A stretch of DNA of 64,000 bases from assembly GCF_018688335.1 (NCBI RefSeq), contig NZ_CP061316.1, positions 310,001 to 374,000 of the forward strand, given 5' to 3'. This document shows positions 1 to 64,000 of the stretch, piece after piece. The notes beneath the pieces were generated by a model. It saw only the letters and a program-made list of their open reading frames with translations, was not told the origin of the DNA and did no database searches. Position 1 is the first letter of the stretch, and each line of letters starts with the position of its first letter. Position numbers and translations under genes: made by a program. Source of the stretch: Polynucleobacter sp. AP-Jannik-300A-C4 (GTDB taxonomy: Bacteria > Pseudomonadota > Gammaproteobacteria > Burkholderiales > Burkholderiaceae).

Positions 1-766
1 AAATTATTTATTTAATTTAGCGGGTCAAACTAGTCACATTGATTCAATGACGGACCCACAAACAGACTTGGCCATTAACGCACAGGCACAACTCTCAATT
101 TTAGAGTCTTGCAGAAAGCATAACCTTTCAATCAAAATTGTTTTTGCTAGTACAAGACAAATTTATGGAAGGCCACAATATCTGCCTGTTGATGAGATGC
201 ATTCAATAGTGCCAGTAGATGTCAATGGTATTAATAAATTAGCAGGTGAGTGGTATCACATGCTTTATAGTCAAATCTATGGCATCAGGTCTTGCGCTTT
301 AAGATTAACCAATACATACGGTCCGGGCATGAGGGTCAAAGATGCACGACAGACATTTTTGGGAATATGGATCCGCTCAATCATTGAGGGAGCTCCAATA
401 CAAATATTTGGTGATGGAATGCAAGTTCGAGACTTCAATTACATTGATGATTGTGTAAGTGCAATGCTAATGGCGGGGTTGAGTAACGATGCTAACGGAA
501 AAATTTATAACCTAGGCCATTCTGAGGTGATTAGCCTAAAGTCATTAGCAGAATTGATGATAGATATTTTTGGGTATGGATCTTGCAAACTAATTCCTTT
601 CCCGGCCGATAGGAAGGCTATAGACATAGGTGATTACTATAGTGATTTTTCAAAAATAAAAAAGGATCTTGGTTGGAGTCCTGGGGTTAAGTTATTAAAG
701 GGATTACAAAAGACAATAAATTTTTATTCGAAAAATAGAGAGCACTATTGGGGTATAGATCAATGA
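1..766 (+). CDS. NAD-dependent epimerase/dehydratase, 5' end outside window
   Basis: The reading frame is open from base 2, and the residues encoded before the first ATG (NYLFNLAGQTSHIDS) continue the family pattern, so the real start lies upstream. It is an extended short-chain dehydrogenase (Rossmann fold) acting on a nucleotide sugar. The motifs FASTRQIYG and NGINKLAGEW, and a C-terminal region with DFNYIDDCVSAM, fit this family. Odd: the usual YxxxK catalytic tyrosine position reads Asn (bases 224-226, NGINK). I believe this occurs in a subfamily of LPS-cluster epimerases. It overlaps the next aminotransferase by ATGA, so the two probably work together on sugar-nucleotide synthesis. The exact substrate cannot be read from the sequence. 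Confidence 0.88.
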   Translation, partial: NYLFNLAGQTSHIDSMTDPQTDLAINAQAQLSILESCRKHNLSIKIVFASTRQIYGRPQYLPVDEMHSIVPVDVNGINKLAGEWYHMLYSQIYGIRSCALRLTNTYGPGMRVKDARQTFLGIWIRSIIEGAPIQIFGDGMQVRDFNYIDDCVSAMLMAGLSNDANGKIYNLGHSEVISLKSLAELMIDIFGYGSCKLIPFPADRKAIDIGDYYSDFSKIKKDLGWSPGVKLLKGLQKTINFYSKNREHYWGIDQ

Positions 767-1860
767 TCTTAATGAATAATTTTCAACTAGAGTCAGATGA
801 TCTCAAATCCGAGGAATTGGATGCCATTAAGCGGGTCATTGATTCTGGTTGGTACATTCTCGGGCCGGAACTTGAGCGGTTTGAAAATGAGTGGAGTAGT
901 TCATGCGGCTTTCATTATTCGTTGGGGGTTGGTAATGGCATGGATGCCATTGAAATCGCATTACGTAGCGCCGGGATTGGTGTGGGTGATGAGGTTATTA
1001 CTACCCCAATGACTGCTTTTGCTTCTGTGCTAGCGATTATTCGTGCAGGCGCAACTCCAGTATTGGCTGATATAGATTTCGATACTGGGCTGCTTTCTCG
1101 TGAAAGTGTCAAAAGATGCATTACTTTAAAAACTCGCGCAGTTCTATTAGTTCATCTATATGGTCAATTAAGAGATATGCTTGAGTGGCAATCTTTATGT
1201 CAAGAGCATTCCCTGGCCTTAATTGAAGACTGCGCACAAGCACATCTTTCACAATATCGTGGTCACTATGCTGGCAGCTTTGGCATTGCGGGTGCATATA
1301 GTTTCTACCCAACTAAAAATCTTGGTTGTCTAGGCGATGGCGGAATGCTGGTAACCAATACCAAGTCAATTGCTGAAAAGGCGGCAATACTAAGAAATTA
1401 TGGGCAATCAAAGAGGTATTATCATGATGAAATTGGATTAAATAGTCGTCTAGATGAGATACAAGCCGCTATTTTAAGTGTTAGGTTAAAGTGGTTGCCT
1501 GAGTTCACCAAAAGACGCCAAGAGATTGCAGGAAGGTATCGCCATGAAATCACGAATACAAAAATACAGCATTTACTAGATCCCCAAGATAAAAAAGCAC
1601 ATGTTTACCACCTATTCGTCATAACATCACAGTTTAGGGATCAGTTGCTTGAATATTTAAAGGCAAATGACATTCAATCCTTTATTCATTATCCAGTACC
1701 AGTTCATCAACAAGTGCCGTGCAAGGATATTGCAAGAGACCAAGCCGGCTTAAAGAACGCAGAAAGTCATGCCGCTAATTGCCTATCAATACCATGTCAT
1801 CCACAAATGAGTGATGGTGATGTAAATAGGGTTATTTCAGTGCTAAATCAATTTAATTAA
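763..1860 (+). CDS. DegT/DnrJ/EryC1/StrS-family sugar aminotransferase
   Basis: PLP-dependent aminotransferase that would put an amino group on a keto sugar nucleotide for a surface glycan. Visible family motifs are GVGNGMDAIEIALRSAGIG near the N-terminus, the IEDCAQAH aspartate that contacts the PLP ring, and SFYPTKNLGCLGDGG with the PLP lysine. The 365-residue length is normal. The ATG at 763 overlaps the TGA of the epimerase gene (ATGA), a typical coupled start. A TTG at 748 would add five residues and is less likely. The pairing with the upstream epimerase suggests one aminosugar pathway. The family also contains some sugar dehydratases, but the PLP lysine argues for a transaminase. Confidence 0.9.
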   Translation: MILMNNFQLESDDLKSEELDAIKRVIDSGWYILGPELERFENEWSSSCGFHYSLGVGNGMDAIEIALRSAGIGVGDEVITTPMTAFASVLAIIRAGATPVLADIDFDTGLLSRESVKRCITLKTRAVLLVHLYGQLRDMLEWQSLCQEHSLALIEDCAQAHLSQYRGHYAGSFGIAGAYSFYPTKNLGCLGDGGMLVTNTKSIAEKAAILRNYGQSKRYYHDEIGLNSRLDEIQAAILSVRLKWLPEFTKRRQEIAGRYRHEITNTKIQHLLDPQDKKAHVYHLFVITSQFRDQLLEYLKANDIQSFIHYPVPVHQQVPCKDIARDQAGLKNAESHAANCLSIPCHPQMSDGDVNRVISVLNQFN

Positions 1861-1866
1861 TATTAT

Positions 1867-2838
1867 ATGAAGCATAACTATTGCACGCTTTTTGATAGTG
1901 GATACTTAATCAAGGGCGTTGCAATGATTCTAAGTTTGCTAAAGCATAATCCTGAATCATACATTCATGTGCTGTGTATGGATCAAGATACCTACGAAAT
2001 TCTTAAAATTCTTGAAATCAAAAATGTCTGTTTGATAAGGGTAGAAGAGATCGAAGACGAAGATCTGATTGCGGTAAAAAATAAACGGGGTAGGGCTGAA
2101 TATTGCTGGACGCTATCACCATGTTTGCCTCATTATGTGCTCAAAAAAAATTCTGAAATCGAATTTATAACCTATCTTGATGCTGACTTGTTCTTTTATT
2201 CTTCCGTAGAGCCAATTTACCTAGAACTTCAGAGTGGATCAATTGCTATTACGGAGCACAAATTTTCTGACCCATTCAAGGATAGGGAGGTTAATGGAAG
2301 ATTTTGTGTTCAATGGGTAAGTTTTAGAAGGAATGCTGAGGGCATGGCCTGCCTCCAAAGATGGCGTGATCAGTGCATTGAGTGGTGCTTTTATCGCCTC
2401 GAAGATGGAAAAATGGGAGATCAAAAATATTTAGATGAGTGGCCAGATCGATATCCATCCTGCCATATTGTTCAGCACCCTGGAGTTGGAATTGCGCCCT
2501 GGAATTTTTCACAATATCAGTTTGATGAGCTCGACGATGGATTGATCAGAGTAAACGGCGCACCTCTAATTTTTTATCATTTTCATCAATTGCAAATTTT
2601 GGAGGATGAAAGGTTTGATAGGTTATCTAATGTGTACAGAATCGATGGAATTGAGCCAAATTTAGTTTACGAGGTTTACGAGAATGCATTAATCGAAGTG
2701 CTTAAAAAAATTCGTATGGTGTCCCCTGGTTTTTGTGCTGGGATTCAACGATCAAAAAAAATTGCAATTAGAAGATGGATTCAAAAAAATATTCCCGCCA
2801 GCATCAAAAATATTGCTCGTAAATACATTAGATTATGA
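1867..2838 (+). CDS. Putative nucleotide-sugar glycosyltransferase (GT8-like fold)
   Basis: A 323-residue cytosolic protein with a GT-A style layout. The N-terminal part (TLFDSGYLIKGVAMILSLLKHNPESY) resembles glycosyltransferases that start with sugar-nucleotide binding, and a DxD metal-binding motif is visible in ITYLDADLFFY. The late PLIFYHFHQLQ resembles the HxxG/HF region seen in related transferases. It begins 6 bp after the aminotransferase and overlaps the next glycosyltransferase by 4 bp, so it is in the polysaccharide operon. Donor and acceptor are unknown, and the family assignment rests on motifs alone. Confidence 0.75.
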   Translation: MKHNYCTLFDSGYLIKGVAMILSLLKHNPESYIHVLCMDQDTYEILKILEIKNVCLIRVEEIEDEDLIAVKNKRGRAEYCWTLSPCLPHYVLKKNSEIEFITYLDADLFFYSSVEPIYLELQSGSIAITEHKFSDPFKDREVNGRFCVQWVSFRRNAEGMACLQRWRDQCIEWCFYRLEDGKMGDQKYLDEWPDRYPSCHIVQHPGVGIAPWNFSQYQFDELDDGLIRVNGAPLIFYHFHQLQILEDERFDRLSNVYRIDGIEPNLVYEVYENALIEVLKKIRMVSPGFCAGIQRSKKIAIRRWIQKNIPASIKNIARKYIRL

Positions 2839-3590
2839 AAATTTCAATTATTACGGTTGTATTTAACGCTAGAAAAACGATTGAGCGTTCAATTAGATCT
2901 GTCTTATCGCAAAAAAAAGTTGACATTGAATATATATTGATTGATGGGGGTTCGACTGACGGAACTGCTGAATTTCTAAAAGCAAATGAGGATTTATTTG
3001 ATGTATTCGTGTCGGAGCCTGATAAAGGGATTTATGATGCAATGAATAAGGGTATCTCGCTCTCGACAGGCGAGATAATTGGATTTCTAAATTCAGATGA
3101 CTTCTATGAGGACGAATTTGTCTTAAGTAATGTTCTGGATGGCTTTTTGACTAAGAATGTTGAGGCTGTTTACGGCGATGTAGTCTATTTCAATCAGGAT
3201 TCGCCCGAAAAAGTGGATCGGTATTACAGTTCAAAAATTTTTAAACCAAAATATCTTAAATACGGAATTATGCCTGCACATCCATCATTATTTTTTAAAA
3301 AAATAATTTATGATAAATATGGGTTATTTGATCCAAGATTTAAAATTGCAGGGGATTTTGAGTTGGTCGCAAGAATTTTCGGCAACCAAAAGATTCTTTC
3401 CGCATATATTCCACGTATAATGGTCAGAATGCAGCTGGGTGGTATTAGCAATATGAATATGGAATCGATTTCTATTATAAATGATGAAATCATTCAAGCG
3501 TGTAAATTAAATGGTATTAAAACAAGCAAAATTAAGATTTTATTTCGCTACCTTTTTAAATTAAATCAATTAAGATTTTTCTCAAGTTAA
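2835..3590 (+). CDS. Glycosyltransferase family 2 (WcaA-like)
   Basis: A 251-residue GT2 enzyme that would add one sugar to the lipid-linked repeat on the cytoplasmic face. The classic start ISIITVVFNARKTIERSIRSVL is followed by IDGGSTDGT, by the metal-binding FLNSDDFY, and by the acceptor-site region PAHPSLFFKK with a later GDFEL. It starts by ATGA overlap with the gene before. The length is short but usual for this type, with no membrane segment. The sugar specificity cannot be told. Confidence 0.88.
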   Translation: MKISIITVVFNARKTIERSIRSVLSQKKVDIEYILIDGGSTDGTAEFLKANEDLFDVFVSEPDKGIYDAMNKGISLSTGEIIGFLNSDDFYEDEFVLSNVLDGFLTKNVEAVYGDVVYFNQDSPEKVDRYYSSKIFKPKYLKYGIMPAHPSLFFKKIIYDKYGLFDPRFKIAGDFELVARIFGNQKILSAYIPRIMVRMQLGGISNMNMESISIINDEIIQACKLNGIKTSKIKILFRYLFKLNQLRFFSS

Positions 3591-3600
3591 AGCATTATTA

Positions 3601-4386
3601 ATGTTTGCATCATTTTCTCGTTATTACAATCTTTTTATTGAACTAACAAAGCAAGAATTTTCAGGAAGATATCACGGCTCATTCGGGGGTTTATTTTGGT
3701 CGTTTCTGCAACCACTTTTTTTACTCTCCGTATATACTATTGCCTTCGGGGTGATTCTAAAGGCTCGTTGGGGGTTTGCTGGTGGTACGGTTGAATATGC
3801 GTTCATGCTATTTGCCGGCATGATTGTTTTTAACGCATTTTCTGAGGTGTTGACTAAGTCAGCTTCGTTAATAACAAGCAATCCTAATTTCGTAAAAAAA
3901 GTGGTATTTCCTCTCCAGATATTACCTGTAATATCTACTTCAGTAGCGCTAACTCATATTCTAATTAATACTTTAGTATGGCTTGCTGGTTACTGGCTTA
4001 TTATTGGGTACATAAATGTAAGCGTTTTATACTTTCCACTTATTTTGCTCTGCTTAATTCCTTTGTTATTGGGCGTTGGTTGGTTATTTTCTGCGGTGGG
4101 GGTATTAGTGCGTGATATTCAACAGATTACTGGAATGCTTAATCACACCCTTTTATTTCTAACGCCTATTTTTTATAGTGTTGAGGCGGCTCCACCAACA
4201 CTTCAAAAGTTATTAATGCTGAACCCACTAACATTTATTGTTGAGCAATTTCGCCTTGTATTATTTTATGGGCATCCTCCTGCGCTCAAGGCGCTGACAA
4301 TTTATTTGCTATTGGCCTCCTTTTTTGCTTTGGGGTCTTATATATTTTTTCAACGGTTGCGTCCAAACTTTGCGGATTTAGTTTAG
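3601..4386 (+). CDS. wzm: Polysaccharide ABC exporter, permease subunit
   Basis: A 261-residue integral membrane protein with about six hydrophobic segments and the ABC-2 family N-terminus (FIELTKQEFSGRYHGSFGGLFWSFLQPL). That pattern is typical of Wzm/TagG/KpsM-type permeases moving lipid-linked O-antigen, capsule or teichoic acid across the inner membrane. The gene is followed after 3 bp by the ATPase gene, which is the expected pair. It shows that this cluster exports its glycan by the ABC-dependent route. No Wzx or Wzy was recognised in the window. Confidence 0.92.
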   Translation: MFASFSRYYNLFIELTKQEFSGRYHGSFGGLFWSFLQPLFLLSVYTIAFGVILKARWGFAGGTVEYAFMLFAGMIVFNAFSEVLTKSASLITSNPNFVKKVVFPLQILPVISTSVALTHILINTLVWLAGYWLIIGYINVSVLYFPLILLCLIPLLLGVGWLFSAVGVLVRDIQQITGMLNHTLLFLTPIFYSVEAAPPTLQKLLMLNPLTFIVEQFRLVLFYGHPPALKALTIYLLLASFFALGSYIFFQRLRPNFADLV

Positions 4387-4389
4387 TCA

Positions 4390-5622
4390 ATGAGCGATAT
4401 AGCTATAAAAGTTAATAACGTTAGTAAGCGCTACCGTTTGTTTGATAACCAGGGTTTACGCTTGTTGCATTTGGTATATTCAAAACGTATAAAAGGCATG
4501 GTGGAAATCTGGGCACTAAAAAATATTAATCTTGAAATTAAAAAAGGCGAGGCGGTTGCTATTATTGGACGCAATGGTGGCGGTAAGAGCACATTACTAG
4601 AAATCCTAACGGGAACATTAACTCCATCAATTGGTAGTGTTAAAGTTAATGGCAGAGTCTCGGCTTTATTGGAATTAGGAAGCGGATTTAATCCTGAGTA
4701 TTCGGGAAGAGATAACGTTATTCTAAATGGGCTTTTATTGGGGCTTGGTAAGGATGAAATAATTAGCCGATTTTCGGAAATTGAAGCATTTGCGGAAATT
4801 GGCACGGCTATAGAGCATCCAGTTAAGACATATTCAAGTGGGATGTTGATGCGTTTGGCGTTTGCTGTTCAGGTAATATGTGATCCTGATATATTGATTA
4901 TTGATGAGGCATTAGGAGTCGGCGATTTCTTCTTTCAAAGTAAATGCATAAAATATATTCGCGAATTACTTGCGCGTGGTGTAACGCTATTATTTGTTTC
5001 GCATGATATGCAAATGGTGCGCGATCTATGTAGTAAGGCTATTTTTTTGGAGGCTGGAAAAGTTGCTTATTTTGGAGAGAGTATTTCTGCAATACACGCC
5101 TATATGGGATTGACGAAGAGAGATGGAGATGAGGTGGCAAGTCCGGATAATGGCATGTTAGAAGAGGGTGTAATCTTTTCTCAATTATCTAGCACTAAAT
5201 CGTCTTATATAAAAAAAATTGAAGTATACGATGAAGATGGGCGTCCAACACTGTCAGTTGCTATGGGGTCGAGGCTGAGTGTAAAGGTTACATACTGCGC
5301 TAATCAAAATGACGAACCATTCCACATCTCTATGCTTATATTAAACAGACTATCACAGCTAGTTTTTTCGGGTGGTACGTATACAAACAATTTTAATATT
5401 GAGCCAGGTGTATTCTCAGTTAAATTTACGATTTCTTTTCCAATTGAAGCTGGAGAGTATGGTATTAAATTTAATGCAGGAATAATTAGTGAATTAGGGG
5501 TGGGAGAGATAATTGATGAGACTCCTCTCCTTGGGCCAATATCTGTATGCTTTGATTACTCAAAAGTAAAAGCGCCATTCTATGGTCAATATCACATGCC
5601 AGTCGTAATTGAGTCATGCTGA
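4390..5622 (+). CDS. wzt: Polysaccharide ABC exporter, ATP-binding subunit with C-terminal glycan-binding domain
   Basis: ATPase that powers the Wzm permease. The Walker A motif reads GRNGGGKST, the signature region TYSSGMLMRLAFAVQ, and Walker B ILIIDEALGVGD, followed by the switch histidine in FVSHDMQM. After about residue 250 there is an extra beta-rich domain (to residue 410) like the Wzt C-terminal domain, which in known systems binds the modified end of the finished glycan. This suggests the chain here also carries a terminal modification, which fits the methyl-, carbamoyl- and acyltransferases in the cluster. The next methyltransferase gene starts within or just after its end. Confidence 0.93.
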   Translation: MSDIAIKVNNVSKRYRLFDNQGLRLLHLVYSKRIKGMVEIWALKNINLEIKKGEAVAIIGRNGGGKSTLLEILTGTLTPSIGSVKVNGRVSALLELGSGFNPEYSGRDNVILNGLLLGLGKDEIISRFSEIEAFAEIGTAIEHPVKTYSSGMLMRLAFAVQVICDPDILIIDEALGVGDFFFQSKCIKYIRELLARGVTLLFVSHDMQMVRDLCSKAIFLEAGKVAYFGESISAIHAYMGLTKRDGDEVASPDNGMLEEGVIFSQLSSTKSSYIKKIEVYDEDGRPTLSVAMGSRLSVKVTYCANQNDEPFHISMLILNRLSQLVFSGGTYTNNFNIEPGVFSVKFTISFPIEAGEYGIKFNAGIISELGVGEIIDETPLLGPISVCFDYSKVKAPFYGQYHMPVVIESC

Positions 5623-5623
5623 T

Positions 5624-6577
5624 ATGAAGGATTCGCTACTAGATATACTGTGTTGCCCCCATTGCCACTCATCCCTGATGATAAGCGGGGCTGAATATAC
5701 TGCCCAAAATTACATTATCTCTGGCTTACTTGTGTGCACTCAATGTCAATTGAAATACCCCATATTGCATGGCGTTCCATTATTCTCAGCTGAGAGTCTT
5801 GAGTCAGACATAACCGCAAATAATTTCTCCGGGCAATGGGACATGAGAAGGCGTGGATTTTTTGAAAGCAATGAGGTGTTTGGCTTCAATCCTACCGAAT
5901 ATTTAGAAAATTTTAAATATTCTTTTCAGATTCAGGATGTAAATCTACCAGGAGAGTTTATCCTTGAGGCCGGCGTTGGATCGGGAGTTCTATTTTTAGA
6001 GTTGGCAAAAAAATCTCCCCAGTCTCATATTATTGGGGTTGATATTGCCAGCACAGTTTTCTTTTTGGAGTCTAATGTTCGGCATTATGAAAATGCCCAC
6101 ATAATTCAGGCTGATATTGCACTCCTCCCTTTAAAATCATTGCGTATTGATAAAATATATAGCTCAGGGGTGATTCACCATACTGCAAACATGAGGAATT
6201 CCTTGGCGGAGCTTTATAGGTTGCTTAAAAAGAGAGGCTCTCTTTTTTTCTGGATCTATCCAGCATATATTTTTTGTGCATATGATGCGCTTAGAAAAAT
6301 ACTCTACAGACCCTATAAGTGGCGCAGATCAACACGACTTTGCTTCTCATGGCTCATGGCTCCAGCAATGTTTCTTTTCTTTTTTATCACAGGAAAATAT
6401 TCTTATAAAAATAATTTAGAAAATTTTCAGACAATCGCTTTTAGAATTTTTGACAACATTTCACCAGAGTTTCAACATAGATCAACTGCCGATGAAATTC
6501 TCACGCTATGTCATGAAGTGGGTATTGATGACCCTCTAAAAATCAATGATTTGGGTGTGCTTTGTGTTAAGAAATAA
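5624..6577 (+). CDS. SAM-dependent methyltransferase with N-terminal zinc-ribbon
   Basis: A class I methyltransferase of about 317 residues. The N-terminus carries a Trm112-like zinc ribbon (CCPHCHSSL then CTQCQLKYPILHGVPLF). The SAM-binding core follows, with ILEAGVGSGVLFLELA, IIGVDIA and the IYSSGVIHHT motif V region. In surface-glycan clusters such proteins usually methylate a sugar. The ATG at 5624 lies just past the wzt stop; a TTG at 5609 would add five residues. The next gene overlaps its 3' end by 32 bp. The target of methylation is unknown. Confidence 0.85.
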   Translation: MKDSLLDILCCPHCHSSLMISGAEYTAQNYIISGLLVCTQCQLKYPILHGVPLFSAESLESDITANNFSGQWDMRRRGFFESNEVFGFNPTEYLENFKYSFQIQDVNLPGEFILEAGVGSGVLFLELAKKSPQSHIIGVDIASTVFFLESNVRHYENAHIIQADIALLPLKSLRIDKIYSSGVIHHTANMRNSLAELYRLLKKRGSLFFWIYPAYIFCAYDALRKILYRPYKWRRSTRLCFSWLMAPAMFLFFFITGKYSYKNNLENFQTIAFRIFDNISPEFQHRSTADEILTLCHEVGIDDPLKINDLGVLCVKK

Positions 6578-9446
6578 TCCCCCCTCAATTCCTGAGTTGC
6601 CAGAGGGCAGCATAGTTGGAATTAATTATTCTGGAATGCACGATACAGCTATTGCCATAGTCGATCCTTGCGGAAAAATAATTTATGCTGCGTCATTAGA
6701 GAGATATACAAGAGTTAAGCAGGATGGGAGGCCTCCAACTCTTTTTTTGCAAAATTTTCCCTGGGAGCGCGTTAAATATGTGGCGATCTCTACTGATCGC
6801 GATTTTTCTCCTCCCAGTCCATCGGATAGCACTCTATTGGATTGCTCTTTGGTGCAGAGTAGGGTGGGGGGGTTGCTGCACGCTTTTGAGTTTTATGAAT
6901 TCCTGGAATCAATTCCCGTTGAAAAAAGATTTGTTCCTCATCAAATTGCTCATGCTGCATCAGCATTTTGGGGGAGTGGATTTAAGTCGGCCTTATGTTT
7001 AACATATGATGGCGGTATGTGTAACAGCCCCTGGTTTGGTGGTTTGTATTTATGTGATCAAGTAGACGGAATTACGCCCCTTAGCCAATTCAATGCTCTG
7101 AGTTACTCAAAGATTACAACTTTATATACTTTTGTTACTGCATTACTGGGCTTTACGCCCAATAAACATGAGGGCAAAGTTACGGGGCTCGCCGCCTGCG
7201 GGACCTCGACAATAAGCTGTAGGAGATTGCTGGAAAAATGGTTTCATTCGGAATTTATTTCAATTGAATCCACCTTGGAATGGATAAATATTTATGATTT
7301 AGTGCATCCCCCTGCATTGGCTGTTTTTGAAGCTAAGATGCAACCCTTTCGAGTAGCTTCACAAGAATTCTCTAAAGAAATTATCGCAGCAACGCTGCAA
7401 GAAATGACAGAAGAGCACGTAATAAAAATTTTAACTCGCGCTGCAGATAATGGATGGATGAGAAATCATATATGTTTAGCTGGAGGTCTGTTTGCAAATG
7501 TCAAAATAAATCAGAGGATTTCTGAGTTTGGCTTTGAGGAAATTTTTGTTGCGCCACCGATGGCGGATGATGGGACAGCTTTGGGTGCAGCTTGGCATGC
7601 ACTTTGGCAGGAGAGTGGTTGCCCTCCCCCAAGAATGGATTCAATGTATCTTGGGTCAAGATATGATCCGGCCCTAACTGAGCAGCTGCTAGTTGGAGAG
7701 GGAATTTGTTTTGAGCGGCTATCAAATCCCGCAGACTATATTGCCAATCTTCTTTCGAAAGAGGGTGTGGTAGCTATATTTCAGGGTGCCATGGAATTTG
7801 GACCGCGCTCTTTAGGTAATCGTTCTATATTGGCTTCTGCAACCAAAAGCGATGTTAATAAGAGTTTAAACAACCTCTTAAATCGAACCGACTTCATGCC
7901 TTTTGCCCCCGTATCACGGATCGAAGATGCGGAAGATTGTTATGTTGGGATTGAGGGAGTTCTTCATACGGCTGAATTTATGACGATTACGCTTCAGTGT
8001 ACTGAATGGATGAAAAGAGATTGCCCTGCAGTCGTTCATGTTGATGGGACGGCACGCCCGCAATTGGTTAGCTCAGATGTAAATCCACTAATTCATGCAA
8101 TCTTGTCAAAATATATAGAGCTTACAGGGGTGCCAGCATTAGTAAATACCTCATTCAATATTCATGAGGAGCCAATCGTTTGCTCCCCCAAAGATGCAAT
8201 TCAAGGTTTTTTTGAAGCAGGCTTGGATTACCTTTACCTCGAGGGGGGTTTTTTAATTGACCTTAAAAATAATATGGAGGTATCAAATAAATACCTTCGA
8301 AAAAAACTAAGACAGAAACCCCATAAACTTTTGCAACAAGAAGCTATTGTCATAAGGCAATCTACAAGACTAGCTGAGCAAGAGGTTCAGCTAGCTGAAA
8401 AAGAGTTGGTGATTAAAGAGTTGGATGATGAAATTAAAAAAATTCGCACTAAGTTGGCGGAGCAAAATTCTGTATTGCGCTTACATCGAATGGCATATGG
8501 CTCATATAATCCGCTAGCACCATTAGCTAGAATATGTCGCCGATGTTATGAGATTTTTAGGCCGCGCTTAGGGAATTTGTCGCAATACTCCCCCCGTCAC
8601 TTCATCATTACTGAAAAAAAATACCATTACCCGGAGATGGTGATGCCGACTATCTCATTGGTAACCCCGTCATATAACCAGGGTGAATATATTGAGAGAA
8701 CGATTAATAGCGTGCTTCGACAAAATTACCCGGCACTGGAATATTTCATTCAGGATGGTGCATCTAAAGATGCTACAGTCAGAGTTGTGCAGAAGTTTCT
8801 AGATAAAATTTCTGGTTGGAAATCCGCTGAGGATACTGGGCAATCCGAAGCAATAAATTTAGGATTTTCCCAAACTAGTGGCGAAATAATGGCGTGGCTT
8901 AATTCCGATGATTTGTTGTTACCCGGGGCTCTCCATACCGTAGCACATTATTTCAATAGCCATCCAGAAGTAGATGTTGTTTACGGAAACCGTATTCTAA
9001 TAGATGAGAATGACATGAAAGTAGGACGATGGGTTATGCCTAGTCACGATGATTCAATCTTGTCTTGGGTTGATTTTATACCCCAGGAGACGTTATTTTG
9101 GCGGCGCAGCGTTTGGGAAAAGATTGGGGGAGGGGTTGACGAGTCATTTAAATTTGCAATGGATTGGGACTTAATTCTAAGATTTAGAGATGTTGGCGCA
9201 AAATTTGCTCGCATACCAATTTTTTTGGGTGCATTCCGCGTTCATCAACATCAAAAAACCTCAGTCTCTATAGATGATATTGGGAGTAAAGAGATGGCAA
9301 GAATTCGTCAGCGCGCCTTGGGTAGGGTGCCAACCCAAGGTGAAATTCGAAATGCGGTGAAATTGTATTTAATAAAGCACGTTGTTACAGATTTACTTTA
9401 TAGAATTAAGAAATTGCTGGGGATAAATGAAAAAATTACATTTTAA
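6546..9446 (+). CDS. Fusion protein: NodU/CmcH-type O-carbamoyltransferase, coiled coil, GT2 glycosyltransferase
   Basis: A 966-residue two-enzyme fusion. Residues about 22-575 match carbamoyltransferases of the NodU/TobZ type (GINYSGMHDTAIAIV, the HQIAHAASAFWGSGF histidines near 132-136, EGKVTGLAACG, and FGPRSLGNRSIL near 418), which move a carbamoyl group from carbamoyl phosphate to a sugar hydroxyl. Residues about 580-645 are charged and heptad-like, probably a coiled coil. Residues about 700-930 are a GT2 domain (SLVTPSYNQGEYIERTINSVL, IQDGASKDAT, WLNSDDLL). One chain could therefore add a sugar and carbamoylate it or its neighbour. The start overlaps the previous gene; GTG codons at 6555 and 6564 are alternatives. 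There is no frameshift between the parts. Confidence 0.88.
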   Translation: MIWVCFVLRNNPPSIPELPEGSIVGINYSGMHDTAIAIVDPCGKIIYAASLERYTRVKQDGRPPTLFLQNFPWERVKYVAISTDRDFSPPSPSDSTLLDCSLVQSRVGGLLHAFEFYEFLESIPVEKRFVPHQIAHAASAFWGSGFKSALCLTYDGGMCNSPWFGGLYLCDQVDGITPLSQFNALSYSKITTLYTFVTALLGFTPNKHEGKVTGLAACGTSTISCRRLLEKWFHSEFISIESTLEWINIYDLVHPPALAVFEAKMQPFRVASQEFSKEIIAATLQEMTEEHVIKILTRAADNGWMRNHICLAGGLFANVKINQRISEFGFEEIFVAPPMADDGTALGAAWHALWQESGCPPPRMDSMYLGSRYDPALTEQLLVGEGICFERLSNPADYIANLLSKEGVVAIFQGAMEFGPRSLGNRSILASATKSDVNKSLNNLLNRTDFMPFAPVSRIEDAEDCYVGIEGVLHTAEFMTITLQCTEWMKRDCPAVVHVDGTARPQLVSSDVNPLIHAILSKYIELTGVPALVNTSFNIHEEPIVCSPKDAIQGFFEAGLDYLYLEGGFLIDLKNNMEVSNKYLRKKLRQKPHKLLQQEAIVIRQSTRLAEQEVQLAEKELVIKELDDEIKKIRTKLAEQNSVLRLHRMAYGSYNPLAPLARICRRCYEIFRPRLGNLSQYSPRHFIITEKKYHYPEMVMPTISLVTPSYNQGEYIERTINSVLRQNYPALEYFIQDGASKDATVRVVQKFLDKISGWKSAEDTGQSEAINLGFSQTSGEIMAWLNSDDLLLPGALHTVAHYFNSHPEVDVVYGNRILIDENDMKVGRWVMPSHDDSILSWVDFIPQETLFWRRSVWEKIGGGVDESFKFAMDWDLILRFRDVGAKFARIPIFLGAFRVHQHQKTSVSIDDIGSKEMARIRQRALGRVPTQGEIRNAVKLYLIKHVVTDLLYRIKKLLGINEKITF

Positions 9447-9801
9447 TTGTTTCATATTGAGCGTAACCATTATGTTGCTATCTGGTTGCTGGAAAAGAGA
9501 GATTGGACGTAGCTACTACCCATCTGGGAAAATTAAATCAGAGGCCCTAGTCAGGGGAGGCCTCCTTGATGGGGCTGCAACCGAATATTCAGAAGATGGA
9601 GTCAAGATTGGTGAGGCTGTATATCGATCTGGACTTCTCAATGGCCTTTCGGTTTCTTACTACGCAAATGGCGCCAAAAAAGCAGAGGCTAATTACAGGG
9701 ATGGCCTATTGCATGGTCAGAGTGTTGAATGGGGGCTTGATGGCCGCGTAAAGTCTCGGATTATATTTTTTGAGGGTGGGTGCAATGGTGGATTTAAATA
9801 G
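9427..9801 (+). CDS. Small lipoprotein with MORN-like (YwqK-type) repeats
   Basis: A 124-residue protein with a lipoprotein signal: hydrophobic residues 8-19, then LLSGCW with the lipidated Cys near residue 21. The rest is made of about four 20-24-residue repeats with the pattern Y(y)xxGxxKxEaxxrxGLLxGxxxxY, the MORN/YwqK type of beta-hairpin repeat. It overlaps the upstream fusion gene by 20 bp and the downstream glycosyltransferase by 17 bp, so it belongs to the operon. Its role in a polysaccharide cluster is not known to me. A periplasmic scaffold, or a partner of the surface glycan, is a guess. The name YwqK antitoxin sometimes given to such repeats should not be read as function here. 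Confidence 0.72.
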   Translation: MKKLHFNCFILSVTIMLLSGCWKREIGRSYYPSGKIKSEALVRGGLLDGAATEYSEDGVKIGEAVYRSGLLNGLSVSYYANGAKKAEANYRDGLLHGQSVEWGLDGRVKSRIIFFEGGCNGGFK

Positions 9802-10588
9802 GACAATTGAAAGATCTAGAGAATTAGATGCCGACATTCTATTTGAGGCACATAAAGGCTTGGAAGCTTTCGATCTAACGCTTGTAATTCCTTGCTACAA
9901 CGAGGAATCTCATATAGAAAATTCAGTCAAAGAATTGCTTTTTAGTATGTCAAATACGACATTAAGCTATGAAATTATATTTATAGATGATTGTTCGCTT
10001 GATGGTACGCGCTCAAAGCTGATTGAGTTAAAAAAATTAAATGACAGAATTACTGTAATTTTTAATGATAAAAATATCGGACGTGGTGCTACAGTGACCA
10101 AGGGGTTTAGGTTGAGTAAAGCTATCGTGGTCGGGTTTATTGATATAGATTTGAGTACGCAAGCGCTATATGTCCCATATTTGACTAATTTGATTTTAAA
10201 TGATGTGGCCGATGTGGCCACATGCCACCGCTCCTACAAAATTCAGATGTCAGTATTCCATAGAGTTGCAATTAGATATTTTCTTTCATATGGCTATCGC
10301 AACATTTCGCGCTGGTATCTGGGGCACAAGCTTGCAGATACTGAAACTGGCTGTAAATTCTTTTTGAGATCAAAAGTCACGTCTCTTCTCGATAAAGTTA
10401 TAGATACGAATTGGTTCTGGGATACTGAAATTATGGTTTTAGCTGAAAGAAGTGGATATAGAATTCGTGAAGTTTTTTCAATATTTGTGAGGCGTCCTGA
10501 AAAGCCATCTACAGTAAAAATTACTAGAGATGTCGCTAGATATATCTCTTGCCTATTAAAGTTTAAATCCAGATTAAATGAGCATTAA
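9785..10588 (+). CDS. GT2 glycosyltransferase, dolichyl/polyprenyl-phosphate sugar synthase type
   Basis: A GT2 enzyme of about 267 residues whose closest recognisable pattern is the dolichol-phosphate mannosyltransferase group: LTLVIPCYNEESHIENSVKELL, IIFIDDCSLDGTRS, the metal-binding VGFIDIDLST, and DTETGCKFFLRS. Such enzymes load a sugar on a polyprenyl phosphate carrier or act directly in chain synthesis. It has no obvious C-terminal membrane helices, so it is the soluble single-domain type. The ATG at 9785 overlaps the lipoprotein gene; a TTG at 9770 is a less likely start. Confidence 0.84.
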   Translation: MVDLNRTIERSRELDADILFEAHKGLEAFDLTLVIPCYNEESHIENSVKELLFSMSNTTLSYEIIFIDDCSLDGTRSKLIELKKLNDRITVIFNDKNIGRGATVTKGFRLSKAIVVGFIDIDLSTQALYVPYLTNLILNDVADVATCHRSYKIQMSVFHRVAIRYFLSYGYRNISRWYLGHKLADTETGCKFFLRSKVTSLLDKVIDTNWFWDTEIMVLAERSGYRIREVFSIFVRRPEKPSTVKITRDVARYISCLLKFKSRLNEH

Positions 10589-11702
10589 ATCAAATTTAAA
10601 AACGGTCATAGTTTTCCCCTTGCGTTCAGAGGCGGAAATTAGTGGAGAAAAGTCTTCGGTTGAATTTTTTAAAAAATTGCTTAGTGGCTCTGAATTTAAG
10701 ATGAGTAACGGTAATAATCGGGCTTCCTTTCAATGGACTTGGCTGGAAAATATTCGAAGACTCCTTGATTTGTATCATTGCCCGGTACCAAAAGATGGTG
10801 GCGTATTGATTGTAAAAATACCAACACCCAGTCAGTTGCCATTAGCTTATTATTTAACCCGAAAAGCTAGGGGGCGAGTAATTTTTTGGATTGATGGTCT
10901 TAATTGGGAGTTAAATTCCTGGTGCATGACTTTCTCACTTTTAATCTCTGAACCTGCATTAATATTTTTTAGAATGATCTTCAATAATTCTATTTGGGTA
11001 AGGCTGGTAAGAAAAAAGCATCTTGAGCTGATTGTTTCTTCTAAAGTTCAAAAAGACAAGCTTAACCAATTAGATTTACCGTTGAGCCGCATACATATTG
11101 TCCCAAATGGAACATCTATGCTCTACGACTGTAAATTTAATGTAGAAAATTTGGCGGAGAAAAAAGAAGCCAATAAGGGGTTGAGAATTGGCTATATAGG
11201 ACACTCTTATAAAACCAAGGGTGTTGAAGATCTGCTGAGTGCTTTATATAAAGTAAAAAAAGAGCGGCTATTATTTAGTGCGCATTTTGCATTTAGCACA
11301 TTAGGTCATAAAAATATTCAAAATAGAGCCAAAAACGATGGATACTTTATTAGCGGGAAGGTCAATAAGGAGCATTTTTACAGAAATATTGATTTGCTAG
11401 TATTTCCTTATTGGACGGACTGGGGTACAAACGTATACCCAAACGTTTTATTGGAGAGCTTGGAGTTTGGAGTTCCGGTAATAACAACCGATTTACCAAT
11501 CATGAGGGAGTTATTTGGCTGTAATGGTATGGCGATATTCGTGCCACCCAGAAATTCAAATGTGTTGGCCGAGACATTGTTGCAGATTATGTATGGTGAA
11601 ATAAAGCTACCCGAATCAAATGATCTTAAAGAGTATTTTAAGAGTAGGTACTCACAAGATCTGTCAAAAAATATATGGCTTTCAATTTTGAGTGGGGGAT
11701 GA
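10578..11702 (+). CDS. Glycosyltransferase family 4/1 (GT-B)
   Basis: A 374-residue GT-B glycosyltransferase. The N-terminal half is divergent. The C-terminal half shows the GT1/GT4 donor-binding pattern: IHIVPNGTSML, LRIGYIGHSYKTKGVEDLLSAL, then LVFPYWTDWGTNVYPNVLLESLEFGVPVITTDL with the E-x7-E glutamates. The start overlaps the previous gene by 11 bp. It is the last gene of a tightly overlapped run; a 211-bp gap follows before the next start. The sugar donor is not predictable. Confidence 0.85.
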   Translation: MSIKSNLKTVIVFPLRSEAEISGEKSSVEFFKKLLSGSEFKMSNGNNRASFQWTWLENIRRLLDLYHCPVPKDGGVLIVKIPTPSQLPLAYYLTRKARGRVIFWIDGLNWELNSWCMTFSLLISEPALIFFRMIFNNSIWVRLVRKKHLELIVSSKVQKDKLNQLDLPLSRIHIVPNGTSMLYDCKFNVENLAEKKEANKGLRIGYIGHSYKTKGVEDLLSALYKVKKERLLFSAHFAFSTLGHKNIQNRAKNDGYFISGKVNKEHFYRNIDLLVFPYWTDWGTNVYPNVLLESLEFGVPVITTDLPIMRELFGCNGMAIFVPPRNSNVLAETLLQIMYGEIKLPESNDLKEYFKSRYSQDLSKNIWLSILSGG

Positions 11703-11841
11703 GCAGCCGTTAATGGCGATCAAAACAAAGTGTTCCATTATTATGAATTTAGTTATAAAAAAATAACAGTTCATATTGAATAGGGCAAGTTAATCTATGC
11801 AACTTTGAATTTATTTCAAAGCAATTCGGATGTATTTTGTT

Positions 11842-11858
11842 CAACCTTTAAAAGGTTG
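11842..11858. repeat. 17-bp perfect palindrome upstream of methyltransferase
   Basis: CAACCTTT-A-AAAGGTTG is perfectly self-complementary. Its 13-bp core ACCTTTAAAAGGT also occurs at 26468-26480, upstream of the NYN-domain gene. Position in a leader region allows an operator or a small hairpin, but no protein is known to fit it, and chance recurrence in AT-rich DNA is possible. Confidence 0.4.
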
Positions 11859-11913
11859 CCGACTATTTAATATTACGTTGCAAGTTTTACCATATATAAG
11901 AAAAAGGAACTTT

Positions 11914-12630
11914 ATGAGTCAAATTGATCTAAAAAAGGCTGAATACTACTCCAATGCCGATATTGTTGAGAACTATGATTCTCGAAGGTTTATGAGAGGG
12001 GGTGGAAGGTATGTAGCCGATAAAGAGGTAGAAATAATATCAACATTACTAACTTATGCCGGCATACAGTCTGGGGGGGTGGCATTGGATTGCCCAACTG
12101 GAACCGGACGTTTTATTCCGATTCTGAAAAAATATGGTGTAACTGTTTTGGCTTCTGATATTTCAGAGGCCATGTTAGCGCATGCTGCTCGATTTAAAGC
12201 TGACAAATACCTGAGAAAAAGCGCCGAAAATCTTGGACTTAAGGATGGCTCAGTTGATGTTTGGTTGATGAGCCGTTTTTGTTTCCACTTTGATGATCCC
12301 TCCCCCTTTCTCAAGGAGGCTTCTAGGGTTTTGAAAGAAAATGGTTTTTTAATTGCTGATTTTTATAATTGGACTCCTCGTTCATGGATTCCTGGAAAAC
12401 AATCATGGCTAGGTGGCCGAACTTACTTACATTCCAAGTCAGCAGTAAGTGAGATGGCAGCTGAAAATGGATTTTCAATAGTTGAAGCTATTCCAGTATT
12501 TGCTGTTGCACCTTATTTATATGGCTTCACACCAAGCATTGTGCCGATTGCCATCGAGTCATTATCTAATTTTTTCCTATCTGGATTGAAAACTAAGACA
12601 TATTATTTGCTTAAAAAGGTTAATAAATAA
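11914..12630 (+). CDS. SAM-dependent methyltransferase (class I)
   Basis: About 238 residues. The core motifs are VALDCPTGTGRFIPIL (glycine-rich motif I), LASDISEAMLAHA, and VDVWLMSRFCFHFDDPSPFLKEASRVLKENGFLI, the UbiE/BioC-like layout. It probably methylates a sugar or another small acceptor. The ATG at 11914 is chosen because AAAAAGGAAC lies just ahead of it. An upstream ATG at 11830 is in frame but spans a perfect palindrome and has no good ribosome site. It stands alone between two gaps, so it may have its own promoter. Confidence 0.82.
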   Translation: MSQIDLKKAEYYSNADIVENYDSRRFMRGGGRYVADKEVEIISTLLTYAGIQSGGVALDCPTGTGRFIPILKKYGVTVLASDISEAMLAHAARFKADKYLRKSAENLGLKDGSVDVWLMSRFCFHFDDPSPFLKEASRVLKENGFLIADFYNWTPRSWIPGKQSWLGGRTYLHSKSAVSEMAAENGFSIVEAIPVFAVAPYLYGFTPSIVPIAIESLSNFFLSGLKTKTYYLLKKVNK

Positions 12631-12697
12631 TTATAAGGTTGGATATTAAAAATTAACTAAAAATTAATTAGTATGAAATGTAAATTTATGTATTTAT

Positions 12698-15502
12698 ATG
12701 AATAGTATTGAATTCTTATCCCTTATATTTGGTTCGATAGCTGTATTAACAGCGGCCGGTCTTTGGTCGACATTTTTTTTTCGCAACCTACAATCTTTAG
12801 AAATTATTTCAATCGCAGTATTCGCTGGAATTTCGACAATTGCTTTAATTGGTCAGGTAACATTTTATTTTCTTGGATCATTTTCTACGGGCGTAATTAT
12901 TATCGTAGGCATCTCAATTTTAGGGGTTATAGGAGTTTATCTAAAAAGATCTTTAATAGCACCTGGCATTAATTTAAGACAATTAAGCCCATTAATAATT
13001 GTGTTATGTAGTGCTTTAATTTTGGATTTAGCAATCCTAACAAAAGGCCCTCGGGATTATCCCGGATCAAATAATCCGGACATGTGGTACTACGCTGCTG
13101 TGGTGGAGGCAATTTCAAACGATGATAATAATTACATTAGCTATCCAGTTGCGTTAAAAAAGGTCTCCAAGCAAATTGCTGCGAATATTGGGGGTGCGTT
13201 TACATTGTTTTCTATGGAAAAAGGGGAACACCAAAACAGTATTCATGACATTCTGGTTGATTCCTTTGTAAGAGATGATTACTTTTACTTTCCAGGAAAA
13301 ACTCCGCTAATAATGGGGGTTACAACAAGAAATGGTGCGGAATTTATCGTTGCCTATTTAAAAAATATTTTTAATTTAGAGGTTAAGGTTGCCTACAACT
13401 TAATCTTTGGGATTTATCCGATACTATCTGGCTTGGCAGCATTGTGGCTTGTTAGCTTTCTTAATTTAAGCCCCAAAACTATTCAGCGTGTTGCGATACT
13501 ATCTTCTTTTAGCCCGCTGATATATGGCGGGGCATTTACACAGTGGCCAGCGATGACATTGGGAATACCATTAATTGCATTTACTATGGGTGTTATTTTT
13601 AGGATTTTTTTTACTCCTACTAATGCAATGGGCATCATATTCTCGCTGGTTATTGTTGGATCGGTTTCAGTCTACCCTGAAGGTTTAAGTATTTTATTTT
13701 TACCTACACTGTACTTGTCTATTCGAGCCTTTAATTCGAATAAGAAGCTTATTATCCAAATTTTCAGGATTATATGGGGGCCGCTGATATTTATTATTCT
13801 TGTGGGGGGTATACCGTCTGTTGTTTTGAGTCTCTATCGGATATTAAAAATTACAGGTAAATTTGCCGTAATGCCAGGCCCTGATTATGTGAGCAATGGC
13901 ACAATTTTCTATTCAATGTGGATTCAACCAAGTTTTTTGCATAAGAAATTAATTTGGATAGATAATCCTGATTGGATTTCGGGGTTATTTAGGTTTGATG
14001 CATATTCTGTGCTGCACCTAGTCGCCATCATTCTTGGTACGCTATGCACCTTCGCAGTTGTGTTTGCTCCATGGGTTCTGAGTCATAAGCATCAACAGGT
14101 TACTCGTATATTTAGCGCTGCTTTTATTGCTCTAGCCATTACTCTGTTTTTAGTGGGAAGCGCCTATTCAATAGATAAGTTAATTTACTACTACCCAATT
14201 TTCTTTGCTGTAGTCGTAGCCCTAGTAATTGATAGAGATTCAGATTCTAAATCTACGGGACCACTAGATGTGAGGAGAATTATTTTATTTTCATGGATAT
14301 GTTTAGCATCATTTAGCATTGGTGGATTGGCATACGCAGAGCTTGAAAATGGGGAATATTTTATTCCAGACAAAAATTTTCTTTTGGAAAAATATACAGA
14401 TTTACGCTCTACTTTAGCTTTATTTCCCAAAAAAATAGACAGGCTTATGGTGGCAATTCCAGATGAAATGCCGCAACTTTGGGTGACTCACTACATGGGA
14501 TTTCAGTCTATGGTGCTCCCACACGGTTTAAATTATCTTAGCAATTTTGTTGAAACAGCGAAAGTCAAGCGTAAGACCGACTATCCTGGGGAATATGAAT
14601 ACATGATTATTCCAGGAACTAATTACCCAACAATTGAGGATTATCGGTATATTCAAAAATCTTCTTTGTGGGGTAATGGTTTGTTTGCTATTGTCCCAAG
14701 AGGTTTCTTTTTTGTTGCGGCTGATCCAATTAGTTATGGGCCCGTTAAAGACCGGGCATTCTTCAGACTGGAGCGGGATGGAGCTGGTCGCCCATATCGC
14801 TGGGTTAATACTGGGCTGAAATATAAGTACTTCAATAGGGATCTTATTGGTGCTGGCGCTATTGGCTTAAGGGCTGATTGCGAGTCTGTTAATGCAGATA
14901 AAGTAAACCTCGCAGTTATAGTTGATAATAAGAAGGTTGAAGGTTGGATCCTTCAAGGTCGTCAAAAGTTTCAGTTAGAGATTCCTGCAACTCTTGAAAA
15001 GAGTGGGACTATTGAGATAGTTAACGAGAATCCTAGGCCAATTGTATTTCCACGTGATGAGAGGCCGGTGACATTTCGCTGCTTCTCGGTCCAAATTGGA
15101 AATAGTAGTTTGTTTACAGATCCGAGTAGACGTCCAGTTATTACTTCTGGCGGTGCTATTGATTTAGTTAGATCTGATATATTGGGCTTATATGGTGATG
15201 GTTGGGCTGAGAAAGGTGTTAGTTTTTTAATGCCGAAATCTAGTGATCTTCGGCATGTGACTATAAGTGGTAGTCGCTCTCCAGGGCTATTTTCTGGTGG
15301 AGATTTAGTTAAGGTGAGGGTTGGGGGTGCTAATTTGACTGTTCACTCTGTAAATTCAGGTGATTTTTCTATAGATATTCCCGTACCAGCTTTAAATGCA
15401 GACGAATTGTTGACGATAGAATTTGGTGGCGCAATCAGACTACCGCTTCCCGACGTAAGAAATGTATCTGCTTTTATATCAAAAATTGCGATAACCAAAT
15501 GA
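12698..15502 (+). CDS. Large polytopic membrane protein of unknown function, polysaccharide cluster
   Basis: A 934-residue protein. Residues 1 to about 580 hold roughly a dozen hydrophobic helices with the hydrophilic loop GPRDYPGSNNPDMWYYAAVVEA in the first third. The layout resembles GT-C type glycosyltransferases or oligosaccharide polymerases/ligases, but I cannot name a family. Residues about 590-934 look periplasmic and beta-rich, possibly carbohydrate-binding (SITISGSRSPG-like repeats, DLVKVRVGGANLTVHSV). It overlaps the following methyltransferase by 4 bp. A lipid-linked sugar transferase acting on the periplasmic face is my best guess, with low certainty. Confidence 0.75.
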   Translation: MNSIEFLSLIFGSIAVLTAAGLWSTFFFRNLQSLEIISIAVFAGISTIALIGQVTFYFLGSFSTGVIIIVGISILGVIGVYLKRSLIAPGINLRQLSPLIIVLCSALILDLAILTKGPRDYPGSNNPDMWYYAAVVEAISNDDNNYISYPVALKKVSKQIAANIGGAFTLFSMEKGEHQNSIHDILVDSFVRDDYFYFPGKTPLIMGVTTRNGAEFIVAYLKNIFNLEVKVAYNLIFGIYPILSGLAALWLVSFLNLSPKTIQRVAILSSFSPLIYGGAFTQWPAMTLGIPLIAFTMGVIFRIFFTPTNAMGIIFSLVIVGSVSVYPEGLSILFLPTLYLSIRAFNSNKKLIIQIFRIIWGPLIFIILVGGIPSVVLSLYRILKITGKFAVMPGPDYVSNGTIFYSMWIQPSFLHKKLIWIDNPDWISGLFRFDAYSVLHLVAIILGTLCTFAVVFAPWVLSHKHQQVTRIFSAAFIALAITLFLVGSAYSIDKLIYYYPIFFAVVVALVIDRDSDSKSTGPLDVRRIILFSWICLASFSIGGLAYAELENGEYFIPDKNFLLEKYTDLRSTLALFPKKIDRLMVAIPDEMPQLWVTHYMGFQSMVLPHGLNYLSNFVETAKVKRKTDYPGEYEYMIIPGTNYPTIEDYRYIQKSSLWGNGLFAIVPRGFFFVAADPISYGPVKDRAFFRLERDGAGRPYRWVNTGLKYKYFNRDLIGAGAIGLRADCESVNADKVNLAVIVDNKKVEGWILQGRQKFQLEIPATLEKSGTIEIVNENPRPIVFPRDERPVTFRCFSVQIGNSSLFTDPSRRPVITSGGAIDLVRSDILGLYGDGWAEKGVSFLMPKSSDLRHVTISGSRSPGLFSGGDLVKVRVGGANLTVHSVNSGDFSIDIPVPALNADELLTIEFGGAIRLPLPDVRNVSAFISKIAITK

Positions 15503-16110
15503 CTGTGCTTGCATCACCTATTTATTTGGGCCCGCTCCCATATCGTATAACAATGAGATTGCTTTACGGCCGAAATTACGTTAAACGATATCGCTTAGTT
15601 AGTAGACTGCTCCCCGATAAGTGTAGTGTAGTTGAGCTCTGTTGCGGTTGTGGCTATTTATATGAAAAATTTTTGGCAACAAGAGGCATTCGCTATGTTG
15701 GCGTAGACATGCTGGAAAGAATGCTCAAAAAATTGAAAAGTATGGGTGTTAAAACCGTAGCAGGAGATGCGTTGTTTGTGGAAATTGAAAAAGCAGATTA
15801 CTGCATTATGTTGGGCTCACTCTATCATTTTTTCCCCAAAGAGGATTTGCTGCTTCAGCGCATGACTCGTTTAGGTCAAAAGGCAATACTACTTGAGCCA
15901 ATAATAAATTATACACATAGCAGTAATTTTCTCATTGCATATATTTCCCGTATATTGAGCTATATAAAAGGCACTAGCTCGTCTGAGAGAATAAATTCTG
16001 AGATGCTGGATGTGATTCTTATGAGGGCTGGCGTAACGGTATTATTGGATAAGGTTGTTTTGGATGGCTTTTATAGACTCATAATATTCCAAAAAAATAA
16101 TCATACTTAG
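15499..16110 (+). CDS. Small class I SAM-dependent methyltransferase
   Basis: A 203-residue protein with SVVELCCGCGYLYEKFL (motif I), RYVGVDMLERMLKKL (acidic motif II) and DYCIMLGSLYHFFPKEDLL. The size suits a bare methyltransferase domain. It overlaps the large membrane protein gene by ATGA, which suggests joint expression. It may act on lipid-linked glycan or on sugar precursors. It is unlike the other two methyltransferases in the cluster, so a different position or substrate is likely. Confidence 0.8.
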   Translation: MTVLASPIYLGPLPYRITMRLLYGRNYVKRYRLVSRLLPDKCSVVELCCGCGYLYEKFLATRGIRYVGVDMLERMLKKLKSMGVKTVAGDALFVEIEKADYCIMLGSLYHFFPKEDLLLQRMTRLGQKAILLEPIINYTHSSNFLIAYISRILSYIKGTSSSERINSEMLDVILMRAGVTVLLDKVVLDGFYRLIIFQKNNHT

Positions 16111-16157
16111 ACGTTTTGATTTAAATTATTCGATCAATACCACTCTAATTAATTTAT

Positions 16158-17411
16158 ATGTTATTTGCTGATTATTCTTTTTGGTTTTTTTTGGTAGCAA
16201 CCCTTTTCTTGGTCAATTGCATGCCCTTGATAAGCATTGATCAGTCAAAAAATACGAGGATTTTATGCAAAATTTTTGACGAGAAGTGTACGTTGTCTAG
16301 GGTATTTATGATTACGTCGTGCATTTCATTTCTTTTTATTTACTCAAATAACTCCAGCGTCTACCCTATATTTGCTCTTGGTGGATTGACTTATATTGCA
16401 CCATTTATTGCAGAGCGATTTAAGTGCAGGGCATTTATATTAGTGCCCATATTTGCTTGTATTTTGACCTTGGTGTACTACAAATATACGACGTTAATAA
16501 TTGAGATGCTGTCGAAAATAACGCATGGAAATTTAGGTGAAATTATTGCTAGTACAAAAATCGAAATTGGCATTGCGCCACTAGCAATTTCTTTTTTCAC
16601 TTTTGAGTTTTGTCACTACTTGATTGATGTGTACCGTGGAAAACCAAGGATTCAAAAGGTCGATGAGTTTCTTGCCTTCGCTCTATTTTTCCCTACATTA
16701 GTTGCTGGGCCGATTAAGAGATATAACGATTTTCTTGATGAATTAAGACGATCTTCTTTGAAATTGGAGCTCGAACACACTGTATCTTCATTCCTTAGAA
16801 TCATTATAGGCTTGTCAAAGAAGTTGTTTATTGCAGATCCCATAACTAAATTAATTAATGATATGTATGCAGATGGAGCAATGCCAAGTCTCCATGGTTT
16901 GACTACTGTTGGTTTCATACTATTGCTCTACGTACGAATATACATAGACTTTAGTGCTTATAGTGATATTGCTATTGGTTGTGCAAGACTTTTTGGCATT
17001 AGGATCCCTGAAAATTTTAATTTTCCTTTTATTGCCACCAGCATTTCAGATTTTTGGAGGCGTTGGCATATTTCTTTAAGTTCCTGGATTCGGGATTATC
17101 TATATATTCCGCTTGGTGGTAATAGGAAAACCATAATAAGGGGAATTATTAACGTCTGTGTCGTAATGTTTGTTGCCGGTCTCTGGCATGGGGCGGCATG
17201 GAATTTTGCTTTATGGGGCATTTATCATGGTATTGGTTTGGCAATACAAAATACTTACGCCAAATTAGTGCCCACTAAATCTATTTTTTCGATTACTCAT
17301 TCCCCCCTAGTTGGCTTTGTGCTAACTTTCTGCTTTGTTAGCATAGGGTGGGTTTTATTCTTTTACCCACCGCTTAATGCACTTAAGATTATCTCAACGC
17401 TCACCAATTGA
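16158..17411 (+). CDS. MBOAT-family O-acyltransferase (AlgI-like)
   Basis: A 417-residue membrane protein with about ten helices. The hallmark AlgI/MBOAT stretch is present: FPTLVAGPIKRYNDF, FWRRWHISLSSWIRDYLYIPLGGNRK, and the catalytic-site histidine in VAGLWHGAAWNFALWGIYHG. Such proteins pass acyl (usually acetyl) groups across the membrane to a periplasmic partner that O-acylates the polysaccharide. The SGNH-like gene downstream is the natural partner. It is slightly shorter than AlgI-type proteins (often 460-520) but has all the core motifs. Confidence 0.9.
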   Translation: MLFADYSFWFFLVATLFLVNCMPLISIDQSKNTRILCKIFDEKCTLSRVFMITSCISFLFIYSNNSSVYPIFALGGLTYIAPFIAERFKCRAFILVPIFACILTLVYYKYTTLIIEMLSKITHGNLGEIIASTKIEIGIAPLAISFFTFEFCHYLIDVYRGKPRIQKVDEFLAFALFFPTLVAGPIKRYNDFLDELRRSSLKLELEHTVSSFLRIIIGLSKKLFIADPITKLINDMYADGAMPSLHGLTTVGFILLLYVRIYIDFSAYSDIAIGCARLFGIRIPENFNFPFIATSISDFWRRWHISLSSWIRDYLYIPLGGNRKTIIRGIINVCVVMFVAGLWHGAAWNFALWGIYHGIGLAIQNTYAKLVPTKSIFSITHSPLVGFVLTFCFVSIGWVLFFYPPLNALKIISTLTN

Positions 17412-17421
17412 TCTTAGATTT

Positions 17422-17532
17422 ATGAAAATATTTGTTGCAATTTTTTCAGGGTTTATAGCGGCAATTTTGTCAATTATTTTGATTTATAGGATAAGCCTTC
17501 CATCGGAGGCATTTATATATGTGGCATTTTAA
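17422..17532 (+). CDS. Possible 36-residue single-span membrane peptide
   Basis: An ATG at 17422 opens a 36-codon frame that ends in TAA at 17530-17532 and overlaps the start of the next gene by 14 bp. The product begins MKIFVAIFSGF and has one hydrophobic segment (residues 3-24) and a short polar tail. No strong ribosome site precedes it. It fills almost the whole gap between the acyltransferase and the SGNH-like gene, so it could couple their translation or be a small subunit. It may equally be a chance frame. Confidence 0.4.
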   Translation: MKIFVAIFSGFIAAILSIILIYRISLPSEAFIYVAF

Positions 17533-18634
17533 AGTTACCAAAAAAATAGCTAGGATTTTTTGGTGCTCTTATTTACTGGGGCTGCTTGTATCGGTTGTCT
17601 ATGTTAACTACTTTAATTTATATGGTTATCCTCAAGAGCATAAATTCTTCCGCTTTAATTCGCAGTATTCTGCATCTAATTATATGTACCAGACGGCAAG
17701 AATGGTCCGTTCTTTAGCTGATCAAGCTATGGTTGGTAAGTCTAAATTGATTTTGCTTGTGGGGGATTCCAAATTAAGAGGTCATGGCACAACGGCATAT
17801 CATTCGGTGTCTGCCCAACTTGAAGGGTATTTTTCAAATGATCCTTCGGTCGCCGTCCTCAATTTATCTCGTGATGGCTTGAATGGGATAACCCCTTACG
17901 TAATCCATGAATATATTTTAAGGTTTTATCCTGATACATATTTAATTACAAAGCTAGATAACTATCCTAGAATTAAGCCTTCAATGGAAGGGCTTTTTAC
18001 AATATATGATATTTGGGCCACAGGTAAGACATCTGCAAATATTGATTTAATAGATCAAACTGATTTAAAGCGGGGCAAAGAATTTAAACTCATTGCCTTG
18101 GCTAATCGCTATTTCGGAGTAATTGATTTTGGGCAGAGCTTTAGATACGCTGTAGCACAACTTCTTTACACTGATGCTGTAAGATATAAACAAATCTCAA
18201 TATTTCAGCCAATTAAAACTTCAAAAGATTTTGATGCAGATTATTATTGGCACTTAGATAACCCAAACTACACGGAGGTAAATATTATTGCCGAGGTGGA
18301 GTATTGGCAGAGCTTTTCTTCAAGAGCTCTTGACCGTATATATTTAGATGAAGTATTTTCAAAAGTGCCTACAGCGCAATGGAAAAAGGTCATTTTAATG
18401 ACTGAAATGCCTGTTCCATACATGCGCAAGAGGGCTTCTCTCAACGGAAAAAGTTATAAATCGGCACAAGATTTATTTGAAGGATATTACATATCCAAGG
18501 GCGCGAATCTTATAAATGGTGGAATTGTGCTTCAGGACAACATAGATTATTCAGATATGGTTCATTGGAGTAAGTTTGGTGCAAAAAAAATGGCCAAGAA
18601 AATTCATGATATTTACTATGAAAAGTATAATTAA
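17519..18634 (+). CDS. Membrane-anchored SGNH-like protein, probable partner of MBOAT acyltransferase
   Basis: A 371-residue protein with one N-terminal membrane span (IARIFWCSYLLGLLVSVVYVNYF) and a periplasmic domain. The segment LILLVGDSKLRGHGT holds a GDS motif like block I of SGNH hydrolases. A late MVHWSKFGAKKMAKKI gives the His of a D-x-x-H-like block V (YSDMVHWSKFG). That is the layout of AlgJ/AlgX/DltD-like proteins, which complete polysaccharide O-acylation using groups delivered by the MBOAT protein encoded just upstream. The overall sequence is divergent, so the assignment rests on motifs plus context. Confidence 0.68.
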   Translation: MWHFKVTKKIARIFWCSYLLGLLVSVVYVNYFNLYGYPQEHKFFRFNSQYSASNYMYQTARMVRSLADQAMVGKSKLILLVGDSKLRGHGTTAYHSVSAQLEGYFSNDPSVAVLNLSRDGLNGITPYVIHEYILRFYPDTYLITKLDNYPRIKPSMEGLFTIYDIWATGKTSANIDLIDQTDLKRGKEFKLIALANRYFGVIDFGQSFRYAVAQLLYTDAVRYKQISIFQPIKTSKDFDADYYWHLDNPNYTEVNIIAEVEYWQSFSSRALDRIYLDEVFSKVPTAQWKKVILMTEMPVPYMRKRASLNGKSYKSAQDLFEGYYISKGANLINGGIVLQDNIDYSDMVHWSKFGAKKMAKKIHDIYYEKYN

Positions 18635-18663
18635 TCCAATGTTTCCAGAAGAAGTGTCAAGTC

Positions 18664-19809
18664 GTGAGTAAAAATATTTTGATCCCGTTTACAAGGCCAT
18701 ATGTTTCAAAGGCAGGGCTTGTGAATTTGCAGAAAGTGGTTAACTCTTCTCATCATTGTGGTGACGGATTTTATACGGAGTATTGCTCGCAATTATTGGA
18801 GAAGGCGTTAGGTTGCGGAAAAGTTTTAATGACATCTTCTTGCACCCATGCTATAGAGTTGGCCGCTTTACTTTTAGAGCTTAGTCCTGGTGATGAGGTG
18901 CTTATCCCTTCATTTGCATTCCCATCATGTGCAAATGCATTTGTTTTGAGGGGTGCAAACCCCATATTTTGTGACTCTAATTTAGAAACGGGGAATATTG
19001 ATGTCGATAAATTAGAGTCATTAATAACTGAACGGACTAGAGCAATTCTGTTGATTCATTATGGGGGTGTTGCCTGTGATATGGATAAAGTGGTGGGGGT
19101 TGCTAGGAAAAACAACCTGACTTTGATTGAGGATTTAGCACATGGTCCATTTGCCTCATATGGCGGAAAAAAATTAGGGACTTTTGGTGATTTGGCGACG
19201 CTTAGCTTCCATCATACAAAAAACTTTAGCTCAGGCGAAGGCGGAGCGCTAATTATTAACAATAAGAAATATCTAGAGCGCGCAGAGATTATGCGTGAAA
19301 AAGGCACGAATCGCTCAAAGTTTATGAGGGGTCAAGTTGACAAATATACTTGGGTCGACGTCGGTTCAAGTTACTTGCCATCTGAATTTCAAATGGCAAT
19401 TCTTGCTGGGGCGCTTGATGATAGGTTTGAGGTTCAGTCTGAAAGGATGGCTATATGGGACCGCTATTTCAATTGCCTTAATTCCTGGGCAATCGATAAT
19501 GGAGTGGCACTTCCATCGGTGCCGATGAAGTGTTCACATTCTGCCCATGTTTTCTATCTTCGCCTCCCATCTCTGCGAGACCGGACTCGATTTATAGCAT
19601 TTATGAGGGATAGGAAAATCGATTGCCCTTTTCACTATCAGTCCTTAGATAACTCTCCAATGGGTCTAAACTTTTTTTCGTCTGATTCTCGGAGGCTCGC
19701 TAAAGCTGAGTTGCTAAGTAATACACTGGTTAGACTTCCATTGTGGTTTGGTTTGAGTGCCCATGACCAGGGAAATGTGATTGATGCTGTGTCTAGTTTT
19801 TCGATATAA
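18664..19809 (+). CDS. DegT/DnrJ/EryC1/StrS-family aminotransferase (WecE-like)
   Basis: A 381-residue PLP aminotransferase resembling dTDP-4-amino-4,6-dideoxygalactose transaminase. The start IPFTRPYVSKAGL is typical of WecE-type enzymes, followed by LMTSSCTHAIELAALLLEL, LIEDLAHGP, and the PLP lysine in LSFHHTKNFSSGEGG. The start is GTG at 18664. It would make an amino sugar such as Fuc4N from a 4-keto-6-deoxy nucleotide sugar. It differs clearly from the first aminotransferase of the cluster, implying two amino sugars or two steps. The dehydratase that feeds it is not in the window. Confidence 0.9.
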   Translation: MSKNILIPFTRPYVSKAGLVNLQKVVNSSHHCGDGFYTEYCSQLLEKALGCGKVLMTSSCTHAIELAALLLELSPGDEVLIPSFAFPSCANAFVLRGANPIFCDSNLETGNIDVDKLESLITERTRAILLIHYGGVACDMDKVVGVARKNNLTLIEDLAHGPFASYGGKKLGTFGDLATLSFHHTKNFSSGEGGALIINNKKYLERAEIMREKGTNRSKFMRGQVDKYTWVDVGSSYLPSEFQMAILAGALDDRFEVQSERMAIWDRYFNCLNSWAIDNGVALPSVPMKCSHSAHVFYLRLPSLRDRTRFIAFMRDRKIDCPFHYQSLDNSPMGLNFFSSDSRRLAKAELLSNTLVRLPLWFGLSAHDQGNVIDAVSSFSI

Positions 19810-19848
19810 AGGCATTGTGATTAATATTGGCGGTTTAAAAGCTCGCGT

Positions 19849-20625
19849 ATGAATACACCATTGGTGACTGTTGCCGTCCCATCTTTTAATCAGGGGGCAT
19901 TTCTTGATGCTGCTTTAGCTTCCATTTTTCAGCAAGATATACCTTTAGAGGTATTCGTAATGGATGGCGGATCCACTGATGGCACTATCGATATAATTAA
20001 AAAGTGGGAGCATTTGCTTAGCGGCTGGAGGAGTCATAGGGATGATGGTCAGGCGTCTGCCATTAATGAGGGTATTGCGCTTGGTAAAGCCCCCTTTGTT
20101 TGCTGGCTAAACAGCGATGATCTTTTTTTACCCGATGGATTAAAAAAACTGCTTTTCAGGCTTATGGATTTACCAGATGCGCCCATGGTTTACGGACAAG
20201 CTTGGAACCATATCTACCCATCCGGAAAATTGACCCCAATTTGGGTGGAGCCTTTTAGCGTTTTAAGGCTATCAAGAAGATGCATTATTGCCCAGCCCGC
20301 AACTTTAATTAGGCGTTCTGCGTGGGAAAGCGTGTGCGGTTTAAATAAACATCTTCAGATGGCTATGGACTACGATTTATGGTGGCGTCTTTATAGACAA
20401 GTTGGCAATCCTTGCTTTCTGGATCAGTTTGTAGCCATCAACACCATACATCAGAATACTAAAACCACAACTAGGAGGCGATTGCATTATCGGGAGGCTA
20501 TGGGCATTGTATATAAGTACTATGGCTCAATTCCTTTGAAATGGTGGCTTTATATACCTTATTCCGTTTGTTACAAAACCATAAGAAATAGATTATTAAG
20601 GTACTTTAATGAAATTGGCTATTGA
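19849..20625 (+). CDS. Glycosyltransferase family 2
   Basis: A 258-residue GT2 enzyme. It begins VTVAVPSFNQGAFLDAALASIFQQ, with VMDGGSTDGTIDIIKKW, VCWLNSDDLFLP (metal site) and MAMDYDLWWRL late in the chain. This pattern is close to the GT2 domain of the carbamoyltransferase fusion, so the two may share an origin. The gene lies 39 bp past the aminotransferase and 60 bp before the next transferase. Soluble; sugar specificity unknown. Confidence 0.87.
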   Translation: MNTPLVTVAVPSFNQGAFLDAALASIFQQDIPLEVFVMDGGSTDGTIDIIKKWEHLLSGWRSHRDDGQASAINEGIALGKAPFVCWLNSDDLFLPDGLKKLLFRLMDLPDAPMVYGQAWNHIYPSGKLTPIWVEPFSVLRLSRRCIIAQPATLIRRSAWESVCGLNKHLQMAMDYDLWWRLYRQVGNPCFLDQFVAINTIHQNTKTTTRRRLHYREAMGIVYKYYGSIPLKWWLYIPYSVCYKTIRNRLLRYFNEIGY

Positions 20626-20685
20626 TTAGCCCAATAACTTTTTCCCATTTTTGGCCGATGTTCAAATAATTTTCCTTATCGTTGT

Positions 20686-21792
20686 ATGAGAGTCCTTCAT
20701 TTTTATAAGACCTATTTCCCTGATTCATTCGGTGGAGTTGAGCAAACCATTTTTCAATTAGTGGCTGGATCCACTCATCTCGGAGTGAAATCAACCGTGC
20801 TATCACTCTCTTCAAAGAAGAGTAATGACGCTATTGGGTTTGGCGGACAGCGAATTGTGACGTGCAAGAGCAATTTCAAGATTGCATCTACAAACTTCTC
20901 TTTAAGTGCATTCCAAAAATTTGCAGAGCTTTCAAAGACGGCAGATATTATTCACTATCATTTTCCATGGCCATTTATGGATATGGTCCATTTTTCAATT
21001 AATCACGGTAAACCATCTGTTGTTACATACCATTCCGACATAATCAAGCAAAAATTTCTTTTGAATTTATATCGCCCATTGAAAAATAAATTTTTAACTG
21101 ATGTTGATGCTATTGTTTCGACTTCACCAAATTATTTTGTGACCAGCAATCTTTTGCAGCAGCATAGAGATAAAGTAGAGGTCATTCCAATTGGAATAGA
21201 TAGAGCTTTATATCCGCCTATAGAGTTGGGCCGGTCTGAAAAATGGCGATCAATAATTGGCGAAAAGTTTTTTCTATTTATTGGCGTCCTTAGGTATTAC
21301 AAAGGTATCAGCATACTTCTTGACGCCTTGGCCCTTGGTGATCTGCCTACAGTTATCGTTGGAGCGGGAGCAATTGAGGGCGAGTTAAAGAAGCAAGCTG
21401 CCTCATTGGGCTTGAAAAATGTAAAATTTTTGGGGTTCTTGTCAGATCAAGACAAAGTAGCGATCATTGATTTATCTTTTGCGATAGTATTTCCATCTCA
21501 CCTACGATCTGAAGCTTTTGGGATTTCGCTCTTAGAAGGTGCGATGTTCGGTAAGCCAATGATCTCAAGTGAAATTGGAACTGGAACCTCATTTATTAAT
21601 ATTGATGCGGATACGGGTATTGTGGTTCCTCCCTCGTCCCCAAGGGATTTGCACCTTGCGATGATTTACCTATGGAGAAATCCGCAGATAGCAAAAAAAA
21701 TGGGGATTAATGCAGCCAAGCGTTATTTTCAATTATTTACTGCCGATAAGATGTGTCGGAGTTATCATGATCTTTACAAGCGGATTATTTGA
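20686..21792 (+). CDS. Glycosyltransferase family 4 (GT-B)
   Basis: A 368-residue enzyme with a complete GT4 pattern: N-terminal HFYKTYFPDSFGGVEQTIFQL, VVTYHSDIIKQ, IPIGIDRALYPP, FLFIGVLRYYKGISILLDAL, and the donor-site FPSHLRSEAFGISLLEGAMFGKPMIS with two glutamates. GVEQT near residue 18 is typical of mannosyl- or rhamnosyl-type transferases of this family. It would act on the cytoplasmic side. It is the last glycosyltransferase before the lipid-carrier initiating enzyme. Confidence 0.9.
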   Translation: MRVLHFYKTYFPDSFGGVEQTIFQLVAGSTHLGVKSTVLSLSSKKSNDAIGFGGQRIVTCKSNFKIASTNFSLSAFQKFAELSKTADIIHYHFPWPFMDMVHFSINHGKPSVVTYHSDIIKQKFLLNLYRPLKNKFLTDVDAIVSTSPNYFVTSNLLQQHRDKVEVIPIGIDRALYPPIELGRSEKWRSIIGEKFFLFIGVLRYYKGISILLDALALGDLPTVIVGAGAIEGELKKQAASLGLKNVKFLGFLSDQDKVAIIDLSFAIVFPSHLRSEAFGISLLEGAMFGKPMISSEIGTGTSFINIDADTGIVVPPSSPRDLHLAMIYLWRNPQIAKKMGINAAKRYFQLFTADKMCRSYHDLYKRII

Positions 21793-21934
21793 GGACGTCC
21801 TTATTTCTGGTTAATCAGAATTGAGTAGATCGCTCCATAGGAGGTATTTCCTGGTTTTAATTGGGAGTCGAGCGAAATTATTTAGGTTTTTGATGCTATA
21901 TTTTGTACATGTTGTCTGGATCTAGAATAGTCAA

Positions 21935-23035
21935 ATGAATGTCCTAGCAGTTTCTTTCTTGTGCTCGTTACTCATCTCCCTCTGGGTGCTGCGCTTTAGT
22001 CACATACATTCCCGCTTTACTGCTGACTCCGATCTCTCGGGGGTGCAAAAGTTCCATGCTATAGCCGTACCTCGTATTGGTGGAGTTGGTATTTTTGTGG
22101 GTGTATTGCTTGCTTTGTGCGTGCGCTATTTTCAGAACTCAAGTGTTGACCATTTTGGCCTCCTATTAATTTTTTCTGCTTTACCTGCTTTTTTAATTGG
22201 CTTGCTCGAAGATGTCACCAAAAGAGTTGAGGTGAAGGTCCGGCTTTTGGCTTGTATGGCATCAGCAGGTTTGGCTGGTTATCTTTTTAATGCTTGGTTA
22301 GGCGGTCTGCAGATTTTTGGTTTTGATAGCTTGATGCTTGCATATCCAGCCTTCTCAATTTTGATTACTTGTTTTGCTGTGTCTGGCGTTGCCAATGCAT
22401 TTAATATTATTGATGGCTATAACGGCTTATCTTCTATGGTTGCGGTAATCATTTTATCTGGCCTTGCGTATGTTGCTTTTCAGGTAAGTGATTTCCCCAT
22501 CATGATTAGTGCGCTAGCCATGATTGGGGCATTATTTGGCTTCCTGGTTTGGAACTATCCTCGTGGGCTGATTTTTCTGGGCGACGGTGGGGCTTACTTC
22601 ATTGGGTTTTGGATTGCTGAACTCTCTGTCTTATTGACCTCACGCCACCCAGAAGTTTCAAAGTGGTTTCCATTACTGCTATGTTTTTACCCGATCTTTG
22701 AGACGCTTTTTACGATCTATCGTCGCGCAATTCTAAGGCGTACTCATCCTGGCATGCCGGATGCCTCACATTTGCACCAACTTATCTACATGCGGATTAT
22801 CCGTTGGTCTACTGGCAGTGACGATGGAGTTTTAGTAACGGAACGGAACTCCATGACTTCACCTTATCTGTGGGTTTTGGCCGCCCTTTCAGTTATCCCC
22901 GCAATTTTATTTTGGCGTTACCACATAGTATTAAAAGCTTTTTCAGGGGTATTTGCTGTTGTATATGTCTGGATTTACTGGAGTATTGTGCGTTTCAAGG
23001 CGCCCCTTTGGTTGCGCATAAGAAATCATCCCTAG
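21935..23035 (+). CDS. Undecaprenyl-phosphate sugar-1-phosphate transferase (MraY/WecA/WbpL family)
   Basis: A 366-residue polytopic membrane enzyme that starts glycan synthesis by moving a sugar-1-phosphate from a UDP-sugar to undecaprenyl phosphate. Family motifs are KFHAIAVPRIGGVGIF, the aspartates of GLLEDVTKRVEVKVR, NAFNIIDGYNGLSSM, and FLGDGGAYFIGFW. The C-terminal HPGMPDASHLHQL carries the conserved histidine region of the WecA group. GC content rises here relative to the cluster upstream, so this may be the conserved edge of a variable locus. The UDP-sugar used (GlcNAc, FucNAc or other) is uncertain. Confidence 0.92.
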   Translation: MNVLAVSFLCSLLISLWVLRFSHIHSRFTADSDLSGVQKFHAIAVPRIGGVGIFVGVLLALCVRYFQNSSVDHFGLLLIFSALPAFLIGLLEDVTKRVEVKVRLLACMASAGLAGYLFNAWLGGLQIFGFDSLMLAYPAFSILITCFAVSGVANAFNIIDGYNGLSSMVAVIILSGLAYVAFQVSDFPIMISALAMIGALFGFLVWNYPRGLIFLGDGGAYFIGFWIAELSVLLTSRHPEVSKWFPLLLCFYPIFETLFTIYRRAILRRTHPGMPDASHLHQLIYMRIIRWSTGSDDGVLVTERNSMTSPYLWVLAALSVIPAILFWRYHIVLKAFSGVFAVVYVWIYWSIVRFKAPLWLRIRNHP

Positions 23036-23070
23036 CATCCTGATGCTTTGCTTATTGAGTTGTTCATTGC

Positions 23071-24090
23071 CTATGGTACTAAGCTCAAGAACAAATACTC
23101 AAAGAAAATAATTAAATGCACTATGCCTTGCAATAGAGTGGTTCTGCCAATCGCTAGAGTCAAGGCTCCTGTGAAGAAGCTTAGATACATTAGAGCCATA
23201 TTGAGGTTGCTTATACCTAGGCTTAGCGGTAGGTTAAAAAGAATGGCAATTATTGCTACTGTGGGGATGGTGAGTCCGATGCTGGCTAATGCCGATCCTA
23301 GCGCCAAGTTCAAGCTGCTTTGTAATCTATTGGCTCTAGCAGCCCTGACTGCTGCATAGCCCTCTGGCAGAAGTACCAGCATGGCAATTGCGATACCCAC
23401 TACCGTCTTTGGCGCATCTGCTGCTTTAACCCCAGCCTCAATTGCTGGGTTGAGCGCTTCGGCTAGTCCCACTACCACGATGAGCGAGAGTAATAATAAG
23501 AATACGCTGATACTCGTTTTGAGGTTGCTAGGTTTATCTGCATGGGCATCGCTGTTTATTTTTCCATCTTCCATTTTTGGAAGGTAGTAGTCACGATGAC
23601 TGACTGTCTGGAAAAATAAGAAAGCAATATAGAGTGCAAAGCAGGCAACGCCTGCAAAAGCAAGCTGACTCTTGGTGAAATCTGGCCCCGGCGTACTAGT
23701 TGTGACAATCGGCATGACCAAGATAAAGGTAGCCATAGCAGTCAGTACGGCCAACGCTGAATTGGTGCCCTCATTACGGAAAGACATCTCATGATGTTTA
23801 AATCCACCCATAAAGATGCATAGGCCAATCACTCCGTTAACTACGATCATGACTGTAGCAAAGACAGCATCACGGGCAATAAATTCAGAGCCCTCATGAC
23901 CAGATAGCATCATGGCGATTATTAGAGAGACTTCAATAATTGTGACGCTAATCGAAAGCACGAGGGTTCCGTAGGGCTCCCCTGTTTTGTGGGCAATTAC
24001 TTCAGCATGATGGACGGCAGAGAGGGCTGCGCCAACAAGAGTAATACCCATTAGAGTGATGAACCAGGTTTGGCTAAGGAGATTTGTCAT
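23071..24090 (-). CDS. chaA: ChaA-like calcium/sodium:proton antiporter
   Basis: A 339-residue inner-membrane exchanger with about eleven helices. The two inverted halves each carry an acidic ion-binding segment of the CaCA/CAX family: GEPYGTLVLSISVTIIEVSLI in the first half and GSALASIGLTIPTVAII in the second. The layout and length match ChaA. It is convergent with the preceding transferase gene (35 bp apart) and probably has its own promoter in the gap that follows. The ion preference (Ca2+, Na+ or K+) cannot be read directly. Confidence 0.9.
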   Translation of the reverse strand: MTNLLSQTWFITLMGITLVGAALSAVHHAEVIAHKTGEPYGTLVLSISVTIIEVSLIIAMMLSGHEGSEFIARDAVFATVMIVVNGVIGLCIFMGGFKHHEMSFRNEGTNSALAVLTAMATFILVMPIVTTSTPGPDFTKSQLAFAGVACFALYIAFLFFQTVSHRDYYLPKMEDGKINSDAHADKPSNLKTSISVFLLLLSLIVVVGLAEALNPAIEAGVKAADAPKTVVGIAIAMLVLLPEGYAAVRAARANRLQSSLNLALGSALASIGLTIPTVAIIAILFNLPLSLGISNLNMALMYLSFFTGALTLAIGRTTLLQGIVHLIIFFEYLFLSLVP

Positions 24091-24529
24091 TTATCTAGGA
24101 GTGTGGAGTGCTTATGTTCAGGGTAAAATTACAAAATTAATACTTGTAGTTTAAAAGGTTTGTGTGAATATAAATTCGAAGGCAATCATCTTATTTGGCC
24201 ATGGTGAAGATTGGACGTATGTCTAAACGCAAGCAATCAGAAATCCAAAAAGCAAGTCAATTGTTAGATAGCTAAACGCGCCTGTTTTTATGGTGATGGT
24301 AGCGGTAATGATGGCAGCATTGCAACGATCCTGAGAATAATTTCATCTGACTTCAGCCCCTTTTAAAGTCAATAGCCAAAACAATGCGATATACAAGCGC
24401 TGGGAATGCCTGTTTCTGAGTTGGTTTAGTCCAACCATAGTGGCTTGCCACTCAATTTCTAGTTTAAAACCCTGAGTTTGTTGATACAGTAGACCCTTTA
24501 TTGCAATTAATTTCATCGAAAGCCTGCAC
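24091..24529. other. 439-bp intergenic region with a possible cbiX fragment
   Basis: No complete gene is seen here. The region separates the divergent ChaA-like gene and the HdeD-like gene, so both promoters should be here. A minus-strand open frame of 62 codons at 24343-24531 has no family pattern and covers the start of the HdeD-like gene, so I do not call it. The only coding-like trace is at 24164-24226 and is listed separately. Confidence 0.6.
24164..24226 (+). pseudogene. Possible N-terminal remnant of a CbiX-type chelatase
   Basis: A GTG-started frame encodes about 20 residues including AIILFGHG, the usual opening of CbiX/sirohydrochlorin cobaltochelatase-like proteins (AIILFGHGARDP...). 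It then runs into a stop. Nothing recognisable follows in any frame. Eight matching residues are weak evidence; it could be chance. Confidence 0.22.
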
Positions 24530-25108
24530 ATGACGGATTTATCCCTGACTCAAATTCAAGAAATCCGCGCTGCGGTCCTTGGCGCTGCAGCTAAAGTGCC
24601 AGATATCTTAATTGGTATGGGCATTCTTTTTATTGTCCTCGGAATGATTGGCATTGCTGGTCAGACCTTATTTTCGTTTGTCACGATTAATGTATTAGGC
24701 GCATTTTTGGTATTAGGTGGTACCGTACAATTTGCTCATGCCATCAAATCCACTGGATGGAAGAGTGTCGGTATTCAGGTGGTATTGGCTGTTTTATATG
24801 TTGCTGCCGGCATTTACACTTGGGCCTTCCCTATTCCTGCTTTAGGGGCAATTACCCTCTGGCTTGCTGCAATCTTTTTTATAACTGGCATTTTACGCTT
24901 GATCTCTGCATTTCAGCATCGTCATTTCCGTGAGTGGTTCTGGTTGGTGCTGTCCTCTGTAATTTCTATCTTGATGGGTGTTCTGATCATGAATGGCTAT
25001 CCAGAGAGTAGCTTGTGGTTGCCTGGTTTGCTCATTGCAATTGAACTGCTCTTGCAGGGCTGGTCATTGCTTTTCTTGGGCTTAGCTGCACGTTCATTGA
25101 CTAAGTAA
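24530..25108 (+). CDS. HdeD family (DUF308) membrane protein
   Basis: A 192-residue protein with six short hydrophobic helices in pairs, the pattern of HdeD/DUF308 acid-resistance-associated membrane proteins: GMGILFIVLGMIGI, GAFLVLGGTVQFAHAI, YVAAGIYTWAFP, LAAIFFITGILRLI, SVISILMGVLIM. Its biochemical function is unknown. The gene stands alone and is followed by a small basic protein gene. Confidence 0.85.
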   Translation: MTDLSLTQIQEIRAAVLGAAAKVPDILIGMGILFIVLGMIGIAGQTLFSFVTINVLGAFLVLGGTVQFAHAIKSTGWKSVGIQVVLAVLYVAAGIYTWAFPIPALGAITLWLAAIFFITGILRLISAFQHRHFREWFWLVLSSVISILMGVLIMNGYPESSLWLPGLLIAIELLLQGWSLLFLGLAARSLTK

Positions 25109-25140
25109 TGGTGAGGGATGTATTCATACATTAAAGCGTT

Positions 25141-25320
25141 ATGGCAATGAAAAAAACTGATCTCTATAAGAACCTTGCGTTGGCTACCGCTCAGAGTATG
25201 AAGAATGCCAAGAAGGTGCCTAAGCCTGGCGCAGCTGAGAGTGTTGCCAAGACCAAGAGGGAACTCGCTAGCAGCAATCCCATGCTCGCGTCTTTAATGG
25301 GCAAGGCCAAATCTAAGTAG
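25141..25320 (+). CDS. Small basic protein, unknown function (59 residues)
   Basis: A 59-codon frame from ATG 25141 to TAG 25318-25320, starting MAMKKTDLYKNLAL. About a fifth of the residues are lysine or arginine. It contains repeated SMKNAKK and SVAKTKRE stretches and the tail SNPMLASLMGKAKSK. It is rich in Lys/Ala, with no membrane segment, and could bind nucleic acid or the ribosome. It sits 32 bp after the HdeD-like gene and 13 bp before the acyltransferase, exactly filling the gap, and its codon use looks like real coding sequence. No family recognised. Confidence 0.6.
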   Translation: MAMKKTDLYKNLALATAQSMKNAKKVPKPGAAESVAKTKRELASSNPMLASLMGKAKSK

Positions 25321-25333
25321 CTCTTAATCACTC

Positions 25334-26410
25334 TTGAAGCAAGCCTCCCCACTATTACTGATTGATCTACTTAAGGTCTTTGCAGCACTCGTCATCATCC
25401 TGCACCACCTTGCTAGCTATGGACAGATTGCAGTAGATGCGCGAGCATTTTTGCCCAGCATCATGGGTTGGCTATTTGAGTACGGACGTTTTGCAGTGCA
25501 AATATTTTTGGTGATGGCAGGGTACTTGGCCGCGCAATCACTGACCCGATTTGCAAATGAAAAATTTAGCAGCCAGAAATTACTGCGAGTCATCATTAAT
25601 CGCTATCTTCGCTTGTTTGCACCATACGTCGCCGCTCTGATTTTTATCATTTTTTGCGCTTGGATTGCTCGTCACTGGGTAAATGATGAGTTCGTTGGCG
25701 AGCAAGAGACGCTGGGTCAATTTGTGGCACACCTGTTTTTTCTGCAGGGCATTTTAGGTCTGGACTCGATTTCTCCTGGCGCTTGGTATGTCACGATTGA
25801 CTGGCAGCTCTACTCAGTACTCGCCATATTGCTCATTTCTTTTTCTTCGTATCAAACCTTAATTTGGTTGCTTAGTATTGTTGCGGTGAGCTCTTTGCTG
25901 TACTTCAATCGCTCGGCGCAGTACGAGTCTTACTTCATTTATTTCGTGGGCTCTTATACCTTGGGAATGTTGGCCTATCTTGCAAAGAACTATGTTGATC
26001 AAAAGATCAGAGTCTTAGCAAAACTGCTGATCGTCGTCATTGGTGTAGTGATTGCAATCTCTTCTTTGCAGGAGGTGTGGGGAAGAAATATATTGGCCTG
26101 GTTTGTAGCTTTACTTCTATTGCTTTGGGGTGACGCTAGCTATCCTAATTTGCGTCAAGATGGAATGAATGCCAAAAGAGTGTTCTTGCGAGCAATTGCG
26201 TGGGCAAGCCCACGCGCTTACTGCGCATTCTTAATCCACTTTGCATTTATTTTGTTGGCAAATACGATTTATATAGCCTGGGGCTTGCACGCTCATGCTA
26301 GTGGTCCTATTGCTATTGGTCTAATGCCAATGGTGGTGTTATGTAGTGCGATCGCTGCTAACTACTTATATCGCTGGGTAGAGATTCCATCAGCCAAGTT
26401 AAAGATTTAG
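25334..26410 (+). CDS. Acyltransferase family 3 (OafA/NodX-like) membrane protein
   Basis: A 358-residue protein with about ten membrane helices. It opens LLLIDLLKVFAALVIILHHLASYG, in which the LK-x-FAAL-x-V-x2-HH segment is the hallmark of acyltransferase-3 proteins that O-acylate surface sugars or lipids. A second mark is GRFAVQIFLVMAGYLAAQSL, followed by AWYVTIDWQLYSVL. The start is TTG at 25334. It has no C-terminal SGNH domain. The acceptor is unknown; LPS, peptidoglycan or an exported glycan are all possible. Confidence 0.87.
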   Translation: MKQASPLLLIDLLKVFAALVIILHHLASYGQIAVDARAFLPSIMGWLFEYGRFAVQIFLVMAGYLAAQSLTRFANEKFSSQKLLRVIINRYLRLFAPYVAALIFIIFCAWIARHWVNDEFVGEQETLGQFVAHLFFLQGILGLDSISPGAWYVTIDWQLYSVLAILLISFSSYQTLIWLLSIVAVSSLLYFNRSAQYESYFIYFVGSYTLGMLAYLAKNYVDQKIRVLAKLLIVVIGVVIAISSLQEVWGRNILAWFVALLLLLWGDASYPNLRQDGMNAKRVFLRAIAWASPRAYCAFLIHFAFILLANTIYIAWGLHAHASGPIAIGLMPMVVLCSAIAANYLYRWVEIPSAKLKI

Positions 26411-26467
26411 AAGATTATTTTTTATCTTGTGGGCTTGAAAACCATTTAATGTTTGGGTGAATTCAGC

Positions 26468-26488
26468 ACCTTTAAAAGGTCGTATAAT
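26468..26488 (+). promoter_or_regulatory. Palindrome plus perfect -10 element before NYN gene
   Basis: The palindrome ACCTTTAAAAGGT (26468-26480) is followed at 26483-26488 by a perfect TATAAT. No good -35 box is seen at 17 bp, so this may be an activator-dependent or extended promoter. Transcription would start near 26495 and enter the possible small RNA that follows. Confidence 0.45.
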
Positions 26489-26493
26489 TAAAC

Positions 26494-26574
26494 CACGACT
26501 CACCCATTAACCGTTCGGCATATCCGATTGCTTTTTGGGCGACAGACCACCTTCGGGTGGTTTTGTCTTTTCTG
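26494..26574 (+). ncRNA. Candidate small RNA or structured leader
   Basis: About 80 bases downstream of the TATAAT element. The first hairpin is TCGG-CATAT-CCGA (about 26514-26527). The second is ACCACC-TTCG-GGTGGT (26546-26561) followed by TTTGTCTTTT, which has the shape of a rho-independent terminator with a stable UUCG tetraloop. There is no convincing frame inside it. It may be an independent small RNA, or a terminating leader that controls the NYN gene whose reading frame opens just after. I do not recognise an Rfam family. Confidence 0.4.
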
Positions 26575-26584
26575 GAATGGAAAA

Positions 26585-27244
26585 ATTATCAAAACTACTA
26601 TTTATATCGATGGTTACAACCTCTATTACGGTTTGCTAAGAAATTCAAAATTGAAGTGGCTGGATATTGTGAAGTTATTTTCTGAGTACATCTTAGATAA
26701 AAATGTAGAATTAACTCAAGTGCGCTATTACACGGCGCCTGTCCTCGGAAGGATGTCGGATGACCCGATGTCAACCCAGCGACAAAGGCTATATCTTCAG
26801 GCCTTAAGAAAAATGTTCCCCAATTCTTTGGAAATAATCCAAGGAAAAATTTTAGCGACAACACCCTACCAAAGATTAGTGAGGCCGATTAATGAAGCTC
26901 CTGAATTAAAAATAGTTCAGGTTTATGACTTTAATGAAAAAAAGACCGATGTTAATTTGGCATCAGATCTCATTACTGGCGCTTGGACAGGCGCATATGA
27001 GCAGGCCGTAGTTTGTAGCAATGATTCTGATCTTGAGGGTGCGTTAGCGGCAGTAAAGAGGCACCATGCCCAACTGCGAATTGGCTTAGTTGTGCCAATT
27101 CAAAGTAAAAATCATCGACATATTTCGGGTGATCTAGCAAAATACTCCGACTGGAGGAAAATTCTCGGCGTTTCGCATGTTGCCAATGCGCAGCTGCCAT
27201 TGAAGATTCCGAATTCAAAAATCCAAAAGCCTGACTCTTGGTAG
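26585..27244 (+). CDS. NYN-domain (PIN-like) putative ribonuclease, start codon unclear
   Basis: About 219 residues. The fold is shown by TTIYIDGYNLYYGLL (first acidic residue), NEKKTDVNLASDLI and VVCSNDSDLEGAL, the three Asp positions of NYN/PIN-like nucleases (LabA/DUF88 type), which cut RNA or are scaffolds for RNA decay. The frame opens from a TTG at 26528, but that would translate the terminator-like hairpin. The conserved domain begins at codon 26594, and no ATG, GTG or fitting TTG lies just before it. ATT (26585) or ATC (26588) are the possible starts. An ATG at 26577 is one base out of frame, separated by a run of five A. Confidence 0.75.
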   Translation: MIKTTIYIDGYNLYYGLLRNSKLKWLDIVKLFSEYILDKNVELTQVRYYTAPVLGRMSDDPMSTQRQRLYLQALRKMFPNSLEIIQGKILATTPYQRLVRPINEAPELKIVQVYDFNEKKTDVNLASDLITGAWTGAYEQAVVCSNDSDLEGALAAVKRHHAQLRIGLVVPIQSKNHRHISGDLAKYSDWRKILGVSHVANAQLPLKIPNSKIQKPDSW

Positions 27245-27251
27245 GGGGTGT

Positions 27252-27779
27252 TTATATCCCTAGATCCTTGAGGACGCGAAAGATTTCTCGATAAGCCTTA
27301 GGGGGTTTATTAGCTTCTTTTTCTTTGCGCGCGTTGCGAATGAGGGTGCGCATATTCTGAATATCCATATCGGGATATTGCTCAATCATTTTGGTGAATG
27401 CGGCATCATCGGCAATCAGTCGATCGCGATAAGATTCTAAATAGTGGAGCTTGCCAGTCTCTGCTTTGCTAACACCCTGAATGGCATCAAGACGCTTCTG
27501 AATGGCATCTAGTTCCTCTTCATCCAAAAAGCGCATGAGTTTGCCAAGGTATTGTTTATGGCGACGTATGGCTTCAAAACTTTTGATTTTGTTAGTTTCA
27601 GCAATCGCAGCTTTAATGGCTTCATCCAAGGGAATCGTCTTTAATGCATCGCTACTGAGTGCAGCCAGAACCTCCGCCAATTTCTGGCGCTCTGTCATTT
27701 GGCGCTTGAGCTCTGACTTGCTAGGACCATCATCAAGGTCATCTTTCTTGGGGGTCCGGTTCTTTTCATTGACATGCAT
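27252..27779 (-). CDS. darP: Ribosome biogenesis factor DarP (YjgA/DUF615)
   Basis: A 175-residue highly charged helical protein. It matches the YjgA/DUF615 pattern: GPSKSELKRQMTERQKLAEVLAAL near the N-terminus, KIKSFEAIRRHKQYLGKLMRFLDEEE in the middle, and the C-terminal DIQNMRTLIRNARKEKEANKPPKAYREIFRVLKDL. In Escherichia coli DarP binds a late 50S intermediate and helps peptidyl-transferase-centre maturation. It is convergent with the NYN gene (7-bp gap). Confidence 0.94.
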   Translation of the reverse strand: MHVNEKNRTPKKDDLDDGPSKSELKRQMTERQKLAEVLAALSSDALKTIPLDEAIKAAIAETNKIKSFEAIRRHKQYLGKLMRFLDEEELDAIQKRLDAIQGVSKAETGKLHYLESYRDRLIADDAAFTKMIEQYPDMDIQNMRTLIRNARKEKEANKPPKAYREIFRVLKDLGI

Positions 27780-27906
27780 GGGGCTATTTTAGACGGGTAA
27801 TGATGCTTGCCCACTAAATCCCTTGGATAGTTTCAATAAATTTACGCCCCTTGCTTGCTTAGTGAATAATAGCCAATGAACCCCTAGTCAATCTCTAGCG
27901 GAAAAT

Positions 27907-29541
27907 ATGACCCAAATTCAGAAATACGACTTCATCATCATTGGCGCAGGTAGTGCGGGCTGCATGCTGGCTAAGCGCTTGACTGAGAATCCTGCCAAAC
28001 GGGTTCTATTAATTGAAGCAGGGTCGCATGACAACTATATTTGGATTCATATACCGGTTGGTTACTTGTATTGCATTGATAACCCAAGAGCTGATTGGCG
28101 TTTTAAGACTGCTGCAGAAAAAGGCTTAAATGGCCGTTCCTTGATTTACCCTCGCGGTAAAGTTCTGGGCGGCTGCTCCTCGATTAACGGCATGATTTAT
28201 ATGCGCGGCCAAGAAGGTGACTATGCTCGTTGGGTTCAAGAAACCGGGGATGAAGCATGGTCTTGGGAAAATGCTTTGCGTCGCTATAAGTCCTTTGAGG
28301 ATTACCACGGTAACGCTAACCAATGGCACAGCAAGGATGGCGAGTGGACAGTATCACGGCAACGCTTACGCTGGCCGATTATGGATATCTTCAAGCAAGC
28401 TGCTATTGAGGCAGGCATTCCGGAGTCAGAGGATTTCAATCAAGGTGATAACTTTGGGGTGGGGTATTTTGATGTCAGTCAACGCAAAGGTTGGCGCTTA
28501 AATACTGCTAAAGCATTCTTACGCGATGCCGCTAAGCGACCCAATCTCACAGTGATTACCGAGGCTGTAGTCAATAAGCTCTTGATTGATCCGGTGAGTA
28601 AAAATTGCTTTGGGGTGCAATACCTCAAAGACGGTCAAACTCTTGAGGTGCATTGCCAATCTGCCGATGCTGGCAAGCAAGGTGAAGTGATTCTGAGTGC
28701 GGGCGCTATTGGAAGTGTGCAAATTTTAGAGCGCTCCGGTATTAGTGCGGCAGATCATCTTCAGCGCTTGGGTATTGATGTGATTGCTGATTTGCCAGGC
28801 GTCGGCGAGAACTTGCAAGACCATTTGCAGTTACGCATGATCTATAAAGTTAGCGGTATTCAGACTCTCAATACCAAAGCAAACTCTTTGCTTGGTAAGT
28901 TATTAATTGGCATGGAGTACTTCTTTAAGCGTAGCGGTCCGATGTCTATGGCACCTTCACAGTTAGGTGCTTTTGCCTACAGTTCTCCAGAGTATGCTTC
29001 ACCAAATGTGGAGTATCACGTGCAACCCTTATCTTTAGAGAAGTTTGGCGAGGATCTACATACCTTTGATGCCATTACGGCCAGCGTTTGTAATTTGCGT
29101 CCTACTTCACGTGGTAGCGTGCATATTGATTCAAAGGACCCGCAAGTACCACCAGTGATTGCCCCCAACTACTTATCTACCGATGCTGATCGCCAGGTGG
29201 CGATTGAGGCATTACGTCTTACTCGCAAGATTGTCGAAAGTCCTGCTTTAAGACCTTATAGGCCTGAGGAGTACAAGCCGGGTAAAGCGTATCAATCGGA
29301 TGAGGATTTGATTAAAGCTGCAGGTGATATTGGTACGACGATTTTTCATCCAGTGGGCACTTGCAAGATGGGGCGTGACGATGATCCTATGGCAGTGCTC
29401 GATTCTGAATTGCGGGTCAGGGGAGTCCATAACTTGCGAGTAGTAGATGCTTCGGCAATGCCGACGATTACCTCAGGAAATACTGCAGCGCCAACCATGA
29501 TGATTGCGCAGCGCGCAGCAGAATTGCTCTGTGGTGAGTAA
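27907..29541 (+). CDS. GMC-family FAD oxidoreductase (choline dehydrogenase-like)
   Basis: A 544-residue flavoenzyme. The N-terminal FAD-binding motif is FIIIGAGSAGCMLAKRLTENPAKRVLLIEAG. GMC signature 1 is PRGKVLGGCSSINGMIYMRG, and signature 2 is GEVILSAGAIGSVQILERSGI. The C-terminal catalytic region HPVGTCKMG and the NTAAPTMMIAQRAAELL end are present. It would oxidise an alcohol and pass electrons to a quinone or other acceptor. The BetA group is the nearest named one, but no betaine genes are adjacent, so the substrate is open. The following EamA gene is close behind. Confidence 0.92.
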   Translation: MTQIQKYDFIIIGAGSAGCMLAKRLTENPAKRVLLIEAGSHDNYIWIHIPVGYLYCIDNPRADWRFKTAAEKGLNGRSLIYPRGKVLGGCSSINGMIYMRGQEGDYARWVQETGDEAWSWENALRRYKSFEDYHGNANQWHSKDGEWTVSRQRLRWPIMDIFKQAAIEAGIPESEDFNQGDNFGVGYFDVSQRKGWRLNTAKAFLRDAAKRPNLTVITEAVVNKLLIDPVSKNCFGVQYLKDGQTLEVHCQSADAGKQGEVILSAGAIGSVQILERSGISAADHLQRLGIDVIADLPGVGENLQDHLQLRMIYKVSGIQTLNTKANSLLGKLLIGMEYFFKRSGPMSMAPSQLGAFAYSSPEYASPNVEYHVQPLSLEKFGEDLHTFDAITASVCNLRPTSRGSVHIDSKDPQVPPVIAPNYLSTDADRQVAIEALRLTRKIVESPALRPYRPEEYKPGKAYQSDEDLIKAAGDIGTTIFHPVGTCKMGRDDDPMAVLDSELRVRGVHNLRVVDASAMPTITSGNTAAPTMMIAQRAAELLCGE

Positions 29542-29554
29542 CTCAGTTAATAAA

Positions 29555-30451
29555 ATGTCCAATCGACTACCCCTTAGCCATCTTCTGTTGGCATTAGCCA
29601 TTGTGGCAATTTGGGGAACCAATTTTGTTGTGATCAAAAAATCACTAGATGCATTTCCACCATTTTTGTTTGCAACATTGCGCTATGTCTTTGCCTTATT
29701 ACCCGCCATCTTTTTTGTGAAGCGTCCCAAAGTCTCTTGGCTTAATTTAGCGATGTATGGACTCTTTATTGGGGTAGGGCAATTCGGTATTTTGTTTTAT
29801 GCGATCAACGGCCACATCACTCCAGGCTTGGCTTCACTGGTTGTGCAAACCCAGGTGTTTTTCACGATTGGCTTTGCAATGATCTTTACTAAAGAGCGGC
29901 TCTACTGGCATCAAGCCATCTCCATCGGAATTGCAATGATCGGTCTCTTGGTGATTGCAAGTCACATTGACAGTCAAACTAGTTTGCTCGGAATCGGATT
30001 AGTCATCTGTGCTGGTTGTGCCTGGGGAGCAGGTAATACCGTGAGTCGACAAGCAGGCGCTATCAATATGTTTGCCTATGTTGTGTGGGCTAGTGCGTTT
30101 TCTATTCCACCTCTGTTATTGCTGTCGCTGTATTTTGAGGGGGGATATTCCAGCTTAGTTTCAGCGATAGAGTTAGCGCCCTTAGGAGCTTGGGCAGGAG
30201 TCTTTTGGCAATCTTGGGCCAATACCTTATTTGGTTACGCCGCTTGGGCCTGGCTTTTATCTAAGCATCCGGCAGCTCTAGTAGCACCAGCCCCTTTACT
30301 CGTTCCAATCTTTGGCATGGGGGCAACAGCCATTTTCTTGGGTGAATCACTACCTGGGTGGAAGTTTCTAGCAGCAGGCTTGGTCATGGTAGGCTACTTG
30401 GGCACCATTTATGGTTTATCGTTCACAAAACATTCCTCGAGGAAATCATGA
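29555..30451 (+). CDS. EamA/DMT-family transporter
   Basis: About 298 residues with ten hydrophobic helices in two EamA repeats: LLALAIVAIWGTNFVVIKKSLDAFPP in the first and WGAGNTVSRQAG in the second, as in RhaT/YdcZ-type drug/metabolite exporters. The ATG at 29555 lies 13 bp after the oxidoreductase stop. A GTG at 29534 would overlap that gene. It overlaps the next gene by ATGA. It probably moves an amino acid or similar metabolite; the direction is not determined. Confidence 0.88.
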   Translation: MSNRLPLSHLLLALAIVAIWGTNFVVIKKSLDAFPPFLFATLRYVFALLPAIFFVKRPKVSWLNLAMYGLFIGVGQFGILFYAINGHITPGLASLVVQTQVFFTIGFAMIFTKERLYWHQAISIGIAMIGLLVIASHIDSQTSLLGIGLVICAGCAWGAGNTVSRQAGAINMFAYVVWASAFSIPPLLLLSLYFEGGYSSLVSAIELAPLGAWAGVFWQSWANTLFGYAAWAWLLSKHPAALVAPAPLLVPIFGMGATAIFLGESLPGWKFLAAGLVMVGYLGTIYGLSFTKHSSRKS

Positions 30452-31362
30452 AGATATTAATTGTGGGCGCGGGTGGTATTGGCGGCTATTACGGATCGAA
30501 GTTGATGTTGGCTGGCGCAGATGTCACTTACCTCCTACGCGAGAAACGCCAAGCGCATATTGAGCGGCATGGACTGGTGGTAGAAACGCCAAAAGGTAGT
30601 TATACGGTGCACCCTAAAACTGTTACTGCTCAAGAGCTCAAGCCGATCTATGACCTCATTATCTTGGCACCCAAAGCCTTTGACCTAGAGGACTCTTTGC
30701 AGTCGATTGCCGGGGCCTCCAGCCAAGGTCTCATCTTGCCTTTCCTCAATGGCTTAGCCCACATTGAGCAACTAGATAAGCGCTTTGGTCGTGAACGCGT
30801 GATGGGTGGTATCGCCCATATTGCTGCAACGATTGCTGAGACTGGGGCAGTCAAGCAATTAACCGATTTGCATGTTCTAACCGTTGGTGCGCGCACACCA
30901 AGTCAAGAGGCTGCGGCAAAAGCATTTTATGAGTTATGTCAGAAGACGGACTTTAATGCAGTCTATAGCGAGAGCATTGAACAAGCCCTGTGGGATAAGT
31001 GGACTTTTCTAAGTACCTTAGCGGGAATGACCACTTTATGTAATGGTTCTATTGGTGAGATTATTTCTACCCCCTATGGCGATGCACTGACTAAAACCAT
31101 GTATGCACAGTGTTGTGCGATTGCAGATGCCCATGGATTTACGATCGCTGCTGGAGTGCAAAGCAAATCGATTGAGATGCTCACCGCAGTTGGATCGCCA
31201 ATGACCGCATCGATGTTAAGAGACTTAAACGCAGGCAACAAAACGGAGCATGGGCATATCTTGCTCGAGATGATTAATAAGGCACAAGCTAAGCAATTGG
31301 ACTGCGATTTAATCAAGATGGCATATACCCATATTGAAATAATCCAGCGCCGTAATACTTAA
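30448..31362 (+). CDS. Ketopantoate reductase family protein (ApbA/PanE)
   Basis: About 304 residues. The NADP-binding start MKILIVGAGGIGGYYGSKL is followed by LAPKAFDLEDSL and ILPFLNGLAHIEQL (substrate Asn), then ALWDKWTFLSTLAGMTTL with the catalytic-lysine region of PanE. The C-terminal PMTASMLRDLNAGNKTEHGHIL closely follows the family pattern (SSMLQDI-x2-GR-x-TEID). ATG 30448 has GAGGAAATC ahead and overlaps the EamA stop. Reduction of 2-dehydropantoate for pantothenate is possible, but the neighbours suggest another 2-oxoacid reductase role. Confidence 0.9.
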   Translation: MKILIVGAGGIGGYYGSKLMLAGADVTYLLREKRQAHIERHGLVVETPKGSYTVHPKTVTAQELKPIYDLIILAPKAFDLEDSLQSIAGASSQGLILPFLNGLAHIEQLDKRFGRERVMGGIAHIAATIAETGAVKQLTDLHVLTVGARTPSQEAAAKAFYELCQKTDFNAVYSESIEQALWDKWTFLSTLAGMTTLCNGSIGEIISTPYGDALTKTMYAQCCAIADAHGFTIAAGVQSKSIEMLTAVGSPMTASMLRDLNAGNKTEHGHILLEMINKAQAKQLDCDLIKMAYTHIEIIQRRNT

Positions 31363-31397
31363 GCAATAAGTATGAGTATGGATATGAGTCTTTGCTG

Positions 31398-32285
31398 ATG
31401 ATTCTGCGCATTCTGGGTATTACCCTGCCAATCTTCGCGATCGTGTTCGCGGGTTTTTTATATGCACGATATAGAAAACCCAATATGAGTGGTGCCAATC
31501 ACACCCTCATTGATTTGGCATTACCGTGTTTTATTTTTATCTCTTTATCTGCTAAGCCATTGGATTTCACAAGCGCTGGCTATTTGGTGTTGGCGGCAGT
31601 ATTGATAGTCGTTTTTTCAGGTTTACTGGCTTTGCCTCTGGCCAAATATTCCGGTACGGGAGCTAAAGCTTTACTGCCGTCCATCATGTTTACCAATGTC
31701 GGCCCTATTGGTATTCCGCTCACCGTACTGGCATTTGGAGCAGATGGACTGGCACCATCAGTACTGCTCATGGTGCTCTCCAATATTTTGATTTTCTCGC
31801 TGGGCTCGGCAGTGATGACCGGCAAGATGGATGCCAAAAGCATTTACGCCAGCCCCTTGGTATGGTCGATGGGTCTAGGTCTGTGGTTTGGTCACTTTCA
31901 GATGACTTTGCCAGACTGGCTAGATACCTCGGTCACCATGGTCAGCACTATTTTGATTCCCCTGATGTTGATCTCTCTAGGTACACGCCTAGCTGAAGGA
32001 AAAATCGAGCATGTCAAAGCGGGGGTCGTTGCAACCGCACTCTCCATTGTTCTGCGCCTGCTGGTGGCCTATTTGGTGATGTGGGCATTGCCTTTGGAGT
32101 CCATTCAGAAGGGTGCGTTGATCATTTTTGCTGGCTTGCCGCCCGCAGTATTTAATTACATCTTGGCCGATCGCCATAATCAAGAACCCCAAAAAGTAGC
32201 CTCAATTGTGATGGTGGGACACCTGCTGTCGGTGATCTATTTGCCGCTGGTGATTTGGCTGGCAATCTATACCGGCACACCCTAA
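31398..32285 (+). CDS. AEC-family (auxin efflux carrier-like) transporter
   Basis: About 295 residues with ten membrane helices. Visible family marks are FAIVFAGFLYARYRKP in helix 1, MFTNVGPIGIPLTVLAFG in the central crossing region with conserved Asn and Gly-Pro, and GLPPAVFNYILADRHNQEPQKVASIV near the end. Bacterial AEC members export organic acids such as malate or malonate. The ATG at 31398 is preferred over the TTG at 31392. It ends the GMC-EamA-PanE-like-AEC gene run. Confidence 0.88.
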   Translation: MILRILGITLPIFAIVFAGFLYARYRKPNMSGANHTLIDLALPCFIFISLSAKPLDFTSAGYLVLAAVLIVVFSGLLALPLAKYSGTGAKALLPSIMFTNVGPIGIPLTVLAFGADGLAPSVLLMVLSNILIFSLGSAVMTGKMDAKSIYASPLVWSMGLGLWFGHFQMTLPDWLDTSVTMVSTILIPLMLISLGTRLAEGKIEHVKAGVVATALSIVLRLLVAYLVMWALPLESIQKGALIIFAGLPPAVFNYILADRHNQEPQKVASIVMVGHLLSVIYLPLVIWLAIYTGTP

Positions 32286-32558
32286 GCTCAAGCTGGGATT
32301 AGGCCCATTACTAAAATAGTTAAGGTGGATAAAGTAGATAGGTAGGGGATAAGGTAGTTTGAGGGGATCCGATCTGCTAACTCTAGGGCAATTAGGCCCA
32401 GCAAACCCTTGCAGTTAATGCCTTGGCCAGACGGAGGGTTTTAGGGTGAATCATTTTCATGAGGAAATTAGCGTAAACCCCAATTGAGATGCTTGTAGGG
32501 AGGAATACGATCGTGTTGTTGTTATACCGATTAATAAAAGAAGAATTGGAGATATTCG

Positions 32559-33728
32559 ATGTCTATTACTGCCAAAGATGCAGCCCCAGTAGTTGTTCAA
32601 GAAGAAAATACAAGTCAATCCCGTAGAAAGTTTTTCAGCAAAGCAGGTGCTGCTGCTGTAGCTGTTCCACTGGCTGGCTTCCCAATGATTTCTGTAGCTC
32701 AAGCTCCTGTTGTGTTGAAAATGCAAGGTGCTTGGGGTGCTAAGGATGTCTTCAATGAAATGGCTGAAGACTACGTCAAAAAAGTAAACGAAATGTCTGG
32801 CGGTAAGCTCAAGATTGATTACCTCGTTGGCGGTTCAGTAGTTAAGCCATTCGAAGTGACTGACGCGGTTAGCAAGGGTGTTCTAGACGGTGGCCACCAA
32901 GTTGCGGTTTACTGGTACGGTAAGTCTAAAGTAGCCTCATTGTTTGGTTCTGGCCCAATTACTGGCGCTAACGCTGAGCAGACTCTCGGTTGGATTCAGC
33001 GTGGCGGTGGCGATCAGCTCTATCAAGAGTTGCTCCAAAAGCTAAACCTGAACATCAAAGGTTTCTTTGCATTCCCAATGCCAACTCAGCCATTAGGCTG
33101 GTTTAAAAAGACTCCACCAAAGAACGCTCAAGAGCTCGTGGGCTACAAGTATCGTACCGTAGGCCTTGCAGCTGACTTGATGCAAAGCATGGGCATGAAA
33201 GTGACTCAGTTGCCAGGTGGCGAGATTGTTCCAGCGATGGAGCGCGGTGTGATTGACGCATTTGAGTTCAACAACCCAACTTCTGACCGTCGTTTCGGCG
33301 CTCAAGACGTGGCCAAGAACTATGTGATGGGTTCATTCCACCAGGCGATGGAATTCTTTGAAATCATTTTCAACAAGACTAAGTACGATTCTTTGTCTCC
33401 TGAAAATAAAGCAATCCTCAAGTACGCAGCTGAAGCAGCTTCATCTTCAAATACTTGGATGGCTCAGGATTACTACTCTAAGGACTTGCAAGAGCTGATC
33501 ACTAAGGACAAGGTGAAAGTTACACGTACACCAAAATCCATTATGGAAGCACAGCTCAAGGCTTGGGCTGAGTTGACTGCTAAATTGAATGCAGAAGACC
33601 CATTCTTCAAGAAGTGTGCAGATTCACAATTGGCCTGGGCTAAGCGCGTTGCTTACTACGGCTTCTTGAATGACGCAGACTACAAGGCAGCTTACGAGTA
33701 TGTATTCAAAACTAAGCTTCCAGTATAA
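32559..33728 (+). CDS. dctP: TRAP transporter periplasmic substrate-binding protein
   Basis: A 389-residue protein with an N-terminal twin-arginine signal (SRRKFFSKAGAAAVAVPLAGFPM, cleavage near VAQA). The mature part has the DctP-family pattern: a binding-site region GGEIVPAMERGVIDAFEFNNPTSDRRFGAQDVAKNYVMG, most like the 2-oxoacid/lactate (TakP-like) group. A ribosome site, GGAGA, lies 8 bases before the ATG. It is followed by a strong hairpin plus T-run that probably limits read-through to the permease genes, so the binding protein is made in excess. Substrate class is inferred only. Confidence 0.9.
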   Translation: MSITAKDAAPVVVQEENTSQSRRKFFSKAGAAAVAVPLAGFPMISVAQAPVVLKMQGAWGAKDVFNEMAEDYVKKVNEMSGGKLKIDYLVGGSVVKPFEVTDAVSKGVLDGGHQVAVYWYGKSKVASLFGSGPITGANAEQTLGWIQRGGGDQLYQELLQKLNLNIKGFFAFPMPTQPLGWFKKTPPKNAQELVGYKYRTVGLAADLMQSMGMKVTQLPGGEIVPAMERGVIDAFEFNNPTSDRRFGAQDVAKNYVMGSFHQAMEFFEIIFNKTKYDSLSPENKAILKYAAEAASSSNTWMAQDYYSKDLQELITKDKVKVTRTPKSIMEAQLKAWAELTAKLNAEDPFFKKCADSQLAWAKRVAYYGFLNDADYKAAYEYVFKTKLPV

Positions 33729-33752
33729 AATGCTGATCTAGAAATAAAGAAA

Positions 33753-33777
33753 GGCCGCTTTATTAGCGGCCTTTTTT
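33753..33777 (+). terminator. Rho-independent terminator/attenuator after dctP
   Basis: GGCCGC-TTTATTA-GCGGCC followed by TTTTTT. It sits 25 bp after the binding-protein stop and before the permease genes, so it may act as a partial terminator within the operon. Confidence 0.8.
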
Positions 33778-33790
33778 GCAGTAACGAACA

Positions 33791-33822
33791 ATACCTCTAA
33801 TATTTATCAGTATTAGAGGTAT
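33791..33822. repeat. 12-bp perfect inverted repeat between dctP and dctQ
   Basis: ATACCTCTAATA (33791-33802) and TATTAGAGGTAT (33811-33822) are perfect reverse complements around an 8-base loop. With no T-run after it, it is not a classic terminator. It could be an operator for the permease genes or a hairpin protecting the mRNA 5' end. Confidence 0.6.
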
Positions 33823-33867
33823 TAGTACAAAAAACAGAAGCGCTAAAAGCGTACTGAGGAGAAAGCA

Positions 33868-34446
33868 ATGCTGGGTTATATCAAGTGGGTTGATGGCCTC
33901 TCGAAATCCATAGGCCATGCCTTTGGATGGACGGTAGTCCTGTTGACCCTGGGAACCTGTTACGAAGTGTTTATGCGCTATGTGCTCAATAATCCAACGG
34001 ATTGGGCATTCGATATGAGCTATATGTTCTACGGCGCATTATTCATGATGGCAGGACCATACACACTATCCAAGGCCGCTATGGTCCGAGGCGATTTTTT
34101 ATATCGCACCTGGAAAGAGACTACACAAGCCAAGGTTGATCTTGTTTTGTATTTCTTGTTCTACTTCCCTGGCATTTTGGCTCTGATTGTGATTGGTGGT
34201 CGCTATGGTTTTGATGCCATGATGATTCGTGAGGTCAGTGTGAATAGTCCGGTTGGAGTGCCTGTTTGGCCACTCAAGATGATCATCTTCTTTGCAGGTT
34301 TAGGTTTATTTATGGCTGGAACCGCTGAAGTATGTCGTTGCCTCATCTGCATTAAAACTGGCAGCTGGCCTTTTAGAGATCAAGATGTCAAAGAACTCGA
34401 AGAAGTTCTTATTGAAACCCATTCAACTCAAGTAGAAAGCACATAA
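33868..34446 (+). CDS. dctQ: TRAP transporter small permease
   Basis: A 192-residue four-helix membrane protein of the DctQ type: FGWTVVLLTLGTCYEVFMRYVLNNPTDWAFDMSYMFYGALFMM, then RGDFLY before the third helix and WPLKMIIFFAGLGLFMAG in the fourth. The conserved RYV-x-N-x2-DWAFD and RGDF-like segments define the family. GAGGAG lies 9 bases before the ATG. It overlaps the large permease gene by one base. Confidence 0.9.
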   Translation: MLGYIKWVDGLSKSIGHAFGWTVVLLTLGTCYEVFMRYVLNNPTDWAFDMSYMFYGALFMMAGPYTLSKAAMVRGDFLYRTWKETTQAKVDLVLYFLFYFPGILALIVIGGRYGFDAMMIREVSVNSPVGVPVWPLKMIIFFAGLGLFMAGTAEVCRCLICIKTGSWPFRDQDVKELEEVLIETHSTQVEST

Positions 34447-35858
34447 TGAGTGATCCAGTCATCGCCCTCTTTATGTTGGGCTTGTTTATTGTTTTTATTT
34501 TCCTGGGATTCCCAATCGCCTTCACTTTGATGGCAATGGGTATCGGTTTTGGTTTTTACGCCTATTACGATCCAGTCCTCTCTTTTTTAGATAACCGCAT
34601 CTTCTACCTATTTGTGCAAAACACATTTAGTGTGATGAACAACGATGTCTTGATATCGATACCCCTGTTCTTATTCATGGGTTACATCATTGAGCGCGCC
34701 AATATCTTGGATCGACTCTTTTTGAGCTTGCAAACTGCCTTAAGGCACGTGCCTGGATCAATGGCAGTTGCTGCCTTGATTACCTGTGCACTGTTTGCTA
34801 CTGCTACCGGTATTGTGGGCGCAGTGGTAACTTTGATGGGCTTATTAGCTTTGCCATCAATGCTTAAAGCAGGTTACGACCAAAAGTTGGCAGCAGGTGT
34901 TATTACTGCCGGTGGTACTTTGGGTATTTTGATTCCACCATCAATCATGTTGATTGTGTATGCCGCAACTGCAGGTGTATCTGTGGTCAAGCTCTATGCT
35001 GCTGCTATGGTGCCTGGTTTCTTGTTGGCGGGCTTGTATTTGGTGTATGTCATTGTGCGCGTTGTGCTTAATCCATCACTAGCCCCTAAACCAAAAGATG
35101 TGGATAACGTCGGTTTTTGGGATGGCTTTAAATTACTGGTAACCGCATTCTTCCCATTGGCTTTATTGATTTTGGCAGTTCTAGGCTCCATTTTGTTTGG
35201 CTTGGCAACCCCAAGTGAAGCAGCGGCAATGGGTGCATTGGGCGGAACCATGTTGGCAGTTGCCTACAAGGCATTTACTTGGCAACGTCTGCGTGAGTCT
35301 GTCTACTTGACTGCGAAGACCTCAGCGATGGTGTGCTACTTGTTCGTAGGTTCATGGACATTCTCATCCGTGTTTTCTTATTTAGGTGGCGAACACCTTA
35401 TTAAAGATTTCATGATGTCAATGGATTTGAATACCGTTCAGTTCCTCATCATTGCTCAGTTAATCGTCTTCGTCTTGGGTTGGCCACTAGAGTGGAGCGA
35501 GATCATTATTATTTTCGTCCCGATCTTCTTGCCACTCTTGGCGCACTTTAATGTCGATCCATTGCTGTTTGGTATTTTGATCGCCGTGAACTTGCAAACC
35601 TCTTTCTTGACGCCGCCCATGGCCATGTCGGCCTACTACCTCAAAGGTGTGGCGCCGCCAGAGTTGGCTTTATGGACGATTTTCAAGGGATGTTTCCCAT
35701 TCCTAGGAATGGTGCTAGTCACCTTAGTGCTGGTCTATGTACAGCCAGTATTGGTAACTTGGTTGCCAGATATGCTCTATAACAATGAGGATGTATCTGC
35801 TCCCTATGATCCAAATGATCCTAGCGCAGTAAACCCTGAATTCTTAATGAGTAAGTAA
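34446..35858 (+). CDS. dctM: TRAP transporter large permease
   Basis: A 470-residue protein with twelve or more helices, of the DctM family. Marks are FIFLGFPIAFTLMAMGIGFG, VMNNDVLISIPLFLFMGYIIERANI, AAGVITAGGTLGILIPPSIMLIVYA (the conserved GTLG-x-LIPPS) and a second AVNLQTSFLTPPMAMSAYYLKG. It uses a sodium gradient for solute uptake with DctP and DctQ. An amidase-fold gene follows by 6 bp and seems to be in the same transcript. Confidence 0.93.
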   Translation: MSDPVIALFMLGLFIVFIFLGFPIAFTLMAMGIGFGFYAYYDPVLSFLDNRIFYLFVQNTFSVMNNDVLISIPLFLFMGYIIERANILDRLFLSLQTALRHVPGSMAVAALITCALFATATGIVGAVVTLMGLLALPSMLKAGYDQKLAAGVITAGGTLGILIPPSIMLIVYAATAGVSVVKLYAAAMVPGFLLAGLYLVYVIVRVVLNPSLAPKPKDVDNVGFWDGFKLLVTAFFPLALLILAVLGSILFGLATPSEAAAMGALGGTMLAVAYKAFTWQRLRESVYLTAKTSAMVCYLFVGSWTFSSVFSYLGGEHLIKDFMMSMDLNTVQFLIIAQLIVFVLGWPLEWSEIIIIFVPIFLPLLAHFNVDPLLFGILIAVNLQTSFLTPPMAMSAYYLKGVAPPELALWTIFKGCFPFLGMVLVTLVLVYVQPVLVTWLPDMLYNNEDVSAPYDPNDPSAVNPEFLMSK

Positions 35859-35864
35859 GACGAG

Positions 35865-37211
35865 ATGAGTGACGCAGTGATTACCTTAAATCAGTTGGAT
35901 GTCCCAAAAATTCGAGAGCTTATCTCGACTGGGTCATCTAGCTGTGTTGAGCTCACCGATTTGTTTTGCCAACAGGCAAAGGGGATTGATGAAAAAATTA
36001 CTGCGCTCGCTTTTTTTCATCCCAAAGCCATTTTGCGACAAGCAGCTTTAGTTGATGATGGTCACGCACGTGGCTTAAATCACTCGGCCAGGCTTGAGGG
36101 TGTTCCGGTTGCACTGAGTGACAACATTGATTCCATTGATATGTTCTCCACTATCGGATCTCCCTTATTAGAGGGGCGTCATCCTCGTTGGGATGCTTCT
36201 CTCGTAAAACGCTTAAGAGATGATGGTGCAATTACTTTTTGTAAAGCCAAAGTTGCAGAATTCAATTTGGGTCAAGCCCCCGAAGTTTGCAACCCCATTG
36301 ATCTTGAGCGACAAGTTGGCTTGGCTGCTGGAGCTGCTGCTGCTTTAGTTGCTAGCGGTATCGTGCCTGTTGCAGTGGGTACGCAATCTCTAGGATCGAT
36401 TGCGGAGTCTGCGTCTTATTGTGGTGTAGTGGGCTTTAAGCCTAGCAGTCGCTTAATCTCTCAATCAGGAATCTTTCGTGCTTCAAAAACACTCGAGCAA
36501 GTTGGCATCTTTAGTAAGACTGTAGAAGATGCTGCTTTACTAGCTGAGATTGTCTTGGGATCTGATGATCAAGATCTAGATACTAAAGGCGTGCTCCCAA
36601 GACCGCTCTTGGCAATTTGTAAAGAAGAGATTCCTTTTAAGCCCAACTTTGTTTTCTTGAAAACGCCAGATTGGGTTGATATGGAAGCTGAGGCAAAAGA
36701 AGCGATCGAGGCTTTGCTTGAAGAGCTTGCCGATCAAATCACAATTATTGATTTGCCGGAGTCTACGATTCAGTCAAAAGAGTGGCATGAGCTTATTGTG
36801 CAGGCGGAGTTCACCCAAGCTTTAGAAACACAAGAGCGTCAAATCTCTAAAAAGCCGCCTAAGAGAATTGCTGACATGATTAAGGCGGGCTCGAAGATCA
36901 CCGCTCAAGAGTATCTCCGAGCTCTGAATGCCATTGAAATGGTATCAAGTAGTTTTGATGAGTTCTTTGATCGCTTTGACTGTATTTTGACGCCTTCAAG
37001 CTTAGGCTTTGCACCATTGAAATCTGAAACTGCAAGACCTAGTAGTTTGGCAAATTCTCTTTGGGCTGTTACTGGTATGTCAACGATTAGTCTACCGATT
37101 TTGCAATCAGGCAAAGGGCTTCCTTTGGGAGTTCAGCTGACTGGTAAACAATTCGACGATGCTCGTCTCTTAAGGACGGCGCGTTGGTTTTTAAATCACT
37201 TCAATCAATAA
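35865..37211 (+). CDS. Amidase-signature-fold protein lacking catalytic Lys and cis-Ser
   Basis: A 448-residue member of the amidase signature family by length and layout (LEGVPVALSDNIDSID, CGVVGFKPS, a C-terminal SLPILQSGKGLPLGVQLTG). The catalytic set is broken. The usual VKDNI lysine is Ser85 (LSDNI). The GGSSGGS block reads GLAAGAA at residues 152-158, so the cis-Ser is Ala. Only the nucleophile-position Ser178 (GTQSLGS) remains, in an unusual setting. The frame is intact, so it is a maintained pseudoenzyme or a changed enzyme rather than a decayed gene. Its place behind the TRAP permease genes suggests it binds or senses the imported solute. Hydrolysis of an amide looks unlikely. Confidence 0.82.
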   Translation: MSDAVITLNQLDVPKIRELISTGSSSCVELTDLFCQQAKGIDEKITALAFFHPKAILRQAALVDDGHARGLNHSARLEGVPVALSDNIDSIDMFSTIGSPLLEGRHPRWDASLVKRLRDDGAITFCKAKVAEFNLGQAPEVCNPIDLERQVGLAAGAAAALVASGIVPVAVGTQSLGSIAESASYCGVVGFKPSSRLISQSGIFRASKTLEQVGIFSKTVEDAALLAEIVLGSDDQDLDTKGVLPRPLLAICKEEIPFKPNFVFLKTPDWVDMEAEAKEAIEALLEELADQITIIDLPESTIQSKEWHELIVQAEFTQALETQERQISKKPPKRIADMIKAGSKITAQEYLRALNAIEMVSSSFDEFFDRFDCILTPSSLGFAPLKSETARPSSLANSLWAVTGMSTISLPILQSGKGLPLGVQLTGKQFDDARLLRTARWFLNHFNQ

Positions 37212-37226
37212 CTGGAACTATTGAAT

Positions 37227-37397
37227 ATGAAAAAATTATTCCCACCTTTATTAGCATTAGGTTTATTGCTATTTTTCTTTTTAGCCTACATCCTCAAGCT
37301 CAAGCAGTTTGATTTATTGCTATTGCTCACCTTTGGTATTGGTTTGGCAGTGTATGACTTCTATCTTTCTTACAAAGATAGCAAAGACCAGCATTAA
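37227..37397 (+). CDS. Small two-span membrane protein (56 residues)
   Basis: The ATG at 37227 opens 56 codons starting MKKLFPPLLALGLLLFFF. It has two hydrophobic segments (residues about 5-22 and 28-45) separated by KLKQFD, and a charged tail (YKDSKDQH). It lies 15 bp after the amidase-like gene on the same strand, probably the end of the TRAP operon. Codon use and hydrophobic pattern look like a real small membrane protein. No family recognised. Confidence 0.6.
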   Translation: MKKLFPPLLALGLLLFFFLAYILKLKQFDLLLLLTFGIGLAVYDFYLSYKDSKDQH

Positions 37398-37470
37398 TCA
37401 GTTATGAGTTTTCCTGCTTGTGCTGGAGGCAGATAAGCCGAAAGTACAAGCAAGTAGTGTGATTCCTGAC

Positions 37471-37932
37471 CTAGGGCTGTAGCAGCCCAATAGCCTCCCG
37501 AATGAGGAGCGCGCGATAAGCCATGTAGATGGCAACAAGTACAAATCCCGATAAGAATAGTTTTGGTATTAGGGCGCCTTCGCTCACTAATTCTGAATTC
37601 AGTAGCCCTATTGCCACCGCCAAAAAGAATAGTGCGCCCAGTACCAGCATGACCCAATTCTCTGCGCCTGTAACTTCTTGGGTTTGGTTGCGGTACGCCA
37701 GTACTTGAAATGCCGTATTTGACCGATACCCCGATACTGTCACGCTATCGCTATCGCCAATCTTCATTGGCGTAGAAAACTTTGCTTGAATAGCTTGATC
37801 ACCTAAGTTAAAGCTTGATATATAGAAACGCTGGTAATACACAGAGGAGTGATCGTGGGTTGGTTTTTCAGGATTAACGTATTCTAAGAGCTCATGACTC
37901 AGATTGCTGACAGTCCCCGAAATAGCGCTCAC
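37471..37932 (-). CDS. Predicted membrane protein, DUF3592-like
   Basis: A 153-residue protein. The N-terminal half is soluble and beta-rich, probably outside the membrane (YYQRFYISSFNLGDQAIQAKF, MKIGDSDSVTVSGYRS). The C-terminal half has two membrane spans (NWVMLVLGALFFLAVAIGLL and LFLSGFVLVAIYMAYRALLI). The alternation of a small beta domain and hairpin spans recalls DUF3592-type proteins, but the match is only by shape. It is 26 bp from the TauE/SafE gene on the same strand and lies downstream of it, so it may be co-transcribed. Confidence 0.6.
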   Translation of the reverse strand: MSAISGTVSNLSHELLEYVNPEKPTHDHSSVYYQRFYISSFNLGDQAIQAKFSTPMKIGDSDSVTVSGYRSNTAFQVLAYRNQTQEVTGAENWVMLVLGALFFLAVAIGLLNSELVSEGALIPKLFLSGFVLVAIYMAYRALLIREAIGLLQP

Positions 37933-37958
37933 TGAGCTAGTTAAAAAAGAACTTGGTT

Positions 37959-38783
37959 TTATGTGACAGCCTTTATAAACAGGCTAATAGCAATGAGAAG
38001 AGTGAATATAGCAAATATCTGCTGTACCCTTGGACCGCTAATTTTCCTCTCCAGAACTTTTCCTATTAATAGCCCAATGAGAGAGCCAATAGAAAAGGGA
38101 ATAGCAATGCTAGTGTTTAATGTGCCCGATGCCAGAGAAATAAATGCACCTCCAGCTGAAACAATAGCTAATACCCCTAGTGAGGTAGCCACAATAGATT
38201 TCATTGGGAGGTCGGTGAACTTATTGAGGGCCGGCACCAGAATAAATCCCCCGCCAACACCTAGTAATCCCGATAGGAAGCCGGCAAGTGCACCGGCAAA
38301 CATAAGTGCCCTAGCGCAGGGCACCGTCCAAATGAGTTTTCCGATAGATAAATTCAGTTGGCAAGGCGGCGGCTTGACAGTCTTAACAACTTTCCCTGAG
38401 ATTGTTCTAGCTACCTGAAACAACATTCTGATCGATACATACATCAAGATTCCGCTAAACGCGATCAATAGCGGTGCGTTGGGTATCCTTTGCGCAAGCC
38501 ATAGCCCGAGCGGAGATAGCATTAGTCCAAAGGCGGCCATAAAGATTGCGGCCTTATAACGGAGTACCTTAGTATTTAGGCCAATGATTGCGCCAACACC
38601 TGCAGATAAAGTAATGGCAGTTAATGCAATCGGGCCCGCTTCGGAGATGGGAAGGTGTAGCAAAAAAACCAGTAGCGGCACGGACAGTATGCCTCCACCT
38701 GCTCCTGTAAGGCCCATCAACACCCCTACCAAAATGCCGATTGCAGCGGTAAGGTGGGGGATATATTCTGGGCTTAGGATCAT
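37959..38783 (-). CDS. TauE/SafE-family sulfite/sulfonate exporter-like permease
   Basis: A 274-residue eight-helix membrane protein. Each half opens with the family glycine-rich helix: GILVGVLMGLTGAGGGILSVPLL and GALAGFLSGLLGVGGGFILVPAL. In this setting, next to sulfide:quinone oxidoreductase, it probably exports sulfite or thiosulfate made by sulfide oxidation. It follows the SQR gene by only 3 bp on the same strand, so the two are one transcription unit. Confidence 0.9.
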   Translation of the reverse strand: MILSPEYIPHLTAAIGILVGVLMGLTGAGGGILSVPLLVFLLHLPISEAGPIALTAITLSAGVGAIIGLNTKVLRYKAAIFMAAFGLMLSPLGLWLAQRIPNAPLLIAFSGILMYVSIRMLFQVARTISGKVVKTVKPPPCQLNLSIGKLIWTVPCARALMFAGALAGFLSGLLGVGGGFILVPALNKFTDLPMKSIVATSLGVLAIVSAGGAFISLASGTLNTSIAIPFSIGSLIGLLIGKVLERKISGPRVQQIFAIFTLLIAISLFIKAVT

Positions 38784-38786
38784 TTA

Positions 38787-40028
38787 TTAATTTTCAAAGG
38801 GGCGAGCAAGCCATTCTCTTCCTTTGAGCATAGCATTCCAATAGAGCCATGGCAGAACATCTTTCTTGAGTATCCAGGCTAGTTTAGTTGCCTTTAAGGG
38901 GTTAATGAGCCATGGGAAAGTAGGCAATAACTTGCCCCCAAAACCAAATTCCGCTAAAACAATTTTGCCGCGCTCAACTGTCAATGGGCAGGATCCATAT
39001 CCGTCATATTTAGTTGGCAATGGCAGATTATTTTTTGCGGCTACTAGATTTTCAGCGACAACAACAATTTGCTTTCTTGCAGCAGCAGCTGTCTTAGAGT
39101 TAGGTGATGAGCAGCAATCACCCAGGCCAAATATATTTGGATAGCGAGTATGTTGTAAAGTGAATTGATCAACATCTACAAAACCTTCTGGATTGGCGAC
39201 TGGACTTGCTTTAAGGCAATCTTGAGGTCCCTGTGGGGGCACCACATGAAGCATATCAAACACTTTTTCAACTTGGCTGACATTGCCGTCGGCATCTTTT
39301 ACTGCAAATATAGCCTTCTTGGCTGCGCCATCAACAGAAACTAGGTTGGTATTGAAATTGAGTTTGGCGTTATATTTTTTTACGTATTCCATTAGTGGAG
39401 GCACAAAATCAGCAACTCCAAATAGTGCGGCGCCAGCATTGTTGAGCTCCACCTCAATTTTACTCAGACTGCCTTGTTTTTGCCATTCATAGCATGACAA
39501 GTACATGGCTTTTTGTGGTGCTCCAGGGCACTTAATTGGCATTGGCGGTTGAGTGAAGATAGCTTTTCCAGATTTGAGGTTTTTTACGAGTTCCCAGGTA
39601 TATGGGGAATATTCAAAGCTGTAATTAGAGGTCACTCCATTTTTGCCTAGCGTTTCCACTAAGCCTGGAATTGCCTCCCAGTTAGATTTCAGTCCAGTCG
39701 CGATTGCCAGTTGTTTGTATTTAATTGGACTACCATGCTCAATAAGTACTTCATTTGCATCTGGGTTAAAGCCGGTGATTTGATCTTTAATCCAATGTAC
39801 ACCATTTGGAATTAGGCTTTCGGTCTGACGACGGCTATCCTTTACATTGAAAGCGCCTCCACCCACAAGGGTCCAGGATGGCTGGTAATAATGGACTTCT
39901 GAGGGCTCTATGATGGCAATCTTGAGTGACGGCTCACGTACTTTAAGGCTAGACGCGAGGCCAATACCAGCCGCACCACCTCCAGCAATCAGGACGTCAA
40001 ATTGGTCAATGGTTTGCGCTGTAGGCAT
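38787..40028 (-). CDS. sqr: Type II sulfide:quinone oxidoreductase
   Basis: A 413-residue flavoprotein that oxidises sulfide and passes electrons to quinone, leaving persulfide. FAD-binding start VLIAGGGAAGIGLASSL. The pattern follows the mitochondrial (SQOR, type II) group: YYQPSWTLVGGG, PIKCPGAPQKAMYLSCYEWQ with one redox Cys, and FGLGDCCSSPNSKTAAAARKQ with the second Cys and the FAD-contacting segment. The C-terminal PWLYWNAMLKG would sit at the membrane. It is divergent from the persulfide dioxygenase-like gene and shares its promoter region, and is followed by the TauE/SafE gene. Confidence 0.92.
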   Translation of the reverse strand: MPTAQTIDQFDVLIAGGGAAGIGLASSLKVREPSLKIAIIEPSEVHYYQPSWTLVGGGAFNVKDSRRQTESLIPNGVHWIKDQITGFNPDANEVLIEHGSPIKYKQLAIATGLKSNWEAIPGLVETLGKNGVTSNYSFEYSPYTWELVKNLKSGKAIFTQPPMPIKCPGAPQKAMYLSCYEWQKQGSLSKIEVELNNAGAALFGVADFVPPLMEYVKKYNAKLNFNTNLVSVDGAAKKAIFAVKDADGNVSQVEKVFDMLHVVPPQGPQDCLKASPVANPEGFVDVDQFTLQHTRYPNIFGLGDCCSSPNSKTAAAARKQIVVVAENLVAAKNNLPLPTKYDGYGSCPLTVERGKIVLAEFGFGGKLLPTFPWLINPLKATKLAWILKKDVLPWLYWNAMLKGREWLARPFEN

Positions 40029-40111
40029 GTTTTCTCCGGGGGTCTAGTAATCGGTACAGGAGTAAAAATAAACGATAAATGCATTATTTCATATCAGGGT
40101 TTCTTATTACT

Positions 40112-40128
40112 TTATATTTTTATATAAT
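40112..40128 (+). promoter_or_regulatory. Dyad overlapping a -10 box; candidate BigR-type operator
   Basis: TTATAT-TTTT-ATATAA is a perfect dyad (40112-40127), and TATAAT (40123-40128) overlaps it. It lies between the divergent SQR and persulfide-dioxygenase-like genes, where an ArsR-type repressor encoded two genes on would bind. AT-rich dyads of this kind fit known BigR boxes in general shape, but the match is by eye. Confidence 0.5.
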
Positions 40129-40168
40129 GTATGTAGATAAGTTTATTTACCGTGATTGGAAAATTTTG

Positions 40169-41029
40169 ATGAAACCGACTGTTAAGGGATTTTTTGACCC
40201 AGAAACTTGGACTGTGACCTATGTGGTTTATGAAAAGCCTGGTTCACCATGTTTAATTATCGATTCTGTGCTCAATTATGATCACAAGTCAGGTCGAACT
40301 AAGACTAAGTCGGCGGATGAGGTCATCGCCTTTGTTAAGGAGCATAACTTAGAGGTAGAGTGGATCCTAGAGACTCATGCACACGCTGATCATGTCTCCG
40401 CTGCCCCCTATTTAAAGTCGCATCTTGGTGGAAAAATTGCGATTGGAGAACACATCACCAATGTGCAGGATGTATTTAAAAAAGTTTTTCATTTGGAAGG
40501 TGCTTTACCGACAGATGGATCGCAGTTTGATTGCTTGCTAAAAGATGGTGAGGAAATTCAAGTGGGTGCGTTAAGCTTTAAGTCACTATTTGTTCCTGGC
40601 CATACCCCGGCCTGTATGGCGTATCAAATCGGCGATGCAATTTTTGTTGGCGATACGATGTTTATGCCGGATGTCGGGACCGCAAGATGTGATTTTCCGG
40701 GTGGCGATGCCCATACCCTCTATCAGTCAATGAAAAAAATTCTGAGCTTTCCCTCTGAAACTAGATTGTTTATGTGCCATGACTACCCGCCGAATGGTCG
40801 CCCCGTAAACTTTGAGACAACCGTCGCTGAGCAAAAAAAATCCAATATTCATATGCGCGATGGTATTAGCGAGGCAGAGTTCGTGCAGATGCGTTCTAAG
40901 CGTGACGCTACCTTAGAAATGCCAACATTAATACTGCCCGCTATTCAAATTAACATTCGAGCTGGAGTGCTCCCGCCCCCAGAAAGTAATGGCGTCTCCT
41001 ATCTGAAGATTCCGTTGAATGCACTATAA
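40169..41029 (+). CDS. Persulfide dioxygenase-like metallo-beta-lactamase-fold protein (ETHE1/Blh type)
   Basis: About 286 residues. The metal-binding set is visible: ETHAHADHVSAAPYLKSH (HxHxDH), FVPGHTPACMAYQIGD with the next His, GDTMFMPDVGTARCDFPGG, and the late MCHDYPP His. The TARCDFPGG stretch is typical of ETHE1-type persulfide dioxygenases, which oxidise glutathione persulfide to sulfite. The ATG at 40169 starts the conserved part; ATGs at 40079 and 40127 would add a hydrophobic stretch lying over the promoter dyad, so I reject them. It is followed directly by the sensor gene, as in bigR operons. Confidence 0.9.
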   Translation: MKPTVKGFFDPETWTVTYVVYEKPGSPCLIIDSVLNYDHKSGRTKTKSADEVIAFVKEHNLEVEWILETHAHADHVSAAPYLKSHLGGKIAIGEHITNVQDVFKKVFHLEGALPTDGSQFDCLLKDGEEIQVGALSFKSLFVPGHTPACMAYQIGDAIFVGDTMFMPDVGTARCDFPGGDAHTLYQSMKKILSFPSETRLFMCHDYPPNGRPVNFETTVAEQKKSNIHMRDGISEAEFVQMRSKRDATLEMPTLILPAIQINIRAGVLPPPESNGVSYLKIPLNAL

Positions 41030-41043
41030 GTTTGCTCCTTCAA

Positions 41044-41361
41044 ATGAATCCAATGATTACTAAATCCGAGCTAAAGAAGATGCAGTCATCTGCAGATGAT
41101 GCTTGCAGGATGATGAAGGTCTTATCTAACCGAGATCGCATGATGCTCTTATGCGAAATCGGCCAAGCGGAAAAATGCGTTAGTGAGCTAGAGGCCGCCC
41201 TAGATTTACACCAACCTACACTCTCGCAGCAGCTTACTGTGTTACGTAAGGAAAAGCTGGTCAAAACACGTAGAGATGGTAAGCAAATTTACTACTCCCT
41301 ATCAAGCCAGGTTGCTGTAGCAGTGATGAGTTTGCTCTACAAGCATTACTGTAAGAAGTAA
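41044..41361 (+). CDS. bigR: ArsR/SmtB-family persulfide-sensing repressor (BigR/SqrR type)
   Basis: About 105 residues; a winged helix with LSNRDRMMLLCEIG, the recognition helix HQPTLSQQLTVLRKEKLV and the wing RRDGKQIYYSL. Cys37 (LLC) and Cys103 (HYC) are 66 residues apart, the same spacing as Cys41 and Cys107 of SqrR, which form a tetrasulfide bridge on persulfide and release DNA. Two other Cys (21 and 45) are also present. It probably represses the divergent sulfide genes around it. The ATG at 41044 or 41053 is the start; the TTG at 41032 is less likely. Confidence 0.88.
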   Translation: MNPMITKSELKKMQSSADDACRMMKVLSNRDRMMLLCEIGQAEKCVSELEAALDLHQPTLSQQLTVLRKEKLVKTRRDGKQIYYSLSSQVAVAVMSLLYKHYCKK

Positions 41362-41401
41362 TTGCCAGAAATCACTCAATTGTTTTTAAAGGGAGTTCAA
41401 T

Positions 41402-41614
41402 ATGAAATGTAACGTCGGCGGTATCGATCGTATCTTAAGAATCTCAGTAGGCATTGTGCTAGTTGCGCTTGCAGCCAACGGTATCGTAGGTTGGTGGGGC
41501 TGGCTTGGGCTAATTCCTTTGGCTACTGGAATTTTCCGTTTCTGCCCAGCGTATCCATTATTGGGAATCAATTCTTGTGGAACTTCATCCGGGAAAGATT
41601 CTTGCTCTAAGTAA
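41402..41614 (+). CDS. DUF2892 family small membrane protein
   Basis: A 70-residue protein with the DUF2892 pattern: MKCNVGGIDRILRISVGIVLVALA, then WGWLGLIPLATGIFRFCPAYPLLGINSCG. Two membrane spans. It resembles the membrane part of YgaP rhodanese and is common in sulfide-responsive bigR operons. It follows the regulator gene by 40 bp with AAAGGGAG ahead of the ATG. The two Cys near the second helix (FCPAYP, NSCG) could face sulfur chemistry. Its exact role is unknown. Confidence 0.88.
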   Translation: MKCNVGGIDRILRISVGIVLVALAANGIVGWWGWLGLIPLATGIFRFCPAYPLLGINSCGTSSGKDSCSK

Positions 41615-41674
41615 GTCTTCCATCCTTTGATTAAGGCGTATTGAGAAATAATACTCAATGCGCCTTATTGCCAT

Positions 41675-42100
41675 CTAGCGCTCGCACTTTTTGGTAAAAA
41701 CTCCATGTAGTAAAAATATGGCAAAGAAGGCAATGCCAATCACCCAGTGGCTTGTGATAACAGCATCCCGAATTACTTCTGGCCCGTAATACAACAAGAC
41801 ACCTGTTAGTAATAAAGTGCCTAAGAAGGCTAATTGGCTAAGGCCACTCCACAACTTTCGCCTGGACTTGAGCCCTGCCTTCAGGTGGAATGGAAAAATG
41901 GAACCCAGTGCCATCGAGGCCACCATAGCAGCAATGCCGTGCCACATTAATACGGAGTGGGAGCCCAATACAGTCCGCTCAATATGAAATTCGTGCCCAA
42001 GCAAATAGGCTGTGCCAGTAAGGGAGCAGCTCAACATCGCAATCAGTACAAAATATCTTTGCCAGGTCGGCATTTTTCCCAGGCGACTGGTATTTTTCAT
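41675..42100 (-). CDS. Small cytochrome-b-like four-helix membrane protein
   Basis: About 141 residues with four hydrophobic helices. Helix 2 carries His48 and His54 (GSHSVLMWHG). Helix 4 carries His118 and His132 (SHWVIGIAFFAIFLLHG), and the 14-residue gap is the usual distance between two heme ligands stacked across the membrane. This makes a diheme, cytochrome b561/DUF4405-like role likely, although no family is certain. The ATG at 42100 overlaps the ApbE stop (ATGA), so it is co-translated; longer forms running into apbE are rejected. It would pass electrons from the quinone pool to the flavinylated protein of this operon. Confidence 0.7.
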   Translation of the reverse strand: MKNTSRLGKMPTWQRYFVLIAMLSCSLTGTAYLLGHEFHIERTVLGSHSVLMWHGIAAMVASMALGSIFPFHLKAGLKSRRKLWSGLSQLAFLGTLLLTGVLLYYGPEVIRDAVITSHWVIGIAFFAIFLLHGVFTKKCER

Positions 42101-42924
42101 GGGGTGAGCGTGTTGGGAATTTTGATAGCTTGGGCAGAAAAATGACTCAAGCAGGGGTGTTGGGTATCCCCAGAAATGCTCACTACCTTGGTCAAAGCAT
42201 CTGCGTAGACACATTGATTTGCAATCACTGAGTAAGACTCTGAAAATTCAAGATGCTCTTGATTGAAGGGGTTGACCATATAGCTTTTGGCATCAGCATT
42301 GCGCCTTGAAAAATAGAGGCTGCTAGTTGCGATTGCGCCCCTCCTGATATTGCCAATTTGGATGAGTTCATGGGGGTGTGCTGGATTGCGAATGTGAATG
42401 TCTTGACTGCAATCGCCAAAAACTCGTAAATCCCCACCAGCATTAACGGATCCTGATTGGATGCTGCTAGCTAATAAGATCTCCACCGCCCTGTCCACAG
42501 CATAGCCTTTAGCAATCCCCCCAAGATCAAGGCAGAGTGGGGCCGTGGAGTACACCAAGTTTGGCTCAATGAATAGAACATCTTCAATACCTCCAAATGC
42601 ATGAGCACCCAAGCAGACATGCTGAGGAAGTAAGCCTGCTTCTACTAAGAGGTGCCCAACTCCGCAATTAAATAGGCCATTTGAGAGTTGGTAAATCTCT
42701 TTGGCAATCGAAAGCACCTCAGCAGTCCAGGGGTGAATATGGATAGGCTCTAAATATGAGCTGGCATTTATTTGAGAAAGCTCGCTCTCTGGATTGTGAA
42801 AGCCCATCAAGGATTGCACTTGCTCAATGCCTAGGAAAGCTTCGTTGAGTACTTTCGAAGATTGCAACGCATCCTCAATTCTGATTTCTACGAAGGTGCC
42901 CAAAAGGGGCTTGCAGCGAATCAT
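42097..42924 (-). CDS. apbE: FAD:protein FMN transferase
   Basis: A 275-residue ApbE-family enzyme that attaches FMN from FAD to a Thr or Ser of a target protein in the periplasm or at the membrane. Marks are LGTFVEIRIEDA at the start, GLFNCGVGHLL, LCLDLGGIAKGYAVDRAVEIL and SGSVNAGGDLRVFG, the last two being the FAD-binding and metal-binding parts. No clear lipoprotein signal is seen at its N-terminus, which is unusual for periplasmic ApbE and may mean a different start or a cytoplasmic form. It overlaps its presumed target gene upstream by 4 bp and the cytochrome-like gene by ATGA. Confidence 0.92.
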   Translation of the reverse strand: MIRCKPLLGTFVEIRIEDALQSSKVLNEAFLGIEQVQSLMGFHNPESELSQINASSYLEPIHIHPWTAEVLSIAKEIYQLSNGLFNCGVGHLLVEAGLLPQHVCLGAHAFGGIEDVLFIEPNLVYSTAPLCLDLGGIAKGYAVDRAVEILLASSIQSGSVNAGGDLRVFGDCSQDIHIRNPAHPHELIQIGNIRRGAIATSSLYFSRRNADAKSYMVNPFNQEHLEFSESYSVIANQCVYADALTKVVSISGDTQHPCLSHFSAQAIKIPNTLTP

Positions 42925-43475
42925 TTTGCTTTTGGAATTGAGGTTTGATGTTTTAAGGCGATGTCGTATAAGACTGCAACCCGCTTGACGCCATCAGTCA
43001 GATGTTTACAAGAAAGGGTGGCGCCACCGATATTTTTAATATCCTTATTCAGCTTAATGGGGTCTGCTGCTGTTTTGCCAATAAATTGTTTTCGCCACTC
43101 GACTTCTGCCACTTCGTAGCCATAGGATTCAACGTATTCCAGAATCTCGATGCCAGTCACCGCGCCTGATGGGTTGAGTGCCACTGCATAGGTAATCATT
43201 TCATGTTTGCCAACCACCTCATCTACGATGAACCAACTGCCATCAGATGTCTTCCAAATTCGATCACCTTGAAAGGGGTGGCGAATGCTTGAAGCGGCAC
43301 GCATTTTGTCTTGTAACTCATCGGTGATGATGATGGGATTTTTCGCTAGAGGCTTATTAGGGGCTAGTATCTTTTGGGCTTGCTCAATGGATACATAAAT
43401 CTTGGCATGTGCAACTATCGGTGTTGTTACTGCAACAAGGCCAATGACGAGTGAGGGGTTGGGTTTCCAGTTCAT
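42921..43475 (-). CDS. Periplasmic FMN-binding protein, likely flavinylated by ApbE
   Basis: A 184-residue protein with a signal peptide (cleavage near VAHA, residue 24) and an FMN-binding domain of the RnfG/NqrC type. The segment DIKNIGGATLSC (Asp145, GAT 151-153, Ser155) resembles the flavinylation motif D-x(n)-GAT-x-[ST], with Thr153 or Ser155 as possible FMN sites. GIEILEYVESYGYEV precedes it as in other FMN-binding domains. The next gene encodes the matching ApbE transferase (4-bp overlap). It lies 10 bp after the outer-membrane protein gene and would be the electron-carrying part of the system. Confidence 0.85.
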   Translation of the reverse strand: MNWKPNPSLVIGLVAVTTPIVAHAKIYVSIEQAQKILAPNKPLAKNPIIITDELQDKMRAASSIRHPFQGDRIWKTSDGSWFIVDEVVGKHEMITYAVALNPSGAVTGIEILEYVESYGYEVAEVEWRKQFIGKTAADPIKLNKDIKNIGGATLSCKHLTDGVKRVAVLYDIALKHQTSIPKAK

Positions 43476-43485
43476 ATTCTCTTCC

Positions 43486-44400
43486 TTAGTTCAAAGGAAA
43501 TCCAACTTTGACAATGAATTCATTAACAGAGTGGCTATCCCAAACTCGGGCATTGGAGCATTCTGCTTCTCCGCCACCCATGCAATTCCCACCCTTTAAC
43601 TGATAGCGCCATGCGCCAGTAACCCACCAGTCTTTTGCAGCGTAGTGCATGTTTGGTCCAACAAAGGTTGCTCGCTGTACTTGATTCCGTAAATTCAATT
43701 CTGAGTAATCATTGTGAAAGCGCGCTTCAACACCGGCAGACCATTTGGGGGCAAATCGGTAGCTAGCCCCCACAAGAAAATCGAGCATGGATTCAGGAAC
43801 ATTGCCATTTTCAATAAATTTCAAGCGTTCATTCGCTACGACTACGTTACCTGCCAATACCAGTCGGTCATCAATGAAGTTCGATTGCAAGAGGAGGCGA
43901 GCCTCAATTTCATCTTTGTTTCTACCCCAGGTGGGCTCTAGATATAGTCCCACTCCAACAGGAGATGTCACTGGATTGGTGAGTCGATAAATGGCCTCTA
44001 AGGAGCCGCCCTCAATACCACTTTTTCTATAGGGGGTAGCGGGATCATGGCTAGATGACACTCCATATCCACCTGTGCAACTTGCGGCATCACCACAAGC
44101 CTCAGGGTTGGTGTAATTTTGATTTGCACTGGTGTAATAAGAGTTGATGTAGCCAGCGATTTGCAAATCATTAGTTAAGCCATATTCAAGCTCAGTTCTA
44201 GCAGTCCAGGCATCGTAGGTGCCTGCAGCTTGCTGTTTATTGAGCTGTAAGCGTTGCTCAAACTCGAGCTTTCCTTTTGGCTGGAGATCGAGGGTGTAAA
44301 TCCATCCAAACGCCCCTTCGCCCGCATTGGCGAATGAGAAGTGCAAGGCGGTGGCTAATAGGATGCTGAAGGCTACGAGTCTTTTGATGGTCAGTTTCAT
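43486..44400 (-). CDS. Outer-membrane beta-barrel protein (DUF6662-like), Fur-box controlled
   Basis: About 304 residues: a signal peptide (ending FANAGEGAFG) and then alternating strand segments (DLQPKGKLEFEQRLQL, ARLLLQSNFIDDRLVLAGNVV, KWSAGVEARFHNDY), with a final aromatic-containing strand (FIVKVGFPLN). It looks like an outer-membrane barrel of about twelve strands. A 72-bp upstream extension of the frame covers the Fur boxes and is rejected, so ATG 44400 is used. It is the first gene of a four-gene operon with flavin and heme proteins. A pore or docking point for a ferric substrate is an inference. Confidence 0.72.
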   Translation of the reverse strand: MKLTIKRLVAFSILLATALHFSFANAGEGAFGWIYTLDLQPKGKLEFEQRLQLNKQQAAGTYDAWTARTELEYGLTNDLQIAGYINSYYTSANQNYTNPEACGDAASCTGGYGVSSSHDPATPYRKSGIEGGSLEAIYRLTNPVTSPVGVGLYLEPTWGRNKDEIEARLLLQSNFIDDRLVLAGNVVVANERLKFIENGNVPESMLDFLVGASYRFAPKWSAGVEARFHNDYSELNLRNQVQRATFVGPNMHYAAKDWWVTGAWRYQLKGGNCMGGGEAECSNARVWDSHSVNEFIVKVGFPLN

Positions 44401-44427
44401 GGTGATAGTGGTTAGTGAATAAAAGTT

Positions 44428-44446
44428 ATTGAGAATGATTCTCAAT
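44428..44446. promoter_or_regulatory. Fur box 1 (perfect palindrome)
   Basis: ATTGAGAATGATTCTCAAT is a perfect 19-bp palindrome of the classic Fur-box form (GATAATGATAATCATTATC family). It lies 27 bp before the outer-membrane protein ATG, so iron-bound Fur would repress that operon. It is also 100 bp from the divergent DUF3820 gene. Confidence 0.85.
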
Positions 44447-44454
44447 ATACAGTA

Positions 44455-44473
44455 AATGAGAATAATTCTCAAT
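44455..44473. promoter_or_regulatory. Fur box 2
   Basis: AATGAGAATAATTCTCAAT matches the first box with a single arm mismatch. Its centre (44464) is 27 bp from that of box 1 (44437). Two boxes of this kind suggest tight, cooperative Fur control of the operon, and possibly of the divergent gene. Confidence 0.82.
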
Positions 44474-44546
44474 TGAGAAAATGACCCTGTTTGGCTTGGT
44501 GTTGAGATTTGGCTGGGAACTTGCTGGGGCTTGTAAGATCAAGGCT

Positions 44547-44789
44547 ATGGATTCAGAAGCTCTGGTGAAGCTAGTCACAATGAAGATGCCTTTTGGCAAG
44601 CATGCTGGCCGTGCACTTGCTGACTTGCCTGGCAATTATTTGGCGTGGTTTGCTCGCGAAGGCTTCCCTCAGGGTGAGCTAGGTCAGTTGCTGGAGCTAA
44701 TGCATACCCTGGATCACAATGGATTACGAGGCTTGTTGGCGCCTATTCAGCGGGCCCATGGGACTGCTCCCCGCACTCGGGAGCAATAA
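44547..44789 (+). CDS. DUF3820 family protein
   Basis: About 80 residues. MKMPFGKHAGRALADLPGNYLAWFAREGFPQGELGQLLELM is the standard DUF3820 pattern (related to exonuclease X C-terminal domains). These are small proteins once named putative quorum-sensing-regulated virulence factors, of unproven function. The ATG at 44547 is used; the longer frame from 44481 would start inside the Fur boxes. It is divergent from the iron-regulated operon and could share its control. Confidence 0.8.
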   Translation: MDSEALVKLVTMKMPFGKHAGRALADLPGNYLAWFAREGFPQGELGQLLELMHTLDHNGLRGLLAPIQRAHGTAPRTREQ

Positions 44790-44793
44790 AGAG

Positions 44794-45813
44794 TTACTTT
44801 GAGTGCACTATCGCTACGACACGATTGCGTTCGTAGCTCACATTGGGTGAATCGGGCGGACTGCTTTGCGAAAGCCTGACCTGCATTTGAGTTTGCGCCT
44901 CAATCTCTTGTGTCAGACTCTGAGCCAACTGGAGATTGCGGTCATATTGAAGCTCTATGCTGGCAACCCTTCCCGCCTTAATGCTGGAAATGATTGCTGA
45001 AACCTTTTCGGGTGAGTATTGATCAAAAAAGATCGGATACCAGCCACCCAGTGCTTGTCTAGAATCAGTTGCGCCTTTATCAACTTGTGCAAGAGGCTTG
45101 CTTACACTGTTCTCTACAGGTAAATGAAAGTCGATACCAGTTTTCTGAATCAGTTCAGCATAAGAGATTGGTGGATGCATTTGAGCTCCATCGGTGTTTT
45201 CAACCCAATAAGCCCAAGCTAATTTTTTATCGGGGTCATATACCAGTTTATAGAGATGACTTGGAATGGTGACCTTACTTTTACCAATGCTGCCGGCATG
45301 ACCAGTTGAGCCAGTAAAGACGTAGACATCGCCTTGCGCACGCTTGATATACATCCTGGTAGGCTCTTCAACCCGCTTTGCCCAGATGCCTTGGTTATTT
45401 TGTCTAGCCTGCGGCATCATATTTGCCAGGGAAAATGATTGCGCCATTCCTCGTTCGCGAGTCATATCACCAGCCGGGACGTTGTGTCCCCGGTCATAAC
45501 CGCTGCCACGATAGTCGGCCAGTAGGGCGCGTTCACTCAAGGGCAGTCTAGCTTCTTCGTAAAACTGATTGGTGCGGCGGGGGCGAGGTGCTTGAAGTTG
45601 CTCACCATTTAACTTTTCGACGGTATAGATAGGCTTTTTATCCGAAGGGGAGTAATAAATTGCAAAATCATCAAAGCAAAGGTCTCGCCCTACCTGGGAA
45701 GTGCTGGGTATTTGCTGGGATGGGAAAAAATCTTTGCATTGATCAAATAGGGCGGATGCACTTAGAGGTAGCCAAAGCAGGCTAAGTAAGAGGGGTTTGA
45801 CCAGGAATTTCAT
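44794..45813 (-). CDS. DNA/RNA non-specific endonuclease, secreted
   Basis: A 339-residue protein with a signal peptide (LLLSLLWLPLSASA). Its catalytic stretch is YDRGHNVPAGDM, the DRGH motif of the Serratia nuclease family, followed by SLANMMPQARQNNQGIWAKRVE, whose Asn residues hold the metal ion. It would degrade DNA and RNA in the periplasm or outside the cell. The C-terminal 90 residues are charged and of unknown role. It is the last chromosomal gene before the transposon's left end. Confidence 0.9.
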   Translation of the reverse strand: MKFLVKPLLLSLLWLPLSASALFDQCKDFFPSQQIPSTSQVGRDLCFDDFAIYYSPSDKKPIYTVEKLNGEQLQAPRPRRTNQFYEEARLPLSERALLADYRGSGYDRGHNVPAGDMTRERGMAQSFSLANMMPQARQNNQGIWAKRVEEPTRMYIKRAQGDVYVFTGSTGHAGSIGKSKVTIPSHLYKLVYDPDKKLAWAYWVENTDGAQMHPPISYAELIQKTGIDFHLPVENSVSKPLAQVDKGATDSRQALGGWYPIFFDQYSPEKVSAIISSIKAGRVASIELQYDRNLQLAQSLTQEIEAQTQMQVRLSQSSPPDSPNVSYERNRVVAIVHSK

Positions 45814-46061
45814 TGCATCTCAGTGTAATGAGTGTCCTCACCAGGTGCTTAAAGAATTACACCTATCACGTGATCAGATTAGCTCTAGGGCTAGTATTGA
45901 TCAGGGTTTTAGAGGCTAAGACCCTAACTATTGATGTGGTTGAAAAGCAGGAAGATCAATGGATCTGTAGCTTGATGCAATGATTCAGATAACACTACCT
46001 GTAGAAAATAAAGCTGCTGCAAATACTAGATGTATGGGTTTGCAGCTCTTGCAGAAGCTCA
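45814..46061. other. Intergenic region before the transposon's left end
   Basis: No gene found. A hairpin AGGGTTTTAG-AGG-CTAAGACCCT (45903-45925) has one mismatch and no T-run, so it is not clearly a terminator. The endonuclease gene's promoter should lie at the left of this region. Confidence 0.55.
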
Positions 46062-46085
46062 TGTGCGATTACACATAAGCTGCAA
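46062..46085 (-). repeat. Left terminal inverted repeat
   Basis: A 24-base end repeat, TGTGCGATTACACATAAG followed by CTGCAA. Read from the other strand it starts TTGCAGCTTATGTGTAATCG, the same shape as the internal TnsB-type sites, so it is both the end and the outermost binding site. Confidence 0.8.
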
Positions 46086-46141
46086 CTCCATATTCAATAA
46101 AATCAATAGGTTATTAATTTACTGGCCGCCAAAAGCTGAAA

Positions 46142-46163
46142 GTAATTTACGTATAAGTTGCAA
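46142..46163 (-). repeat. Left-end TnsB-type site 2
   Basis: On the minus strand it reads TTGCAACTTATACGTAAATT plus AC. It repeats 31 bp further in with two mismatches, and matches the right-end sites at the TTGCARYTTAT core. Confidence 0.75.
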
Positions 46164-46168
46164 TTTTC

Positions 46169-48019
46169 TTAAGTAATTTGCGCATAAGTTGCAATTTTCT
46201 CAAAGTCACTTGTAAATTCGTTTTGAAGAAAATAGTTATTTAGTCGCTTCTCAAAAGAGGCGGGGAGAAATAAGTGGTCCTCTTTTTCAATTACCCCTGG
46301 GATTGAAATTGTCCATAAACCAAGCAACTCAATAGCATTTATGGTTTTCTCAAATGACTGACTGTGTTTAGCTGCAATTTTGCTGACATTTATAAAGTGA
46401 GTCTCAAACCGATCAATAAATGATCGGGTAATGATCTTGCCGTTGGGTTCTTCACGGTATTGAAGATATCCAGTGCGCATTAAAAATTCAATTCCTGTTT
46501 TATTTGTGCGAATATCACAGGCCGCTTGAGCAATCGAAAGCCCTTCATTTTGAATTGCAACTCTTTTTTGAGAAACATATTGCTTAATTTCTCTCTTATA
46601 TAAAATTAAGCTCGAGAGCTTTTTCCCAAAGCGTCCTCGTACTGTAATTTTATCCTCTAAAATTCCCTTCAAAATAGAAATTTTTATTTCAACATCAATT
46701 GACTTCTTTTCTAAGACTTTCTCAAGCGTTATGAATTGTTCATTTCTTACCGAGGTACGTCTGAAGCCAACTATATTCTTTTTCTTAATGGTTTCAAGAA
46801 TCTCATCTAGAACCTCTTTGAGCCAGGGAAATTTAAGGGATTTTGCTTTTTCTGTGATTAGATAATCACTCATAACTCCACTGCTCCAAAATAAGCCGAG
46901 AATATTATGAGGAACCCCTATGTAATCCGCAGCCTCTGTTAGGGTGAGAATTTTGTTATCCGTATGGGATGATTTTTCCTTGGGGGGTAAGTTGGGAAAA
47001 TCATCAAAATAAGATACATGGGTGAGATTAGGTTTGCCCTTTAATGGGCTTGGAAATGTAAATTGATTTGAAAAGAGCAACAGCTCATTAATTATAAAGT
47101 CAGTATTTTTGTCAAAATTGCTATTGTTGGTTAATTCATTAATTAGTTTCTTTATTTGTGTTGAATGTAAATATTTTTTTCCAAACTTATCAGCGGCATT
47201 AAAGTATCTATCTAAAAAATCTGCATACCCTTCAGGCCATCTTGAAAACATTGCTACACTCACATTAACGGCATTTGTTACGCCCAAGGTGGCGTCGTCT
47301 CTGGTTATAACTCTATCTTCGTGCGGTTCATAAAAACTACTCACTTTGCTATTTTTATGCAATATTTCCAACAGTTGCTCTAGCTGAAGTTTTTCGAAGT
47401 GGCTTAAGGGGAACCGATATGTGTTTGGCAGGTTGTCAGTAAATTTTTCATTGAGTTTTGCGTAAATAATTCCCATCAACTCTGTGTGCGACTTTTTCGA
47501 GGGTTCTAGAGGAGCATTTGTATAATCAGCACCGCATTTACATTTGAGTAGCCCAGGCCTAAACCAGCTTATCGGATTAAGGCATGATTGACATTTAGTG
47601 ATGGGTTTTACTTTATGCCTTGGACACGCAATTGCAATAGATAGGTCCCAAAAAGCATTAATATGACCATCTTCTTTTACGCAAATAGGGCAAATCTTTG
47701 CTTTAATAGTTATAAGGCGTTGGTGCCGTTGATTGCATCCGAGTTGCCGCCCAAGTATTTTTAACTTTGATGCTGATTCGCTGTCTGTGTGCGAATATCT
47801 ATCAAGTCTATTTTCTGGAAATCCAAGAATTTCTGCAAATTTTTTTGTGGAGATATTTCTTGACCCGGGAGTGAGTTTCTCGGTCCCCAACATTTTTGCA
47901 ACTAAAGAGGGTGATAGATAGCCATTTGCTTCTGATACTCTTAATAAATAGCCTCGCAGGCTTTCATATCTGAATGGCTTTGGGGTTACCACAAGAAGAT
48001 TATTTTCATTTGCCTGCAA
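46169..48019 (-). CDS. tniQ: TniQ/TnsD-family target-selection protein
   Basis: A 616-residue protein. The N-terminal part is TniQ-like: TPKPFRYESLRGYLLRVSEANGY, then zinc-binding CPICVKEDG, ACPRHKVKPITKCQSCL and CKCG. The remaining 400 residues are helical and would include DNA-binding helices that choose the target. The size is between short TniQ (about 400) and Tn7 TnsD (508) or more, so it may combine both roles. The start is TTG at 48019, 3 bp after the tnsC stop. No second TnsD or TnsE is present, so this is likely the only target selector. Its target site cannot be told from this copy. Confidence 0.86.
   Translation of the reverse strand: MQANENNLLVVTPKPFRYESLRGYLLRVSEANGYLSPSLVAKMLGTEKLTPGSRNISTKKFAEILGFPENRLDRYSHTDSESASKLKILGRQLGCNQRHQRLITIKAKICPICVKEDGHINAFWDLSIAIACPRHKVKPITKCQSCLNPISWFRPGLLKCKCGADYTNAPLEPSKKSHTELMGIIYAKLNEKFTDNLPNTYRFPLSHFEKLQLEQLLEILHKNSKVSSFYEPHEDRVITRDDATLGVTNAVNVSVAMFSRWPEGYADFLDRYFNAADKFGKKYLHSTQIKKLINELTNNSNFDKNTDFIINELLLFSNQFTFPSPLKGKPNLTHVSYFDDFPNLPPKEKSSHTDNKILTLTEAADYIGVPHNILGLFWSSGVMSDYLITEKAKSLKFPWLKEVLDEILETIKKKNIVGFRRTSVRNEQFITLEKVLEKKSIDVEIKISILKGILEDKITVRGRFGKKLSSLILYKREIKQYVSQKRVAIQNEGLSIAQAACDIRTNKTGIEFLMRTGYLQYREEPNGKIITRSFIDRFETHFINVSKIAAKHSQSFEKTINAIELLGLWTISIPGVIEKEDHLFLPASFEKRLNNYFLQNEFTSDFEKIATYAQIT
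46173..46194 (-). repeat. Left-end TnsB-type site 3, inside the 3' end of tniQ
   Basis: On the minus strand it reads TTGCAACTTATGCGCAAATT plus AC and encodes the last residues of TniQ (ATYAQIT). The tniQ stop codon (46169-46171) lies between sites 2 and 3, so the end of the gene is also part of the transposon end. Confidence 0.75.
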
Positions 48020-48021
48020 AA

Positions 48022-49032
48022 CTAACCCCTAAGCGACTTGATCCCTCGGGGATTCAAATTTGTTGGTCTAGAAATGTCTGAGTGATTTAAATTTATTTTT
48101 GGAAATCCTATTTGTGCAACTTTCGCTAAAACTTCATTTGGCTGCGCCTGTATGAAGTTCCTTGAAAATGGATCAAAGTTTGACAGGATTTGTTCGTCTC
48201 TCCATATCGATGCTTCATAAGCAATTTTTAGGTCTTCAATCGTAATGATCTTCTTGTTTGTATCCAGGGCTTCCCAGACTGCATGTCGCAATAACTTGCT
48301 CAAATATCCAATAAGGCCACCAGTTGCGCAATAGCATCTAAATGCCATTTCATTTGAGTCCAGTGGGGGTATATCAAAATGAGAGCTTATTGATTTATGA
48401 AAGGCTCCTAATATTCCCACGAACTCCTCTCTTTGGTCGATATCTCCCCAATCAAATCTTGGCAAAACTATCGGGGCAAAAAATCTTCCTGCAAGCTGCT
48501 CATTCTGGTCTAGTACCGCTTTACAAGTGGGGAGCCCTGCTACAACTAAGGCGCATTTAGTATCGTCAACTAATATCTTTAACCAGTCGGCAACATAGTG
48601 CATTACTTTGTGCGTCCCCTTATCATAAAAGTGTTGAAATTCATCAATGATTACCATTGATGTTTTAGCGCTTCTCATTAAGAGTTTTAACCTCATTGTT
48701 TTGGCGTTTTCAGTGCCAGAGTAACTTTGTGGGTCACCCAATGCGCGAAGCATAATTTCGACTAAACCTTTTACGGTGGGTTTTGATGGGGTCTTTACCA
48801 TTAAAATCGGGGCTTTGACACCATCCTCATCTCTTTTGGGTGGATGATTATGGTAGAAAGCTTCTAGCGCTCGACTCTTTCCAGTTCTAGATTCGCCAAT
48901 TAAGGCCAGGCAGACTGGTTCTGGACTATCTAAAGAATACCGCATACATTGCTCGATGCGCATAGTAGCTGTTGAGAATGCGGTGTGAGGAACTAGAGTG
49001 GATTCGACAATATGCCTCTTTAGTGCACTCAT
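48022..49032 (-). CDS. tnsC: TnsC/TniB-type AAA+ ATPase
   Basis: About 336 residues. Walker A CLALIGESRTGKSRALEAF, and Walker B SMVIIDEFQHFYDKGTHKV followed by sensor-1-like LVVAGLPTCKAVL. The size and DEFQH box match TniB/TnsC regulators, which bridge the target-bound TniQ and the transposase and block repeat insertion nearby. The ATG at 49032 overlaps the tnsB stop (ATGA). The N-terminal and C-terminal extensions of TnsC that bind TnsA/TnsB are shorter here than in Tn7 (555 residues). Confidence 0.9.
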   Translation of the reverse strand: MSALKRHIVESTLVPHTAFSTATMRIEQCMRYSLDSPEPVCLALIGESRTGKSRALEAFYHNHPPKRDEDGVKAPILMVKTPSKPTVKGLVEIMLRALGDPQSYSGTENAKTMRLKLLMRSAKTSMVIIDEFQHFYDKGTHKVMHYVADWLKILVDDTKCALVVAGLPTCKAVLDQNEQLAGRFFAPIVLPRFDWGDIDQREEFVGILGAFHKSISSHFDIPPLDSNEMAFRCYCATGGLIGYLSKLLRHAVWEALDTNKKIITIEDLKIAYEASIWRDEQILSNFDPFSRNFIQAQPNEVLAKVAQIGFPKINLNHSDISRPTNLNPRGIKSLRG

Positions 49033-51044
49033 TCGGTTCCCCAATTTAAGGTCCGATTGGAGATGATTGGCTCAAATGTCCTTATCTTGCGTTGACTCGC
49101 TTGTACATTTCTAGGGGCATCGGGCCCTATATCATCCACGGCATTGCTTTTTAGGCTTGTTGAATGACCTAGTTGAGGAGCTGGCAATTCATCAATTGGA
49201 CTTACAGATTTTGAAATTAAGCTCTTATCTCCCCTAAATCTAGTAACCTTTTGTCGAATTTTCTTTGGTCCTGTTTTTAAGTCTTGATCAATCCAATCTT
49301 GAATCATTTGCTTTGCCTGAAGGCAGCCAAATACATCATCTTTATCGAGATGTTTTTGGGAAAGCCTTTTGCAAATTCGATGCTGATACTTCGAAAGTCC
49401 TTTTGCGTAGTGATTAAGTAGTGCTGGAACTGTGATTAATTCATTGTTACTCGGGGATAGTACGATAATTTGACCCAAGTCTGAGTCATCAATTTGAATT
49501 TGGACCTGAAGCTTTGTGCCAAACCGTCTTCTTAATGCTGCTAATTCTTGTGAGTTATAAAGTAGTCCATCGAGCTCTATACCTTTGTGTGTTAAAACCC
49601 TTGTTTCGCTACGACTTAAGATGGCATCTAATTGAGCAACATTATCGGGGAGTAATATATCGCCCGAATTAATACTGGATTTCCAAATCGAGGCAGGGCT
49701 TGCTTTCAGACTACGGTGAAGTTCTTGGTGGTATACATCTGCTATCCATGTGCGATAAATTTTTTGAAATGTGCTGTATTTAATGACCGCATGTTTTACT
49801 GGGTCGTACTCACCTTTATCAAAAATATTACTAAAAGTCGTTCCGGGGTTGCCGTGTGCAAGTTCTTTATTTATGGTTCCAAGAAAGCGTTCAATTTTTC
49901 CCTTGAACCATGGCGTTTTTCTTGCTGAATAGTGAATTTCTATGCCAAGGGAGTAACAGGCTTTCTCGAGATTCTCACCATGAAATTCCATTCCATTATC
50001 AACTACTAGTTCGCGCATTACTCCGTGAGCATCCCAGGCGGATTTTATTTCTGGGTATTCCTCTCTTAGATTTGCTTTTGGGAGAATTGCCATCTTCAAG
50101 CATTGAGCAACTGTCAAAAAGCTTGGGGGTTCAAAGCTCACTGATATCCCAAGAATGCATCTAGAATAATCATCAATACATGCTGTGATCCATGGTCGAC
50201 CAAGCGGAAACCCGTTCTCATCAACCAACATGAGATCCAATTGAGTATGGTCAATTTCGGCTCTCTCTAATGGGGCTTGAGTTATGCGGTGAGATGTAAC
50301 TGTGCGAAATTTATTGAGGGCTATATTCCTCCCGTCTCTCGCCATGCAGACATCAAAAGCTGGTATCGCAGAAATTAGTCTTTTAATCAATCTTGGGCTC
50401 GGCAACGGCAGTTGCATGCTTTGCACAAGCAGCGAATTTTCTTTTAGAACTAGAAGAGTTGCTCTTTCAAAAACCTTTTTTAGATTTCCTTTTTCTGGAG
50501 TGAGGTAAATTTCATCGATAGCTCTATTTACTATAGCCTCTACCTCCTTAGGGTATCTACTGCCGGTATTGCCTTTCTTGCTATGGTTATCGGCCAAGGA
50601 CATGATGTCTTGACCAGACTTCATGTATCTTTTTTTCCACCTGTACACGGTGCTCCAATTTGGTGGCTTGGGTAATGTATTTTGGCTAATCATTACCCAA
50701 ACTTTTCTAATTAACGGCTCAAATGCTTTTAATGAGTTGGGGGAGTCGATAACTGCGTTGACATAGGCCCTCTTGATTTTTAGGGTTTGCCAATCCTCAT
50801 CGCTAAGTTCAGAGGTTAAGTTAGGGATTTTTTGGCGAGGATCTTTTTCAGTTATGAATCCCTCATTAAAGACTAATTTTCTATTTAAATATAGTTTCTC
50901 AAGTTCGGCAATTGATAACCTTATTAAATTACCAGTGTTAATTTCTTCGCACTGCCATGAATGATTCTCAACCCTTTTTCTCAGTACATATGACTCACCT
51001 TCAATTTTAATTTTGACGCCTTTTGTTAATGAAGAGCAGCTCAT
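49029..51044 (-). CDS. tnsB: TnsB-type DDE transposase
   Basis: About 671 residues. The integrase core shows RAEIDHTQLDLMLVDENG and TACIDDYSRCILG (first Asp), LVVDNGMEFHGENL (second Asp), and KTPWFKGKIERFLGTINKE (Glu), a complete DDE set. N-terminal helix-turn-helix parts (NWSTVYRWKKRYMKSGQD) would bind the end repeats. The C-terminal Mu-type beta-barrel domain follows, then a basic tail likely to contact TnsC. The ATG at 51044 has AGGAG ahead and overlaps the tnsA stop (ATGA). It makes the 3'-end cuts and joins; TnsA makes the 5' cuts. Confidence 0.93.
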   Translation of the reverse strand: MSCSSLTKGVKIKIEGESYVLRKRVENHSWQCEEINTGNLIRLSIAELEKLYLNRKLVFNEGFITEKDPRQKIPNLTSELSDEDWQTLKIKRAYVNAVIDSPNSLKAFEPLIRKVWVMISQNTLPKPPNWSTVYRWKKRYMKSGQDIMSLADNHSKKGNTGSRYPKEVEAIVNRAIDEIYLTPEKGNLKKVFERATLLVLKENSLLVQSMQLPLPSPRLIKRLISAIPAFDVCMARDGRNIALNKFRTVTSHRITQAPLERAEIDHTQLDLMLVDENGFPLGRPWITACIDDYSRCILGISVSFEPPSFLTVAQCLKMAILPKANLREEYPEIKSAWDAHGVMRELVVDNGMEFHGENLEKACYSLGIEIHYSARKTPWFKGKIERFLGTINKELAHGNPGTTFSNIFDKGEYDPVKHAVIKYSTFQKIYRTWIADVYHQELHRSLKASPASIWKSSINSGDILLPDNVAQLDAILSRSETRVLTHKGIELDGLLYNSQELAALRRRFGTKLQVQIQIDDSDLGQIIVLSPSNNELITVPALLNHYAKGLSKYQHRICKRLSQKHLDKDDVFGCLQAKQMIQDWIDQDLKTGPKKIRQKVTRFRGDKSLISKSVSPIDELPAPQLGHSTSLKSNAVDDIGPDAPRNVQASQRKIRTFEPIISNRTLNWGTE

Positions 51045-51733
51045 AATCTCTCCTCTCTTAATGGCTCCAAAAAAGATTTGCGCCATTGAAAAATGGTTTT
51101 GTTTGACCATACTTGATTAATGTCAAAGTAAATGTACCCCTCTATCACCAATCTACATATAATTTTTGGGCCCTGTGGTCCAATAAGCCCGGATTTCAGC
51201 TCACCCCAGCTGATGGTTCCGTGGCGCTCTAAGTAACGAAGCGCTTTTTCTTTCTCTACTATGCCGATGGGGTTTACTCCATATCGCAACAAGGCTATAG
51301 TGTTTTGTTTTTTGGGCTGAAGTGTTAGACTTTTTGGGTCAACGGTGCGCCAGCTATAGCCCATCTTTAAAAGTTGACTTTTAAAAGCCTCTATATTTGT
51401 GATGGACATCCCATCAGTCATATCGGACCACTTCTTTATTTCCCAAACTTCCTTGTACTCATAAGATTTAACGAGTAAGTCTGGGTACCGATGAAAAGTC
51501 TTGCCATCAATTTCGTATTGAATTTCCATTGGAGATTCGTGAAATGAACTAATGGTTGGTGTGATATCTAGTAATCGAAAAGCATGAAGTTGGTCAATAT
51601 TTTCCCAATGCAGCATATGACCCATTTTTAGACTTGGGTACTTGCCAGTTGGCTTGGTGTTTGACCGAGAGATTACTCGCTTGATTCTTGTCTCGCCTGC
51701 CTCGGGCATTCTTATTTGTATAATTTTAAGCAT
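51041..51733 (-). CDS. tnsA: TnsA-type transposon endonuclease
   Basis: A 230-residue protein with the TnsA N-terminal nuclease pattern: GHMLHWENIDQLHAFRLLDI (catalytic Glu region), HRYPDLLVK (Asp), and EVWEIKKWSD (E-x-K). The C-terminal part is a winged-helix-like domain that in Tn7 binds TnsC. Together with TnsB it would cut the transposon out on both strands, so movement is likely cut-and-paste. A palindrome (51746-51759) lies just upstream of the ATG. It is a little shorter than Tn7 TnsA (273 residues). Confidence 0.9.
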   Translation of the reverse strand: MLKIIQIRMPEAGETRIKRVISRSNTKPTGKYPSLKMGHMLHWENIDQLHAFRLLDITPTISSFHESPMEIQYEIDGKTFHRYPDLLVKSYEYKEVWEIKKWSDMTDGMSITNIEAFKSQLLKMGYSWRTVDPKSLTLQPKKQNTIALLRYGVNPIGIVEKEKALRYLERHGTISWGELKSGLIGPQGPKIICRLVIEGYIYFDINQVWSNKTIFQWRKSFLEPLREERL

Positions 51734-51745
51734 TTATTTATTTGG

Positions 51746-51759
51746 TTTAGCCAGCTATA
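51746..51759. promoter_or_regulatory. Palindromic motif upstream of tnsA
   Basis: TTTAGC-CA-GCTATA, 12 bp before the tnsA ATG. The same motif (TTTAGC-TG-GCTAAA) is found upstream of the nuclease gene before it at 52730-52743, at nearly the same distance from its start. It is probably a shared operator of the element. Confidence 0.6.
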
Positions 51760-51779
51760 CTAGATTAATTAAAAAAAAC

Positions 51780-52721
51780 TTACCTTTTTAGGAAATGAGT
51801 TAACAGCTGCAGTGAGGTTTCTAGTTTGTATGTCGGATCATTGCGCTTGGGTTTGCGAATTAGAGTCAATTTCTTATTATCTAAAGCTAAGATCCCGCAG
51901 TTATTAGGAGTACTCTTGGTTCCATAATCAGGATTGAATTCACAAAATGCTATCCAAATGTAATCACAGTATTTTGCTTGGACATAAAGGGGAGAACAGT
52001 CTTGCCTAGGATTGTTATTAGCTTTAATTTCAACCCCATGAAACTCTAGTCCGCTTTTATTTTCCAGTACAATCATTGCGTCAAAGCAGATACGCTTACC
52101 CCCATCATTTTTTTGCATGAGACAGAAGTTTGGCATCACCACTTCATACTTATTTTTATTTTCCATCTCCATCCAGTTATTGTCTGGAGAATTTAGGCAA
52201 ACAAGCACCTGGGCTTCATTGATGCTCGCTTGATTTTTGGGATCCGCTAAGTCTATTTTGGGCCTAGATACGCCCGTCCCTCTCGATGTTTTACCTTCCA
52301 AACTTTTTCTATATGCAATCCAAGTGGACCGCAATTCATTTCTCTTGATATTTTCAGATAGAACTCTTTTTGCTAGAGTTATAAAAACATCTCGTGGAGT
52401 TACTCGTTCAATTTTTTCAAGAATTTCTAAGTTTTCAGGACTAATCTTCGCAGATAAAGTTTTGAATTCTGGGGCTGTTATCTTATATATTTTTAGTTCT
52501 TCCTGAAGGTTTTTGTAAAACTTTGCAGCTCTAAAGTATCTCCATAGACTGCTCTCACTCAGCAACATTTTTTTGCTGACATCAATTAGCCACTCAGTAA
52601 ATGATTTATGGGTTGATGACCATTCTCCGGTTGCTTCATTGGAGAGCAAAAATTCAGCCATAACCACCCATGAGTTAGATGAGGATTGGAGGGGGGTGTC
52701 ATTGATTTTTTTAATTTCCAT
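51780..52721 (-). CDS. Probable PD-(D/E)XK nuclease with N-terminal DNA-binding-like region, unknown family
   Basis: A 313-residue protein. Residues 1 to about 150 are helical with an HTH-like stretch (KMLLSESSLWRYFRAAKFYKN) and resemble no family I know. Residues about 180-300 carry RICFDAMIVLENKSGLEFHGVEIKANNN: an Asp, then E-x-K at the right distance for a PD-(D/E)XK nuclease core, followed by QAKYCDYIWIAF and GILALDNKKLTLIRKP. This part recalls the MmcB-like nucleases. It is the first gene of the transposon operon, ahead of tnsA. It may be a cargo defence nuclease, a second processing enzyme, or the regulator of the operon. Confidence 0.65.
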   Translation of the reverse strand: MEIKKINDTPLQSSSNSWVVMAEFLLSNEATGEWSSTHKSFTEWLIDVSKKMLLSESSLWRYFRAAKFYKNLQEELKIYKITAPEFKTLSAKISPENLEILEKIERVTPRDVFITLAKRVLSENIKRNELRSTWIAYRKSLEGKTSRGTGVSRPKIDLADPKNQASINEAQVLVCLNSPDNNWMEMENKNKYEVVMPNFCLMQKNDGGKRICFDAMIVLENKSGLEFHGVEIKANNNPRQDCSPLYVQAKYCDYIWIAFCEFNPDYGTKSTPNNCGILALDNKKLTLIRKPKRNDPTYKLETSLQLLTHFLKR

Positions 52722-52729
52722 TTTATTAG

Positions 52730-52743
52730 TTTAGCTGGCTAAA
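52730..52743. promoter_or_regulatory. Palindromic motif between -35 and start of nuclease gene
   Basis: TTTAGC-TG-GCTAAA with perfect 6-bp arms. On the minus strand a TTGACA (52756-52751) lies 17 bp before TAAACT (52733-52728), so the palindrome overlaps the -10 region. Transcription would start about at the ATG (52721), giving a leaderless mRNA. This is a good place for a repressor. Confidence 0.6.
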
Positions 52744-52826
52744 GTGAATTTGTCAAATGTTTTTTTCAGTTATTTAGTAAAGAGCTTATTAAGAGCGTGC
52801 TTATTTTATCGGATAACTTTACAGTT

Positions 52827-52855
52827 AGTCATTTTAAGTTTATAGTTTAATGACT
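52827..52855. promoter_or_regulatory. Inverted repeat upstream of HATPase-STAS gene
   Basis: AGTCATT (52827-52833) and AATGACT (52849-52855) are perfect reverse complements 15 bp apart, about 40 bp before the ATG of the divergent gene. It might be a separate operator for that gene. The region is very AT-rich, so chance is possible. Confidence 0.4.
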
Positions 52856-52895
52856 TTAACTTTATATTAAACCATTTTTAACTTGGCAGTCAATA

Positions 52896-53927
52896 ATGTC
52901 TAAACCATCAAGACTTAATCAACTTATAGCAAGCGTAACCGAGGATGTTGTAGCACATCCCGCTGATCTGACGCGCCATTACATGGGTAAGCTGAATATT
53001 TCCAGGGTTGGCGCAAATAACTATATTAAACAGCTAGAGGAGCAGGGTTGGATTGCCAGAAGTGGGCCATCTACAAGGCCTTTGTTTAGTCCTGGGTATC
53101 AAAGGCATGTCTCAAGGCTCTACGAAATCGAAAATCTTGAGGAGGATCTGGTTTGGGCTAAGGAATTTAGGCCATATTTCAGCCTTGCACCAAATGTCTT
53201 TAATATCGTAAATCATGGCTTTACCGAGATGTTAAATAATGCAATTGACCACTCTGGAGGGAGTGAGGTTTTTATTTGGGCTCGGCAAACCGAAACCCGT
53301 TTTACATTGGCTATATCTGACAATGGAATTGGCATATTCGCAAAAATCGCTACCGCACTTAATTTGCCAGATATGCGACAAGCTCTTTTTGAGCTGTCAA
53401 AGGGTAAATTTACAACCGACCCAAGTAGGCATAGTGGTGAGGGCGTATTTTTTACTTCTCGGATGTTTGATTGGTTTGAAATAAATGCTAATAACTTAGA
53501 GTTCCATCACGATCAAAAGCTTGTGGAGGATGTATTGCATGAAGCAAAGGGGATATTTCCTGATGGAACAGTTGTCTTTATGAGTATTGCTTTAGATAGC
53601 ATGCGAACTACAGCCGATGTCTATGCGGAATATACAAATGCTCCCGATGATTTTGATTTTTCTAAAACCGTGGTTCCAATGAAGCTTGCGCAGTATGGGG
53701 AAGAGCATTTGGTTTCGAGGTCCCAGGCAAAAAGATTGATAGCGCGATTTGATAGGTTTAAAAGGGTGGTGCTTAATTTTGATGGGGTGCAAGAAATTGG
53801 TCAGGCATTTGCGGATGAAATTTTCAGGGTTTATGCCAATGAGCACCCCGATGTCGAGTTGATACCAGAAAAGATGACTAAACAAGTTCAGGGTATGTGG
53901 TTGAGGGCTGTGGCTCCAAGAATTTAG
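52896..53927 (+). CDS. Winged-helix, HATPase and STAS-like (DUF4325) protein
   Basis: A 343-residue three-part protein. Residues about 5-70 form a winged helix (GKLNISRVGANNYIKQLEEQGWI). Residues about 100-230 form a GHKL ATPase: N box TEMLNNAIDHS with Glu111 and Asn115, G1 box SDNGIGI (Asp142, Gly144, Gly146), and G2 box HSGEGVFFTSRMF. Residues about 270-335 are a STAS-like DUF4325 domain (VVLNFDGVQEIGQAFADEIFRVYANEHP). There is no histidine phosphoacceptor, so it is not a classic histidine kinase. It resembles anti-sigma switch proteins fused to a DNA-binding head. It is the only + strand gene of the transposon, so cargo or element regulator. Confidence 0.82.
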   Translation: MSKPSRLNQLIASVTEDVVAHPADLTRHYMGKLNISRVGANNYIKQLEEQGWIARSGPSTRPLFSPGYQRHVSRLYEIENLEEDLVWAKEFRPYFSLAPNVFNIVNHGFTEMLNNAIDHSGGSEVFIWARQTETRFTLAISDNGIGIFAKIATALNLPDMRQALFELSKGKFTTDPSRHSGEGVFFTSRMFDWFEINANNLEFHHDQKLVEDVLHEAKGIFPDGTVVFMSIALDSMRTTADVYAEYTNAPDDFDFSKTVVPMKLAQYGEEHLVSRSQAKRLIARFDRFKRVVLNFDGVQEIGQAFADEIFRVYANEHPDVELIPEKMTKQVQGMWLRAVAPRI

Positions 53928-53998
53928 TGAATTTCACTATAGGTAGTTGTTGCGTTTCTCATTCTGACTATTAGTAGATGATTTAACGTTTTTATTGC

Positions 53999-54041
53999 TT
54001 GCAATTTATGGGGTCCAAACTTGCAGCTTATGGGGTCTAAA
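53999..54041 (+). repeat. Right-end TnsB-type sites 1 and 2
   Basis: Two adjacent sites, TTGCAATTTATGGGGTCCAA at 53999 and TTGCAGCTTATGGGGTCTAA at 54021, spaced 22 bp. They share the TTGCARYTTATGGGGTCYAA pattern and point towards the right end, opposite to the left-end sites. Confidence 0.8.
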
Positions 54042-54065
54042 TTGCAATTTATGCGTAAACGCACA
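54042..54065 (+). repeat. Right terminal inverted repeat
   Basis: It reads TTGCAATTTATGCGTAAACG then CACA, ending in ACA at 54065. It is the reverse complement of the left end at 20 of 24 positions. It follows the two internal right-end sites at a 21-bp step. Confidence 0.8.
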
Positions 54066-54402
54066 AAATAGTAAAAAAGTTGGATTTTCGGCACTTTTTT
54101 ATGATATGAAATAAGCACCCACTAACTTCTATAAATCATTGAATTTAAACAATAAAATATCAAAAATAAGGACTTCCACGGGGGGTAAGTGTATTTCAAG
54201 ACCTATAAGTTATTGAAACACCATTCTTTATTCTTGACTTGATATAAGAACCTTCTTAGGATGGCACATGTTTTTAACTTATTGCATTGCAACATAAATC
54301 AGATGTTTGATTTTTTGGTGTGCTGCAAGACCATGAATGATTAAATGTTTGTCTGCCGATTCGAGTGACTTGCAACTAGCCCAGCCCCTAGGCGCTAAGG
54401 CT
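54066..54402. other. Intergenic region after the transposon's right end
   Basis: No gene seen. There is a pair of similar short stretches (CTATAAATCATTGAATTT at about 54130 and CCTATAAGTTATTGAAAC at about 54200) that may be an old direct repeat. The promoter for the lytic transglycosylase gene should lie in the right part. The 337-bp stretch is AT-rich, unlike the housekeeping genes that follow. Confidence 0.5.
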
Positions 54403-55320
54403 ATGAAGTTGTTCTCTTACGCGCTCTCACCAGTTTATCGGGTGCTCAATGGCTTATTGATCGTGACAGTGTTCATGATCGTGGGGCTCTGGCTCTCCGG
54501 CAATGGTACTCAAGCGGGTGCATTTGATATGGCTCGCATCTTGGTTCCAGATGAAGCTCGCCAGATGGTTTGGCAAAACGGATTTGGAATGCTCGATCAA
54601 TACCAAGAAGAGACTCCAAAGGCTCTGGACGATAAAGAAATCACCAGCGTGATCTACGACAAGGCTTCAGCAGGCTCTAGCAGCAGCCTGACAAGCTCTA
54701 GGCACCAAAAAGTAGCCCTTCTAGTGCCATCAGTAGCCCACGCGCAGGTGAAGCCAATCTCTCACTTATCGGATCGCATCCCAGCATCAAAAATAGATCC
54801 ACAGGCGCTAGATTCCAAATTAATGACATCGATTCAAAATCAACGCGCAGTAGCTGACTTCTTCGAGAAAAAGTACAAGCTGGACCGCGCCAAGATTGAA
54901 GAGTATGTATCTAATACTGTATTGATTGCAAAAGAAGTCAATATTGATCCAGTCCTATTACTCGCCGTGATCTCAGTGGAGTCTAATTTCAACCCGCTCA
55001 GTAAAAGTCATGCTGGCGCTGAGGGCTTGATGCAGGTGATGACTACAATTCACCAAGATAAATATGCCTTGTATGGCGGGGTTAGTGAAGCAGTTAAGCC
55101 AGAGGTGAATATTCGGATAGGCGCCTACATCCTGAAGTATTTGATAGCGACCAGTGGCTCATTACGTAATGGCTTGAAATACTATGTTGGTGCGGCAAAT
55201 GCAGAAAATGACGGCGGCTACACTGATAAAGTGATGGCTGAGAGAAATCGTTTGATTAGTTTGTGCCAGCCAACGTCGCAAAGTAAATTAACTTTGAATG
55301 GTAAAGATTTGCGTTCATAG
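54403..55320 (+). CDS. Lytic transglycosylase (SLT domain), membrane-anchored
   Basis: About 305 residues with one N-terminal span (YRVLNGLLIVTVFMIVGLWLS), a disordered linker rich in Ser/Pro, and a C-terminal goose-lysozyme-like SLT domain: ILLAVISVESNFNPLSKS with the catalytic Glu, HAGAEGLMQVM, and VNIRIGAYILKYLI. It would cut peptidoglycan in the periplasm with formation of 1,6-anhydro-muropeptides. The ATG at 54403 is used; an in-frame ATG at 54337 would add 22 unusual residues. It ends near a strong hairpin terminator. Confidence 0.88.
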   Translation: MKLFSYALSPVYRVLNGLLIVTVFMIVGLWLSGNGTQAGAFDMARILVPDEARQMVWQNGFGMLDQYQEETPKALDDKEITSVIYDKASAGSSSSLTSSRHQKVALLVPSVAHAQVKPISHLSDRIPASKIDPQALDSKLMTSIQNQRAVADFFEKKYKLDRAKIEEYVSNTVLIAKEVNIDPVLLLAVISVESNFNPLSKSHAGAEGLMQVMTTIHQDKYALYGGVSEAVKPEVNIRIGAYILKYLIATSGSLRNGLKYYVGAANAENDGGYTDKVMAERNRLISLCQPTSQSKLTLNGKDLRS

Positions 55321-55342
55321 GCACCCCATTTACTTTGTAAAA

Positions 55343-55377
55343 ATAAAGGCCACTCAGTTCAATTGAGTGGCCTTATT
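55343..55377. terminator. Bidirectional rho-independent terminator
   Basis: AAGGCCACTCA-gttcaat-TGAGTGGCCTT with A-rich sequence on one side and TTATT on the other. It sits between the convergent transglycosylase and FKBP genes and can serve both strands. Confidence 0.85.
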
Positions 55378-55399
55378 ACTTGCAGATGCAGCTTTCGAA

Positions 55400-55747
55400 T
55401 TAACTGACTCCGTGTAGCTCTACATCAAATACCAGCGTCGCATTTGGGGGAATCACACCACCAGCACCGCGTGGCCCATAACCCATTTCTGAAGGGATGA
55501 TCAGGGTGCGTTTACCGCCGATTTTCATGCCTTGAACACCCTGGTCCCAGCCCTTAATGACATGGCCAGCACCTAAAGGAAAGCTGAATAATTGGCCGCG
55601 ATCAAGGGAGCTATCAAACTTCTGCCCTTTGTGATCTGGTGCATTCTCATCAAATAACCAGCCGGTGTAATGTACGTCCACATCATTGCCGGCAACGGCT
55701 TCCGCGCCATCACCAACAACAGTATCTATTTTTTGCAGTTCGCTCAC
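55400..55747 (-). CDS. FKBP-type peptidyl-prolyl cis-trans isomerase
   Basis: About 115 residues; a single FKBP domain with [50 protein letters not shown] (split by the usual conserved Tyr, Asp and Phe pocket residues) and [27 protein letters not shown]. It catalyses proline isomerisation; no signal peptide, so cytoplasmic. GTG at 55747 is the start: it has AGAGGAAG ahead on the minus strand and fits the usual FKBP N-terminus. The longer frame to 55882 would run into the divergent gene's start. Confidence 0.9.
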
Positions 55748-55822
55748 GTTTTTCTTCCTCTTTGGCTGAAATTGAGGGGCTAGTATATTCTGAGCGTAAT
55801 CTTTTTGTTCGAGCACAATCAC

Positions 55823-56839
55823 ATGACACACTTCTGGCCTCATTCCGCTTATCAAACCCTGACGGTGGGCTCGGATAATCAATTACTGGTGACGGATGAT
55901 TTTCTGCGTACTTACCTACTGCGCCCAGAGTTAAATCTCGTTCCTGAATCCTGCGATGCAGAGCGAAGCCTGCATCAACGTTTAAGCGAGAGCCCGCGTG
56001 CAGTGATTTCTGATCAAGAAATTGCTGCGATGGCTGATCCTGATATTCAGGTGAACTATCAAGTTTGGCTGAGATATCGAGCCAAATTATTGGCGGCTAG
56101 CTCTTTAGAAAACTTCTATATGAGTTTGTTTAAAGGTGAAGGTGTAGATGTTCCACCGCTATTTATTGCTCAGCTGGCGCAAATATTTATTCACCATATC
56201 TTGGGTCAAGATTGCCATCCCTTAGATGCTCGCATGGGCGAGATTTTCTTTCGGACTCAGAAGATCACTGTGCTAGAGGACGGTGTTGTAATGGGTGCAG
56301 ATGATGAGGTGGTTACTCGCAATGCACAGGCAGGGGAGACTGGCAATATTCTAGATCTCCTGAAGAGTAAGTCGATGTCTATGCGCTCGATCGACTTAGA
56401 TGTTCTGCACGAAGAAAATGCTGATCTCTATTGGGAGAAATCCGAGGATCATGACTTTGCGGTTCAACTGAATTTTGGGCAGCCACCTATTAATCACTTT
56501 TGCCGCGTGCTTGAAAAATGGATACAACATTTTTTAGGTGCTCAGGTACGTATTACCCCAATGCAGCAAATCACTGACCCAAAGTGGTCTTGGCATGTTG
56601 GCCTCGATGCTGCTGCATCCGATATCCTCAATAAGCTGTATAAAAAAGAGCCCGTAGATCCGGATGAGCTTGAGAGAGTGATCTGTTTATTCCGCCTCGA
56701 CTTTATCGATGAGGCTGCTGTTACCCAATCGCAGGCTGGAAAACCAGTCTATATGGCGATTGCTATGAATGATGAAAAGCAACTCAAGCTGAAACCGCAA
56801 AACCTGCTCTTCAATTTGCCCTTAGCTAAAGCTTCCTAG
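55823..56839 (+). CDS. DUF6352 family protein
   Basis: About 338 residues of mostly alpha-helical sequence. [13 protein letters not shown], then [29 protein letters not shown] and [26 protein letters not shown] match DUF6352, found mainly in betaproteobacteria. Function unknown. The ATG at 55823 is preferred; the frame from 55805 adds six residues. Divergent from the FKBP gene (75 bp) and convergent with the MFS gene, with an 18-bp overlap at the 3' ends. Confidence 0.82.
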
Positions 56840-58018
56840 TTTCTTGCGATTGGCGCTAAGCCAAATCAAAGCACCTGCTGTGACGGCAACTGGAAGTAGT
56901 GAGCCCCAGTTCAAAATATTCCAGCCCTGCGAGGTAATGAGTGCGCCAGAGCCGAAAGAAGTAAAGGCCATGGTGCCAAATACAAAGAAGTTAATTGCCG
57001 CCTGAGCTTTGTCACGCTCTTCCGGGCGGTAAGCTGTCATCGCCAATGAGGTCGAACCCGTAAATAAAAAGTTCCAACCAACCCCCAATAAAAATAACGC
57101 AATTAAGAATTGATGTAAGTCGGTACCAGATAGTGCGATTGCTATGCACAAGAAATTGAGGATGACCCCAACGCCCATGATTTTGAGGGTGCCAAAGCGC
57201 TGAATGAGTGAGCCAGTAAAAAATCCGGGGGCAAACATCCCGATCACGTGCCACTCTAAAACCAGAGCAGTATCAGAGAAGGGTAGTCCACAAATTTGCA
57301 TAGCGAGCGGAGTAGCTGCCATCAGGAGGTTCATGACGCCATAACCCAGGGAGGCACCAATCACCGCAACCATAAAGACTGGCTGCATCAGAATAGTCTT
57401 TAGATCTCTACCATCGGACAGCGAGTGCCGTGTCTTGAATTCTTCTGGAAAGTGGATGAACTGCATCACGATGATGCTAATCAAGCCAGCTATCGAAAGG
57501 GAGAGATATGCGCCTAAAAATGCAGTATCAAAGAAATCCTTGGTCCATGACGCAAGATTAGGCCCAATGACAGCGCCCAGGATTCCGCCGGCTAGCACCC
57601 AAGAGACCGCTTTATCTCTCTGGCTGACAACGGTCAGCTCGGCAGCAGCAAACCGATAGAGTTGCCCATTAGCGCTGTAATAGCCTGCAATAAAGGTGCC
57701 CAGCACCAAGAGCCAGAAATTCTTAGAAATGGCGGCATAGGCGCAAAGAAGGGCTGATAAGACTGCTACCAATAGGCCCAGCTGAAAAGAAATCTTCCGA
57801 CCAAAGTAATTTTGAGTTTTGGCGACGATCGAGGTAGAGAAGGCCCCACCAACAACATAGCCCATGACAGGTAGGGTAGCCATCCAAGCGACGGGGCTCA
57901 GACTAAGTCCAACCAGGCCATTAATGGCAATAAAAGTCACATTATTGGTCAAAAACAAGCCCTGGCAGAGAATTAGCAGTACGAGGTTTTTGTTGAGCAG
58001 AGTGTACTTATTGGTCAT
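56822..58018 (-). CDS. MFS transporter
   Basis: A 398-residue protein with twelve hydrophobic helices in two sets of six and a cytoplasmic loop in the middle (FPEEFKTRHSLSDGRDLK). The motif after helix 2 (AKTQNYFGRKISFQLGLL) is the usual MFS signature A in changed form. It is most like the drug/metabolite exporter subgroups of MFS. The substrate is not predictable. It may share a promoter region with the isocitrate dehydrogenase gene downstream on the other strand. Confidence 0.9.
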   Translation of the reverse strand: MTNKYTLLNKNLVLLILCQGLFLTNNVTFIAINGLVGLSLSPVAWMATLPVMGYVVGGAFSTSIVAKTQNYFGRKISFQLGLLVAVLSALLCAYAAISKNFWLLVLGTFIAGYYSANGQLYRFAAAELTVVSQRDKAVSWVLAGGILGAVIGPNLASWTKDFFDTAFLGAYLSLSIAGLISIIVMQFIHFPEEFKTRHSLSDGRDLKTILMQPVFMVAVIGASLGYGVMNLLMAATPLAMQICGLPFSDTALVLEWHVIGMFAPGFFTGSLIQRFGTLKIMGVGVILNFLCIAIALSGTDLHQFLIALFLLGVGWNFLFTGSTSLAMTAYRPEERDKAQAAINFFVFGTMAFTSFGSGALITSQGWNILNWGSLLPVAVTAGALIWLSANRKKLGSFS

Positions 58019-58269
58019 GCGCCACAGTTTACGATCTAAGTGTCCGCCGGGTTTGCTCGCTGGATTCCCTGAAATTGACCCGCTTTGGCCAATTTGGGGT
58101 CTAAATCCCCTTAAATAGCCGGGTTCGATGATTTAAAATAGACGTCTCGGTCCAGTGCGTGAAATATCACCCAAGATAGCCAAAAGCGCCTGAAGTGTTG
58201 CGCATGGAACGCGAGAGTGGTTCGGTATAAGGCCGAGCCCTAATATTTATCCATATCGAGGAAACATCA

Positions 58270-60507
58270 ATGGCTTCAGAGAAATCAAAGATCATTTACA
58301 CGCTGACAGACGAAGCGCCATTATTGGCGACCTGTGCATTTTTACCAATCATGCGTACTTTTACAGCGCCAGCTGGGGTGCAGGTTGTAGAAAGCGACAT
58401 TTCTGTTGCGGCACGTATCTTGGCAGAGTTCTCTGATTGCTTAAGTGCTGAGCAGAAAGTGCCTGATAATTTAGCCGAGCTGGGTCGTATGACTTTATTG
58501 CCGGATACCAACATCATCAAGCTGCCGAATATCAGTGCTTCAGTGCCTCAGTTGCTCGCCGCTATCAAGGAATTGCAATCTAAGGGTTATAAGATCCCTG
58601 ATTTCCCAGAAGATCCTAAGGATGATGCTGAAAAAGCAATTCGTACTCGTTACTCTAAGTGTTTGGGTAGTGCAGTAAACCCAGTATTGCGCGAAGGTAA
58701 CTCTGATCGCCGCGCACCAAATGCGGTCAAACGTTATGCCCGCAAGAATCCACACTCCATGGGTGAGTGGAGTCAGGCTTCCCGTACACACGTATCCCAC
58801 ATGCATGGTGGCGATTTCTACGCAGGCGAGAAGTCAATGACTATGACTAAGGCATGTGATGTGAAGATGGACTTGGTCACAAAGAGTGGCAAGACCATCG
58901 TTCTCAAGCCAAAAGTCTCTTTACTGGCTGGTGAAATTATTGACAGCATGTATATGAGTAAGAAAGCGCTCTGCGAGTTCTACGAAAAAGAAATTGAAGA
59001 TGCTTATAAGACTGGCATGATGTTGTCCTTGCACGTGAAGGCAACCATGATGAAGGTATCGCACCCAATCGTGTTTGGCCATGCTGTAAAGATTTTCTAC
59101 AAAGATGCATTTGCAAAGCACGGCAAGTTGTTTGAAGAGTTAGGCGTTAATCCAAACAATGGTATGAGCAGTTTGTATGACAAGATCAAAACCTTGCCAG
59201 AATCTAAGCGCGAAGAAATCATTCAAGACTTGCACGCTTGCCATGAGCACCGCCCAGCATTGGCGATGGTGGATTCTGCTAAAGGCATTACCAACCTCCA
59301 TTCACCAAGCGATGTGATCGTGGATGCATCGATGCCAGCGATGATTCGTGTTGGTGGCAAGATGTGGGGTGCTGATGGTCGTTTGCATGACACGAAGGCA
59401 GTGATTCCAGAAAGTACGTTCGCCCGTATCTACCAAGAGATGATTAACTTCTGTAAGACTCACGGTAACTTTGATCCAAAAACCATGGGCACAGTGCCAA
59501 ACGTGGGCTTGATGGCTCAGCAGGCAGAGGAGTACGGCTCACACGACAAGACCTTTGAGATTGCCGAAGCTGGTGTTGCCCGCATTGTTGCGGATGACGG
59601 CACAGTATTGCTTGAGCAGAATGTGGAAGAGGGCGATATCTGGCGTATGTGTCAGGTTAAAGATGTGCCGATTCGTGACTGGGTTAAGTTGGCGGTAAAC
59701 CGTGCGCGTTTATCAAATACTCCAGCAGTATTCTGGTTAGACGAGTACCGTCCACATGAAGCTGAGTTGATCAAGAAGGTTCAAACCTATCTCAAAGATT
59801 ACGACTTAACTGGTGTGGATATTCAGATCATGTCTCAGACTCGCGCAATGCGCTATACATTGGAGCGCATCATTCGCGGTAAAGATACGATTTCAGTGAC
59901 AGGCAATATTTTGCGTGACTACCTCACTGACTTGTTCCCAATTATGGAGCTTGGCACTAGCGCCAAGATGTTGTCTATCGTGCCTTTGATGGCAGGTGGA
60001 GGCCTCTTTGAAACTGGTGCAGGTGGTTCTGCTCCTAAGCACGTTCAACAATTGGTTGAAGAGAATCATTTGCGTTGGGACTCTTTGGGCGAGTTCTTGG
60101 CCTTGGCTGTTTCTTTGGAGGATATTGGTGATAAGACCAATAATCCAAAAGTGAAGATCTTGGCCCGTACTTTAGATGAGGCAACTGGCACATTGTTGGA
60201 TAACAATAAGTCGCCATCTCCACGCACTGGTGAGTTGGATAACCGCGGTAGCCAGTTCTACTTGGCAATGTACTGGGCTCAAGCCTTAGCTGCGCAAACC
60301 GAAGATAAAGAATTGCAAGCCCACTTTACTCCGATTGCAAAAGCCTTGGCTGAGAACGAGCAAAAAATTGTTGCTGAGTTCAAGGCTGTGCAAGGTAAGC
60401 CAGCAGATATTGGCGGCTACTTCATGCCTGATCAAGCCAAGTTCAAAGCAGTGATGTGCCCAAGTGCAACATTGAACGATATCTTGAGCAAGGCAGCAGT
60501 AGCTTAA
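58270..60507 (+). CDS. icd: NADP-dependent isocitrate dehydrogenase, monomeric type
   Basis: A 745-residue enzyme of the monomeric IDH family, which oxidises isocitrate to 2-oxoglutarate with NADP in the TCA cycle. Length and markers fit: [32 protein letters not shown] [54 protein letters not shown], and [13 protein letters not shown]. It is the usual form in several proteobacteria in place of the shorter dimer. The ribosome site GAGGAAAC lies 5 bp before the ATG. It is transcribed alone and ends at a clear terminator. Confidence 0.97.
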
Positions 60508-60544
60508 GCTTGTTTTACTTCACTAGGTGAAGTTCGCAAAATGA

Positions 60545-60575
60545 AAAAGGCAAACCAGTGGGTTTGCCTTTTTTC
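60545..60575 (+). terminator. Rho-independent terminator after icd
   Basis: AAAAAGGCAAACC-AGTG-GGTTTGCCTTTTTT, an excellent hairpin with a T-run. A smaller hairpin (ACTTCAC-TAG-GTGAAGT, 60517-60533) precedes it. Confidence 0.9.
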
Positions 60576-60626
60576 TTGCCCTCAGATCTTCTTTTGATCC
60601 TTACGCCTAGTGCCGTACTAATTATC

Positions 60627-61274
60627 CTAGGCATTCAGATACTGATCTTCTTGGTAGGTACTCACCCATTGCGGCCTATAAATTAACAACATAGCCAGCA
60701 ACATACCGGAGAGTGAGCCCTCCATAAATGACAGGATGAGTAAGCCTAAAAACCAGCCCACCGGATCATTGCTAGCAAATGAGGTGATATTGAATGCTTG
60801 TTGTAACCCGTATATCAACACGCCGGTTGCAAAGGTACTTAGAAAAGCTGCCAAATAACCATGCCCCAAAATCAGAATAAATAAATGTTTGGGTAGTAGT
60901 CGATCAACCGCCTTGATGACACAGTAAGCAAAGATTGCAGGAATGACGCTCACCATGACATAGTGTTGAGTGGACTCTACCAAGTCACCGCTGATGCTTA
61001 AGACCCCAACTAGGGCTACGAAAAAGAGGAGTGTGATTGCACTCCAGAAGCCAAATAATGCGACTAGTAATGAAGCTCCAAAAAAGTGGAAGGATAGATC
61101 GATTAAGTTATCGAGGTTGCTATTGGGTAGGTGGGCGCGAATATTCCAGGCTACAGCTAGCAGAAGAATGCAGACCAAAAAGAGGTTGCGAAGACGGGGT
61201 TGAAGAAGAACCCCTTGGCGACTTTGATACACGCCTAATAGGAAAATGGCACATGCCACTAGGATCCAGGTCAT
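60627..61274 (-). CDS. COG3235/CbiM-like membrane protein
   Basis: A 215-residue protein with about six to seven hydrophobic helices. The signature is LIDLSFHFFGASLLVALFG, plus SFMEGSLSGMLLAMLLIYRPQWV near the end, the pattern of COG3235, which is related to CbiM/energy-coupling factor permeases. It may help uptake of cobalt, nickel or a vitamin, but the usual partner ATPase genes are not nearby. Convergent with the isocitrate dehydrogenase gene. Confidence 0.78.
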   Translation of the reverse strand: MTWILVACAIFLLGVYQSRQGVLLQPRLRNLFLVCILLLAVAWNIRAHLPNSNLDNLIDLSFHFFGASLLVALFGFWSAITLLFFVALVGVLSISGDLVESTQHYVMVSVIPAIFAYCVIKAVDRLLPKHLFILILGHGYLAAFLSTFATGVLIYGLQQAFNITSFASNDPVGWFLGLLILSFMEGSLSGMLLAMLLIYRPQWVSTYQEDQYLNA

Positions 61275-61439
61275 ACCGCTCTTTCAGGGTAAATAAATTC
61301 TTATTTGAACTCCATATGAGCTGGTCAGATATTGGATGAAACCCTATTATCCAGCACGGTTCTGAGCAATAAATTGCCAACCGTAGGAGAATGAGCCTTA
61401 TTCACCATGCAGTTTGACATCCATCAAAGAGATATTGAT

Positions 61440-62402
61440 ATGTATACAAATGACCAAAAGCAACTTTCTTTAGAAATCACCCCCAAGGCAGTTTTTGAAG
61501 GACGCCGTGATTTGATTAAAAGCGCTGCTGCCGGAGCTTTTGGGTTGGCACTTGCGCCCTGGTTCTCACGCGAGGCTCTCGCAAGCACCCCACAAAAATT
61601 AATCGCAACACCAAATCCAAGTCTTTCGGTGAAGGAAGATACTACTGGCTATCAATATGTTACGGGCTACAACAATTTTTACGAGTTTGGTACCGAGAAA
61701 TCGGATCCTGCTGCCAATGCGGGCTCCCTGCAGACTCGTCCATGGACTGTCACGATTGAAGGTTTAGTTAAAAAACCAGTTACTTTGGATATTGATGCTC
61801 TTCTAAAACTTGCTCCAATGGAAGAGCGTGTTTATCGGATGCGCTGTGTTGAAGGTTGGTCGATGGTGATTCCTTGGGATGGTTACTCGCTCTCTAAATT
61901 ACTAAATTACGTTCAGCCTTTGGGCTCAGCAAAGTTTGTTGAGTTTATTTCTCTAGCAGATCGCAAACAAATGCCTGGCTTAAGGAGTCAAATCATTGAT
62001 TGGCCCTATCGCGAAGGCTTGCGTTTAGATGAGGCAATGAACCCATTGACGCTATTGACATTTGGTTTGTATGGTGAAGTGTTGCCCAAGCAAAATGGCG
62101 CTCCGGTTCGCATTGTCGTGCCCTGGAAATATGGCTTTAAGAGCGCTAAGTCGATTGTCAAAATTCGTTTGACTGAAGAGATGCCTAAGACCAGCTGGAG
62201 TCAATTTGATGCGCGAGAGTATGGCTTTTATTCCAACGTCAATCCTTTAGTGGATCATCCTCGTTGGAGTCAAGCAACTGAGCGTCGAATTGGCGATTTT
62301 AAAGCGGCCTTTGCACCTAAAATGAAAACACAAATGTTTAATGGTTATGGTGATCAAGTTGCCAGCATGTATACCGGCATGGACTTGAAGAAATTCTACT
62401 AA
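61440..62402 (+). CDS. msrP: Periplasmic methionine sulfoxide reductase, molybdopterin subunit
   Basis: About 320 residues with a Tat signal ([21 protein letters not shown], twin Arg at 22-23 as in E. coli MsrP). The sulfite-oxidase-like domain shows [23 protein letters not shown], where the Cys binds molybdenum, and [18 protein letters not shown]. It repairs oxidised methionines of periplasmic proteins with electrons from MsrQ. An ATG at 61407 would add 11 residues. The msrQ gene follows by 23 bp. Confidence 0.94.
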
Positions 62403-62425
62403 TTGATCTGAGATAGTTGGTGTTC

Positions 62426-63013
62426 ATGAAGGTATTTGTTTTTCTGTTGGCGCTACTGCCCTTAGGGCGACTTATTTGGCTGGGCTTTAATGATGGCTTG
62501 GGTGCTAATCCAGTTGAGTTCATTACCCGCTCGACAGGTACGTGGGCATTAGTCTTCTTGTGTTTAACCTTGGCGATGACGCCATTGCGTTTGCTAACGA
62601 ATGCAGCAGCATGGATTCGGTATCGCAGAATGTTGGGCCTATTTAGTTTTTTCTATGGCTGTCTGCATTTTGGGATTTGGCTTTGGTTGGATCAGAACTT
62701 TGATTTAGTAGAAATGATCAAGGATGTGGTCAAGCGCCCATTTATCACCATGGGCTTCATTAGCTTTGTTCTATTAATTCCGCTAGCTCTGACATCTACC
62801 CATTGGGCTCAAAGAAAATTAGGCCGTCGGTGGACCCAACTGCATCGACTGATTTATTTGATTGCCTGTACTGTGATCCTTCACTATTGGTGGCATAAAG
62901 CAGGTAAGAATGATCTTGATACCGTAACAATTTATGCGATCGTTTTGATATTACTGTTATCTTGTAGGATTCCTTATATTCGCAAGTTCCTAGGCAAGAA
63001 ATTTACCACTTAA
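62426..63013 (+). CDS. msrQ: Heme-binding quinone-linked subunit of methionine sulfoxide reductase
   Basis: About 195 residues with five to six helices. LGLFSFFYGCLHFGIWLW and the later LHRLIYLIACTVILHYWWHKA carry the heme-binding His residues of the YedZ/MsrQ family. It passes electrons from the quinone pool to MsrP. The ATG at 62426 is preferred to the TTG at 62417. The normal msrPQ order and tight spacing support one operon. Confidence 0.93.
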   Translation: MKVFVFLLALLPLGRLIWLGFNDGLGANPVEFITRSTGTWALVFLCLTLAMTPLRLLTNAAAWIRYRRMLGLFSFFYGCLHFGIWLWLDQNFDLVEMIKDVVKRPFITMGFISFVLLIPLALTSTHWAQRKLGRRWTQLHRLIYLIACTVILHYWWHKAGKNDLDTVTIYAIVLILLLSCRIPYIRKFLGKKFTT

Positions 63014-63026
63014 TATCAAATCTCCC

Positions 63027-63602
63027 ATGACTCTGTTTCTAAATCTTCGCGTTTCAATCGTTTCCATATTGGGCTTTCTGATGATTTGTCTGGGATCTGT
63101 TCAGGCTAATGCTCAGCAAGCTGATCAGACTGTAAAGACCATAGCTACTCTAGATGTGCCTCGTTATCTCGGCACTTGGTACGAGATTGCGAAGTTTCCA
63201 AATTGGTTTCAGAAGAAATGCGTTTCTAATACCAAGGCTGTATATTCCCCCAAACCCGATGGCAATCTTCAGGTACTGAATAGCTGCAAAACTGCAAGCG
63301 GAGAGACTTCAGAAGCGGAGGGTTTAGCTCGCCAAATTGGTGCGAAGGATTCGCCAAAGTTAGAGGTGCGTTTTGCTCCTGAGTGGCTTTCATTTCTACC
63401 TATGGTCTGGGGTGATTACTGGGTGATTGATTTGGATGCTCAATATCAGGTGGCTGCTGTAAGTGATCCGAGAAGAGAATACCTTTGGGTTTTGTCTAGA
63501 ACACCACAGCTCGATCCGAAAGTCTATGCTGATTTATTGCAGCGCTTAAAGCAACAACAATTTGACATTCAAAAGCTCGAGCTCACTTCCCAGAAAAATT
63601 AA
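63027..63602 (+). CDS. Lipocalin family protein (Blc-like)
   Basis: A 191-residue protein with a signal peptide (ISSILGFLMICLGSVQANAQQ region; a Cys near residue 22 precedes the likely cut site, so lipidation is not certain). Lipocalin marks are RYLGTWYEIAKFPNWFQKKC (GxW motif), NTKAVYSPKPDGNLQVLNSC and the later WVIDLDAQYQVAAVSDPRREYLWVLSRTP. It binds lipids or other hydrophobic molecules in the envelope. It follows msrQ by 13 bp and may share its stress-linked transcript. Confidence 0.92.
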   Translation: MTLFLNLRVSIVSILGFLMICLGSVQANAQQADQTVKTIATLDVPRYLGTWYEIAKFPNWFQKKCVSNTKAVYSPKPDGNLQVLNSCKTASGETSEAEGLARQIGAKDSPKLEVRFAPEWLSFLPMVWGDYWVIDLDAQYQVAAVSDPRREYLWVLSRTPQLDPKVYADLLQRLKQQQFDIQKLELTSQKN

Positions 63603-63603
63603 G

Positions 63604-64000
63604 GTGTCTGAAAAGCGAATTGGCAATTATTTGCTCCCGCCCGGAATTGAAATCTTCGAGCGTGGTTGGTTATCAGCCAATAATATTTTTTTATTTGGTG
63701 AAGATGATGTTTCCTTGGTTGATAGCGGTTACTGCACGCATCAGCAAATGACAGTGGATTTGGTTTCTAATGCACTCAAGCGGCACAACTTAAGTGGCCT
63801 CAATAAATTAGTTAATACACATCTGCACTCAGATCATTGTGGTGGCAATGCGGGACTATTAAAAGAGTTTGATTGCGAGATCTGGATACCAGAAGCTGAG
63901 GTAATCGCTGTGCAAGATTGGGATGAAGATTTACTCAGTTTTGCGCAATTGGGGCAAGATTGCCCGCGCTTTTCTCACTGCGATCAACTCGTAGCTGGCA
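63604..64000 (+). CDS. Metallo-beta-lactamase-fold hydrolase, 3' end outside window
   Basis: A GTG at 63604 opens a frame that runs to the window end (132 codons seen). The start (SEKRIGNYLLPPGIEIFERGWLSANNIFLFGEDDVSLVDSGY) is followed by NTHLHSDHCGGNAGLLKEF, the HxHxDH zinc/iron-binding motif. It belongs to the glyoxalase-II-like MBL fold and probably hydrolyses a thioester or similar bond. The GTG begins directly after the lipocalin stop. The rest lies outside the window. Confidence 0.85.
   Translation, partial: MSEKRIGNYLLPPGIEIFERGWLSANNIFLFGEDDVSLVDSGYCTHQQMTVDLVSNALKRHNLSGLNKLVNTHLHSDHCGGNAGLLKEFDCEIWIPEAEVIAVQDWDEDLLSFAQLGQDCPRFSHCDQLVAG

Follow-up and report, generated by a model that had tools for sequence, protein, structure and literature searches.

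The window (the whole 64,000-nucleotide stretch of Polynucleobacter sp. AP-Jannik-300A-C4 analysed here, contig NZ_CP061316.1, positions 310,001 to 374,000) contains a group of tns genes, raising the question of whether these belong to a complete transposon of an unusual kind and, if so, what leads it to its site and what controls its movement. The best explanation of the whole, to which we give a probability of roughly two in three, is a cut-and-paste Tn7-like transposon in which TniQ would home to the target and an additional protein, ORF313, would autoregulate the tnsABC–tniQ operon.

A complete Tn7-like element at one site in two species

Positions 46062–54065 form a complete Tn7-like element of 8,004 bp (Table 1). 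The strongest evidence for its boundaries came from G084, another species of the genus, which carries the same element at the same site, identical at 7,991 of 8,004 bp (13 differences; 99.84%), with flanks that are only about 80% alike to those of the window copy (G000) and diverge immediately outside both ends. The boundaries are firm because the identity spans exactly 46062–54065. The element is recently mobile and uses one fixed chromosomal spot in two species. A literature search for Tn7-like elements in Polynucleobacter found no paper.

As the sequence-only reading had proposed, the 24-base ends TGTGCGATTACACATAAGCTGCAA (46062–46085) and TTGCAATTTATGCGTAAACGCACA (54042–54065) are inverted repeats, matching at 20 of 24 positions, and are accompanied by further repeats: CATAANNTGCAA-type sites, one with a mismatch, occur three times per end and in opposite orientation between the ends. 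The TGT...ACA ends thereby have multiple predicted TnsB sites, compact on the right (53999, 54021 and 54042, 21–22 bp apart) and spread out on the left (46074, 46152 and 46183, the last inside the 3′ end of tniQ). A comparison with other copies, the check suggested for these ends, came out in their favour: they match in G084, and related elements carry ends similar to those in the window. An end-repeat search of viral contigs found no relative.

On the minus strand the genes run tniQ–tnsC–tnsB–tnsA–ORF313, with ORF343 on the plus strand. The tnsA–tnsB–tnsC–tniQ order described earlier was right, with one refinement: the tnsB reading frame reaches 51110, and comparison with the G108 protein places its likely start at position 51044, at an ATG that overlaps the stop codon of tnsA. 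Gene and repeat searches, together with the G084 copy, also upheld the view of a complete element that has neither TnsE nor a CRISPR array and no recognised defence cargo. None of its six genes is TnsE-like, is a cas/Cascade gene or matches a tyrosine recombinase; no CRISPR array was present among the 20 direct-repeat families listed (of 57), and no known defence cargo was found in the element.

Table 1 Features of the element and its right flank, in window coordinates
Feature	Positions	Strand	Basis
Left-end terminal repeat with outermost TnsB-type site CATAAGCTGCAA at 46074	46062..46085	+	Boundary confirmed by G084
Two inner left-end repeats, 31 bp apart; second overlaps tniQ 3′ end	46152..46194	+	Direct-repeat listing
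tniQ/tnsD-like, 616 aa; TniQ core plus C-terminal HTH-like chain	46169..48019	-	
tnsC (AAA+ ATPase, TniB family), 340 aa	48022..49044	-	PF05621, E 6.7e-31; best solved match VchTnsC, 100 bits
tnsB (DDE transposase)	49029..51044	-	Mu-transpos_C and rve_3 above cut-off; PseCAST TnsAB, 283 bits
tnsA endonuclease (putative), 230 aa	51041..51733	-	PseTnsAB chain residues 12–178, E 2.9e-5
Putative operator TTTAGCCAGCTATA, 1 mismatch, upstream of tnsA	51746..51759	.	Inverted-repeat and palindrome search
ORF313, ParB/Noc-like HTH plus PD-(D/E)XK-fold domain, putative autoregulator	51780..52721	-	AF2 model, fold matches, family
Putative ORF313 promoter TTGACA-N17-TAAACT, overlapping the operator	52728..52756	-	Sequence
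Putative operator, exact palindrome TTTAGCTGGCTAAA, upstream of ORF313	52730..52743	.	Palindrome search
ORF343, wHTH + HATPase + DUF4325 (STAS-like), cargo	52896..53927	+	Homologues outside transposons
Right end, three TnsB-type sites 21–22 bp apart, terminus CGCACA	53999..54065	-	Boundary confirmed by G084
Right flank adjoining right end, candidate TniQ recognition sequence	54066..54150	+	Conservation

Core proteins and the case for a subfamily

The nearest solved relatives of TnsA, TnsB, TnsC and TniQ are type I-F3 CAST proteins, and TnsB is distant from Tn7 TnsB (49 bits). For tnsA we found no Pfam match, and its match to NF033179 (E 0.0026) lies below that model's cut-off; the assignment is a putative one, through weak similarity to PseTnsAB only. 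In the TnsB tree the window protein, the one from the G108 element and three divergent homologues form a supported clade (100/99). The single I-F3 reference falls outside this clade on a long branch, and the placing of the I-F3 and Acinetobacter rows is unsure because of such branches.

A possible new subfamily had been suggested on account of a short TnsC, a large TniQ as only selector and two unfamiliar genes. The first two reasons proved weak: a short TnsC is ordinary for I-F3-type systems, as the best match, VchTnsC, has 330 residues, and a single large TniQ or TnsD is not unusual, as 2,905 loci encode one TniQ or TnsD, of various sizes, according to the accessible part of PMC10293859. Of the two genes, ORF343 turned out to be widespread (see below); what speaks for a subfamily is ORF313, which marks it and makes the element unusual, along with the supported TnsB clade.

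TniQ has an I-F3-like core followed by C-terminal parts that resemble MerR/Xis helix-turn-helix folds. The 616-residue protein seems to have a DNA-binding chain built in, and its most fitting reading is as a homing factor of the TnsD type. In the mechanism that we propose, TnsA and TnsB would cut and join at the TGTGCG/CGCACA ends, TnsC would bridge the transposase to the target and the long TniQ would serve as the element's own TnsD.

ORF313 and its family

The AF2 model of ORF313 (pLDDT 86) matches ParB/Noc and PD-(D/E)XK folds among the folds listed by the search. ParB and Noc have an N-terminal CTP-binding domain that precedes the HTH; in the ORF313 model, helices are predicted from residue 16 and the PD-(D/E)XK part at residues 162–312, which would leave little room for such a domain. 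Active PD-(D/E)XK nucleases share a conserved D...(E/D)-x-K. In the ORF313 family alignment the Asp is invariant (14 of 14 rows) and the E-x-K motif drifts (EIK, EVK, EIR, DIK, EIH and EIC), its lysine being replaced by R, H or C in 3 of the 13 rows that reach it; the same position is T, R or V in the G112, G151 and Enterococcus homologues.

ORF313 lies directly upstream of tnsA in all four loci of the genus that have both genes (G000, G084, G108 and G138). Relatives elsewhere are directly upstream of IS21 istAB or of a tyrosine recombinase, the latter beside Tn7-like ends and AbiE genes (with Thoeris genes on one contig), and for some homologues the next gene is not a transposase. Using 21 family members as tblastn queries (G138 left out), we found no match in L018 and L019, divergent homologues of the same TnsB clade with upstream DNA covered, nor in L020, although the L020 contig starts at tnsB; G138 is without tnsB, and the G142 fragment L087, like L020, starts at or inside it. 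Viral contigs, phage records and PDB sequences contained no relative of ORF313, nor did the Nostoc stretch with the fdxN element, and no sequence relationship was found to XisH, the excision controlling factor of that element.

The position before tnsA in the four genus loci, the PD-(D/E)XK fold and the relatives immediately ahead of istA or of a tyrosine recombinase gene would also suit a second target selector or core transposition subunit, that is, a nuclease or DNA-binding partner of TniQ or TnsABC, with the palindromes described below incidental. Such a protein would resemble TnsF of Tn6022, also an extra protein besides TniQ, which in the accessible text of PMC10293859 is an inactivated tyrosine recombinase that partners a short TniQ and targets comM; ORF313 differs in fold, its TniQ is long and the site is another. 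We consider this role unlikely, since L018 and L019 of the same TnsB clade (and L020) are without an ORF313 match, homologues accompany a tyrosine recombinase, IS21 istAB or no adjacent transposase at all, and the E-x-K motif drifts. We favour TniQ as the homing factor and ORF313 as a regulator.

The insertion site and its junctions

The site is intergenic, between divergent nuclease and lytic transglycosylase genes, and is empty in 28 of the 30 fetched loci, the two occupied copies being those of G000 and G084. Conservation is 0.87–0.95 over 0–90 bp on the right, against 0.71–0.81 on the left, and is also high farther to the right. The flank at 54066–54150 has one full copy in the genome. The C-terminal HTH chain of TniQ probably recognises this conserved sequence just right of 54065, which would place the right end there.

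Tn7-like transposons make a 5-bp target-site duplication. In G000 the left flank (...gaagctca) and the right flank (aaatag...) show no duplication, the G084 copy has a 7-bp direct repeat at its ends and the related remnant in G138 has a 5-bp duplication, gtgac. For G000 and G084 we considered a plain 5-bp duplication but rejected it, as the junction sequences give none. The missing G000 duplication may fit a hybrid of two insertions, and would then agree with the idea of a single old insertion underlying both copies (G000 and G084), where homologous recombination swapped the element together with its surroundings. The identity of G000 to its relatives does switch at the element: its right flank is 96–98% identical to G085 over the first 500 bp, and its left flank is 65–77% identical to G085 versus 84–92% to G045 over the nearest 250 bp. 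However, the G084 flanks differ from those of G000 up to both ends of an element that is 99.84% identical, so an exchange carrying flanks cannot explain both sides, and the junctions of the two copies lie at slightly different positions. We regard such an exchange as quite unlikely and retain recent transposition as the preferred reading.

Paired palindromes and a candidate regulator

In three independent lineages the palindrome TTTAGCNNGCTAAA (≤1 mismatch) occurs ahead of ORF313 and again ahead of the gene that follows it, and this following gene differs by lineage (tnsA, int or istA). Two other tnsA-linked loci are without TTTAGCNNGCTAAA, yet have paired repeats of their own. Across the whole window, 8 sites match the palindrome at ≤2 mismatches versus 5.2 expected, which is no enrichment. 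Upstream-repeat pairing within a single locus was rejected as sole evidence, as shuffles match it too often.

We take ORF313 to be a probable portable autoregulator of recombinase operons, DNA-binding and probably a repressor, whose ParB-like HTH would bind the palindrome at its own promoter and again just upstream of tnsA. Binding would set the level of the tnsABC–tniQ operon, and expression might surge briefly when the element enters a new cell. Which protein binds which site, the repression and what the PD-(D/E)XK-fold domain does are all things that we infer. The least probable alternative makes ORF313 a passenger (a defence, addiction or anti-plasmid gene) near the right end by chance and controlling its own promoter only, as might be argued from a homologue flanked by PemK/MazF and Fic genes on the analysed Enterococcus plasmid and from one away from tns genes in G771, but the operator is repeated before a next gene that varies by lineage, and ORF313 has no PADLOC match.

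Relation to known systems

Tn7 has TGT/ACA ends, compact right-end and spread left-end sites, TnsA, TnsB and TnsC and a TniQ-domain protein, all of which the window element shares, with the same left/right site geometry. It departs from Tn7 proper, with its TnsD and TnsE pair and glmS 3′ end, in having one TniQ/TnsD, no TnsE and an intergenic site. Type I-F3 CASTs provide the closest solved TnsB, TnsC and TniQ core and likewise have a short TnsC; in I-F3 pS44-1, tnsA and tnsB are separate, as here, and an HTH regulator gene is also present. Unlike these, the window element has no Cascade or CRISPR array seen, and its 616-residue TniQ has C-terminal HTH-like parts.

A literature search for transcriptional autoregulation of the Tn7 tns operon found no paper. 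According to the accessible parts of the sources, I-F3 CASTs encode the regulators RtaC/RtbC (PMC11406308), and CvkR, which recognises the motif AnnACATnATGTnnT, is a repressor of cas12k and tnsB (PMC9938897). These resemble ORF313, as we read it, in being element-encoded regulators of transposition, but are MerR-type and Xre-type proteins of CASTs, whereas ORF313 is a regulator candidate of seemingly different fold (ParB/Noc-like HTH plus PD-(D/E)XK among the folds listed) in a non-CRISPR element. The element-encoded regulators that we found described (CvkR, RtaC and RtbC) belong to CRISPR-bearing elements, and the accessible literature on them makes no mention of an ORF313-type fold in this role. 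The window thus offers a non-CRISPR element, nearest the I-F3 group in solved structures, with a candidate control protein.

Capture of target selectors is a known trait of Tn7-like elements. If ORF313 relatives with the same operator govern other recombinase types, regulation would be a swappable module like target selection. As a tentative and rather doubtful extension, ORF313 could found a family of ‘mobility governors’: portable proteins, each with a palindromic operator of its own, captured in front of three or more unrelated recombinase systems (Tn7-like tnsABC–tniQ, a tyrosine recombinase beside Tn7-like ends, and IS21 istAB). Such proteins would silence the recombinase and might sense incoming or broken DNA via the nuclease-like domain, coupling transposition to cell entry. 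The ends, the site and the candidate operators are all located to single-base precision, so the model is testable.

ORF343 cargo

ORF343, the other gene that had seemed unfamiliar, is widespread, being matched by 7,998 of 8,000 scored candidates. A role as core component was rejected, as homologues (78–88% identity) stand in non-element loci. A literature search on DUF4325/STAS-like proteins found no paper. Homologues lie beside a putative cyanase-like gene, beside a putative cysI-like gene and in other loci; in G138 the homologue lies immediately outside the element; in G140 the putative cysI-like gene adjoins ORF343 with no element present.

A recently mobile variant of Tn7-like transposons

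The element lies in a single-contig genome of 1,998,164 bp, and its G+C content is ~0.35–0.41 versus 0.43–0.49 in its surroundings. Its terminal 24-mers are identical at 20 of 24 positions, and each end carries three TnsB-type sites (CATAANNTGCAA), across 121 bp on the left and at 21–22 bp spacing on the right. A different species of the genus (G084) holds the same element in the same site, between divergent nuclease and transglycosylase genes, with 13 differences in 8,004 bp from the window copy (G000), yet the flanks diverge directly outside both ends (80% identity on the right; 78% across 1,042 aligned of 1,268 bp on the left). Flank matches, some partial, were found in 142 (right) and 137 (left) of 186 genus genomes; among the best 30 right-flank matches, 28 sites were empty and 2 occupied (G000 and G084). 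A near-identical element between diverged flanks, with mostly empty sites elsewhere, shows recent inter-species movement into one site. The element is real and recently mobile, a new Tn7-like variant whose way of selecting targets is of an ordinary kind.

A 7-bp direct repeat, cccaaaa, borders the G084 copy, and the G000 junctions show none. The G000 right flank is 96–98% identical to genome G085 over the first 500 bp, while the nearest 250 bp of the left flank are 65–77% identical to G085 versus 84–92% to genome G045, identity to G085 rising again to 0.81–0.94 farther out. The junctions of both copies would be accounted for if two insertions at slightly different positions had formed a hybrid. 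The related remnant in G138 has a 5-bp repeat, gtgac.

Features of the element, its site and related loci (window coordinates unless a locus is named)
Feature	Position	Strand or remark
Nuclease gene	44794–45813	start 248 bp from insertion site
Element	46062–54065	
ORF313, tnsA, tnsB, tnsC, tniQ, in this order		minus
ORF343	52896–53927	plus; adjoins right end
Transglycosylase gene	start 54337	271 bp from insertion site
icd-II RNA motif (Rfam RF04189)	58125–58261	
Right end, ORF313 homologue, tyrosine recombinase	L141 2211–4390	
Same	L142 5494–9448	
Same	L156	G142:C15
Same	L158 1–1681	
Mini-element	L158 7934–8705	~770 bp
ORF313 homologue, istA, istB	L144 1392–4735	G151
G108 relative	L086 7552–13535	decayed
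G138 relative	L124 4831–7430	decayed
xisH, xisI, tyrosine recombinase gene and tnsA-tnsB-tnsC-tniQ of Nostoc plasmid pNPM2	L162 5470–13105	

Kinship of TnsB

Among solved relatives, TnsB scored best against PseCAST TnsAB (283 bits), followed by Tn6677 TnsB (225), ShCAST TnsB (115) and Tn7 TnsB (49). In a 25-row TnsB tree, the window and G108 elements were sisters (100/99), joining a clade (100/99) with Methylophilus and two MAG contigs labelled Actinobacteria and Planctomycetota. TnsB matches at E 1e-10 or better occurred in 13 of 186 genus genomes, with identities of 100% (G084), 53% (G108), 52% (a G142 fragment) and 25–33% (the others). Both decayed relatives lie upstream of a cysI-like gene: that of G108 has a truncated tniQ and no left end was found, and that of G138 retains ORF313 and a shortened tnsA.

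ORF313 and its putative operators

The interest of the element lies in ORF313, a ParB/Noc-like HTH and PD-(D/E)XK-fold protein, and in the reuse of its module upstream of unrelated recombinases. Directly downstream of ORF313 we found tnsA in G000, G084, G108 and G138, a tyrosine recombinase in G146 (Phage_integrase, E 5e-21), G089 and G142, IS21 istA followed by istB in G151, and a weakly matched HTH_17 gene with a DUF5906 gene in G112; on the Enterococcus plasmid examined, a Fic gene follows, with an IS3 transposase one gene beyond. No ORF313 relatives were detected by tblastn on the examined stretches of L018–L024, L087 and four plasmid references. On pNPM2, a tyrosine recombinase gene together with xisH and xisI lies beside tnsA-tnsB-tnsC-tniQ; XisH and the C-terminal domain of ORF313 have the same fold.

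The palindrome TTTAGCNNGCTAAA, with at most one mismatch, was present in the 80 bp preceding ORF313 and in those preceding its downstream neighbour, at 10 of 10 sites (G000, G142, G146, G089 and G151, where with one mismatch it precedes both the ORF313 homologue and istA/istB) and in 0 of 79 control upstream regions, the best controls having two mismatches once and three twice. Some start codons were picked by eye, and three of the five loci are near-copies, giving three independent lineages with 33–35% ORF313 protein identity. G108 and G138 had no match upstream of either gene (mismatches 3, 4, 4 and 4); both have paired repeats of their own there, which shuffling equalled in 13 and 10 of 100 trials. 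ORF313 is preceded by promoter-like TTGACA-N17-TANANT, GCCWGC abutting the -10 box, in G000, G108 and G138, and by a version with spacer 18 and core GCGAGC in G142, G146 and G089. As third residue of the presumed recognition helix (E-x-x-[LI]-W-R-Y), all five palindrome loci have Ser, G108 has Asn and G138 has Gly, a pattern that is suggestive only.

In the proposed mechanism, the operon would be expressed upon cell entry; PMC11406308 describes zygotic induction for I-F3 elements. TniQ, judging from its family, would bind right-flank sequence and recruit TnsC, and TnsA and TnsB would cut the ends and join them beside the site with the right end facing the transglycosylase gene, the orientation of both copies. 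ORF313 would then build up, bind both palindromes and damp its own and the tns promoter. For the PD-(D/E)XK-fold domain, whose E-x-K motif drifts, a role in sensing or cutting DNA is possible; it may also be a dead structural part.

Tyrosine recombinase loci and other observations

A Tn7-like right end lies just upstream of ORF313 in G142, G146 and G089. On the examined stretches of these genomes tblastn detected no tnsA, tnsB, tnsC or tniQ; these contigs end a short distance away, and a tnsB-tnsC-tniQ fragment of the window-element clade lies on a different G142 contig (L087), so a tns operon may have been lost or split. AbiE genes accompany the G146 and G089 loci; in G142, AbiEii and Thoeris ThsA/ThsB are encoded on a contig that has the same recombinase.

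In L141, two right ends stand in tandem, close to where a second tyrosine recombinase gene has its 3' end; relatives occur in 36 of the 186 genus genomes. The L158 mini-element, two Tn7-like ends enclosing only a ParE/RHH-like toxin-antitoxin pair, lies upstream of a cysI-like gene; by eye, the G138 element at that site has a similar region. ORF343 (wHTH-HATPase-DUF4325; 'anti-sigma regulatory factor' in one source) recurs in L121 and L125–L127 in several genomic contexts, and it is followed by two very large genes (~1,060 and >600 aa) in G142 and G140.
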